A stretch of DNA of 44,084 nt from Acidobacteriota bacterium (GTDB lineage: Bacteria > Acidobacteriota > Terriglobia > Bryobacterales > Bryobacteraceae), in contig VFZW01000010.1 in NCBI GenBank assembly GCA_016871055.1, positions 1 to 44,084 of the forward strand, read 5' to 3'. How positions within the stretch are numbered: the stretch's first letter is position 1; every line of letters starts with the position of its first letter. The translations under genes and the position numbers were made by a program. Shown piece after piece: positions 1-44,084 of the stretch. The notes under the pieces are model-generated. The model was not told the origin of the DNA. It worked only from the letters and a program-made list of their open reading frames with translations, and did no database searches.

Positions 1-1465
1 CGGATTCAGTCTTGTCAAGATTTGTGGAAAAGGGCCGGGTGCGAATACCCTGGCCAAAGCGCCGCCCCCAATATTCCGCCACCGGATATGACCCATCCAG
101 AGGCGCGCCTTCGGGAACGAGAAATTCAAGCGAAAAAAAGTCGCTAAAAGCCTCGCCCATCGAACTACCCTGAAAACTCGACAACTGCCGCACCAGCCGG
201 AGCGAGACACCGTGTGTGTATTCATGGATGATCACGTCGGAGGCCAGCGATCCGTCGGCGAATTGCCCGTTGTTCAGCGTGACGTACATCGCGATCATCG
301 CCGCTTCACCGTCATCAATCGACCGGGTAGTGTAGAACGCGTTGTTGATCGCGGCCAGCCCCGTTGTCGCCTGAGTACCGTAATGAGCATAGGCGAACAA
401 GCGGTCGCCTTCAATGCCGCCGCGGCCGAAATTGTACTGCTGGTAGTTGCCGGCGGCTTCATCGAATCCGATTGCGTGAAAAAGATCGTGGGAGCGATTC
501 ACCCAGTAGAAAAGGTTTGTTGTCGCGGCGCTGGGGAATGCGGTCGGTGGCGGCGGATTCGAACCGTGCACGAGGGGAAACTGGAAATCGAGATTCGGCG
601 CTTTCGCCGTCACGGGATTCTGCAGAAACGCTACACCGAGCGGATTGAGCCCGGTAATCGTGTTGTTCCCCGAAGTCTCTCCGTTAGCAACCCACGGCGA
701 GGGGAACGGCATGAATTCGCGGTCGACATAAGGGGGAGGATCGAGCGACGCGAACCCAAATCGGACTGGCGGCTGCGGACTGATACCGGTGAAGACGAGC
801 CCGCGCGGCGCTTGAAACATTGTCATTGCATGTTTCGCCAGCACACGGTCCGTCTCGGCTTCAATGACCGTTTGATACGTCGAAATGCCGTCGGCATCCG
901 TCACAACAAATTCCCATGCCGGCTGGAGCGCGCCACGAATCGCGAACCACACCGGGCGGCCAGTGATGTCGCCCATCGCGCCGCCAGTCGAAAAACGCAA
1001 TTCGGCGCGATGATTCAACCCCGCCTGCGAAATCGTCGCTTCCGCGGCAAGCACAGGGTTGACCGCCCGCGCGGCGGCCCCCGCGGCACGTCGCATATTC
1101 AAAGGCGATGGCGGACGCACGCCGGCTTCGGGAGCGTCGTGCAATTGCCCGCCCGCGTTGAGCACCTGTCCATCTCGATCGATGTTGACAACCCATTCCG
1201 CACCGTGAATATCAAGGCCTTGGAAGCGCTGGCGGTAGACGATATGCGTCACTCCGTTGTGCTGGGTCTTGTACTCTTTGTGCACGTAGAGTCCGGCAAC
1301 CGATGGCTTTTGATCGCGCGTGAACGAATCCGCGATTTCGCGCGGCGCGCCGACGCTTGGCGATGTCAACGCGCGATCGGCCCGGAACAATTTCCGTTCC
1401 AATGGCGAGCTAAACAGCACGGCGGACAGGAGCGGAATAATCCGGGCGATTGAGGTGGTTTTCAT
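1..1465 (-). CDS. M36 fungalysin-family secreted metalloprotease (C-terminus outside window)
   Basis: The frame is open from an ATG at 1465 to the left edge, giving about 488 residues without a stop. It encodes a zinc metallopeptidase of family M36. The zinc site is visible: HEYTHG at about residues 414-419 (bases 209-226) supplies two His ligands and the catalytic Glu, and MGEAFSD about 20 residues later supplies the third ligand (about Glu438). The upstream stretch NLFYWVNRSHDLFHAIGF is typical of the family. The first 200 or so residues resemble an FTP-type propeptide (YRQRFQGLDIHGAEWVVNID), so it is probably made as a secreted zymogen. The N-terminus is hydrophobic, as in a signal peptide. 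It lies 30 bp downstream of the beta-helix gene on the same strand and may share its transcript. The missing part should hold the rest of the catalytic domain and possibly sorting or TIGR03437-like domains. Confidence 0.88.
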   Translation of the reverse strand, partial: MKTTSIARIIPLLSAVLFSSPLERKLFRADRALTSPSVGAPREIADSFTRDQKPSVAGLYVHKEYKTQHNGVTHIVYRQRFQGLDIHGAEWVVNIDRDGQVLNAGGQLHDAPEAGVRPPSPLNMRRAAGAAARAVNPVLAAEATISQAGLNHRAELRFSTGGAMGDITGRPVWFAIRGALQPAWEFVVTDADGISTYQTVIEAETDRVLAKHAMTMFQAPRGLVFTGISPQPPVRFGFASLDPPPYVDREFMPFPSPWVANGETSGNNTITGLNPLGVAFLQNPVTAKAPNLDFQFPLVHGSNPPPPTAFPSAATTNLFYWVNRSHDLFHAIGFDEAAGNYQQYNFGRGGIEGDRLFAYAHYGTQATTGLAAINNAFYTTRSIDDGEAAMIAMYVTLNNGQFADGSLASDVIIHEYTHGVSLRLVRQLSSFQGSSMGEAFSDFFSLEFLVPEGAPLDGSYPVAEYWGRRFGQGIRTRPFSTNLDKTES

Positions 1466-1495
1466 GAGAATCCACCTGCTACTGTCGCACAGTTT

Positions 1496-3454
1496 CTACC
1501 GGTAGAACGGCTGCCAAGTCAACCAGCGTGGACCGTACTTGGTTTCCGGCTTGCCGGTCTCCAGTGCACCGAGGTCGGGCGCGCGCCCGGCAAAGTCCTC
1601 GTTCACGTTTAGAATGACGACGCCGGCATCAACCGCTTTGCTGTTGGGCTTTAGCTTAAAGTTCAAATCCATCGCATGATAAATCTGATGCCGCTTGGCA
1701 TGATCGGGCGGCTTCAGGCTTTCGAAAATGTCGAAGTCGACTTCGATGCTGTGCGCCTCCTGTCCCGTGTCGGCCTTGTAGTCGGCCAGCGTCGCGAACG
1801 ACTTCCAGTCCTCGCGCCGCGGCTCGTAAACGCGCTGGCCCTTCGGCGGCATGAAGAAGGCGTACTGATCCTTCACGCCGGGATTTGGGCGGAAGCCGTT
1901 GTAATCGGTGGTATTCTCGGCCGTCGAATTGGCTAAACGCAGAACACCGCGGTCCGGGGTGCCTCGGCCCATGTACAGGTTGTTGCGGAAGTGCATGTTG
2001 GCCGAGGGATCGCCGATCACGTTTTCGCCGATGATCGTATTGTGATAAACGAACAGACCCGCCGGCTTGCCGGAAAACTTGAACGCCACGCCACTCGGCA
2101 CGTGATAGAGAATGTTGCGGATGAAGTAGGCCGGGCCGCCGAAGATCGGCTGCGAACTATAACCGCCGTGCGCGGCGTTGACGCCGCGGTTGTTATAGAC
2201 GCGAATGTTGTGCACGCCGCCATCGGTTTCGACGAAGTCGTCGCCGAACAGGTGCATGTCGTTGTTGTGGATGTCGATCGACGATGCGCGCATGTCGGGA
2301 TCCTTCTCTGGCGTACCGTATGTCGAGATCGAAATTGCGTCGTGATAGTAGGCGATCGCGTTGCGCGCGATCACGTGCCCCTGCCCGTAGACCTTCACGG
2401 CGTAGTAGCTTTTCATTTGATGACCCAGAGGGCCGTAGTCGCCGGGCGCTCTGTAGCCGGGCGATCCGGGACTGCGCGACGCTCCGCCCCAGCCAATCAT
2501 GCGAAAGCGGTCATCGCGTCCGATGAACAGATTGTCGGCGATGTAGAAATCGCTAGATCCCGCATACTCGGTCCACACGCCGAAGCCGATGTTTTCGAAC
2601 CGGCAGTTGCGCACCGTGAGGCCCACGGCGCCGAGCACTTCCTTCGATCCCGCGAAGATCGCGGTATCGGCATTGCGGAACGTGATGCCTTCGATGATGT
2701 GATGACGCGAGGCCATCACGTCGAGGATGCGCGAGCCGCCGTCGCCGTCGAAAACCGGATCGCCATCGCCCGCGGCCTTGATCGTAATCGGCTTCTCCGG
2801 CGTGCCTTTCAGGGCGAGTGACATCACACCATCAAACGGCGCCATCAGCGGGTCGACGTAGCTCAACCGCTCGGATCGATACATGCCGACGTGCATGAGA
2901 ATGGTGTCGCCGGGCTGCGCGCGGCGTTCCCAAACCACGGACCAATCGCCGAGGCCGGCGCCGTAGTAGGCATGCAGAAGGCCAGTAAAACTGGGCTCTT
3001 CGCGCTTGCCGTCGTAGTCCGGCGGATAGACGTGCAACACGCGGCCACCCTTGTATGGTTGCGGTTCGGAGCGCGTCTTGACCTTGACGGTTTGCGTCGC
3101 GCCGGCGCCGACGCCGTCGGGGTCCTTCATCTCGAAACGGCACTCGTATTCGGTACCTTCCTTGAGATTGAAGATCGAACCGGCAAAGCCGTCGGGCACG
3201 GTGTAGTCAAGGTGCTCGCGGCGTCGATAGACATTCTCGCCACCGATGCGAACCAGCGGCATGCCATTCCGCCACAGTTGCTGGCCGGTCTCGCGGTACT
3301 GCACCGTGACGGTGGCGTTGCGGTTCGCATCGCCTTTGATCGGCCATTCAAACCCGAGGTTATTCAACGTCGGATGTTCCACGTGGAACTTTCCGGGCTC
3401 GGTGGCATTTTGAGCGTGCAGCGCAATAGCGGCTGTGAAGAGTATGTAGCGCAT
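1496..3454 (-). CDS. secreted right-handed beta-helix protein (pectate-lyase-like fold)
   Basis: A 652-residue protein. I start it at the ATG at 3454 (MRYILFTAAIALHAQ), which gives a signal peptide; a longer frame reaches 3529 but would overlap the upstream permease gene. Residues about 15-145 look like a fibronectin-like beta domain. From about residue 160 the protein has the N- and D-rich repeats of a parallel beta-helix (DFYIADNLFIG, HVIARNAIAYYHDAISIS, IDIHNNDMHLFGDDF), with PGDTILMHVGMY at the start as in PL6- or CBM-type helices. Such proteins bind or cleave polysaccharides, often uronate-containing ones, but no catalytic residues can be assigned from sequence alone. The gene starts 10 bp after the MFS permease gene ends, so the two are probably co-transcribed, suggesting degradation outside the cytoplasm followed by import. 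Confidence 0.85.
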   Translation of the reverse strand: MRYILFTAAIALHAQNATEPGKFHVEHPTLNNLGFEWPIKGDANRNATVTVQYRETGQQLWRNGMPLVRIGGENVYRRREHLDYTVPDGFAGSIFNLKEGTEYECRFEMKDPDGVGAGATQTVKVKTRSEPQPYKGGRVLHVYPPDYDGKREEPSFTGLLHAYYGAGLGDWSVVWERRAQPGDTILMHVGMYRSERLSYVDPLMAPFDGVMSLALKGTPEKPITIKAAGDGDPVFDGDGGSRILDVMASRHHIIEGITFRNADTAIFAGSKEVLGAVGLTVRNCRFENIGFGVWTEYAGSSDFYIADNLFIGRDDRFRMIGWGGASRSPGSPGYRAPGDYGPLGHQMKSYYAVKVYGQGHVIARNAIAYYHDAISISTYGTPEKDPDMRASSIDIHNNDMHLFGDDFVETDGGVHNIRVYNNRGVNAAHGGYSSQPIFGGPAYFIRNILYHVPSGVAFKFSGKPAGLFVYHNTIIGENVIGDPSANMHFRNNLYMGRGTPDRGVLRLANSTAENTTDYNGFRPNPGVKDQYAFFMPPKGQRVYEPRREDWKSFATLADYKADTGQEAHSIEVDFDIFESLKPPDHAKRHQIYHAMDLNFKLKPNSKAVDAGVVILNVNEDFAGRAPDLGALETGKPETKYGPRWLTWQPFYR

Positions 3455-3464
3455 TGATCGGCCA

Positions 3465-4658
3465 TTATATCGATTCTTCGTCTGGCACCAACTGACGGAT
3501 CGGCCCAAGTAGCAAACCGTAAAGCACACACGCCACCAGCAGGATCGCCGACGCGCCGCAAAAGGCCGCCAGGAACGATCCGGTATAGCTGACGCTCCAG
3601 CCCGTCACGATGGGCGCGATAACGCCGCCCATGTTGCCGACGGCGTTCTGCCAACCCGTCCACGCGCCGGCGGCGCGGGGGCCGGCCAACGTTTGCGAAA
3701 TCGCCCAACAGTTCGCTGTGAACATACCAATTCCGATGAAAGCCACAATCAAACAAATCATCGCGAGATTGTTTTCGAGCATCGTCGACCCGCTGAGCGC
3801 CGCCGCGGCGATGATCAATCCGGCCACGGCAAGCCTTCGGCGCACTTCGCCCGGCGCGCCCGTTTCACGGCCGCGTTTATCCGCGTACGTCGCCGTCGCC
3901 ACCGAGGCGATCGCGGTTGCCGCGAACGGCAACGCACCGTAGATCGCCATCGCGCGCAAACTGAAGCGGCGTTCCCTCACAAGGTAGGTTGGAAGCCACG
4001 TGAGTAGAAAGTAGTAGGCGTAGTTGAAGCAGAAAAGTCCCGCGAAGGTGATGTACGAATCGCGATAGATGAAGATGTTCGCGGACTTGACCTTCGCGGC
4101 GGAGTGTTTTGCCTTTGGAGGGATCGATGCGTTCCACGGGATCAGCCAGATCAGGGATGCCACTCCCATTACAAAGAAAAACGGCCGCCAGCCCCACTGG
4201 GCGATTACCATCGCGCCAAGAAACGTACCGAGCGCCGGCCCCGCTTTCGTTCCCGCATCGATCATCGAGTTCGCGAAACCCCGGCGGTCTTCGGTAAAGC
4301 CCGCAGCCAGCAACCGCGAATAGGCCGGATACGCCAGCGATTCGCCCGCACCGAGTAACAGACGAGTGGCGAGCAGAGAGTAAAAGCCCGTGGCCAGCCC
4401 GCCGGCGGCGACCGCGATCGACCAGATGGCGAACGCCGCGGCGTAGAGCCGGTAGGTGTCGTAGCGGTCGATCAGCCACCCGGCGACGGGTTGCAGAAGC
4501 GAGTAGGTCCAGAAAAAACCGGACAGTAGAATTCCCATATGGCTCGGCGTGAGTTGCAACTCCGGCGCGAGTGCGGGCGCCGCGACGCTGAGGTTGCCCC
4601 GATCGATGTAGTTGATCCAAACGGAAATGCAAAGGAGAACGAATGCGCGGGTGGACAT
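3465..4658 (-). CDS. MFS permease, anion:cation symporter (hexuronate/galactonate-like) type
   Basis: A 397-residue integral membrane protein with about 12 hydrophobic segments. The first helix reads NYIDRGNLSVAAP, a signature of the ACS branch of the major facilitator superfamily, which imports sugar acids such as glucarate, galactonate or hexuronates with protons. The loop signatures GWLIDRYDTYRL and RLLLGAGESLAYP also fit. I choose the ATG at 4658 (MSTRAFVLLCISVWINYIDRG) because family members begin right before this helix; an extension to 4766 is possible but adds an unusual hydrophobic segment. The substrate is inferred. The downstream beta-helix gene follows after 10 bp, so released uronates are plausible cargo. 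It diverges from the beta-propeller/LacI pair across a 206-bp gap. Confidence 0.88.
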   Translation of the reverse strand: MSTRAFVLLCISVWINYIDRGNLSVAAPALAPELQLTPSHMGILLSGFFWTYSLLQPVAGWLIDRYDTYRLYAAAFAIWSIAVAAGGLATGFYSLLATRLLLGAGESLAYPAYSRLLAAGFTEDRRGFANSMIDAGTKAGPALGTFLGAMVIAQWGWRPFFFVMGVASLIWLIPWNASIPPKAKHSAAKVKSANIFIYRDSYITFAGLFCFNYAYYFLLTWLPTYLVRERRFSLRAMAIYGALPFAATAIASVATATYADKRGRETGAPGEVRRRLAVAGLIIAAAALSGSTMLENNLAMICLIVAFIGIGMFTANCWAISQTLAGPRAAGAWTGWQNAVGNMGGVIAPIVTGWSVSYTGSFLAAFCGASAILLVACVLYGLLLGPIRQLVPDEESI

Positions 4659-4716
4659 GTGTATTAGTGCGGCGATTTGGACGCAACCAACCATGATAAC
4701 GATCAACTCCATCAAC

Positions 4717-4726
4717 CCACGCGTGG
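4717..4726. promoter_or_regulatory. perfect 10-bp palindrome CCACGCGTGG in a divergent intergenic gap
   Basis: CCACGCGTGG is a perfect inverted repeat with a central CpG, lying between the divergently transcribed MFS permease (start 4658) and beta-propeller gene (start about 4865). LacI-family operators are typically palindromes with a central CG, and a LacI-type regulator is encoded just downstream at 6112. Operator function is inference; the arms are only 5 bp and such a palindrome can arise by chance in GC-rich DNA. Confidence 0.25.
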
Positions 4727-4864
4727 TCATCTTGATGCCGATCGTACTCGAATCACCCCACTCCACTGCACCGCCAATGACGCCGCAGTCCGACGATGAT
4801 GCGCCACGCCAAAATGAAGCGCGCTCCTCGGCGAGAAACTCATCGTAGCGCTATGATGAGGATC

Positions 4865-6115
4865 ATGCGACTGGCATTACTCCCGGTGATCTTCGCCCTC
4901 GGCCTCACTGCAGCCAACTGGCCTCAATGGCGCGGCCCTTCCCTCGACGGCGTCAGCGACGAAAAAGGCCTTCCCACCAAATGGACCACCGACGATAACG
5001 TCACGTGGAAAGTAGCTCTTCCAGGCCGCAGCGGCGCCACCCCCATCATATGGGGCGAGCACATTTTCTTGAATGTCGCCGACGGCGAAGACCTCTACCT
5101 TTGGGCCGTCGACCGCAAGGCCGGCGGCGTGCTTTGGAAGAAGAAAATCGCCAGCGGTAATTTCAAGATCAACAAACAGAACATGTCGTCTCCATCGCCG
5201 GTCACCGACGGCAAGACCGTCTTCAATATGACAGGCACCGGCATCTTCAAGGCATTCGACTTCTCGGGCAACGAACTCTGGTCGCGCGATATTCAGAAGG
5301 ACTACGGCGCCTTCGGACTCAACTGGGGCTACGCCTCCTCGCCTTTGCTGTGGAACAACACGCTCTATGTGCAAGTCCTGCACGGCATGAAAACCGACGA
5401 TCCCTCCTACCTTCTCAAGATCGATCCGAAAACCGGAAAGACCATCGTCAAAGTCGAACGCCCCACCGACGCGATTGTCGAATCGCCCGACAGCTACACC
5501 ACGCCCGCCATTTGGACCTCCGGCAAACAGAGCGAGATCATCATCAGCGGCGGGGACGTCGTCACAGGACATGATCCCGCCACGCTGAAAGAACTCTGGC
5601 GCGCCAACATTCTCAATCCGAAAAACAATCCGATGAATCGAATCATCGCCTCGCCGGTCGTGCGCGACGGCCTCATCTACGCGCCCACGCGCGTGCGCCC
5701 GCTTTCGGCGTTACGGCCGGGCGGCAAGGGCGATGTTTCGAAGTCGCATCTCGTTTGGCAGAATCCCAACGGCCCCGACGTGCCTACTCCCGTCACGGAC
5801 GGCAAGTATCTCTACATTACCAACGATCGCGGCATAGTCTGGTGCCTCGACGCCAAGACAGGCGCCGAAGTATACGGCGGCAAACGCATCAAAGCGGCGA
5901 TTTATAGCTCCTCGCCCGTGCTCGCCGACGGCAAACTTTATGTGACCAACGAAGACGGCCTCGTCACCGTCGTCAAGGCAGGCCCGCAGTTCGAGGTGCT
6001 CGCCGAAAACGACATGAAGGACTACACACTCAGTTCGCCCGCCGTTAGCGACAGCCAACTCTTCATCCGCACAGCCGGCTATCTCTACTGCATCGGCAAG
6101 CGCGCGGCAAAGTGA
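4865..6115 (+). CDS. secreted PQQ-like beta-propeller protein (first of two)
   Basis: A protein of about 416 residues with signal peptide [16 protein letters not shown] followed by NWPQWRGP, the usual start of the outer-membrane or periplasmic PQQ-like repeat proteins common in Acidobacteriota and Planctomycetota. Repeats with the W/G pattern of eight-bladed propellers recur ([66 protein letters not shown]). No quinohaemoprotein catalytic signature is evident, so a binding or scaffold role is as likely as dehydrogenase activity. The start is uncertain: ATGs at 4853, 4856 and 4865 all precede the signal peptide; GAGG lies close to the last one. The end overlaps the next gene by 4 bases (GTGA), indicating translational coupling with the LacI-type regulator. 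It is a paralogue of the protein at 10758. Confidence 0.85.
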
Positions 6116-7110
6116 GCACTCGAAGCCTAGAGGATGTCGCCAAACTCGCCGGTGTTTCGACGGCGACGGTTTCACGCGTATTAAACGGCGTCGGCAAAGT
6201 AACACCGCGCACGCAGGCGATTGTGCGCAAAGCCGCAGCGGAATTGAAGTATTCGCCCAACATGCACGCGCGCGCGCTCGCCGGAGGCGCCACGAAGAGC
6301 ATCGGCCTTGTTGTGTCGAATCTTTCCAATCCGTTCTTCCTCGACGTTTTCCACGCGCTTGAACACGAAGCGCGCCACTATGGCTACGAACTCCTTGTCG
6401 CCAACACCGACTACGACCCGGAACGCCTCGTCGCGAACGTGCAATTGATGCTCGGCCGCCGCGTCTCGGGTCTCGCGCTCGTTGTCTCCGAGATCGCTCC
6501 CAATCTGCTCTCCGAACTGTCGGAGCGCAAGATTCGCACCGTGGTAAACGATGTCGGTGCGCCGATGCCGTACATCTTTAATGTCAAGACGCACTACTGG
6601 CGCGCGACAGAGCGAGTCGTCGAATACCTCTTCAACATGGGTCACCGCCGCATGGCCTTTATCGGACATCACTCCGCGCTCGGGCCGCTTGGTGAACGAA
6701 ACCCCGCATTCCTCGACGCAATCGATCAACATCGTGGTCTCGTCGAGCATCGAATTGTCGCCGCCGACGACAGCCTCGACGGCGGCCGCGAAGCGGTTCG
6801 CGAACTCTTCGCAGGCGGCGTGCGCCCAACCGCCATCGTATGCGTCAACGACTTCTTGGCCGTTGGCGTCCTTCGCGAACTGCGCGAAATGAATCTGCGC
6901 GTCCCGGCCGACGTATCTGTTACCGGATTCGATAACATCAGGCTTTCGGAAATGCTCTCGCCTTCGCTAACGACCGTGCACATCTCCTCCAACGTCCTCT
7001 GCCGCAAGATATTTCACATGCTAACCGACGAAGACGAGCCTCAGCGCGAATTCGTAATCGATCCCGAACTCGTGCTGCGCGAATCGACCGGCCCTAGCCC
7101 TTCGGCTTAA
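6112..7110 (+). CDS. LacI-family transcriptional regulator
   Basis: A 332-residue protein beginning with GTG. The N-terminal helix-turn-helix is clear ([20 protein letters not shown], residues about 6-25), followed by the hinge-helix region ([12 protein letters not shown]) and a periplasmic-binding-protein-like effector domain ([47 protein letters not shown]). Members usually repress sugar uptake and catabolism genes and release DNA when a sugar or sugar phosphate binds. Coupling to the beta-propeller gene (4-base overlap) and proximity to a sugar-acid permease suggest a local carbohydrate regulon. The 3' end overlaps the convergent small membrane-protein gene by 17 bp. Confidence 0.95.
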
Positions 7111-7588
7111 AATAAAACACCATCGCCGCGCCCGCCGCCACAACCACATAGCCCACGTACAGCAGCGGATTCGGCTTCTCCTTCGGCGGGTGCATCGCCA
7201 TCGTCATCAACACATTGATCAACGGCGCGCCGCCAAACACGATCGGCATCACATAGTTCGGAACGCCGCCGTTGCGAAATGCCCAGATGATGCAGATCGC
7301 CCCCAATGCGCCCAGCGCACCGCCGCCCGTAGCAAACCAAACGCCGCGTGAATCGAACGAGCCCAGCCCGCCCGAGGTTTGCAGCGTAATCACAGGCACC
7401 AGCACGCCCAGCAAGAAGTACGCACCGCCGACGCACAACAACGCGCGCAGCGGATTGCCCAGTTTGATCTGGCCCTCATGCAGAATGGGGCCGTAGATCC
7501 CCCAGAACAGCATCGCGGCGACGGCGAATAGCAACCAGAGCATGGTCTTCTTTTTCTCCTTCGAGTTGGTGGCGGTAATCGTAGCCAT
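7094..7588 (-). CDS. small multi-pass membrane protein, EamA/DMT-like
   Basis: A 164-residue protein with about five hydrophobic segments starting at MLWLLFAVAAMLFWGIYGP. The layout (LFWGIYGPILHEGQ early, PLINVLMTMAMHPP and a terminal [16 protein letters not shown] helix) resembles half of an EamA/DMT-type permease, of the length seen when such transporters are encoded as single five-helix units. The N-terminal KEKKK stretch would lie in the cytoplasm. It starts with ATG at 7588, 23 bp downstream of the TonB-dependent receptor gene on the same strand, so co-transcription is possible. The substrate is unknown; assignment to DMT is by hydropathy pattern and short motifs only. Confidence 0.7.
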   Translation of the reverse strand: MATITATNSKEKKKTMLWLLFAVAAMLFWGIYGPILHEGQIKLGNPLRALLCVGGAYFLLGVLVPVITLQTSGGLGSFDSRGVWFATGGGALGALGAICIIWAFRNGGVPNYVMPIVFGGAPLINVLMTMAMHPPKEKPNPLLYVGYVVVAAGAAMVFYFKPKG

Positions 7589-7611
7589 GGGAACCGACTA
7601 TTGTACTCGGG

Positions 7612-10600
7612 TTAGAACTGCAAGCGCAGCCCGAGTTGAATTTGCCGCGAAGACGTAATCGTCGATCGCACCAGGCCGAAGCTCCCGATCGGGCCTGTCG
7701 TCGCCGAGATCGCCAGTATGTTTGGCGGCCCAAAGTTCGCACGGTTGAACAAATTGAACGACTCCGCGCGGAACTGCAAACGCGCTTGTTCGTTCCACTT
7801 CGGAAACGCGAAGGCCTTGTACACCGCGAGGTCCGCCGTACGCAAATTCGGACCGGTAAGCGTCCCTCGGCCCAAGTTCCCAAGCTGACCGGCGGGCGCC
7901 AACGCAAACGCCGCCGGATTAAACCATTGCGTGGGCGAGCCGATCACCGCCGAATCATGCGTGAAGCCTTGCGCCATGCTCGGCCGGTCGACGCCAATGC
8001 CCGGCCCCAACGACGGCGCCCACGCCGATCTTGACCGGTTGCCGCTCACAAATGCCGTCAACGGCCCTCCACTTCGAACGTTCGTGATCGCCGCCAGTTG
8101 CCACCCGCCAAGCACCACGTGATTGCGAAGAGCCGGCAAGTCCCAAACGAAATTCACCAGCCAGTTGTGCTTGGCGTGATAGTCAGCCAAACCCTTGTTG
8201 TAGTTGAAGCCCGGGAATTCCGGCATCGCCGAAGTCGTTCCGTTCGTGGCGTCGGAAAAGAACGTCGACGCCTGCGTCGTATCGATATTGCGCGAGAACG
8301 TGTATGAGCTCTGAAACTGGACGCCGTGAGCGAATCGCTTGCGAATTTCGAGGATGCCCGAGTGATACCACGAGTTTCCATCGCTCGACTTCAACTCAAT
8401 CGTCGCGAAGTTCGGATTGCGCCGCGGCGCTCCCGCTGGAAACACCAACGTGCCATCCTGCTGTCGCACCGGCTCCACAATATTCACGTCGTTCGATCGC
8501 CAGAGATGAATACCGCGCGAACCCGCATAACCAAGAGTCACTATGAACTGCGCGGGCAACTGCTGCTGCACGCTCAAGTTCCACGTCTGCATGTAAGGGC
8601 TCTTGATATTCCATTCGACAGGCCGGATCGTATTGCCAACGCCTCGCTCAAACGGTGGATTCGGAAACGTCGGATTCGCGATGCTGAACCGCGGTGTGAA
8701 CGGCGGATTCGTCACCGTCACAATCAGGTTCTGCTGATTGTTCGTGTTGAAGATTAACGCATACCCGCCGCGTAGCGCGGACTTGCCGTTGCCGAACACA
8801 TCCCACGCGAACCCAAGCCGGGGCGAAAAATTCTTCTTCGTCGGATTCCGATAGAGCCGACCCACCTTCGGAGCAGCGTCGGTGAATAGATTCAATAACG
8901 CCGAATCGCGGCCGTAGATGTCGACTGGCATCGTCGAGAACTCGTACCGCAGGCCCGGATTGATCGTCAGCCGCCGGCTAACGCGCCACGAATCCTGCAA
9001 GTAAAAACCGAACAACGTAAAGCGCCAGTAGCGGTCGAATTGCGCCGCCGGCGACAAGCCGAGAAACCGCGCCGACGCGTTCGTCAGGAACGACCGCACG
9101 TCGTTGAAGGTGAAGGTACCAAGCGAAAACGTCGGATTCACCATGTTGTCGCGATACCGCTCGGCCAGCATCCCGGCCTTCAGCAAATGTTTGCCGCGCG
9201 TCAACGAAATCGAGGGTTCGACGTTGAACACATTCTGCGTCAGCCGCAAGTTCGCCGAACTCTGCGTGCCGAATCGCGGCATTCCGCCGATATCGATATT
9301 GCCGACCATTCCGCGCCCAGCGACAAACGCCGGCAGCGGATTCGCCGTGTTCGCGAAGACGTTTTGAAACGTCGTCGTGCGGCTGAACGATCCCCGTACT
9401 TGCAGCAGTGTCGTCGGCGACAGCACATGATTGTACTCAGTCGTCAGGAACTGATTCTTCGAGAAGAACTGCCGCGGGAACTGCGGGAAATCGGTTGGCA
9501 GATTCTGCAACGCGTCGTCGAAGGTATACCGCGCGAAGAACTGCCCCGCGTCGCCGATCTTGCGGTCGTACCGGCCTTGCACGAAATGCTGATCCACGGT
9601 CTGAGAAAACCCGAATGCGTAATCGGCCAATCCCCCCGGCCGCGCCGCGCCATTGGCCCTTGGAATCTCATTCAAAAACGGAGCGACCACCGGGCTCACC
9701 GTCACCGGTGTCTGCCCCGGAAGAATTCCGCGCCGCGCGTTTTCGTCCGGCACCTGCGAAACGATCGTGCGGCCCAGCCGGTCGCGCAGCCCTTCGTACG
9801 TCACGAAGAAGAATGACTTGTCGTGCCGAATCGGCCCGCCGAGACTCGCGCCGAACTGATTGCGCTTGAACTCCGGCCGCTTCGCCGGATCGAAGAAGTT
9901 TCGCGCGTCGAAGTTGTCGTTGCGATGAAAGTGATACAAGCTGCCATGCAACTCGTTCGTACCGGACTTCGTGATCGCGTTGATCTGGCCTCCCGAATTG
10001 CGCCCAAACTCCGCTGAGTAGTTGTTGACCTCAACCCGAAACTCGAGAATCGCCTCCACGCCAAGCACCGTGCCTGCCGCCGATCCCGCCGGCCCATTCG
10101 TGAAATCGTTCTGCGGCGTGCCGTCAAGCAAATACACATTCGCCCGCGGGTCTTGCCCGTTGATACTCATGCCGAGCCCATGCGCGACCACCGACCCGCC
10201 ATCGCGATGCGGATACGCCACCACGCCCGGTTGCAATAGCGCAAGGTCCGTGTAGTTGCGGCCGTTGAGCGGCAACTCGCGCATCGCCTTCTCGCTGACG
10301 AGATACCCCAACTCCGCCGTCGCCGTGTTCACACCCGCCGCCGAATCGGTCACCGTCATCTCTTGATCGACCGCGCCGACCTCCATGCGCAGGTCGAGCG
10401 CCAGCGTCTCATGCACCGTCAAAGCCACGCCCTTGCGCACCAGTGTCCGGAACCCCGACGCCTTGGCACGCACTTCGACTTCGCCCGAAGGCAGCGCCGG
10501 CGCCGCGTAGATGCCGTCTCGATTCGTCAACGCCTTGCGCGCCAGTCCGGTCGCGGTTTGACTGACCGTAATCTCCGCGCCTTCAATAACGCCACCGGAT

Positions 10601-10707
10601 GCATCGCGCACCGTACCCGTCAAAGTCGCGGACGTCTGCGCCATCACGGACCAGGAAAGAAGAACAAAGAAAAGTTTCGACAAGCGATGGGACTCGATTC
10701 TCTTCAC
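7612..10707 (-). CDS. TonB-dependent receptor with N-terminal carboxypeptidase-regulatory-like domain
   Basis: A 1031-residue outer-membrane protein starting at GTG 10707. A signal peptide (residues about 1-23) leads into TSATLTGTVRDASGGVIEGA, a carboxypeptidase-regulatory-like (Cna_B/SusC-type) domain to about residue 110. A plug domain follows (ELPLNGRNYTDLALLQPGV; INGQDPRANVYLLDG), then a long beta-barrel ending in the aromatic LRLQF expected for outer-membrane insertion. This is the Oar-like receptor class strongly expanded in Acidobacteriota, thought to import oligosaccharides or siderophores with TonB/ExbBD energy. The ligand cannot be read from sequence. It diverges from the second beta-propeller gene across only 50 bp. 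Confidence 0.93.
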   Translation of the reverse strand: MKRIESHRLSKLFFVLLSWSVMAQTSATLTGTVRDASGGVIEGAEITVSQTATGLARKALTNRDGIYAAPALPSGEVEVRAKASGFRTLVRKGVALTVHETLALDLRMEVGAVDQEMTVTDSAAGVNTATAELGYLVSEKAMRELPLNGRNYTDLALLQPGVVAYPHRDGGSVVAHGLGMSINGQDPRANVYLLDGTPQNDFTNGPAGSAAGTVLGVEAILEFRVEVNNYSAEFGRNSGGQINAITKSGTNELHGSLYHFHRNDNFDARNFFDPAKRPEFKRNQFGASLGGPIRHDKSFFFVTYEGLRDRLGRTIVSQVPDENARRGILPGQTPVTVSPVVAPFLNEIPRANGAARPGGLADYAFGFSQTVDQHFVQGRYDRKIGDAGQFFARYTFDDALQNLPTDFPQFPRQFFSKNQFLTTEYNHVLSPTTLLQVRGSFSRTTTFQNVFANTANPLPAFVAGRGMVGNIDIGGMPRFGTQSSANLRLTQNVFNVEPSISLTRGKHLLKAGMLAERYRDNMVNPTFSLGTFTFNDVRSFLTNASARFLGLSPAAQFDRYWRFTLFGFYLQDSWRVSRRLTINPGLRYEFSTMPVDIYGRDSALLNLFTDAAPKVGRLYRNPTKKNFSPRLGFAWDVFGNGKSALRGGYALIFNTNNQQNLIVTVTNPPFTPRFSIANPTFPNPPFERGVGNTIRPVEWNIKSPYMQTWNLSVQQQLPAQFIVTLGYAGSRGIHLWRSNDVNIVEPVRQQDGTLVFPAGAPRRNPNFATIELKSSDGNSWYHSGILEIRKRFAHGVQFQSSYTFSRNIDTTQASTFFSDATNGTTSAMPEFPGFNYNKGLADYHAKHNWLVNFVWDLPALRNHVVLGGWQLAAITNVRSGGPLTAFVSGNRSRSAWAPSLGPGIGVDRPSMAQGFTHDSAVIGSPTQWFNPAAFALAPAGQLGNLGRGTLTGPNLRTADLAVYKAFAFPKWNEQARLQFRAESFNLFNRANFGPPNILAISATTGPIGSFGLVRSTITSSRQIQLGLRLQF

Positions 10708-10757
10708 GTTACCAGAAGGACGCCGGAAACAGCCAATGCGTAACGTAAACTGGAGCG

Positions 10758-12032
10758 ATGCGTCTCGTTTTCTTAGTGGCCGCGTTCAGTGTTTGCGGGC
10801 CGTCGAGAGCCGCCAATTGGCCCCAATGGCGCGGGCCCGGCTCCAACGGCATCTCCTCGGAAACCAAGCTTGCGGAAGAGTGGTCTCCCGGAAAAAACAT
10901 CGCGTGGAAATCGCCCGTGTCCGGCCGCGGCCGTTCGTCCCCAATCGTCTGGGGCGATCGCATTTTCCTGACAACCGACATCGAAGGCGAAAAAATCGAC
11001 GGCCTGAAGCCCCCCGTGCACAAACTCGGCAACGACGTATTCCGTTACCCGGACTCCACCGGCATGGCCGTGAAACACAGACTCGACGTCTTATGTTTCG
11101 ATCGCAAAACCGGCAAATTATTGTGGCAGAAAACGGCCTACGAAGGCCCAGTCTTCGACGAGCGCCACAAGTCCGGCAGCTACGCCGCACCCACGCCCGT
11201 CACCGACGGCCATGCCGTATACGCCTACTTCGGCGCCGAAGGTATGTACGCCTTCGACTTCGCCGGCAAACTGCTCTGGAAATTCGATCCCGGCAAGATC
11301 CAATCCATCGGCATGGGCCCCGGTACTTCGCCCGTGCTCGGCGGCGAACTCATCATTCTGCAATACGACTCGAGCGACGACAAATCCAAAATCCTTGCGC
11401 TCAACAAACGCAACGGCGAGCTTGTCTGGAAGACCGAACGCAAGACCAGCGTCACTTGGTCCACGCCGCAACTCATCGGCAAGGAGTTGATCACCACCGC
11501 CAACGACATGGTCGTCTCCTACGACCCGAAAACCGGTCGCGAACTCTGGAAAGGGCCCGGCGTCAAAGGCAACGCCGTCCCCAGCCCCGTTTCAGGCAAT
11601 GGAATTGTCGTCGTCTCCGCCGGCTATCCAGATAAATACGCGTACGCGTTCAAGGCAGCCGGCGACGGCAAACCGATTTTGGAATACACCAAAGGAACCG
11701 CCTATGTGCCTTCGCCGATTTTCTATGGGGACTATGCCTACCTCGTCACCGACCGCGCTCTTCTCACATGCCTCGACGCCAAAACAGGCGCGGTGAAGTA
11801 CGAAGGCAAACGCCCGCCCGCGGCCGTCACCATGGCCGGATCGCCCGTCGCCTTCAACGGCAAGATCTTGCTCACCAGCGAGGACGGCGACACCTATGTC
11901 ATCAGAGCCGGCCCCGATTTTGAAGTCGTCCGAACCAACTCCATCGGCGAACCGGTGTTGTCCTCACCCGCCACCTCGAAAGGCATGATCCTGATTCGTG
12001 GTAAAGATCATTTGTTCGCAATCGCACAATGA
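10758..12032 (+). CDS. secreted PQQ-like beta-propeller protein (second of two)
   Basis: A 424-residue protein with signal peptide MRLVFLVAAFSVCGPSRA and then [16 protein letters not shown], paralogous to the protein at 4865. Repeat blades include LDVLCFDRKTGKLLWQK, MYAFDFAGKLLWKFDPGK and [21 protein letters not shown] lies just upstream of the ATG. The last 4 bases overlap the DUF3311 gene (ATGA), so it heads an operon with a sodium symporter and an MFS permease. A role in binding or oxidising a substrate outside the inner membrane before uptake is inference. Confidence 0.87.
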   Translation: MRLVFLVAAFSVCGPSRAANWPQWRGPGSNGISSETKLAEEWSPGKNIAWKSPVSGRGRSSPIVWGDRIFLTTDIEGEKIDGLKPPVHKLGNDVFRYPDSTGMAVKHRLDVLCFDRKTGKLLWQKTAYEGPVFDERHKSGSYAAPTPVTDGHAVYAYFGAEGMYAFDFAGKLLWKFDPGKIQSIGMGPGTSPVLGGELIILQYDSSDDKSKILALNKRNGELVWKTERKTSVTWSTPQLIGKELITTANDMVVSYDPKTGRELWKGPGVKGNAVPSPVSGNGIVVVSAGYPDKYAYAFKAAGDGKPILEYTKGTAYVPSPIFYGDYAYLVTDRALLTCLDAKTGAVKYEGKRPPAAVTMAGSPVAFNGKILLTSEDGDTYVIRAGPDFEVVRTNSIGEPVLSSPATSKGMILIRGKDHLFAIAQ

Positions 12033-12231
12033 TTTTCGTCCTCCTGGTCTACTACGGACTGCACCAAGACTTTTGGAACTGGACTTCCGCGCGTCCGCTC
12101 GTCTTCGGATTCCTGCCCGCCGGTCTCGCCTACCACGCCGTTTACACACTCGGCGCGTCCGCATTGATGGCTCTGCTCGTCCGCCGCGCCTGGCCCGCAA
12201 AACTCGAAGCCTGGGCTGACGAGGAGGCTGA

Positions 12232-12235
<4 letters not shown>
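12029..12235 (+). CDS. DUF3311-type small membrane subunit of a sodium/solute symporter
   Basis: A 68-residue protein with two predicted membrane helices ([18 protein letters not shown] and [17 protein letters not shown]). The short first helix, an acidic or aromatic loop, then a second helix ending in RRAWP match DUF3311-type proteins, which usually sit directly before a solute:sodium symporter and are thought to be its accessory subunit. Both ends overlap neighbours by 4 bases (ATGA upstream, TTGA downstream), so translation of all three genes should be coupled. The C-terminal tail is acidic (EAWADEEAD). Confidence 0.78.
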
Positions 12236-13722
<1,487 letters not shown>

Positions 13723-13738
13723 TGCTCGGATCACCAAC

Positions 13739-15064
13739 ATGGCCGCTCCAATGAAAAAGCTAACGCCGGTCGAATGGCTCATCTGCGCCATCGCCTCGAT
13801 CGGTTTCGCCTTCGATATCTACGTCATCCTCGTGTTGCCGCTGATTCTCGGACCCGCGCTCGCCGAACTCGGCGGCCTGAAACCCGGCACGCCGCAGTAC
13901 CTCGATTGGGCCTCGTGGATGTTTTTCGTTCCGGCCTTCGCCGGCGGATTGTTCGGCATGATCGGCGGATATCTCACCGACCTCTGGGGCCGCCGCCGCG
14001 TGCTTGTGTGGAGCATCCTGATCTACTCCTTCGCCACGCTCGCCGCCGGCTATGCGACTTCACTCGAGATGCTCCTTTTCTTCCGCTGCTGCTCGTTCAT
14101 CGGCGTCTGCGTCGAGTTCGTCGCCGCGGTCGCATGGCTCGCCGAGTTGTTCCCCGATCAGGAGCAGCGCGAGAAAGTACTCGGCTACACGCAGGCCTTC
14201 TCATCGATCGGCGGCCTGATGGTCACCGGCGCCTACTACCTCGCCGTGACGTACACGAATTCGTTCCCCGAGATCTACGGCACGCATTCCGCGTGGCGAT
14301 ATACGCTGATTTCGGGCCTGATCCCTGCGATCCCCCTCATGATCATCCGGCCCTTCCTGCCCGAGTCCCCCGCCTGGGCTCGCAAGAAGGCCGAAGGCAC
14401 TCTGAAGCGCCCGAACTTCCTCGCGCTCTTCCAGCCGCAATTCGCGCGGACCACATGGGTGACCATGATTATGTTCGCCGCCAGCTACGGCGCCGCGTTC
14501 GGTGCGATTCAGCAGATGCCGCGCATCGTGCCTGGCCTCTCCGAACTCGCCGGCATGGCCCCGCCCGCCGTGCAGAAAGTCGTCAGCAACGTGCAGTTGT
14601 GGCAGGAGGTCGGCGGCTTGATCGGCCGCGTTGCACTTGCGCTCCTCGCCACGATGATCGTCAGCCGCCGTTTGTTGATTCGCATCTTCCAGGTCCCCGG
14701 ACTATTGATCCTGCCGTTCGTCTTTTTCACCGCCACCACGTCCACCGTCGAAGGCGTCAAATGGGGCATGGCCGCGATCGGATTCCTAACGGTTGCGCAG
14801 CTCAGCTTCTGGGGCAACTACCTCCCGCGCGTCTACCCGACGCATCTCCGAGGCACCGGCGAGAGCTTCGCCGCCAACATTGGCGGCCGCATGCTCGGCA
14901 CCTCCGCCGCGTTGATTTCGCTCAACGTCGCCAAGATCGCCCCCGGCAACACGCCGTTCGAAAAACTCGCCTGGGCCGCCGCTATCGTTGGAACTTCGAC
15001 CTACGTGATCGGCCTCATCGCCAGCTTCTTCCTCCCCGAACCAACGGAAGAATTGCCCGAGTAG
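13739..15064 (+). CDS. MFS transporter, sugar/metabolite type
   Basis: A 441-residue protein with about 12 membrane segments. The motif GGYLTDLWGRRRVLVWS is the classic loop 2-3 motif of the major facilitator superfamily, and RCCSFIGVCVEFVAAVAWLAELFP plus RPFLPESPAWARKKAEG resemble the sugar and aromatic-acid/H+ symporter branches. It follows the SSS gene by 16 bp and precedes mtaB by 14 bp. ATGs at 13739 and 13751 are both possible; neither has a strong Shine-Dalgarno. Two transporters of different mechanism in one operon suggests import of two products of a pathway or import plus efflux. Confidence 0.9.
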   Translation: MAAPMKKLTPVEWLICAIASIGFAFDIYVILVLPLILGPALAELGGLKPGTPQYLDWASWMFFVPAFAGGLFGMIGGYLTDLWGRRRVLVWSILIYSFATLAAGYATSLEMLLFFRCCSFIGVCVEFVAAVAWLAELFPDQEQREKVLGYTQAFSSIGGLMVTGAYYLAVTYTNSFPEIYGTHSAWRYTLISGLIPAIPLMIIRPFLPESPAWARKKAEGTLKRPNFLALFQPQFARTTWVTMIMFAASYGAAFGAIQQMPRIVPGLSELAGMAPPAVQKVVSNVQLWQEVGGLIGRVALALLATMIVSRRLLIRIFQVPGLLILPFVFFTATTSTVEGVKWGMAAIGFLTVAQLSFWGNYLPRVYPTHLRGTGESFAANIGGRMLGTSAALISLNVAKIAPGNTPFEKLAWAAAIVGTSTYVIGLIASFFLPEPTEELPE

Positions 15065-15078
15065 TTAGACTAAGAAGT

Positions 15079-16365
15079 GTGCGGCAGTTCTTCGTACACA
15101 ACTTCGGATGCAGGGCCACCCAGGCCGACGGCGCCGCGCTCGAGTCGCTGCTCGCGCAGCGCGGCTTGTCCGCCGCTTCGGACTGGAACGCGGCCGACCT
15201 CGTCGTCTTGAACAGCTGCACCGTCACCGCCGCGGCGGACGAAGCTCTGCGCCACACCGTGCGCCGCGTTTATCGCGAGAACCCTGAAGCGAAGATCTTG
15301 GTCACGGGCTGCTACGCCCAGAGAGCCCCCGAAGAGATCGCGGCACTGCCCGGCGTTGAGTGGGTTGTCGGCAACTCCGACAAATCCGCCATTCCCGATC
15401 TTGTATCGAGCGACTACCACGGCCAAATCCACGTCCACGACATCTTCGCGCAACACGACTTCCTCTCCGCGCCCGTCGAGGACGCCGCCGGTGATCGCGC
15501 CCGGCCGAACCTGAAAATCCAGGACGGGTGCAACAACCGCTGCTCGTTTTGTGTGATCCCCTTCGTGCGCGGCCGCAGCCGGTCGATGCCTGAAGATCAA
15601 GTCATCGATCAAGTCCGCGGGCTCGCGGCGAACTACAAGGAGATAGTCCTCAGCGGCATCAACCTCGGGCGCTGGAACCGCGAGCCGGGCAAGTCGCTGC
15701 GCCTCGCGGGCCTGCTCAAGCGGATGCTCGACGAAACCGAAGTCGAACGGATTCGGCTGTCGTCGGTCGAGCCCATGGATTTCTCCGACGAACTGTTCAC
15801 ACTCATGGCCGAGTCTCCGCGCATAGCCAAGCACGTGCACGCGCCGCTGCAATCGGGGTCTGACACGGTGCTCCGCCGCATGCACCGGAAGTACCGCCCG
15901 CGCCACTACGCAGACCGCGTCAACAAGGCGCGCCAGTGGATGCCCGACGCCGCCATCGGCGCGGATGTGATGACCGGCTTCCCCGGCGAGACCGACGCCG
16001 AATTCGAAGAGACGTTCCGCTTCATCGACGAACTCCCATTCACCTACCTGCACGTTTTCACCTACTCCGCCCGCCCCGGCACACCCGCCGCCGAAGCCCC
16101 CACACAAGTGCCCATGCCCTTGCGCAAGGAGCGCAACAAAAGACTCCGCGATCTCGCCGAACAAAAGAATCTCACCTTTCGACAGCATTTCATCGGGCGG
16201 AAACTGTCCGTCGTCACACTAGGCGATGGCCCTCGCGCGCTCAGCGACAACTTCCTTAAGGTCGACCTGCTGCAAGACGCGCGGGCCAACCAACTCCGCG
16301 AAGTGAGGATCGGCACCGTCACGCCCAACGGCCTCGCCGAGCACGATCCGCTGCGCGTTCTCTGA
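15079..16365 (+). CDS. mtaB: tRNA (N6-threonylcarbamoyladenosine(37)-C2)-methylthiotransferase MtaB
   Basis: A 428-residue radical SAM enzyme that adds a methylthio group to t6A37 of tRNAs reading ANN codons. The N-terminal MTTase domain carries the cluster cysteines in HNFGCRATQADG, VLNSCTVT and VTGCYAQ; the radical SAM motif is CNNRCSFCVIP (residues about 151-161); and MTGFPGETDAEFEET and HVFTYSARPGTPA are strongly conserved. A TRAM-like C-terminus follows. The start is GTG 15079: the frame is open far upstream but that region is the MFS gene in another frame. Its substrate is the product of TsaD, encoded nearby at 19253. Confidence 0.95.
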   Translation: MRQFFVHNFGCRATQADGAALESLLAQRGLSAASDWNAADLVVLNSCTVTAAADEALRHTVRRVYRENPEAKILVTGCYAQRAPEEIAALPGVEWVVGNSDKSAIPDLVSSDYHGQIHVHDIFAQHDFLSAPVEDAAGDRARPNLKIQDGCNNRCSFCVIPFVRGRSRSMPEDQVIDQVRGLAANYKEIVLSGINLGRWNREPGKSLRLAGLLKRMLDETEVERIRLSSVEPMDFSDELFTLMAESPRIAKHVHAPLQSGSDTVLRRMHRKYRPRHYADRVNKARQWMPDAAIGADVMTGFPGETDAEFEETFRFIDELPFTYLHVFTYSARPGTPAAEAPTQVPMPLRKERNKRLRDLAEQKNLTFRQHFIGRKLSVVTLGDGPRALSDNFLKVDLLQDARANQLREVRIGTVTPNGLAEHDPLRVL

Positions 16366-16465
16366 GCCCCGCGTCATCGCCGCCACGGCCATCGAGATGA
16401 ACATCACTCTGGTGACATCCGACGAAAAGCTCATGCGCTGCGAAGGGCTGCGCTGCCTGCGTTAA
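16366..16465 (+). pseudogene. C-terminal remnant of a PIN-domain (VapC-like) toxin gene
   Basis: Directly after the mtaB stop a different frame reads about 33 codons to TAA at 16463: RVIAATAIEMNITLVTSDEK and then LMRCEGLRCLR. This matches the end of PIN-domain ribonucleases (typically LIAATALELG.PLVT.DE.L), including the last conserved acidic residue. No start codon, no N-terminal acidic residues and no antitoxin are present, so only the tail of a toxin gene survives, probably from an old insertion or recombination at the mtaB 3' end. The remnant overlaps the convergent mrp stop. Confidence 0.65.
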
Positions 16466-17274
16466 TCCGCCAAAGTAATCTTCGGTCCGCTGTTCGCCGA
16501 AGCGGCCAACGCCCCCGCGACGCCGCGCGCCAACTCATGAAACGCCGCGCCCTTGCCCATGGGGTCCAGCGCCGCTGGCCGCCCGGAGTCTCCGCCAATA
16601 CGCACCTGCGGATCGAGCGGCAGTTCGCCCAGAAACGGAATCCCCATCGCCTCGGCCGTGCGCCGTCCCCCGCCCTGCCCAAACACGTCGATGTGCTCGC
16701 CACCCGGCCCCAACATGTAGCTCATGTTCTCCACCATGCCGAGCAAGCGCACCCGCACCTGCTCAAACATCTTCACGGCCTTCCGCGCGTCCTCTAGCGA
16801 CACCTCGCTCGGCGTCGTCACAATCACAGCGCCAGAAAGCGGCGTCGTCTGCACCAGAGACAACTGCACATCGCCCGTCCCAGGCGGCAGGTCGATCACC
16901 AGGAAATCCAGCACGCCCCAATCGACGCCCCGGATAAACTGCTGCATCACCGAGTGCAACATGGGCCCACGCCACACCAGCGGCTTATCCCCGGGGCTCA
17001 AGAACCCCATCGACATCAGCTTCACGCCATGGTTCTGCAACGGCTGTATCCGCTCGCCCATCGCGTGCGGGTTATCGCGGATGCCCATCATCAACGGAAC
17101 ATTCGGCCCGTAGACATCGGCGTCCATAAGGCCAACTTTGTGACCCTGCGCCGCAAGCGAAACCGCCAAGTTCACCGATACAGTGGTCTTTCCGACGCCG
17201 CCCTTTCCTGAGCCGACAGCAATGATGTGCGAGACACCTTCAATGGGTTGGAGTGTAACTCCCGATGGATTCAT
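16462..17274 (-). CDS. mrp: Mrp/NBP35-family P-loop ATPase, iron-sulfur carrier homologue lacking cysteines
   Basis: A 270-residue ATPase of the Mrp/ApbC family. The deviant Walker A GSGKGGVGKTT (residues 21-31), DADVYGPNVP (51-60) and LVIDLPPGTGD (125-134) are intact. Most family members carry a CPxC pair after VENMSY that bridges an Fe-S cluster between two subunits; here residues 183-193 read ENMSYMLGPGG and E, and the whole protein contains no cysteine. The N-terminal MIP18/DUF59 domain present in many bacterial homologues is also absent. The protein may therefore act as an ATPase partner without holding a cluster itself. It lies 7 bp downstream of the hydrolase gene in an apparent tsaD-hydrolase-mrp operon. 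Confidence 0.92.
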   Translation of the reverse strand: MNPSGVTLQPIEGVSHIIAVGSGKGGVGKTTVSVNLAVSLAAQGHKVGLMDADVYGPNVPLMMGIRDNPHAMGERIQPLQNHGVKLMSMGFLSPGDKPLVWRGPMLHSVMQQFIRGVDWGVLDFLVIDLPPGTGDVQLSLVQTTPLSGAVIVTTPSEVSLEDARKAVKMFEQVRVRLLGMVENMSYMLGPGGEHIDVFGQGGGRRTAEAMGIPFLGELPLDPQVRIGGDSGRPAALDPMGKGAAFHELARGVAGALAASANSGPKITLAD

Positions 17275-17281
17275 TCACTTA

Positions 17282-19240
17282 CTATTGTGACGCGAGTTGA
17301 GCCCACCGTTGTTCGGCCTGTTTTTCGACGCGAGCTTTATCGACATCCAACAAGAATCCCTCTCGCGCCAGCGCATCGGCCGCCGCACGGATCTTCGCGA
17401 CGTATGAGGCCTTGTCCGCATAGCGTTCCTCGATCGAAAGTCGCGTATCCTTCGAAGCCGCGCGTTGCGCTTTCGTCGCCGCGAACGGATGAAAGCCGCC
17501 GGTCATGCTGAAAATCTCGCCGGCTCCGCCCGTCGCCGGATCGCGCAGATTCCACCCCGTGTAGGTCCCCAGCGGAACAGTCACATCGGGCATCCGCACG
17601 CCGGCGGTCTCGTTGCCATCGCGATCGACTTGTGGAACTAACGTCTGAAACGGCTTGCCGGTCTTCGGCGGATCGATGGTGACGATCCCCTTTGTCTTGA
17701 ACTCAGGACCATAGTCCACCCGCCACGCCTGATGCGGCATCTTCGGCATCGCCACGCCCGGAATCGCGGGGAAGTGTACCGAACTCGCCGGTACAAGTTC
17801 GCCCTTATCGACGCGCGGTACGCGCGACGCCGCCGGCTGTTTGTCGTAATTCACCCACGCCGTCATCTGCGCTAACAGCGCGCGCATCACCGGACGGAAG
17901 TCGTTCGGATTCGCCACGTACGCCGTCGAATTCTTGCGCGGCGGGAAGCTCCCCGGCCCATGTTGCGATCCGGTGATGAAGTACGCACGCGATTCCGCGC
18001 CCAACCCATCGTCCTTCTTGCCATCGGGCGTCGTATGAATCAACGACGCCGCGCGCCCCCAATACTCGTACGCACCATTCGAATAGAAGACCTTCGGCGT
18101 CACGTTCAGATCGGCTGTTTGTGTCAGCAACCCGTCGATGTCGCGCGTCTCCGGATCGAGCATCTTCAGATCCGCGAACGGAAACATATCGGTCGGATAA
18201 AACGTGTTCGTCATCCGATGCCCGTCGCGCGACGGCTGCGCGAATCGATGATTGAAGCTCCCTCGTCCGCCGCCCGCGACATGCGCCCACACACCGTCGA
18301 AAACCTTTTTCCCGCGCTCGTCCGCATTCGCGCCGAAATACAGGAACGTGCGCAGGAATCGCCCCGACTGCGAGGTCCCCATCCCAATCGCGCGCCGCAA
18401 CGAACCGGTGGGGAACACCGCATCGCCCGAGTACTTCAGAAAACTGATCATGTCTCGCGTTGCCGCCAACCCCAGTCCAACGATCGCCGGGTTTTTCGCC
18501 GTATAGATCACATCGTAGAACTTGCCCGGCAGAAATCCAGAAGCCATTTCAACGCCCGTGTTGTCCCAAAACTTCCACTGCGAGCGAGGAATAATGCGGC
18601 GCGGACCATCGGTCGTATCGCGCACCCCAAGTGAGGTCCCCGGCGCATCCGGATCGGAGACAGGATACGGTTTCATGTTGCGGTCCTGTAGGCCGAACCG
18701 CGTGACCTTCGACGACGGTACAAACTCGCTGCGCACAATGCCCGCAACGTCAGTCGCCACCGGAACGGTCAACGCAAGATTGTGACGCTCCTCCGGCACA
18801 TCGAACTGCCAACCGAGCCAAACCAGCGTGTAGCCCTGTTCCAATAAATGCCCGTCGCCGAACTCGGCCTCGGCACGCGGGTCTTTGCTTCCGTTCGCAT
18901 AGTTAAACGTGCCCAGCAGTCCTTTCCCGCCGCGATTGGAGACTTCATAGAACACCGTGCGATTCCCCAACTCCGCCATCAGCGGCCGTAACACGTAAAG
19001 ATCGGAAGTGAATTCTACCAGCCCCGCTCCATTCTTCGGAGCCAGCGCCAAATCGCGAATTCGCAGATTCGCCGCCAATGCCGGATCGACCGCAAAGTGT
19101 ACCTTCGCGACGATACGCTCGTAGGCGCCGGCCTTACCGAACGTCCTGCCATGCAAGACTTCGCTACGTTCGATCACATCGATCTTCTTCACCGCCGCGG
19201 CGGCGGACAGAACCAGGAGAAACAGCATGCAGATACGCAT
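17282..19240 (-). CDS. secreted alpha/beta-hydrolase-domain protein
   Basis: A 652-residue protein with signal peptide MRICMLFLLVLSAAAA. It matches the large alpha/beta hydrolase domain-containing proteins (Abhydrolase_10 type) found in Acidobacteriota and Proteobacteria: the opening VIERSEVLHGRTFGKAGAYE is characteristic, GMGTSQSGRFLRTF is the likely nucleophile elbow region with a candidate Ser, and ITGSQHGPG supplies a candidate His. Substrates of this family are poorly known; ester or lactone hydrolysis outside the cytoplasm is inferred. It lies between tsaD (12 bp) and mrp (7 bp), in what looks like a run of unrelated genes. Confidence 0.82.
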   Translation of the reverse strand: MRICMLFLLVLSAAAAVKKIDVIERSEVLHGRTFGKAGAYERIVAKVHFAVDPALAANLRIRDLALAPKNGAGLVEFTSDLYVLRPLMAELGNRTVFYEVSNRGGKGLLGTFNYANGSKDPRAEAEFGDGHLLEQGYTLVWLGWQFDVPEERHNLALTVPVATDVAGIVRSEFVPSSKVTRFGLQDRNMKPYPVSDPDAPGTSLGVRDTTDGPRRIIPRSQWKFWDNTGVEMASGFLPGKFYDVIYTAKNPAIVGLGLAATRDMISFLKYSGDAVFPTGSLRRAIGMGTSQSGRFLRTFLYFGANADERGKKVFDGVWAHVAGGGRGSFNHRFAQPSRDGHRMTNTFYPTDMFPFADLKMLDPETRDIDGLLTQTADLNVTPKVFYSNGAYEYWGRAASLIHTTPDGKKDDGLGAESRAYFITGSQHGPGSFPPRKNSTAYVANPNDFRPVMRALLAQMTAWVNYDKQPAASRVPRVDKGELVPASSVHFPAIPGVAMPKMPHQAWRVDYGPEFKTKGIVTIDPPKTGKPFQTLVPQVDRDGNETAGVRMPDVTVPLGTYTGWNLRDPATGGAGEIFSMTGGFHPFAATKAQRAASKDTRLSIEERYADKASYVAKIRAAADALAREGFLLDVDKARVEKQAEQRWAQLASQ

Positions 19241-19252
19241 GCGAACATTGGA

Positions 19253-20299
19253 TCACAATGCAAGCGACGCTTTGGGTTTCATGGATAGATCCGCGAACTC
19301 CCGACGCCGCAACTTCGAAAACGCCGCTGCCGCAATCATCGCGGCGTTATCGGTCGATAGCCCCGGCGTCGGAAAGAACACCGGTACGGGCAACCGCGCC
19401 GTGCCGGCCGCCGCCCGCAGCCCCGCATTACACGCCACGCCTCCAGTGATGATGATCGACTTCGCATCGTGAGCTTCCGTCAGCACGTGTAAGCGGCTTA
19501 GTAACTCGCGGATGACCGTGTGTTGAAAGCTCGCGATCAGATCAAGTGTGCGTTTCGGCGTTAATGACAACCAGTCGGCGTCCGCGCCGGCCGCTCGCCG
19601 AGCGGCCGTTTCCTCGCTGATATCGTTCGCTTCCGTCCACCGCAACACCGCCGTCTTAAGTCCTGAGAACGAAAAGTCCAACGGGTTGCCCTTCATGTGC
19701 GCCCGCGTAAACTTCACAGCGCGCGGATCGCCATGCAGAGCAAGCTTGTCGAGAATCGGCCCCGCCGGATACGGATAACCCAACAGCTTGCCGACTTTGT
19801 CGTAAGCCTCGCCCGCCGCGTCGTCGCGTGTCTTCGCGATCAACTCATACTCAAAGTTCCCGCGCACGTGATAGAGCTGCGTGTGACCGCCACTGACAAT
19901 CAAAGCAATCGCCGGCAGTTCCGTCTCGGGGTGCTCCAAGACAACCGCGTGGATATGCCCTTCCAGATGATTAACGCCGATCAGTGGAATCCCATGCGCG
20001 AAGTGAATCGCTTTCGCGTAGGTGATCCCGACCAGCAGAGAACCGATCAACCCCGGCCCCTGCGTAACCGCCACCGCCGCCAGATCGTTCCACCCGACTC
20101 CCGCCATCAACATCGCCTCATCGACCACGGGAACGATCGACCGTAGATGTTCGCGGCTGGCCAGCTCCGGCACAACCCCGCCATACTTCCGGTGTGTGTC
20201 GATCTGCGACGCGACTATCGACGACAACACCGACCGGCCGCTATCCACCACAGCCGCCGCCGTTTCGTCACAAGAAGATTCAATGCCAAGAATTCGCAA
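19253..20299 (-). CDS. tsaD: tRNA N6-adenosine threonylcarbamoyltransferase TsaD
   Basis: A 348-residue ASKHA-fold enzyme that transfers the threonylcarbamoyl group from threonylcarbamoyl-AMP to A37 of ANN-decoding tRNAs, together with TsaB and TsaE (not in this window). Visible motifs: [15 protein letters not shown] at the N-terminus, [10 protein letters not shown] with the metal-binding histidines, IVSGGHTQL, and [11 protein letters not shown] near the end. I use the TTG at 20299 (L R I L G I E S S) because family members begin just before this point; a longer frame to 20428 would run antisense into queA. Only 17 bp separate this start from that of queA. Confidence 0.94.
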
Positions 20300-20316
20300 G
20301 TTGATAGTCTGAGAGA

Positions 20317-21303
20317 TTGGAGCTCTCTTCTTTCGATTATCATCTGCCCCATGAGTTGATCGCGCAGCACCCGCCCGCCGAACGTGACGGAGCCCGCATG
20401 CTCGTCGTCGATCGGTCGTCCGGCACATGGCAAGACCGCGAGTTCAAACACCTGCCCGAGTACCTCCTCGCCGATGATCTGCTCGTCTTCAATAACTCCC
20501 GTGTCTTCCCTTCGCGGCTCATCGGAAGCCGCCGTGGAAACAGCGGGCGCGCCGAAGTTTTCCTTGTCGAGAAAATCGCCGAGCGCTGGCGCGCGCTCGG
20601 AAGGCCGGGCAAGAAACTAACGCCCGGTGCCATGGTCGACATCGCCGAAGGCTTCAGCGTTCTGATCGAAGAGTACTTGCCGAATGGCGAGCGGCTCGTG
20701 CGCCTGCTCGCCGATGACGAATGGGTCGCCATCAACGAACACGGCCACATTCCGCTGCCGCCCTACATTCGGCGGCCTGATTCTCTCGACGACGCCGAAC
20801 GATACCAGACCGTCTTCGCCAAGGAACGCGGCAGTGTCGCCGCGCCGACGGCGGGCCTGCACTTCACCCAACGAATGCGCGACAGCCTGGCCGCGATCAG
20901 CACCGAAGTAACACTCCACGTCGGCCTCGGCACGTTCCAACCCTTGCAAAGTGCGACGATCGAAGAGAACCATCTCCACTACGAGCGCTACTTCGTCCCC
21001 GCCGATACCGCCGCGAAACTGAAGGAAGCCCAGCGCGTAATCGCCGTCGGAACAACCTCGGTGCGCACGATCGAATCTTTCGCGCGCCAAGGCAACTCGG
21101 GTCAAACGAATCTCTTCATCTACCCCGGCTTCCAGTTCCAGCGAGTCGGCGCAATGCTCACGAACTTCCATCTCCCGCAGTCGAGCCTGCTTCTGCTCGT
21201 CTGCGCCTTCGGCGGCACGGACCTGATGCTCGCCGCCTATCGCCACGCGGTCGAAGAAAGGTACCGCTTCTTCAGCTACGGCGATTGCATGCTCGTACTC
21301 TAA
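20317..21303 (+). CDS. queA: S-adenosylmethionine:tRNA ribosyltransferase-isomerase QueA
   Basis: A 328-residue enzyme that transfers and isomerises the ribosyl part of SAM onto 7-aminomethyl-7-deazaguanine in tRNA, making epoxyqueuosine at position 34. Family motifs are clear: [17 protein letters not shown] at the start, [38 protein letters not shown] and [19 protein letters not shown]. The start is TTG 20317, the expected position for the family. It is divergent from tsaD with a 17-bp gap, so its promoter must lie inside the tsaD coding region. The next gene, a DtxR-type regulator, starts 65 bp after its end. Confidence 0.95.
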
Positions 21304-21367
21304 CCAGGATCCCGAACGAAGCGGCGACAACGCCTTCCTAGCCTCTCCACGCTAGACTAAAACTGTC

Positions 21368-22054
21368 GTGCGCATCACGGTATCGAAAGAGAACTACTTA
21401 AAGGCCATCGCCGAGGCCGAAGCCGAAGGCGAAACCGTCATCGCCGCGACGCTTGCCCGGTGGCTCGACGTCTCCGCGCCCGCTGTCACGATGGCCACGC
21501 GCCGCTTGAAACACGATGGCCTCATCGTCGTCGCGCGCGATGGCCGCATCTCGCTCACCGCTACCGGCCGCGAAATCGCGCTTCGCCTCATCCGCCGCCA
21601 CTACCTCATCGAACGCATGTTGACCGAAGTGTTCGGCATGGAGTGGTACAAAGTTCACGACGAAGCCGAGCAGCTCGAACACGCCGTCTCCGCCGACTTC
21701 GAAGCCAAGCTCATCGAAAAACTCGGCGACGACAAAAACTGCCCGCACGGCTTCGCGCTGGGCCTCGACACGAAAGCGGAACGCGAGCGCCGCGGCATGC
21801 TGGCCTTGAGCGAAGTCACCGGCACGCGCCAAGCCGCCGTCGTCAGCGTGTTCGAGCGCGATCGCGCGCTGCTCGAATACCTCGACCAACTCGGCATTCG
21901 GCCGGGGGCGCTGGTCGATGTCGTTGCGCGCAACGTCGACGCCACGATGACGCTTCGTACCGGCGGACAAACGATCTCGCTCGGCGCGGGTGCCGCCGCT
22001 CGCGTCTGGGTGACGCTACTGCCCGTTCTCGACCCGGTAGAGCAGCCGGCATAA
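21368..22054 (+). CDS. DtxR/MntR-family metal-dependent transcriptional regulator
   Basis: A 228-residue protein starting at GTG. The N-terminal winged helix (NYLKAIAEAE..., LARWLDVSAPAVTMATRRL) is followed by the metal-binding dimerisation domain (HYLIERMLTEVFGMEW, HDEAEQLEHAVS, CPHGFALG) and a C-terminal SH3-like/FeoA-type domain from about residue 145. The cluster with Cys and His (NCPHG), Glu and His matches metal-site positions of DtxR/IdeR/MntR proteins. It should repress metal-uptake genes when Fe2+ or Mn2+ is bound; no such genes are nearby, so it acts in trans or on itself. Its 3' end overlaps the convergent FAD-oxidoreductase remnant by 39 bp. Confidence 0.92.
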   Translation: MRITVSKENYLKAIAEAEAEGETVIAATLARWLDVSAPAVTMATRRLKHDGLIVVARDGRISLTATGREIALRLIRRHYLIERMLTEVFGMEWYKVHDEAEQLEHAVSADFEAKLIEKLGDDKNCPHGFALGLDTKAERERRGMLALSEVTGTRQAAVVSVFERDRALLEYLDQLGIRPGALVDVVARNVDATMTLRTGGQTISLGAGAAARVWVTLLPVLDPVEQPA

Positions 22055-23774
22055 CTCGCCGCGCGTAAGGTTCGACGGCGGCTCGCCCGCCTGCTTCGCC
22101 AAACGCCACCAACGCCGCGCCTCCTCCGGCGTCGCGCGGTCACGGCTGCGCTCCTCGTAGTTCTCAAAGAAACCGCGCGCGCCGAAATACTGCATCGCCG
22201 CGAAGGCGGGATCGGATTGATCGATGTCTTTGAAGTAAGTGATGACCTGCTTGCGTTCCAGCACCGCGCGCTGCAACGCGGCGACATCAACGGCGCGCGG
22301 TGCGGTCGAACGCTCGATCGGCAGATGAGCCGCAATGCCTGCCGCCATGCCCAGCGCCATCCACGTCGGCTCCACGCGCACCGTCGAAAACGCGATATGC
22401 GTGGTCGACGCCGCGACAGGCACGATCAGGCCGTCGACCGCCCGCGGAATCATGACGCGGTATGGAATCTGGTAGGGCCGCGTTTCGTGGTCGAGCATAA
22501 AAACGTAACCCTCAAGCGCCGGCTGTGTCGTCGACTCGCGCCCGCGCACGGGAAAACTGTCAACCGGAAATTCACCCGCCGCGATCGAATCTTCAAAGAT
22601 GGGCGTGCGTCCCCGCCCCGCCTGCAATACCGTATCGTTCTCGGTCAACGTGTAGAGACCCTCCAGCCTTCGCGCCTCGCGAACATAAAGCCGAAACGGG
22701 AAGTTCGCGTTGTCGGCGAACTCGTCTTTGGCGAGGTGATAGCGCCGCGCAAGCTGCCGGTGCGCCGCCGGCACGGCATCGTCGTTCTGCAAAAAATAGA
22801 CCAAGCCGAGAGTCAGATCGCGAATCGAACCCGCGATCCGTTCGCGTTCTGGAGCGTTCGCGTCCGGGTACTTGTAGTTGATCTCGCCGAACGGAAACCC
22901 CAGCGGCCGCGGTTTCATGTTGACGTCGAACTTGCCGTTCGGAATCTCGGCGAAAGACAGCGCGCACCAGCGTTCCAAACGTCGGGCCATAGTACCCAAC
23001 GCCATCCTTCATCGTCTTCGGCGCGTCCAGACGCCCGGCCTTCCAGTCATCAAGATAGCCATGATATCGTGTGCGGTCGTAGCCCGCCGGCGGGGCCAGC
23101 AATGGCGCCGCGTTCGATGGATCGGCCGTCATGCAAAGCCTGTACGTATACGCCGGAATGCGCTTGTCGCCCGCGCCCGTCGAACCAGCGGTCACCTCGC
23201 GCGTGTCGTAGTTCTGATAGATCACGCCGGCGTGTTTTTCATTGAACTCCGATCGCCCTTCGCGCCCCACACGATACGCCGCGCCCGCCGCCGCGAACAC
23301 ATCGCCTTCGTAGGCGCCGTCGATCACGACCGCCGCATGCAGCACGGTGACCTCGCCGGTGGAACGATCCTTCACGCGAAGTCCGGCCACACGCGCACCA
23401 TCTTGAATGACGCCATCCAAGGAAACATGCGTCCGAACCGAGATCCGTCTTTCGTCCGCCACCATTCGATCAATCACACGTTGTGCAACGGAAGGCTCAT
23501 AGTAGTACCCATCGCCCGATTTCTTCACGTTGTCGTGCGACGCGCCATAACGCTCAACGTAATAAGCCTTTACCTTCGACGTGAACTCGCGGAACAGCCC
23601 GCCAATCGCCTCTTTCGTTTCGATATCGCTCTTGCCGAGCCCGCTCGTCGTCATGCCGCCGATGTGCTTGTGATACTCAAGCAAGGCAACGCTTCGACCC
23701 GCTCGCGCGGCCGCGATCGCCGCCGCGACACCTCCCGGCGTTCCCCCGTACACCGCCACCTCCACGAGGTTCAT
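22016..23774 (-). pseudogene. FAD-dependent oxidoreductase, broken by a 2-bp deletion
   Basis: This stretch encodes an FAD_oxidored-type flavoprotein. The dinucleotide-binding start is NLVEVAVYGGTPGGVAAAIA, followed by LLEYHKHIGGMTTSGLG and ESD-like residues. The frame is lost near 22959-22966: the upstream frame ends ...YYGPTFGTLVRA and the rest (LSFAEIPNGKFDVNMKPRPL to the TAG at 22016) continues in another frame. Restoring one CG unit in the CGCGC run would join them as VRALSFAE. There is no stop between this domain and the preceding sialidase-like domain: the frame runs through ELPLAKMNLVEVAVYGG. An internal start at ATG 23774 would give a separate flavoprotein if it were intact. Secreted members of this family are often co-located with glycan-degradation genes. 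Confidence 0.8.
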
Positions 23775-24815
23775 CTTCGCCAACGGCAACTCGGTGATCT
23801 CAATCGACTGCTTGTTCGTCGCATACACAATCCACAGCGATCCGCCGTGTTCAATCGCATGCGGATACTGCACCGTCGCCCCTGCCGGCGCCGCGACAGC
23901 GATGCCTCCGCCAAACGCCCAACCATCGCGGCTGAACGAAATCCCAAGCGGATTGCGGCCCTTCGGATTCGGGTTGTTGATCTAGTAGAACCAACCGTTC
24001 GACAGCCGGCCTGGAAGATTCTTCGACGTTTCGTCGGGGTAGTCGGTGCGCACCGGCGCGGTCCAAGTGCGGCCGTGATCTCTGCTGATCGCCGGCAGCA
24101 ATTCGCCCGACCGTGTGTTGTCTCGGACGATCATATGCACCTCGCCCTCGCGCGTCGCATAGAACATTGGCTCGTCTATCTTGTCGAACGGCGGCGCGGA
24201 AGCGATCGGTGTGTGCCGCCAACCGGGGCCGTCGTCAATCGCCATCCACACGTTCATGTTGTTATCGCGGCACGCCATCGCCAGCGCACCGTTCAATCGT
24301 TCCGGCGGGAAGTTGTTCATGCAGTTTTCGGCGAAAACGCCGCGCGAGCCCCACGCGCCGTTAGACCACTCGAAGCGCATCAGGCGCAGCTTGCGCCACA
24401 CCTCTTCGCGCCCGCGCTTGCCATAGTCGGCGCTTTCGATTAGCGCGGCCAGCGCCGTGAGTTTCCCATCGACGACATAGATGCCGCGCGCGATCCAGCG
24501 CTGCGGACCATCGGGGCCACCCGGATCGGCGGCCAGCACTCGTGCCTCCGGCCACGCGTGCCCGTCCTTGCTCGTCGCTTACAGAATCACTTGATTGGCG
24601 CTGTCTTCTGTCGCGCGGCCCGATGACCACATCGGCCAAAACTGTCCGTCGTGATGCGCTATATAGGAGTGCAGATTGAAGTTCGACACGCCGGGCTGGC
24701 CTTTGAAGACCGTACTCGTGCGCAACGCAGTTGCGCGAAATTCGGGCTTGCCGCTCAACAGGTGTTCGGGCTTCTGTGCAAACGCCGCCGCGCAGAATAG
24801 CAGGATTCGAAGCAT
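23775..24815 (-). pseudogene. secreted BNR/sialidase-like beta-propeller, interrupted by two in-frame stops
   Basis: Starting at ATG 24815, a signal peptide (MLRILLFCAAAFA) leads into a sialidase/neuraminidase-like propeller with Asp-box-type motifs (TSKDGHAWPEARVL, SRDHGRTWTAP, SFSRDGWAFGG). One reading frame covers the whole domain but is cut by TAA at 24579-24581 (in ...NQVIL*ATSKDG, where Tyr is likely) and TAG at 23982-23984 (in ...GWFY*INNPNPKG). The two stops are of different kinds and neither lies at a catalytic cysteine, so recoding is unlikely and decay is the simpler reading. The frame continues without a stop into the FAD-oxidoreductase domain. It starts 10 bp after the GT-C-like gene, so it belongs to that operon. 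Confidence 0.82.
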
Positions 24816-24825
24816 CTAAGGCAGC

Positions 24826-26502
24826 TTATCGAAAACCGAACGCGGCGATGGGAACACCGAGCGAACGCGGGTCTCCGTTCGACGGCCGGAACGGCGGGTC
24901 AACGTTGAACTCAACTGTGACGTTCCCGTCCGCGTCCGCGCTTTTCACCGCGAAGTAGTCGGTTAGCCAGCCGTTCTCCGTGTACACCGCGCGGCCAACC
25001 TCGACGCCGTCGATGGTAACGATCAAGGTCGATCTTTTCACAGCTTTGATGTAATCCGGGCTCACGTTCGTCGTCACCGAAAAACGAGTCGCGCCCGCCG
25101 GCCGCCGAAGCCGCGCCACCGCGCGCGGTTGGGTCCAGCGAAAATTCCCCTCACCCTGATACCAGCCTTGCCGAAGTTGCCAGATGGGCGCGATTCCGGA
25201 CAGTTCGATATAGGCCGCATCGGCGCCCGCCGCGCGCGACTGAATGAACAGATCGTTGCGCGCGGCGTCCCAGCGCAGCAACACCAATTTGGCGCTGTCG
25301 GCCGGATCGGCGTGGTTGGTGTCTTCAAGGTAGATGTACTTGACATCATCCCGCCCTAGCGCAAGCCGCACCGCGCCCTCGACGCCCCAGCGCCGCATCT
25401 TCGCCGGATAGCTGTCGACAAGCACCGTATCGATCTCCTTCAACTCGCGACCGAGTTCCTGCACCTTGACCGTGAACGCGCGGGCCTCGTTACCCTCGGC
25501 GATAGCCGCGTTTCGCAACCCGCGCAGTTCGCTGTATTGAAACGGCAGCCACACGACCAGCAGCGCAGCGGCAACCGGCCAGCGCGCGACGATTGCCGCG
25601 AACGCAATCGCCAACCCCGCCAGCGGCAGGTACAAGTACGCTGCAAACAACCGCCCTGGCGCCGCGAGCATCGGCGCGAGAAACAGCAGCATCGCCGATA
25701 GACCAAACCAAAGCCGTTTGTCCCTGATAAACAGCGGCAGCGCGGCCAGCGCAAAGCCCGCGTGAGGCGCGCGCAACAGAGTGCTGGCATAGAAGTCCAG
25801 CGCCTGCCAGAAGGTGGCCGGTGTGAGCCGCAATCCATAATCGCCGCCTCGACCGCCCTGAGCGAACAGAGCCTGCGCGGTGAACGCCGCCGCCAGCGCG
25901 GCCGGAACGATCAGTGCTTTCCAGCGCCGTTCGCCCAGCCAGTATTCATAGAGAAACAGTACGACAGGCAGTGCGACTGCGAGTTCTTTCGACTTAAACG
26001 CAACCAGGAAAATCAGGATGCTGTATCCCCAATATCGTGGTTGCCAATATACGATCGCCGTCAGGCAAAACAGCGCGCACAGCACGTCAAACACATACAT
26101 CGGCTTGAAGTAGGCATCAAACGCGGCCATGTGAAACGCGAAGAACAAAACACCCGCCGCGCGCGCGGCCCACGCAAAATCGAGCTTCGTGAGCAACCGC
26201 CACAGCAGCGCGCAATTGATGAGATGCAGCAGTTGCAGCACGGCTACGTACGGCGCGAAGTCAAGCCCCGCTGTTCGGCCCAGCGCCCAGAAGTAGAAGT
26301 GCCCTACGGGGCGGAAGTTGATCGGCGAAAACACCGGCGAGACCAGTTCGATCAAGAAAGTTGTCAGCGGGCTATGGCTCGTCCACGCGAGGTTATCGAG
26401 ATCGTCCGATGAAAAGTAGCCCTTCAGCGCGCCCTTGCATGCGACATAAAAGACAAAGCCCAGCGCGAAGAAAAACAGCGGAGTGCGATAGCGGGCGATC
26501 AT
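24826..26502 (-). CDS. GT-C-like multi-pass membrane protein with C-terminal soluble domain
   Basis: A 558-residue protein. Residues about 5-345 contain some 10-12 hydrophobic segments; the first external loop carries YFSSDDLDNLAW, the acidic DD motif typical of GT-C glycosyltransferases that use polyprenyl-phosphate sugars. Residues about 355-558 are hydrophilic and beta-rich (DTVLVDSYPAKMRRWG, RFSVTTNVSPDYIKAV, LIVTIDGVEVGRAVYTENGW), a probable periplasmic domain. No exact family can be named. The start overlaps the end of the dehydratase gene by 4 bases (ATGA), so the two are translationally coupled even though their functions look unrelated. Confidence 0.75.
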   Translation of the reverse strand: MIARYRTPLFFFALGFVFYVACKGALKGYFSSDDLDNLAWTSHSPLTTFLIELVSPVFSPINFRPVGHFYFWALGRTAGLDFAPYVAVLQLLHLINCALLWRLLTKLDFAWAARAAGVLFFAFHMAAFDAYFKPMYVFDVLCALFCLTAIVYWQPRYWGYSILIFLVAFKSKELAVALPVVLFLYEYWLGERRWKALIVPAALAAAFTAQALFAQGGRGGDYGLRLTPATFWQALDFYASTLLRAPHAGFALAALPLFIRDKRLWFGLSAMLLFLAPMLAAPGRLFAAYLYLPLAGLAIAFAAIVARWPVAAALLVVWLPFQYSELRGLRNAAIAEGNEARAFTVKVQELGRELKEIDTVLVDSYPAKMRRWGVEGAVRLALGRDDVKYIYLEDTNHADPADSAKLVLLRWDAARNDLFIQSRAAGADAAYIELSGIAPIWQLRQGWYQGEGNFRWTQPRAVARLRRPAGATRFSVTTNVSPDYIKAVKRSTLIVTIDGVEVGRAVYTENGWLTDYFAVKSADADGNVTVEFNVDPPFRPSNGDPRSLGVPIAAFGFR

Positions 26503-28196
26503 TCGGCGTGCAGGAAGTCGAAGTCGCAGCCCTCATGGGCTTGCGTGACGTGATCAAGGAACAGCTTGCCGTAGCCTCGCGTGTAGTGCGGTGTGTACGC
26601 GGGCAGCGCCGCCAACCGCGACGCCATCTCTTCATCGCTGATGTGTAACGTTAGCACGCGCCCGGCGACATCGAGCGTAATCGAATCACCCGTACGCACA
26701 ACGGCAAGCGGTCCGCCGATGGCCGACTCCGGCGAAACGTGCAGCACAACGGTACCGAACGATGTGCCCGACATGCGTGCGTCCGAAATGCGGACGCAGT
26801 CGCTGACGCCTTGCTCTAGCAACACCTTCGGCATCGGAATGTGTCCCCATTCCGGGAAACCCGGAGCGCCTTTCGGTCCGCCGTTCTTCATCACCAGGAC
26901 GGTGTTGGCGTCGATCGGCAGATCCATCGAATCGATCGTGTCGTGCATCTGCTGATAGGTCTCGAACACGTACGCGGGACCGGTGTGCTGGCACAGATGC
27001 GGCGATGCGGCCGTCTGCTTGAACACAGCGCCATCGGGCGCGAGATTGCCGCGCAACACGACGGTGCCGCCTTCCGGGTGCAGCGGTTGATCGGCCGAAG
27101 CGATCACGTCGCGGTTATGACATACCGCACCGGAAATGTTCTGCTCAACCGAGGCGCCGTTCACCGTAACAGCATCGCGGTGCAGCATCGGCAGCAACTC
27201 TTTCATCAGCGCGGGCAATCCGCCGGCATGGAAGAAGTCCTCCATCAAGTGCTTGCCGGATGGCCGGATATTCGCCAGAAACGGCGTCTTGCGGGAGATG
27301 CGGTCGAAGTCGTCGAGTTGTAGCGGCAAGCCCAGGCGCCGCGCGATCGCGAGTAAATGCACAACGGCGTTGGTCGAACCGCCGATCGCCATATCGACCG
27401 TGATCGCGTTCTCAAGCGCTTCCCAAGTCATGATCGATCGCGGCGTGCGATTTGCCGCCACCAGATCGATCGCCGTGCGTCCCGACGCCTCCGCCAGCGC
27501 CCCGCGCCGCGAATCGACCGCCGGAATCGCCGCGTTGCCCGGCAGCGTCATGCCAAGCGCCTCCGCCATCGAGGCCATCGTCGACGCCGTGCCCATCACC
27601 GTGCAGTGCCCGCTCGACCGCACCATGCAACCTTCGATTTCCTGCAACTCCTCCGGCGAAACGCGGCCCGTGCGGTAAAGATCGAAAATCTTTCGGCCAT
27701 CAGTGCCGGTGCCAAACGGCTGGTTCTTATAATTGCCGGAAAGCGTAGGCCCGCCGGTGACGACAATCGCCGGAATGTTCGCCGAAGCCGCGCCCATCAG
27801 CATCGCGGGCGTGGTCTTGTCGCAGCCGCACAGCAGCACCACCGCGTCGATCGGATTAGCGCGGATCGACTCCTCCACATCCATAGCCATCAGGTTGCGG
27901 AACAGCATCGTCGTCGGCTTCATGTACTGCTCGCCGAGACTGATCACCGGGAACTCCAGCGGAAATCCGCCCGCCTCCCACACGCCGCGCTTCACCGCAT
28001 CGGCCAGTCCTCGCAGGTGCGAATTGCAGTTGTTCAGCTCCGAGAACGAGTTGCAAATGCCGACCACCGGCTTGCCGAAGAAGATCTCGCGCGAGAATCC
28101 CATCGACCGCAAATTCGCGCGGCGCGAGAAGTTGTAATACTCCTTACCGTTGAACCAGGTGTAGGAGCGGAGCGTCTTCGGATCGATCTTGGCCAT
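26499..28196 (-). CDS. IlvD/Edd-family dehydratase, sugar-acid (arabinonate/galactonate-like) type
   Basis: A 565-residue Fe-S dehydratase. Cluster-ligand positions are present: Cys57 in SELNNCNSHLR, Cys125 in LLCGCDKTTP and Cys198 in SSGHCTVMGTASTM. The C-terminal LNHVTQAHEGCDFDFL-like ending (here DHVTQAHEGCDFDFL) and GMTLPGNAAIPAVDSRR favour the branch that dehydrates aldonic acids such as L-arabinonate or D-galactonate to 2-keto-3-deoxy acids rather than dihydroxy-acid dehydratase of branched-chain amino acid synthesis. The substrate is inferred from these features. It is the first gene of a minus-strand operon and diverges from the ArsC-like gene across 25 bp. Confidence 0.9.
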   Translation of the reverse strand: MAKIDPKTLRSYTWFNGKEYYNFSRRANLRSMGFSREIFFGKPVVGICNSFSELNNCNSHLRGLADAVKRGVWEAGGFPLEFPVISLGEQYMKPTTMLFRNLMAMDVEESIRANPIDAVVLLCGCDKTTPAMLMGAASANIPAIVVTGGPTLSGNYKNQPFGTGTDGRKIFDLYRTGRVSPEELQEIEGCMVRSSGHCTVMGTASTMASMAEALGMTLPGNAAIPAVDSRRGALAEASGRTAIDLVAANRTPRSIMTWEALENAITVDMAIGGSTNAVVHLLAIARRLGLPLQLDDFDRISRKTPFLANIRPSGKHLMEDFFHAGGLPALMKELLPMLHRDAVTVNGASVEQNISGAVCHNRDVIASADQPLHPEGGTVVLRGNLAPDGAVFKQTAASPHLCQHTGPAYVFETYQQMHDTIDSMDLPIDANTVLVMKNGGPKGAPGFPEWGHIPMPKVLLEQGVSDCVRISDARMSGTSFGTVVLHVSPESAIGGPLAVVRTGDSITLDVAGRVLTLHISDEEMASRLAALPAYTPHYTRGYGKLFLDHVTQAHEGCDFDFLHAE

Positions 28197-28221
28197 GAAC
28201 TGGTTATTATGACATCAGCAC

Positions 28222-28569
28222 ATGAAAACGATCGACTGGTCCTACCATCGCCCTGGTTGAACAACCTGCGGCAAAACGCAGGAGTTTCTTGCGAAGAACA
28301 AAGCTGCCGTCAAGAACGAGCAGAACGCGAAGAAGGCCGTTATCGGCCGCGACGAAGCGATCGCGCTGGCGCGAAGCGCAAGTGAAATCATCTCGGCGAA
28401 AGGCAAGAACGTTCGCCGCCTGGCGATGAAGGACAACCCGTCCGACGACGCCATCGCCGAGTTGATCATCGGCCCAAGCGGCAACCTGCGCGCCCCCGTT
28501 CTGCGCGTCGGAAAGAAGCTGCTCGTGGGCTTTGAAGAGGGCGCGTATCGTGAGGTGCTCAGCGCCTAG
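28222..28569 (+). CDS. ArsC/Spx-like thioredoxin-fold protein with in-frame UGA at the catalytic Cys (selenoprotein candidate)
   Basis: From ATG 28222 the frame reads MKTIDWSYHRPG, then TGA at 28258-28260, then TTCGKTQEFLAKN and on without interruption to TAG at 28567. If UGA is read through, the product has 115 residues. The full ArsC/Spx fold is visible: the strand and redox loop, helix, GRDEAIALARSAS, and GPSGNLRAPVLRVGKKLLVG with the cis-Pro region that positions the active site, ending in FEEGAYREVLSA. Only the first residue of the C-T-T-C redox motif is replaced by UGA, exactly where selenocysteine replaces cysteine in redox proteins. Other thiol-oxidoreductase families, including ArsC-like ones, are known to have Sec forms. 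The alternative is a Cys-to-stop mutation. No selA, selB or selC is in this window. The 3' end overlaps the convergent mazF-like gene by 11 bp. Confidence 0.7.
28261..28299 (+). promoter_or_regulatory. hairpin potential after the UGA, candidate bacterial SECIS
   Basis: Two adjacent stem-loops can be drawn by eye. The first pairs CCTGCG (28265-28270) with CGCAGG (28277-28282) around a GCAAAA loop, only 10 nt after the UGA. The second pairs TTCTT (28286-28290) with AAGAA (28294-28298) around GCG, with G84-C99 closing it and a bulged U at 28285; its loop begins 30 nt after the UGA with a G. Bacterial SECIS elements lie immediately downstream of UGA, with an apical-loop G and often a bulged U, so the second fits better. 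No folding energy was calculated. Confidence 0.4.
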
Positions 28570-28921
28570 AGTATTCGAGTCCCAGAAGAAGCCGCACACC
28601 TGCATCCACCGCGCCCATCGCTTTCGGTGGAAGTGTTCCAATGCGAGACAGCATGTCCTCGCGGTCAATGGTGAGGAGCTGCGAAACGTTGACGACTGAG
28701 TCCTGCCGAAGGCCGGTGCCACGTTTGGACACGAACACGTTTCCAGGCGCGTCCGCCAGTCCCAAATTGGTGGTCACGAGCGCGACAACCGTCGTCGAGA
28801 TATTGCTTCGGTTGAATTCATCGGCCTGGATGATGACTCCCGGCCGCCTGAAGCCGGGCTCGGAATCGCGAGGCGTAGGCAGGTCGACCCACCAGATGTC
28901 TCCTCGCCTCGGCAGCTTCAC
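28559..28921 (-). CDS. PemK/MazF-family endoribonuclease toxin
   Basis: A 120-residue protein starting at GTG 28921. The MazF signature is clear: RRGDIWWVDLPTPRDSEPGF followed by RRPGVIIQADEFNRSNISTTVVALVTTN and later GLRQDSVVNVSQLLTIDRE. Arg in RRPG and Thr in VTTN correspond to positions involved in RNA binding and cleavage in MazF. It is expected to cut single-stranded RNA at short motifs when its antitoxin is lost. Its start overlaps the antitoxin gene by 4 bases (GTGA), the usual tight coupling for such pairs. Confidence 0.93.
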   Translation of the reverse strand: MKLPRRGDIWWVDLPTPRDSEPGFRRPGVIIQADEFNRSNISTTVVALVTTNLGLADAPGNVFVSKRGTGLRQDSVVNVSQLLTIDREDMLSRIGTLPPKAMGAVDAGVRLLLGLEYSRR

Positions 28922-29154
28922 CAGTTGTCCTTGCCCACAGCCCGTCGCTGCAGTTCATAGGCGCCTTTGGGTAGGCGAGAATCGTGCTTTGCGTACACTT
29001 CGTTAAGGCGCGCTGTAATATTCTCTGAGCGGGAACGCGCCAGGAACTCGCTCAACGCTTCGCCATAAAGCTGGCTTCGTGAGACGCCCCGCCGTTTCGC
29101 CTCGGCGTCGGCTTCCTTGAACAGTGCGTCGGGAAGGGAGATTGCAGTCTTCAC
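28918..29154 (-). CDS. ribbon-helix-helix-type antitoxin, MazE-like
   Basis: A protein of about 78 residues that starts VKTAISLPDALFKEADAEAK, a ribbon-helix-helix DNA-binding fold, followed by a helical region (LYGEALSEFLARSR) and a charged tail that should wrap the toxin. I use GTG 29154 because homologues begin MKTAIS; an ATG at 29190 would add 12 unconserved residues, and TATACT in that interval could be a promoter -10 element. It precedes and overlaps the MazF-like gene, and should repress its own operon. Confidence 0.88.
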   Translation of the reverse strand: MKTAISLPDALFKEADAEAKRRGVSRSQLYGEALSEFLARSRSENITARLNEVYAKHDSRLPKGAYELQRRAVGKDNW

Positions 29155-29204
29155 AAGACCAGTATAACTTCGTTCATACCCGTCGGTCATGGCAAAATAA
29201 AACC

Positions 29205-29891
29205 GTGAACTCCGCGCGGCGGCTTGTCTGCCTGGCGAATTCGCGCAAGCCTGACGGACGTTGCATCGCGGGCAAGAGCCTAACCGGCGGTGAGTGGATC
29301 CGGCCGGTCAGCGCTCGACTAGGCGCCGAACTGACGAGCGCCGAGTGTCGCTGTGTCGACGGCTGCGCGCCGGCGCTGCTGGATGTCATCGACATCCCCT
29401 TGTCGCGAGCCGATCCGCGCGGCCATCAGCGTGAGAACTACTTGATCGCTGCGGGGCCGAAGTGGTCTCGAATCGGCAAGGTGACCTGGCAGGAAGCGCT
29501 TGCCCTCGTCGATGACGCCGATGTGCTTTGGGTCAATGACTTCTCCACCACCGACGGCCGCAACGATCGCGTGCCGCCCGAGAATATCGGTTCCTGCGAA
29601 AATTCATTGGCACTCATCTGAATTAGCGAGATCAGTTTCATCACCAGCGCGTTCCGCAACAATCGGCGCGGCGTGCGCGCAGCGTTCCGCTATAACGGCC
29701 GCTCTTACAACCTGAAACTGACCGATCCCGCAATCGAAGCGAGGATGTACGAACGCGGGACCGGAGTGCACGATTTTCGCCTCGACGCCCTGCTCTGTAT
29801 CAGCCTGACCGAGCCGTTCATCGACGGCCATTGCTACAAGCTCGTAGCTTCGGTTATTACCGAAAAAATGGCCCGCCCTAAGACTCTGTAG
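29205..29891 (+). pseudogene. dual OB-domain-like protein gene interrupted by one in-frame TGA
   Basis: From GTG 29205 the frame reads VNSARRLVCLANSRKPDGRC and continues through GGEWIRPVSARLGAELTSAE and VIDIPLSR, typical of dual-OB (DuOB) proteins found beside DUF488 genes. TGA at 29619-29621 interrupts it (SLALI*ISEISF), and the same frame continues as RAAFRYNGRSYNLKLTDPA, YLxxALLCISLTEPF-like residues and KLVASVITEKMARPK to TAG 29889. Homologues usually have Arg near the stop, so CGA to TGA is the likely change; there is no Cys at that point in the usual pattern. Either a decayed gene or an assembly error. It sits 32 bp before the first DUF488 gene. Confidence 0.68.
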
Positions 29892-29923
29892 TCCACAACC
29901 GATGAGATAATAGCAACAGTTCG

Positions 29924-30529
29924 ATGCTCCTCACGATCGGCCACTCCAATCACTCCGCGCAGCGGTTCAACGATCTCCTGCGGCAGCACGGAGTAACCGC
30001 CCTTTGTGATGTCCGTTCCCGGCCCTATAGCCGCATGCAACCCCAATTCAACCGCGAAGCATTGACGCAATCGCTCCGCGAATCGGGCATCAAATACGTT
30101 TTCCTCGGCAAGGAACTCGGCGCCCGCCGCGAAGACCCCGCCTGCTACGAAAACGGCCGCGTCAGCTACGAACTCGTCGCCGAAACGGCGCTCTTCCAGT
30201 TCGGCCTCGATCGCGTCCAGTCAGGCATGGACCGCCACCGCATCGCGCTGATGTGCGCCGACAAAGACCCTATCACCTGTCATCGCACAATCCTAGTCGC
30301 GCGCCACCTCCGCACCCGAGGTATCGACATCAATCACATCCTCGCCGACGGCTCGATCGAGACGCACGACGAAGCGCTAGCGCGCCTGCGACGCTCCCTC
30401 TCGTTGGAGGCGATCGACCTCTTCCGCTCGGAAGCCGAAGTCCTCGAAGACGCCTACGCCCTGCAGGGCGCCCGCATCGCCTACGCCCCCGAAGAGGAAG
30501 AGGCCGCCGTCGCCGCGAGGGCCGATTAG
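29924..30529 (+). CDS. DUF488 protein (first copy)
   Basis: A 201-residue protein. It opens MLLTIGHSNHSAQRFNDLL, contains CDVRSRPYSRMQPQFN and GKELGARRED, and has the family motif CADKDPITCHRTILVARHL (usual form C.E....CHR, here with Asp in place of Glu). DUF488 proteins have been proposed to belong to the rhodanese/phosphatase-like fold with the Cys-His-Arg motif at the active site; their biochemical activity is not settled. The tail after residue 150 is acidic and helical. It lies between the interrupted dual-OB gene and a second DUF488 gene one base away. Confidence 0.92.
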   Translation: MLLTIGHSNHSAQRFNDLLRQHGVTALCDVRSRPYSRMQPQFNREALTQSLRESGIKYVFLGKELGARREDPACYENGRVSYELVAETALFQFGLDRVQSGMDRHRIALMCADKDPITCHRTILVARHLRTRGIDINHILADGSIETHDEALARLRRSLSLEAIDLFRSEAEVLEDAYALQGARIAYAPEEEEAAVAARAD

Positions 30530-30530
30530 C

Positions 30531-30971
30531 ATGAAGATCTTCACGATCGGCTTCACTAAGAAGTCGGCCGAGACATTCTTCACTTGCCTCCGCGAAGCTC
30601 AGATCAAACGTTTGATCGACGTCCGCCTCAACAACGTCTCGCAACTCGCCGGCTTCACCAAGAAAGACGACCTTCGCTTCTTCACCACCGAACTCTGCAA
30701 GGTAGAATACGTCCACGCGCCTTTACTCGCGCCGACCGCCGAAATCCTCGATCCCTTCAAAAAAGCGAAAAACGGCGATTGGGCGCTCTACGAAAAACAG
30801 TTCCTCGAACTGATGCGCGAACGGCGTATCGAAGAAGCGATATCACGCGAACAGGTCGACGGTGGATGCCTGCTCTGCAGCGAGGAAACGCCTCATCATT
30901 GCCATCGCCGCTTGGTCGCCGAGTACCTCAACGACAAATGGGGCAGCGTCGAAATCGAACACCTTCCGTAG
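30531..30971 (+). CDS. DUF488 protein (second copy, divergent)
   Basis: A 146-residue DUF488 protein: MKIFTIGFTKKSAETFF at the start, LIDVRLNNVSQLAGFTKKDD in the middle and the motif LLCSEETPHHCHRRLVAEYL near the end. It is shorter than the upstream copy and belongs to a different subfamily (VRLNN rather than VRSRP), so the pair is not a recent duplication. It begins one base after the first DUF488 stop and is surely co-transcribed with it. Its stop codon is directly adjacent to the stop of the convergent gene at 30972. Confidence 0.92.
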   Translation: MKIFTIGFTKKSAETFFTCLREAQIKRLIDVRLNNVSQLAGFTKKDDLRFFTTELCKVEYVHAPLLAPTAEILDPFKKAKNGDWALYEKQFLELMRERRIEEAISREQVDGGCLLCSEETPHHCHRRLVAEYLNDKWGSVEIEHLP

Positions 30972-31610
30972 CTACTTCGGTGGCGGCGTCTCGCCCTTGC
31001 GGCGCAGCGTCGGCGCCTTTCGCTTCGACGAGTCCTCGGCTTCTTTTTTCTCCGCGACCTTCTTCTCTTCCTGCTCCTTGGTCGTCAGCAGTGCGTCGCG
31101 TTCCTTTTTTTCTTTCGACAACCGTTCGATCACGCCAGCCCCGCGCGCGGCCAAGTCCTCTTGCGCCAATTCCATCGAATCTCTGGTCGCCTCGATCGCG
31201 TTGTCAAGCGCCAATTCATACCGCGCCATGTCCTTCGGCTTCGCGTTGCGAATCTTCTCAAGCCGTGCCAGCAACTCCTTCTCTGAATCCGCCAACGTCT
31301 TCACACCTAGCGCCACATCGACCTTCCGCTTCAGCGCGTCGTCGGTCACCATGTCGGCCGCCTCGATGATCTTCGTGTACTCACCCAGCACGCCGTGAAT
31401 CAGTCCGCTGCGTCCCGCCTTCTCGCGCCGCAACAGGTTCTCCACTTGATCCACGCGCTGCTTGGCGAAGTGCATGTAAAGCGTCAATCGCTCATTCTGC
31501 TCCTGCACCAGCCGGACCTGATCGACCTCATCCGCTGTTAGAAAATCCTTATCCTGCGCCAGCAACCAGCCGGTGCTAATACACAACAGCACAAACGCCC
31601 AGCGTTTCAT
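30972..31610 (-). CDS. secreted or membrane-anchored coiled-coil protein, unknown function
   Basis: A 212-residue protein with signal sequence MKRWAFVLLCISTGWLLAQ. I start it at ATG 31610 with GAGGAAA a few bases upstream; this ATG overlaps the previous gene stop (ATGA). The mature part is helical and highly charged (QVRLVQEQNERLTLYMHFAKQ ... ERLSKEKKERDALL), ending in a Lys/Glu-rich, low-complexity tail (EEKKVAEKKEAEDSSKRK). I do not recognise a named family. As the last of three ATGA-linked genes after a TPR protein, it may act in an envelope complex with its two neighbours. Confidence 0.78.
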   Translation of the reverse strand: MKRWAFVLLCISTGWLLAQDKDFLTADEVDQVRLVQEQNERLTLYMHFAKQRVDQVENLLRREKAGRSGLIHGVLGEYTKIIEAADMVTDDALKRKVDVALGVKTLADSEKELLARLEKIRNAKPKDMARYELALDNAIEATRDSMELAQEDLAARGAGVIERLSKEKKERDALLTTKEQEEKKVAEKKEAEDSSKRKAPTLRRKGETPPPK

Positions 31611-32029
31611 TTGTTTCCTCGCAAGGTCCATTCGACAAGATGATCGATCTTCTTGGCGACATGCCCGCCAACGTCGTCCAGCAAATGCCTGTCGTCCAAA
31701 TTCATATCGCTCTTGAACGTCGCCAGCCGCCGGTTCAACTCGCGTAACCGGACCTCGGCGCGCTTGAAATACTTCGGATTATTGCGGGCGTTCTTGCCCG
31801 TCGCCTCCAGCGAATCGACCGACAAATCGATCGCGTTTTGGAATTCGGCGAGTTGCTCCTTGATCTTGGCGACATCGCCGCGATCGAGTTCCCCGCGCAT
31901 TGCCGTAAGCAACTCGCCCGCATACACCAGCGCCTTCTCCGAACGCTTTTCGAGATTCGGCTCGGCCTTCACCGAAGCCAAATCGGCGCCGGCCAATACA
32001 CCCGCGATGCACAGCACCAACGATTTCAT
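31607..32029 (-). CDS. small secreted helical protein, unknown function
   Basis: A 140-residue protein with signal peptide MKSLVLCIAGVLAGADLASVKA, then an all-helical region (LEKRSEKALVYAGELLTAMR, VAKIKEQLAEFQNAIDLSVDSL) and LRELNRRLATFKSDMNLDDR. No family recognised. Both ends overlap neighbours by the 4-base ATGA junction, with the TPR gene upstream and the coiled-coil gene downstream, so it is translationally coupled to both. The conserved arrangement suggests a functional set in the periplasm. Confidence 0.78.
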   Translation of the reverse strand: MKSLVLCIAGVLAGADLASVKAEPNLEKRSEKALVYAGELLTAMRGELDRGDVAKIKEQLAEFQNAIDLSVDSLEATGKNARNNPKYFKRAEVRLRELNRRLATFKSDMNLDDRHLLDDVGGHVAKKIDHLVEWTLRGNK

Positions 32030-33240
32030 CGCCTCTCCAATATCTTCTTCGCCACCTTGATCCGCTGCCGCGCTTTGAACTCTTCCTCCGGGCTTTTGCC
32101 GTCGCTCATCGCGAGGAATTTTTCATACGCCGGTAAGGCTTCCTTGTACAACTGCATGCGGTCGTAGCATAGCGCGCGGAGGTACCACTGCGCAGCCGAC
32201 TCCTCCCCGAGCGCCTTCAACTTATCGAACGCGGCTAACGTGCCCTGATAGTTCCCAAGCAGAAACAACGTCGACGCGAACTCGCTCCAAGCCGCTTTCG
32301 ACGACGGGTCGATTTGCGTCGCCACAAAGAACTCGCGCGCCGCCGGATCGTACGCTTTCGCCTCGCGGCGCAGGCGTCCCAGCGTTAATCGCAACTCGAC
32401 GTTCTTCGGCTCTTGCTCGGCCGCGGCCGCGATTAGAGGCAACGCCTTGTCGTTCTGCTTTGCCTTCAAATACGCGGTCGCCAACGCGAATCGATTTGCC
32501 GCGGTCGGCGATGTTTGCACCGCTTTTTCCAACTCCGCCACCGCGCCTGTCGCGTCTCCGCCCGCGAGCATCAACACGCCCAGCCGTTCGCGCGCGCCGG
32601 TGTTCTCCGGAAACTGCTTGTAGATTTCGGCGGCCTCCGCGCGATTTCCCGCGCCTTCGTGCAGCGCCGCCAGTTCCAACAACGCATCACGATACGACGC
32701 ATCCGCGCTCGCCGCGCCCGCGAACCACACGGCGCTTTCCTTCACGCGGCCCTGCTTGGCCACGGCGCGCCCCATCGCCAACTGCGCCTCCGGCCGTTTC
32801 GCATCGATTGTCAACGCCGCGCGCAGCGCCGCTTCCGCGCCTTCGAAGTTGGAAGACGCGAGCAGCGCCTCGCCGTAATAATAGTTCGGGCGGTACTGAT
32901 CCGCCTTTTGTTTGCATGCCGAATCGAGAAGTGGAGCCGCTTCGTCGGGCTGCTTCATCCGCAGCAAGACAACGCCCAGATTCAACTGCGCCTCATACAG
33001 ACCCGGCTGCGCCGCCAGGACCTTCTTATACTCCGCAGCCGACTCCGCATCGCGATTCAACAAACTCAACGACAGCGCCAAATGAAAGCGCGCATACGCA
33101 TCCTCCGGCGTTTTCGTAACCACCTCGCCAAACAACCGCGCGGCCTCTTCGTACTTCTGTTCCTCAAGCGCCTTCGTGCCCGCGGCCGACGGATCGCCCG
33201 CCGCCTGGAGCCAAAACGCAAGAAGAATCGCGAAGCCCAT
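32026..33240 (-). CDS. secreted tetratricopeptide-repeat protein
   Basis: A 404-residue protein with signal peptide MGFAILLAFWLQAAG and then about ten TPR-type helix pairs (KALEEQKYEEAARLFGEVVTK region, DAYARFHLALSLSLLNRDAE, YRPNYYYGEALLASSNFEGA, AQWYLRALCYDRMQLYKEAL). I use ATG 33240 rather than an in-frame GTG at 33246. It begins 6 bp after the uvrA stop on the same strand. TPR proteins mediate protein-protein contacts; with the two small secreted proteins downstream it probably forms an envelope complex, but the target is unknown. Confidence 0.85.
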   Translation of the reverse strand: MGFAILLAFWLQAAGDPSAAGTKALEEQKYEEAARLFGEVVTKTPEDAYARFHLALSLSLLNRDAESAAEYKKVLAAQPGLYEAQLNLGVVLLRMKQPDEAAPLLDSACKQKADQYRPNYYYGEALLASSNFEGAEAALRAALTIDAKRPEAQLAMGRAVAKQGRVKESAVWFAGAASADASYRDALLELAALHEGAGNRAEAAEIYKQFPENTGARERLGVLMLAGGDATGAVAELEKAVQTSPTAANRFALATAYLKAKQNDKALPLIAAAAEQEPKNVELRLTLGRLRREAKAYDPAAREFFVATQIDPSSKAAWSEFASTLFLLGNYQGTLAAFDKLKALGEESAAQWYLRALCYDRMQLYKEALPAYEKFLAMSDGKSPEEEFKARQRIKVAKKILERR

Positions 33241-33246
33241 ATGCAC

Positions 33247-36051
33247 TCAGTGTATGCCGCGCAAGAATCGCCCTGTGTGTGACGTTTCTAACCCGGCAAT
33301 CGTTTCGGGAGTTCCCGCGCCGACGATCGTCCCGCCGCCCGAGCCGCCCTCAGGCCCAAGATCGATAATCCAATCGGCCGCGCGCAGGACATCCAGATTG
33401 TGCTCGATCACCAATAGCGATCCGCCGTTCTGCACGAGCCGCTGAAACGCATCAAGCAATTTGCGGATGTCATCGAAATGCAGTCCCGTCGTCGGCTCAT
33501 CGAACAGAAACAACGTCCCCTCGCTCGACGACTGCACCAGATGCGCCGCCAGTTTTACCCGCTGCGCCTCGCCGCCGCTCAACGTCGTCGCCGATTGCCC
33601 CAGCCGCAAGTAACCCAGTCCAACGTCGCTCAACACCTTCAACCGCGACATGAGCTTCGGCGTGTCATGAAAAAACCGCAGCGCCTCGGCAACGGTCATC
33701 TTCAAAATCTCGTGCACGTTCAACCCGCGATACTTCACGTCAAGTATCGATTGCTTGAACCGCGTACCGCGGCAGTCTTCGCAGACGAGTTCGACATCGG
33801 CCAGGAACTGCATCTCGACCGTGACGGTTCCATCGCCCTGGCACGTCTCGCAGCGGCCGCCCGGAATGTTGAACGAAAAGTGCCCCGGCGTATAGCCGCG
33901 TCGATCGCTCTCAGGCGTCTGGGAAAGCAGGTCGCGAATCACATCGAACGCCTTCACATAGGTCACCGGATTCGAGCGCGGCGTGCGCCCGATCGGACTC
34001 TGATCGACGAGTACGACCTGATTCAACAAGTGCCCGCGGTCGAGCGTCTTCCATGTCTGTCGCTCCGTGGCGCCCTCGGCTTCGGTTTCGTCTTCCATCG
34101 GACGCCCCTCGCGATTCAACTCTCGGCTCAGCGCGCGATAAATCACATCGTGCACCAGCGACGATTTCCCCGAACCCGACACCCCCGTCACCGCCACGAG
34201 CATGTTCAGGGGAATCTCGACATCGACATACTTTAAGTTGTTCGCGCGCGCGCCCGTGATGCGAAATAGCTTCTTCGGATTCACGGCGCGCCGTGCCATG
34301 CGCGGCGACGTCTCCAACTCGCCGCGCAGATACTTGCCCGTCAGCGACGTATTGCCCGGCGCAAGCAGTTTCTTATAGGTGCCCTCGAAATTTACGCGCC
34401 CGCCATTTTCACCCGCGCCCGGACCAAGGTCCACAACGTGATCGGCCGCGCGCATCACGTCCGGATCGTGCTCGACGGTGAGGATCGTATTGCCTAGATC
34501 GCGCAGCTCATGCAGAATCTTGATAAGCCGTTCGGTGTCGCGGCTGTGCAAGCCGATTGACGGCTCGTCGAGCACGTAACACGCGCCCACCAGCCGCGAA
34601 CCCAGGCACGTCGCCAACTGAATCCGCTGCGCCTCGCCGCCGCTCAGCGTCGCCGACTGCCGGTCAAGCGTCAGATACTCCAAACCGACATCGTTCAGAA
34701 ACTGCAACCGCTGTTGGATCTCAACAAGGATCTTCCCCGCGATCACCTGTTCTTCTTTGCCCAAGGTCAGCGCGCCGAAAAAAACATACGCCTCGGCGAT
34801 GTTCATCTTCGAAACTTCGGCCAGCGTCTTGCCGCCGACGCGCACGTTTAGCGCCTCGCGCCGCAGCCGCGAGCCCTGGCACTCGGTGCATTCTGCATAT
34901 CCCCGGTAGCGGCTCAGAAATACGCGGACCTGCACCTTGTACTTCTTGTGCTCCACTTCCTTGAAAAACACGTTGCGGATGTAGTTGATCAGCAACTCGC
35001 GCTCTTCGCGATTCAGCTCAAACAGCGGAACGCCGCAGCGAACGGTCTTCCCGTACAACTTCTGAAACTGCCCTTGCCACCAGTGATAGGCCGGCTTCGT
35101 CCACGGCTGCACCGCGCCGGTCGCGATCGTCAATGAAGCGTCCGGAATCACCAGATCCATGTCATAGTCGATCACGTTGCCGAAGCCCTGACACCGCGTG
35201 CACGCCCCGATCGGGTTGTTGAAACTGAACAGTTGCGGTTCCGGCGTTTGATACGCGATGCCGCACTTTTTGCACGCAAACTTCTCGTTGAACGTGCGAA
35301 GCGGCGGGTCGGGTACGCCTGCTTGTTCAAAGTAGACCTCGCCCGATTCGCGGTAGCACGTCTCCACCGTATCGGCGATGCGTGCCCGGACATCGCCCGA
35401 AATCGAAAGGCGGTCGGCAAGCACGAACACCGGCTTGGCGAAGTCGATCCCGAGCAACGACTCCGGCGTTGAAAACTCAAACACCTGCCCGTTCTGATAC
35501 AGCCGGTTGAAGCCCTTGCGCCGCAGTTCGAACAGATGATCACGCAACTTGGCCGGATCTTTCTCGGAGCGCACCGGAAACAGCGCATACCATCGTGAGC
35601 CTTGCGCTTCAGCTGACATCGCCTCGGCGACGACATCGACCGTGTCGCGCCGGACGATATCGCCGCACTGCGAACAGAACGTCGTGCCCGCGCGCGCGAA
35701 AAGCAACCGCAGGAAGTCGTGAATCTCGGTCGATGTCGCCACCGTCGACCGCGGGTTCCGCGTCGTATTTTTCTGCCTGATCGCGATCGGCGGAGCGAGT
35801 CCGAGAATTTCTTCGACGCCCGGCTTCTCCATCCGGTCGAGAAATTGGCGCGCGTAGGCCGAGAGCGATTCGACGTAGCGACGCTGGCCCTCGGCGTAGA
35901 CGGTGTCGAAGACTAGCGAAGACTTGCCCGAGCCCGAAACGCCCGTGATCACCGTCAATTTGTTGTGCGGCAGCGCGAGGGTCAGATTTTTGAGGTTGTG
36001 CATCCGCGCGCCGCGGATGAGAATGGAGTCTTCCAAGTCTGTGAGGCTCAC
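33247..36051 (-). CDS. uvrA: excinuclease ABC subunit UvrA
   Basis: The DNA-damage recognition ATPase of nucleotide excision repair, about 934 residues. Both ABC modules are complete: Walker A GVSGSGKSSLVFDT and GVSGSGKSSLVHDV, and signatures LSGGEAQR twice. Zinc-binding cysteine pairs appear in FCSQCGD, ACKKCGIAY..ACTRCQGF, ECTECQGS, RCETCQGDG and VCEDCRGT. The N-terminal family start is close to SILIRGARMHNLKNL; GTG 36051 or TTG 36036 are the candidate starts, and the frame open to 36144 is unlikely because it runs antisense into mutY. The GTG start overlaps the divergent mutY start by 11 bp. Confidence 0.95.
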   Translation of the reverse strand: MSLTDLEDSILIRGARMHNLKNLTLALPHNKLTVITGVSGSGKSSLVFDTVYAEGQRRYVESLSAYARQFLDRMEKPGVEEILGLAPPIAIRQKNTTRNPRSTVATSTEIHDFLRLLFARAGTTFCSQCGDIVRRDTVDVVAEAMSAEAQGSRWYALFPVRSEKDPAKLRDHLFELRRKGFNRLYQNGQVFEFSTPESLLGIDFAKPVFVLADRLSISGDVRARIADTVETCYRESGEVYFEQAGVPDPPLRTFNEKFACKKCGIAYQTPEPQLFSFNNPIGACTRCQGFGNVIDYDMDLVIPDASLTIATGAVQPWTKPAYHWWQGQFQKLYGKTVRCGVPLFELNREERELLINYIRNVFFKEVEHKKYKVQVRVFLSRYRGYAECTECQGSRLRREALNVRVGGKTLAEVSKMNIAEAYVFFGALTLGKEEQVIAGKILVEIQQRLQFLNDVGLEYLTLDRQSATLSGGEAQRIQLATCLGSRLVGACYVLDEPSIGLHSRDTERLIKILHELRDLGNTILTVEHDPDVMRAADHVVDLGPGAGENGGRVNFEGTYKKLLAPGNTSLTGKYLRGELETSPRMARRAVNPKKLFRITGARANNLKYVDVEIPLNMLVAVTGVSGSGKSSLVHDVIYRALSRELNREGRPMEDETEAEGATERQTWKTLDRGHLLNQVVLVDQSPIGRTPRSNPVTYVKAFDVIRDLLSQTPESDRRGYTPGHFSFNIPGGRCETCQGDGTVTVEMQFLADVELVCEDCRGTRFKQSILDVKYRGLNVHEILKMTVAEALRFFHDTPKLMSRLKVLSDVGLGYLRLGQSATTLSGGEAQRVKLAAHLVQSSSEGTLFLFDEPTTGLHFDDIRKLLDAFQRLVQNGGSLLVIEHNLDVLRAADWIIDLGPEGGSGGGTIVGAGTPETIAGLETSHTGRFLRGIH
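36041..36051. repeat. 11-bp palindrome GTGAGGCTCAC holding both uvrA and mutY start codons
   Basis: GTGAG-G-CTCAC is a perfect inverted repeat. Its left GTG (36041-36043) starts mutY on the plus strand and its right GTG (36051-36049 read on the minus strand) is a candidate uvrA start, so the two proteins open with similar codons (V R L T and V S L T). It could be a regulator site or just a coincidence of two adjacent starts. Confidence 0.5.
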
Positions 36052-37015
36052 CTCAATTATCGCCGCGTGGTACGACGCGAACAAGCGCGACTTGCCGTGG
36101 CGGCGCACTCGTGATCCGTACCGCGTCTGGATCTCCGAGATCATGCTGCAGCAAACGCGCGTCGCGGCGGTGATCCCTTATTACGAGCGATTCCTGCGGA
36201 CCTTCCCGTCACCTAACGAACTCGCCGCCTCGACCGACGACGAACTTCTCAAGTCCTGGTCCGGATTGGGTTACTACTCGCGCGCCCGCAATTTGCGCGA
36301 AGCCGCCCGGCAAATCGTCGCGCGCGGATCGTTCCCCTCCAGCTACGGCGAAATTATCGAATTGCCCGGAATCGGCCCCTACACCGCCGCCGCAATTGCG
36401 AGCATCTGCTTCGACGAGCCGAAAGCGGTTCTCGACGGCAACGTCATTCGGGTCCTCGCGCGTGTCACCGCCGATCCCGGCGACATCACCAGTTCCAAAA
36501 CGAAACAGCGGTTGCAGGAAGCGGCGCAGAAATTTATCGATGTAAAAGATCCCGCCCGGCACAACCAGGCCATGATGGAACTCGGCGCGACCGTCTGCCT
36601 GCCCAAAGATCCGAAATGCTGTGGATGTCCTGTGGAAAAACTGTGCAAGGCACGGTTGAAAAGTTTGGAACGGCAATTGCCTTTGAAAAAGCGGAAGTCC
36701 GAGATTCGCCGAGTGCGGCGGACGCTTCTGGTAGTCATTCGGAACGGGCATATTCTCCTCTGGCAGCGATCGCAGGAGGCGGCTCTGCTCGGAGGGTTCT
36801 GGGAACTTCCCGAACCGAATCAACTACCAGCAGCGAAACCTGTTAGACTAATTCACGAGTTCTCGCACGCTATCACCAATCGAATCTATGAGTTCGAAGT
36901 GGTTGGCGCGAAAATCGCCCGCCCGCCTAAAACATTCGAGTGGATCCGCCTGGATCAACTGGATGCAATTCCCCTAAGCACTGTCGTTCGAAAAGCTCTA
37001 TCACCATTGAGCTAA
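36041..37015 (+). CDS. mutY: A/G-specific adenine glycosylase MutY
   Basis: A protein of about 324 residues that removes adenine mispaired with 8-oxoguanine. Family marks: SEIMLQQTRVAAVIPYYERF with the catalytic Glu, the helix-hairpin-helix ELPGIGPYTAAAIASI, VLDGNVIRVLARV with the catalytic Asp, and the iron-sulfur loop C-x6-C-x2-C-x5-C in TVCLPKDPKCCGCPVEKLC. The C-terminal NUDIX-like domain (LLGGFWELPEPNQL) recognises 8-oxoG. GTG 36041 is my preferred start; in-frame ATGs at 36017 and 36023 are alternatives. The gene is divergent from uvrA with overlapping starts, placing two DNA-repair genes under one short control region. Confidence 0.94.
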   Translation: MRLTSIIAAWYDANKRDLPWRRTRDPYRVWISEIMLQQTRVAAVIPYYERFLRTFPSPNELAASTDDELLKSWSGLGYYSRARNLREAARQIVARGSFPSSYGEIIELPGIGPYTAAAIASICFDEPKAVLDGNVIRVLARVTADPGDITSSKTKQRLQEAAQKFIDVKDPARHNQAMMELGATVCLPKDPKCCGCPVEKLCKARLKSLERQLPLKKRKSEIRRVRRTLLVVIRNGHILLWQRSQEAALLGGFWELPEPNQLPAAKPVRLIHEFSHAITNRIYEFEVVGAKIARPPKTFEWIRLDQLDAIPLSTVVRKALSPLS

Positions 37016-37107
37016 AGGGCAGTTCTGTCGGCAGTTAGGCACCTTGAAAAAAGTACCAACTTGTGAATTCTTCAATCAGAAGTTAATACCAGAACGGGGT
37101 TTCGAGT

Positions 37108-38484
37108 ATGCTGAATCAAAATCGTGTTAGTTCTTCCATGACAAATTTCAAGCACATCAATAAAGGACGGCTGATCACGGTCGGTTTCGCCGTACCGATG
37201 ATCCTTTGGGCTTTCGGGTCTGGACCGGACCCGAATTCCGAAGGCGGTCCGGGCGGCAACGCCTCGGCTTGCGCGCAAGCGGGTTGCCACACGGGAACCA
37301 GCCTGAATCCGTCGGGCGGCAACGTCGCGCTGCAGTTTCCGTCGGGCTTGACATATACGCCGGGCGTGAAGCAACGGATTAAGGTTGTTATCACGGATTC
37401 CAGTTCCGCTGTGCGCCGTTATGGCTTTCAATTGTCGGCACGTCTCGGCAGCAACGAAACGCGCGGTCAGGCCGGACGGTTCGAAAACGTCAGCTCCGCG
37501 ACGATCATTCTTTGCGGCAACGGCCAGGAGCGGAGTGGCAGCGGCAACTGCGCCGCCTCGAACCCACTGGAGTTCATCGAGCACGGCATGGCCAGCACGT
37601 CCGGAACTTTTGAAGTCGACTGGACGCCGCCGGCAAGCGACGTCGGCGCAGTTAAGTTTTATGTCGCCGGCAACGCCGCCAACGGCAACAGTTCCAGTTC
37701 TGGAGACCGCATCCACACCGCCAACGCCACCATCAACTTCCAAGCCGCGAGTGGCGGCGGCAATCGTCCAGAAATCAAATCTGGCGGCGTGGTGGTGATC
37801 GGCTCGTACGCGCCTGGCGTTGTTACCGGTTCGTGGATTTCGATTTTCGGCAACAACCTTTCGACCACAACAAAAGACTGGGGTGGCTTGATAAGCGCGG
37901 CGGGCGCGTTCCCGACCGCGATCGACGGCGTTAGCGTGACGGTCGACGGCAAGGCTGCGTTCATGAATTACGTTTCGCCGGGTCAAGTGAACATTCAGGT
38001 GCCGGATCTCGCAGGCAAAATCGGTCCTGTCCAGGTCATCGTAAAGAACGCCGCAGGCGAATCGCTGCCGTTCAGTGTCACCGCAAGCAAGGAGAATCCG
38101 AGCTTGTTCTCGTATGCCGTCGGCACCAAGAATTATCCGGCAGCCGTTCGAGGCGATGCCGCAATTATCGGCCCGGCCGGTACCGCCGGTGTCGTGCCGG
38201 CAAAAACCGGCGAAGTCATTTTGATCTTTGGCACGGGCTTCGGCCCGACCAACCCGGTGGTCGCTCCTGGACGCACGTTCAGCGGCGCCGCACCGCTTGT
38301 TGACCGAGTGCAGATGCGCATAGGTGGCGTGTCGGTCACTCCATCGTTTGACGGTCTTTCCGGGCCCGGCTTGAATCAGTTCAATGTGACGGTTCCGCAA
38401 CTCGCTAATGGCGAACATCGCATTGAAATGACCATTAACGGCGTTTCAATTCAGACCGGACTGCTACTCGCGGTCCAAAACTAA
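37108..38484 (+). CDS. choice-of-anchor V/TIGR03437 domain secreted protein (first of tandem pair)
   Basis: A 458-residue secreted protein. After a hydrophobic N-terminus (LITVGFAVPMILWAFG) it has SACAQAGCHTGTSLNPSGG, a CxxxCH motif that starts the choice-of-anchor V (reeler-like) domain, with LTYTPGVKQRIKVVI and WTPPASDVGAVKFYVAGNAANG typical of it. From about residue 235 it has the TIGR03437 domain characteristic of Solibacter (YAPGVVTGSWISIFGNNLS, VNIQVPDLAGKIGPVQVIV, VILIFGTGFGPTNP). It may be anchored at the surface or bind ligands; no enzymatic site is visible. The CxxxCH spacing is one residue longer than a canonical c-haem motif. It lies 7 bp before its paralogue. Confidence 0.85.
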   Translation: MLNQNRVSSSMTNFKHINKGRLITVGFAVPMILWAFGSGPDPNSEGGPGGNASACAQAGCHTGTSLNPSGGNVALQFPSGLTYTPGVKQRIKVVITDSSSAVRRYGFQLSARLGSNETRGQAGRFENVSSATIILCGNGQERSGSGNCAASNPLEFIEHGMASTSGTFEVDWTPPASDVGAVKFYVAGNAANGNSSSSGDRIHTANATINFQAASGGGNRPEIKSGGVVVIGSYAPGVVTGSWISIFGNNLSTTTKDWGGLISAAGAFPTAIDGVSVTVDGKAAFMNYVSPGQVNIQVPDLAGKIGPVQVIVKNAAGESLPFSVTASKENPSLFSYAVGTKNYPAAVRGDAAIIGPAGTAGVVPAKTGEVILIFGTGFGPTNPVVAPGRTFSGAAPLVDRVQMRIGGVSVTPSFDGLSGPGLNQFNVTVPQLANGEHRIEMTINGVSIQTGLLLAVQN

Positions 38485-38491
38485 AGGAACC

Positions 38492-39868
38492 ATGTTTCGA
38501 TCACGTACTTTGCTTCAACTTCTCATCACGGGCGCGCTCTTGAGCGCGCCCGCTCTGTTTGCTCGCTCCGCGTTCCCGCCGATCGCCGCCTCGGGCGTAC
38601 CGACCGATGCCAGCGCCGCGAACGCATGTTCGCAGTGCCATCAACCGGCGGGCGGCGCGAATACCGACTCTCGCGGCCGGTTGCAGATCATGGTCGACAA
38701 CTTGACCTACACCCCGGGCGTGAAAAAGCGCATCAAGGTCAGGATCGATCACTCCGAAGCGCAGCGCTGGGGCTTTCAGTTTACGGCGCGTCAGGCAGGC
38801 AACACCCGCACCGGCGCCGGTTCTTTCGCCGAAGATGCCAACACTACGCTGCGTTGCGGCGGGACTCCCGCACTGACAGTACCGCCTTGCGCCGGCGAAC
38901 CGGAACCGCAGTTCATCAGCCACAACTCCGCCTCAACCCGCATGGGTACCCGCGGAGGCGTTGACTGGGAGTTCGAGTGGACTCCGCCCGCGAACGAAGT
39001 GGGAGACATCATCCTCTATGCCGCCAGCATCGCCGCCAACGGCAACGGCAATAATCAAGGCGACTCGCTCTACACGACCTCGATCACCCTCCGTGCGCAA
39101 GGCGCCTGCAACCTCACCACACGGCCGAATGTCCGCTCGGTCGGCAACGCTGCGTCGTTCGCGCGGGAACTCTCGCCGAGCGCCCTCGCTTCCGTCTTCG
39201 GCCTTAACTTCGAAGTCGCCGGACGGACGCGCAACGTCAGCGCAGGCGATCTCGTCGACGGTCGATTCCCGACTTCGCTCGCTTGCGTCGCCGTCACAGT
39301 CGGCGGCAAGCGCGCTCCAGTGACTTACGTCCAGACGGACCAGATCAACTTCCAGGTTCCGTTCGACGTTCCGTCGGGCGCGGTACCGCTGGTTGTGATC
39401 CTCAATCCGGACCGCCAGAACGAACTCCGTTCCGACATTGCGACGGTTACGGTCAATAACCACTCGCCGGCCTTCTTTACGTTTGGCGGCAAGTCGATCG
39501 CGGCCCTGAACGCACAAGGCACTCCGGTGGCCGCAGCCGCGGACGTTCCGGGCGGCGTCGCGGCGCGTCGCGGCGATGTCGTCAGCCTTTACGGCACCGG
39601 TTTCGGTCTGAGCGAGCCGGTCTACCAGTCCGGCGAAATCCCAACCGGCGCGGTTTCGCTGCGTGACCGTGTCACGGTCACCGTTGGCGGAACGATTCTG
39701 GCTGCTTCCGACGTGCTCTACGCGGGTCTCGCGCCGGGCAATATCACAGGCCTCCAGCAGATCAACATCCGCGTGCCGATGTCCACGGCGCCGGGCAATG
39801 TGGCGATCTCGATCTCGGTCGGCGGTGTTTCGACACCAACGGCGGGCGCGGTGATTCCGGTCCAGTAA
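38492..39868 (+). CDS. choice-of-anchor V/TIGR03437 domain secreted protein (second of tandem pair)
   Basis: A 458-residue paralogue of the upstream gene, coincidentally the same length. Signal peptide MFRSRTLLQLLITGALLSAPALFA leads to NACSQCHQPAGGANTDSRGR; here the motif is canonical CxxCH, so haem binding is conceivable but unproven. The reeler-like part (LTYTPGVKKRIKVRIDHSE, WTPPANEVGDIILYAAS) and TIGR03437 part (SPSALASVFGLNFEV, VTYVQTDQINFQVPFDV, DVVSLYGTGFGLSEP) follow. A strong terminator hairpin lies 22 bp after the stop, ending the pair's transcript. Confidence 0.86.
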   Translation: MFRSRTLLQLLITGALLSAPALFARSAFPPIAASGVPTDASAANACSQCHQPAGGANTDSRGRLQIMVDNLTYTPGVKKRIKVRIDHSEAQRWGFQFTARQAGNTRTGAGSFAEDANTTLRCGGTPALTVPPCAGEPEPQFISHNSASTRMGTRGGVDWEFEWTPPANEVGDIILYAASIAANGNGNNQGDSLYTTSITLRAQGACNLTTRPNVRSVGNAASFARELSPSALASVFGLNFEVAGRTRNVSAGDLVDGRFPTSLACVAVTVGGKRAPVTYVQTDQINFQVPFDVPSGAVPLVVILNPDRQNELRSDIATVTVNNHSPAFFTFGGKSIAALNAQGTPVAAAADVPGGVAARRGDVVSLYGTGFGLSEPVYQSGEIPTGAVSLRDRVTVTVGGTILAASDVLYAGLAPGNITGLQQINIRVPMSTAPGNVAISISVGGVSTPTAGAVIPVQ

Positions 39869-39890
39869 CAACCTGAAACTGTTGTCTCGC

Positions 39891-39935
39891 AAGTGAAGGG
39901 CGCGGCGCCGAAAGGCTTCGCGCCCTTCACTTTTC
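39891..39935 (+). terminator. rho-independent terminator after the choice-of-anchor pair
   Basis: AAGTGAAGGGCGCG (39891-39904) pairs perfectly over 14 bp with CGCGCCCTTCACTT (39919-39932), with an inner GCC-GAAA-GGC hairpin and a TTTT run at the end of the stem. This is the clearest intrinsic terminator in the window. Confidence 0.88.
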
Positions 39936-40005
39936 GATTCCGGTCAAACTGCCTAGGAATTTCCCGATCTTCTCAACGATCGATAGGAAAGCTAGCATCG
40001 AAGTG

Positions 40006-40791
40006 ATGCCCCGAGTTCTCTGGCTGGGGGCCCTGCTTGCCAACCTGTCATGGGCGCAGACACCGATTTATACAGCTTCCAGCATCGTCAACGCCGCGAC
40101 CAACGAACCCGGCGCACTCGCGCCGCTGTCTTTGGTGTCTCTATTCGGCCGCGGTTTGGCCTCCACCACCAAGGCATTGACATCAGACGAGATTCGCAAC
40201 GGCCAATTGCCGACGATTCTGATCGGAACCGGCGTCAGCGTCAGCCTCGACAACGTTGCCGTGCCGATACTGTTTGCGTCGCCGACACAGGTAAATTTCC
40301 TCATACCGGGCAACACTCGAACAGGGCTCCGGCGTCTCCGGCTTAGCCGGGAAGGCGCGGCCGGTCCGGAAATCGAAATTCGCATCGGCGACTCCGCTCC
40401 CGGGCTCTTCGCGATGGCCGGCCAAAACATCATCGCCTCCCACGCCGATGGCCGACTGGTTGCCGCCGACACACCGGCCGAACCGGGCGAACTGATCATC
40501 CTCTACGCGGCGGGGCTTGGCACAACACAGCCGGCACTCAGCGGAATGACGTTGCCCACCACCGCCGCTTCGATCAGCGCCCGGCGCGATCTGGACGTGC
40601 TGCTTAACGGTGAACCGATCGCGGACGATCTGATTCTTTACGCTGGCGTCACACCCGGCTTTGCGGGACTGTACCAGATCAACTTCCGCATTCCCACGAG
40701 CGCACCGGCAAATCCCGAGATTCGCCTGCGCCTCCGAGGACAAATTAGTCCTCCGCGTCTATCGTTACCGGTCCGCGCACCGCTACAATAG
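40006..40791 (+). CDS. stand-alone TIGR03437-domain secreted protein
   Basis: A 261-residue protein with signal peptide MPRVLWLGALLANLSWAQ and then the TIGR03437 domain alone: SIVNAATNEPGALAPLSLVS, LFGRGLASTTKAL, ILFASPTQVNFLIPGNTR, LIILYAAGLGTTQPALSG and GFAGLYQINFRIPTSAP. In the upstream genes this domain is joined to a reeler-like part; here it stands by itself, suggesting that the domain folds and works independently. I prefer ATG 40006 over GTG 40003; AGGAAA lies about 15 bp upstream. Confidence 0.85.
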   Translation: MPRVLWLGALLANLSWAQTPIYTASSIVNAATNEPGALAPLSLVSLFGRGLASTTKALTSDEIRNGQLPTILIGTGVSVSLDNVAVPILFASPTQVNFLIPGNTRTGLRRLRLSREGAAGPEIEIRIGDSAPGLFAMAGQNIIASHADGRLVAADTPAEPGELIILYAAGLGTTQPALSGMTLPTTAASISARRDLDVLLNGEPIADDLILYAGVTPGFAGLYQINFRIPTSAPANPEIRLRLRGQISPPRLSLPVRAPLQ

Positions 40792-40800
40792 CTAAATACG

Positions 40801-41214
40801 ATGTACCCACGCGCCGTAACCGCGACCCTGCTTGTTGCTGCCGTCTCCCTATTCTCCACCTTCCGTCTCTTCATGCAGACCGCCGACGCTTATACACAAG
40901 CGCCCGCCATCGACGGCGTTACGGAATATACGGAGCGGTTAAAGGCGCTCAAGGACGCGCTGCCGCCAACGGGCGTGATCGGCTACATGACCGACCCCGG
41001 AACTCCGGCAAACAACACCGACGCCATGGCCGAACATCACATCATCCAATACGCACTTGCGCCGTTGGTTGTTGTCCCCAACGCCAATCAGAAATATGTC
41101 GTTGGAAATTTTCACAAGACAATCGCGACCGGATCGCTGCGCGATCAAGGTTTCAAACTGGTCCGCGAATTTGGGAACGGCATTGCCCTACTGGAAAACG
41201 AGAAGGTGAAGTAG
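40801..41214 (+). CDS. single-pass membrane protein paired with a GT-C-like enzyme, unknown function
   Basis: A 137-residue protein. An N-terminal hydrophobic helix (ATLLVAAVSLFSTFRLF) anchors a hydrophilic domain with TGVIGYMTDPGTPANNTDAM and HIIQYALAPLVVVPNANQKY. The gene ends 4 bp before the downstream GT-C-like gene, so the two are certainly co-transcribed. Sequences like this resemble the periplasmic tail found fused to other membrane glycosyltransferases, so this may be a detached domain or partner. No family named. Confidence 0.72.
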   Translation: MYPRAVTATLLVAAVSLFSTFRLFMQTADAYTQAPAIDGVTEYTERLKALKDALPPTGVIGYMTDPGTPANNTDAMAEHHIIQYALAPLVVVPNANQKYVVGNFHKTIATGSLRDQGFKLVREFGNGIALLENEKVK

Positions 41215-41218
41215 CTCC

Positions 41219-42580
41219 ATGGCTGGCTTGTTCTTGCTCCTCGTCACGGTCGCATCTGGCTTCGCTTTGGTCCGGGCGATCTGGCCAGCGCCATGGCGCT
41301 GGTCTTCCGCCGATCCCATCCGTCTGGCCTTGGCGCCGGTCGCCGGACTTGGCCTCGCCAGTATCCTGTTTTACCTTGTCCGGATCGCCGCCGGATTGCC
41401 GCCAATGGCGGCGGCGGGCGCGATGCTTTGCGCCGCGGGGTTCGCGGGGGCCATCGCCCACAAACGCGCGGCCGCGGAAGAATTGCCGGGGCACTCCGGG
41501 AAGGCTCCATTTTGGCTCTGGGTGTTACTTACCGCCGCCGCCGCACTATCGATTTTCACGGTCACGATGATGACCTCCATCGCGCCACACGGTGAATGGG
41601 ACGCCTGGTCCATTTGGAATCTGCGCGCCCGGTTCCTGGTTCGCGCGGATAACCTGCAAACCCCTTTCGTCGCACTGCTGGACTGGTCGCACCCGGACTA
41701 TCCCCTGATGGTGCCCGCTTCCATCGCCATGCTCTGGTCCACGAGCGGCGCGGAGTCGCAGCCCGTCGTCGCCGGGGTTCAGGCGCTGTTTCTGATCTCG
41801 GCGATTGCCGTGCCATTCACCATACTCCGCTACCTCCGGGGCGCGGCTATCGCGGTGATCGCCGCCATCGCGATTATCGGGGGCAGCACCATCGTCCGCA
41901 TGACGGCGGCGATGTACGCCGACGTTCCGATGGCCGCGCTGATCGTTTGTGCCGGCGCGATGGCTGTGTTGGCGCTTGAGTCCAAGTCAGACGGGCGCGG
42001 CCCCGCGATTTTAGCCGGACTGCTGGCCGCTCTGGGCGCATGGACCAAGAATGAAGGCCTGCTGTTTTTTGGGGTGCTGGCCGGGTCTATCGCTTTCGTG
42101 GCAACCAGCCGCGCGGAGCTGATGTCTCGAATCGGCAAGCTGCGTGACTTCGCGATCGGGGCGGCGCCCGTGGTGGCGGTCGTGTTCTACTTCAAGTCCA
42201 GCGCCAAGGTAACCAACGATCTGGTGAGTTCGGCGAGTGGGACGTTCATGGACCGGATCGCGGACACGCATCGACACTGGGTGGCGTTTTGGTCGATGGC
42301 GGGCGAATCGCTGACGTTCGGCAACTACATCGTACCGCCCGTTGTCGTCTTCTGCGTATGGCTGGGAGTTAACCGGCTGCGGCGGCCGGTGCGCGGGGCC
42401 TGGCTGATACCGATCTTCGCCGCGGTTGCGCAACTGGCCGGCTACTATCTCGTCTACATCGGGGGCTCGGCCGACATTCAGTGGCAGATCGACACTTCTG
42501 TGGCCCGCATTATGATGCATGTGTGGCCGTTGTGTCTTTTCGGCGTGTTCCTTATTACCGCACCGCTCGAGAAAGAGTAA
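41219..42580 (+). CDS. GT-C-type membrane glycosyltransferase (ArnT/PMT-like)
   Basis: A 453-residue protein with about 11 hydrophobic segments. The first long loop has APHGEWDAWSIWNLRARFLV, with the acidic/aromatic pattern expected of the GT-C catalytic loop, and DWSHPDYPLMVPASIAMLW matches the conserved stretch of family 39-like glycosyltransferases. These enzymes move a sugar from a polyprenyl-phosphate donor to an acceptor at the periplasmic face. Donor and acceptor are unknown. It is coupled to the small membrane protein upstream (4-bp gap). Confidence 0.8.
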   Translation: MAGLFLLLVTVASGFALVRAIWPAPWRWSSADPIRLALAPVAGLGLASILFYLVRIAAGLPPMAAAGAMLCAAGFAGAIAHKRAAAEELPGHSGKAPFWLWVLLTAAAALSIFTVTMMTSIAPHGEWDAWSIWNLRARFLVRADNLQTPFVALLDWSHPDYPLMVPASIAMLWSTSGAESQPVVAGVQALFLISAIAVPFTILRYLRGAAIAVIAAIAIIGGSTIVRMTAAMYADVPMAALIVCAGAMAVLALESKSDGRGPAILAGLLAALGAWTKNEGLLFFGVLAGSIAFVATSRAELMSRIGKLRDFAIGAAPVVAVVFYFKSSAKVTNDLVSSASGTFMDRIADTHRHWVAFWSMAGESLTFGNYIVPPVVVFCVWLGVNRLRRPVRGAWLIPIFAAVAQLAGYYLVYIGGSADIQWQIDTSVARIMMHVWPLCLFGVFLITAPLEKE

Positions 42581-42640
42581 CCCGCCGGCGCCGACCCGCG
42601 TACAAAGTTGTAGGCGTAGAATGGAGACGAGGTATTCATT

Positions 42641-43378
42641 ATGACGAGGATCGGGTTTGCCGTCAGTCTTTGCGGCTGCATGTTGCTTCCGGCCCAGGAT
42701 GTAGTGCACACCTACACGGTGAAACCTGGCACACGAGTGCCTCTCGTCATGATTAACAGCGTCTCGACGAAACATGCCGCCGAGGGCGACCGCGTGTATC
42801 TGGAGACCTCGTTCCCGATTCTCGCCGATGGCAAAATCGTAATTCCGCCCGGTTCCTACGTCGCCGGAACGATCACCTCCTCCAAGCGCGCCGGCCGGGT
42901 GAAGGGCCGCGCGGAGCTTTACTTGCGCTTCGACTCGCTAACCTTGCCAAACGGGGTAACGCGCGACTTCCGAGCCCGTGTCGGCGGCCTCGACGGGCGA
43001 TCTTCCGAAGAGCTGGATCGTACCGAGGGCAATATTAAAGGCGAGACGACCAAGGGCGAGGATGCGTCGAAGATCACGACGGGGTCGACGGCGGGCGCGT
43101 CGGTAGGTGCGATTGCGACACGATCGGCCGGAGGCGCGGGACTCGGCGCAGCCGCGGGGGCGGCCGCGGGCGTGGCGGCCGTTTTGCTCACACGCGGAGC
43201 GGATGTTGTCTTGGGGCGTGGGACCGTGGTCGAAATGGTGCTCGACCGGGCGCTGGACTTTGAGGAGATGGAGGTCGATTTCTCAAAGGCTCCGGCGAAG
43301 CGGGCGCTGGCATCCGAAGAAGGACCGCAACCAAAGAAGTCATCGGGAGATCGGCCTCGACTCGGTTTCCCCAATTGA
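42641..43378 (+). CDS. secreted TrbI/VirB10-like domain protein with glycine-zipper region
   Basis: A 245-residue protein with signal peptide MTRIGFAVSLCGCMLLPAQ. Residues about 30-110 (LETSFPILADGKIVIPPGSY, VAGTITSSKRAGRVKGRAEL, RFDSLTLPNGV) match the core of VirB10/TrbI-like proteins that span the envelope in secretion systems. A Gly/Ala-rich stretch (about 150-185: SAGGAGLGAAAGAAAGVAAV) could cross a membrane as a glycine zipper. No other secretion genes are nearby, so a free-standing envelope role is more likely than conjugation. GAGG lies about 9 bp before the ATG. Confidence 0.75.
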   Translation: MTRIGFAVSLCGCMLLPAQDVVHTYTVKPGTRVPLVMINSVSTKHAAEGDRVYLETSFPILADGKIVIPPGSYVAGTITSSKRAGRVKGRAELYLRFDSLTLPNGVTRDFRARVGGLDGRSSEELDRTEGNIKGETTKGEDASKITTGSTAGASVGAIATRSAGGAGLGAAAGAAAGVAAVLLTRGADVVLGRGTVVEMVLDRALDFEEMEVDFSKAPAKRALASEEGPQPKKSSGDRPRLGFPN

Positions 43379-43532
43379 GCTAAGTGACTTTCCTTAGGAC
43401 CAGTAGCCCACTGGCCCCGTAATACGCTAGTACTTCTGACCCTATACTACGTGTACTCAACAATACCTACAATTTTGGTCCTTCAAGCCTATTCTCCTAG
43501 GACTGTCCCGCCGATACACTTCTTGTGGACCT
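43379..43532. other. 154-bp intergenic stretch, possible promoter
   Basis: This gap appears richer in A and T than its surroundings. It contains TATACT (about 43442-43447), a possible -10 element for the downstream gene, and two similar copies of a TCCT-AGGAC motif (about 43391 and 43495). No open frame or tRNA-like fold was seen. A promoter or small leader is plausible but not shown. Confidence 0.3.
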
Positions 43533-44078
43533 ATGGACCTCGGATCAATAGAACTCCAAATCTTTGTTAGCCTGACGGTCGTCCTGGGCGCGGCGTTTGT
43601 CGCGCTAGTTTGCGACTACCTCAAAGGCAACAACGAACAACTGCGAGAACACAATATCGAACTGCGCGTCCGGAAAGAGGAGCAGGAGCGGCGTTTGCTT
43701 CTGGACCCCGCCGGCTACATCGCTCAGCAGCAGTTGAAGCCCGTTGTGCCCGCGGTGCATGTACCGAATGCCGCAAAAGCGCCGGTCGCGCCTCAAGACG
43801 TCATGCGGTCTCACGCCTCCCGCGAAGACCTTGCCGCCGCCGAAGCCCGCGCCGAGGCGCTGCAGAGCCGTACGCAGGACCAGTCTGATGTAGCCGACGT
43901 TCCCTCAATGGGCGGCAAACGCAAACGGAGAAGCCGGCGGTATGCCGATGCGGAGTCCAAGCCGCTTGGTGAGAGTTTGAGGCTGTCCCCTACGGTGAGA
44001 CAAAAGTTTAGAGACAGTTGGCGGCCCCTGCAAAAAAGCAGTGGACAGCTAGTTTTAGTTTTAGCAGAATCGCAGTAG
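43533..44078 (+). CDS. membrane-anchored hypothetical protein with basic tail
   Basis: A 181-residue protein. An N-terminal helix (LQIFVSLTVVLGAAFVALVCDYL) is followed by a charged coiled-coil-like segment (REHNIELRVRKEEQERRLLL), a Pro/Ala-rich linker and a basic stretch KRKRRSRRY. It resembles the single-pass, unassigned membrane proteins common in Acidobacteriota; no function can be given. The start is ATG 43533, with no clear Shine-Dalgarno. The stop is 6 bp from the window edge, so its operon context downstream is not visible. Confidence 0.75.
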   Translation: MDLGSIELQIFVSLTVVLGAAFVALVCDYLKGNNEQLREHNIELRVRKEEQERRLLLDPAGYIAQQQLKPVVPAVHVPNAAKAPVAPQDVMRSHASREDLAAAEARAEALQSRTQDQSDVADVPSMGGKRKRRSRRYADAESKPLGESLRLSPTVRQKFRDSWRPLQKSSGQLVLVLAESQ

Positions 44079-44084
44079 TCGAAG

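Follow-up and report, generated by a model that had tools for sequence, protein, structure and literature searches.

The window, that is, the whole stretch of 44,084 nucleotides analysed (contig VFZW01000010.1 of the Acidobacteriota genome G000), carries on its minus strand a BNR_2 region and a PF12831 FAD_oxidored region arranged head to tail. The original prediction, which named no strand, had placed both in one open frame across 22016-24815, with neither a stop nor a gap where the propeller (IEITELPLAK) gives way to the flavoprotein (MNLVEVAVYGG). The join itself was confirmed: once past the TAG at 23984-23982, the frame runs without a stop through IEITELPLAK-MNLVEVAVYGG into the FAD protein, with the M codon at 23774-23772, and a sister genome, G007, shows the same frame intact. 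The claim of a single open frame over the whole interval did not hold, as the gene is interrupted three times, by two stops in the propeller and by a frameshift, a two-base deletion near 22967, in the FAD part:

22016 to 24815, minus strand: the whole fused gene (propeller plus FAD_oxidored), a broken copy with an intact 933-aa orthologue in G007
24777 to 24815, minus strand: signal-peptide-like N terminus, MLRILLFCAAAFA, read by eye from the translation; a hydrophobic N terminus is also present in five intact fused relatives
23769 to 24731, minus strand: sialidase-fold six-bladed beta-propeller (PF13088, BNR_2)
24579 to 24581, minus strand: in-frame TAA stop within the propeller, from the translation
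23982 to 23984, minus strand: in-frame TAG stop within the propeller, from the translation
23760 to 23790, minus strand: junction ELPLAK/MNLVEV, without a stop and without a second leader peptide
22019 to 23774, minus strand: FAD-dependent oxidoreductase part (PF12831), its frame broken near 22967
22960 to 22970, minus strand: frameshift, two bases missing by comparison with the intact G007 gene, from the alignment of the two

The PF12831 match in the window is divided over two frames and, as sequenced, this copy cannot yield the fused protein as one chain. An alternative genetic code is unlikely for the gene, two different stop codons plus a frameshift arguing against it. Elsewhere in the window, positions 3465-13719 have the look of carbohydrate use, with an MFS transporter, two PQQ_2/BamB-like propeller proteins, a LacI-type regulator, a TonB-receptor-like outer membrane protein and a sodium:solute symporter, and a fungalysin-type M36 metallopeptidase with an FTP propeptide (5-1465, minus strand) is cut by the window end. 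Neither an Rfam match nor a tRNA was found in the window.

The G007 gene lies on a 7,009-base contig (VFZQ01000279.1) that is 94.7% identical to the window DNA over 6,942 bases, with no gap besides the two-base deletion, and its protein is 94% identical to that of the window over the first 606 residues. Since dN/dS between the two copies was 0.17, against 0.15 for the adjoining membrane-protein gene, the breakage is either very recent or an assembly error. That the lesions are sequencing or assembly errors, or reflect a mixture of strains in a metagenome-assembled genome, and that the living gene is intact, would fit both this lack of any evident relaxation of selection and the state of the window genome, a draft of 713 contigs. 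It is countered by the fact that a single gene has three separate lesions, of which two are substitutions that create stops, in an alignment that is otherwise free of gaps, and we consider error unlikely without dismissing it; recent inactivation of the window copy is the reading with which we proceed.

The nature of the propeller was approached through its fold, its sequence relatives and its conserved residues. A model of the fused G007 protein (m7a240e207439), poor at residues 510-815 and used for the propeller only, had 24 strands, i.e., six blades, with a pLDDT of about 80 in the propeller. Compared with GH33 structures, the modelled propeller gave a Z of 28 and an rmsd of about 3 over about 310 aligned residues, with a sequence identity of 15-16% to both 1eur and 2ber. 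Among solved structures BT_1020 was the best match by sequence (profile E 4e-27), GH33 coming far behind (6e-4), and PF24067, the Pfam BT_1020-like propeller, matched 11 of 18 propellers at 0.001 or better, member 1 (L032) not being among them. BT_1020 (PDB 5mqr) is, we take it, a Dha hydrolase of GH143 joined to a beta-L-arabinofuranosidase module, dedicated to rhamnogalacturonan II, and presumably the bimodular GH143 enzyme of the literature.

Four residues, E215, R231, R287 and Y317, were invariant in all 18 propeller domains, and position 70 was acidic in every one. Asp boxes have the motif S-x-D-x-G-x-x-W, and the corresponding residues S82, D84, G85 and W88, together with S295, D297 and G298, were likewise invariant. 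In the HMMER alignment E215 and R231 fall opposite the Glu and the second Arg of 1eur, and Y317 was placed by motif reading; we assume that these 1eur residues, and the Tyr and Glu of the propeller, have the catalytic and carboxylate-binding roles of sialidases. All 18 domains have FN[LM]H or FALH, as in the motif FNLHSY, where sialidases have the first triad Arg (FRIP), according to a sequence alignment and not to superposed coordinates. With this replacement the sugar may be something other than sialic acid, and the domain may or may not be active. The original prediction had called the domain sialidase-like, and for the fold this is apt; as the name of an activity, "sialidase" is too narrow, since the first triad arginine is absent and the nearest solved relative is BT_1020 and not a GH33 enzyme. 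Our reading is that the propeller probably hydrolyses an acidic sugar of the ulosonic-acid type by a retaining mechanism, and is no classical sialidase.

It is conceivable, if in our judgement rather doubtful, that the propeller is instead a binding or targeting module that steers the flavin enzyme to a glycan and cleaves nothing; the arginine missing from all 18 domains would suit such a role, as would the occurrence in these bacteria of other PF12831 proteins that bear Golvesin_C, a domain related to the C terminus of the xanthan lyase 6f2p. A pure binding module, however, need not have kept the Tyr, the Glu and two Arg without exception, or an acidic residue at position 70, and PMC6811678 describes a bimodular GH143 enzyme, a cleaving relative, in which the Tyr-Glu pair is retained. 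A hydrolytic propeller is what we carry forward.

Downstream of the join, the intact G007 protein has a full-length PF12831 match (335 bits where the cut-off is 27, profile positions 1-416 of 416), and the Rossmann motif G-[GA]-TPGG is kept in 12 of 12 FAD domains. The fold model of this domain was moderate (pLDDT 69.5, pTM 0.81); its FAD core resembled the GR2-type structures of Thi4, flavocytochrome c3 and fumarate reductase (Z 16-18, rmsd 2.5-3.5, about 195-230 residues). No clear solved relative of the substrate half emerged from searches in which sequence matches covered roughly the Rossmann N terminus and fold matches mainly the FAD core, and in which a close structure may have been missed. 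To our knowledge no reaction has been assigned to PF12831, a large family of flavoproteins, and no characterised member was found for comparison; that the FAD part oxidises a sugar is suggested by the company it keeps. A scan of five other long PF12831 ORFs gave no further propeller fusion: three (L096, L101 and L105) have Golvesin_C and two (L094 and L102) PF12831 only. The 1174-aa ORF at L096:628-4149 combines FAD_oxidored, Golvesin_C and a beta-lactamase-family domain. The FAD_oxidored relative at L018:499-3120, matched in L019-L022, has a twin-arginine-like leader (RRSFLH, by eye in L018), and an alpha/beta hydrolase gene lies just upstream of it in L018.

The window copy is not the only one in which the two halves are joined. 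The fused form was present in 7 of 19 same-genus genomes, being broken in the window, cut by the contig end in G005, and intact in the other five, with ORFs of 953 aa in G018 and 951 aa each in G014, G011 and G004 besides the 933 aa of G007. Between intact fused genes, three pairs gave dN/dS values of 0.11, 0.13 and 0.18, low in both halves, and both halves of the fused gene are under purifying selection. As the sister G007 shares the frame in an intact ORF, the join is not due to chance, and as purifying selection acts on intact fused ORFs of the same genus, the fusion is no artefact of a stop lost in the window. The search of related genomes that the original prediction had proposed thus turned up intact fusions, and it is not the case that all relatives carry the genes apart. 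More widely, 117 of 151 related genomes matched the fused query at E 0.001 by either domain. The family and phylum searches scored three and two candidates per genome, and a scan of 85,000 species was made with near-exact peptides, so that fused forms may exist elsewhere. Among viral contigs there was one distant, partial match (L107).

Outside the genus the propeller and the FAD protein are encoded by separate genes that lie side by side. The comparison covered 41 loci, picked for matching one of the two halves. Sixteen of the 24 unfused loci with an FAD relative of at least 50% identity had a propeller gene alongside in the same orientation, the order being propeller-FAD in 13 and FAD-propeller in three (G095, G097 and G609). 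The eight without an adjoining propeller were G020, G043 (where the propeller and FAD genes are on different contigs), G116, G124, G138, G144, G150 and the Hydrogenedentota contig L038, whose match begins near the contig end. A 4-nt overlap of stop and start (ATGA or GTGA) was seen in 11 of the 13 propeller-FAD pairs; the other two are G595, with a 1-nt gap, and G593, where the propeller gene is broken near its end. From the length of its open frame G593 had been suspected of holding a third fused lineage, and a stop was found to separate the two genes. Unfused downstream FAD genes opened with a hydrophobic leader in 10 of 10 examined (of the 13), with peak hydropathy of 2.1-3.4, and the fused linkers were far less hydrophobic, at or below 1.1 in 4 of 4 examined. 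Overlaps of 4 nt, and a leader found only in unfused FAD genes, are what a merger of coupled genes with loss of the second leader would predict. The two genes need not go together, because propellers of the same kind occur without an adjoining FAD gene in G074, G108, G660, G663 and G664; in G006, propeller pieces lie at contig ends with no FAD gene beside them.

How often the merger took place was addressed with trees. In a propeller tree of 39 rows and again in an FAD tree of 31 (which leaves out G005 and G592), the fused forms fell into two clades separated by well-supported branches, one comprising G000, G007 and G018, near G590, G589, G579, G069, G040 and G672, and the other G004, G005, G011 and G014, beside G592 and G593. 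A joint tree (21 rows) also gave two fused clades, and an AU test rejected a single one (lnL difference 119, p 8e-46). The linkers differ by clade (LAKM[NG]L in the one, LRETPRSF or LSAPPKTF in the other), and in an IlvD tree of 18 genus members the same two species sets again formed separate clades, the second of them standing beside G002, G003 and G008, which yielded no fused form. Two independent fusions would be the most economical history and, from these sequences, the likeliest.

A single ancient fusion followed by several fissions is improbable in our estimation. It finds room in the fact that the gain and loss counts were made on an unrooted tree, where gain cannot be separated from loss and losses are possible; yet the two fused clades, held apart by well-supported branches, lie among unfused groups, and fission would consequently have to recur many times, each event restoring a start, a leader and the identical ATGA overlap; the linkers of the two clades also differ. 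That the joined frame is a by-product of decay in the window genome, with no functional fusion behind it, is suggested by nothing beyond the two stops and the frameshift of that copy and is scarcely credible, being ruled out as an origin by the intact fused relatives, with their purifying selection and lack of a second leader at the join, and by dN/dS values that make the decay recent and later than the fusion. The two origins offered by the original prediction are each partly right: an ancestral two-domain enzyme insofar as the fusion predates the window genome (five intact ORFs and one cut, among 19 genomes), and a secondary fusion insofar as it is secondary within the family, where unfused, mostly overlapping genes surround the fused clades.

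Taken together, we think it probable, with some reserve, that the window holds a copy, inactivated not long ago, of a true fusion gene, and that its intact product, a secreted sialidase-superfamily propeller joined to a PF12831 flavoprotein, would cleave and then oxidise a glycan. That a propeller and a flavin enzyme were fused, apparently twice, suggests teamwork on some sugar polymer. A single N-terminal signal-like leader would export the fused protein to the periplasm or cell surface, where the propeller would cleave a terminal, probably acidic (ulosonic-acid-like) sugar by a retaining Tyr/Glu mechanism and the FAD domain would then oxidise the released or adjoining sugar. Fusion would fix the two activities at a 1:1 ratio and allow one leader to export both, and an alpha/beta hydrolase encoded by another gene might open the resulting lactone or ester.

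Alpha/beta hydrolases are found in the company of both halves. In G071 such a hydrolase is fused to the propeller, with the FAD gene next at a 4-nt overlap, and in G609 one is fused to the FAD protein, with a propeller gene adjoining; G595 has a hydrolase-propeller protein with two propellers. Hydrolase-propeller proteins of a more distant kind occur in G018 and in the window's own genome, G000. As propeller-FAD, hydrolase-propeller and hydrolase-FAD proteins all exist, every pairing of the three domains occurs as a fusion. FAD-gene loci without a close propeller may have an adjoining alpha/beta hydrolase gene (L048, L018). Upstream of the pair in L036 are a sulfatase gene and a TonB-receptor-like gene, and the same holds, judged by N termini, in loci such as L043; the surroundings of the propeller-FAD genes look like a glycan-use locus.

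Further arrangements were seen in passing. On contig 25 of the window's genome, L055:5430-7073 encodes an alpha/beta hydrolase with a distant sialidase-like propeller, and L039:11431-13122, in G018, has the same layout and lies beside the fused gene. In L036 (7929-10115) and L037 (2680-4866), a 729-aa tandem double propeller is encoded by one gene between sulfatase-like and FAD genes.

More speculatively, and with the odds in our view against it, the propeller glycosidase, the PF12831 flavoprotein and the alpha/beta hydrolase could constitute an undescribed extracytoplasmic oxidative pathway that cuts off an acidic sugar, converts it by oxidation into a lactone or a keto acid, and opens the product. 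If this were true, PF12831 would gain a function. That every pair of the three partners is fused somewhere in these bacteria, the propeller-FAD pair twice, can be read as the mark of a tight pathway, and repeated fusion to a propeller and to an alpha/beta hydrolase hints at the pathway to which PF12831 proteins, common in these Acidobacteria, belong. The apparent double fusion of one gene pair in one genus, from overlapping genes, also offers a clean case of a coupled operon becoming one protein. The component families are known; their arrangement seems to be new, and no literature on a propeller-FAD fusion was found in a search whose coverage left most subscription journals outside. It is the repeated fusion and the three-way partnership that merit follow-up.

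Set against known systems, the propeller is closest by sequence to that of BT_1020, and both are without the FRIP arginine of sialidases (HMMER alignment), but the second module is another glycosidase in BT_1020 and a flavoprotein here. The blade count may differ too, the propeller of the GH143 enzyme being described as five-fold in PMC6811678 and ours having six blades in the model. With the GH33 exo-sialidases (1eur, 2ber) it shares the six-bladed fold, the Asp boxes and the Glu, the Tyr and two Arg in place, and it departs from them in the absent first triad Arg and in being joined to a flavoprotein. The flavoprotein has in common with GR2-type flavoproteins the FAD-binding core, its substrate-side half being barely covered by matches. 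Like the PF12831 FAD_oxidored proteins, including those of the Golvesin_C type, it belongs to a group with extracytoplasmic leaders and glycan-type partner domains on relatives; unlike the Golvesin_C-bearing ones, it has as its partner an N-terminal sialidase-fold propeller.
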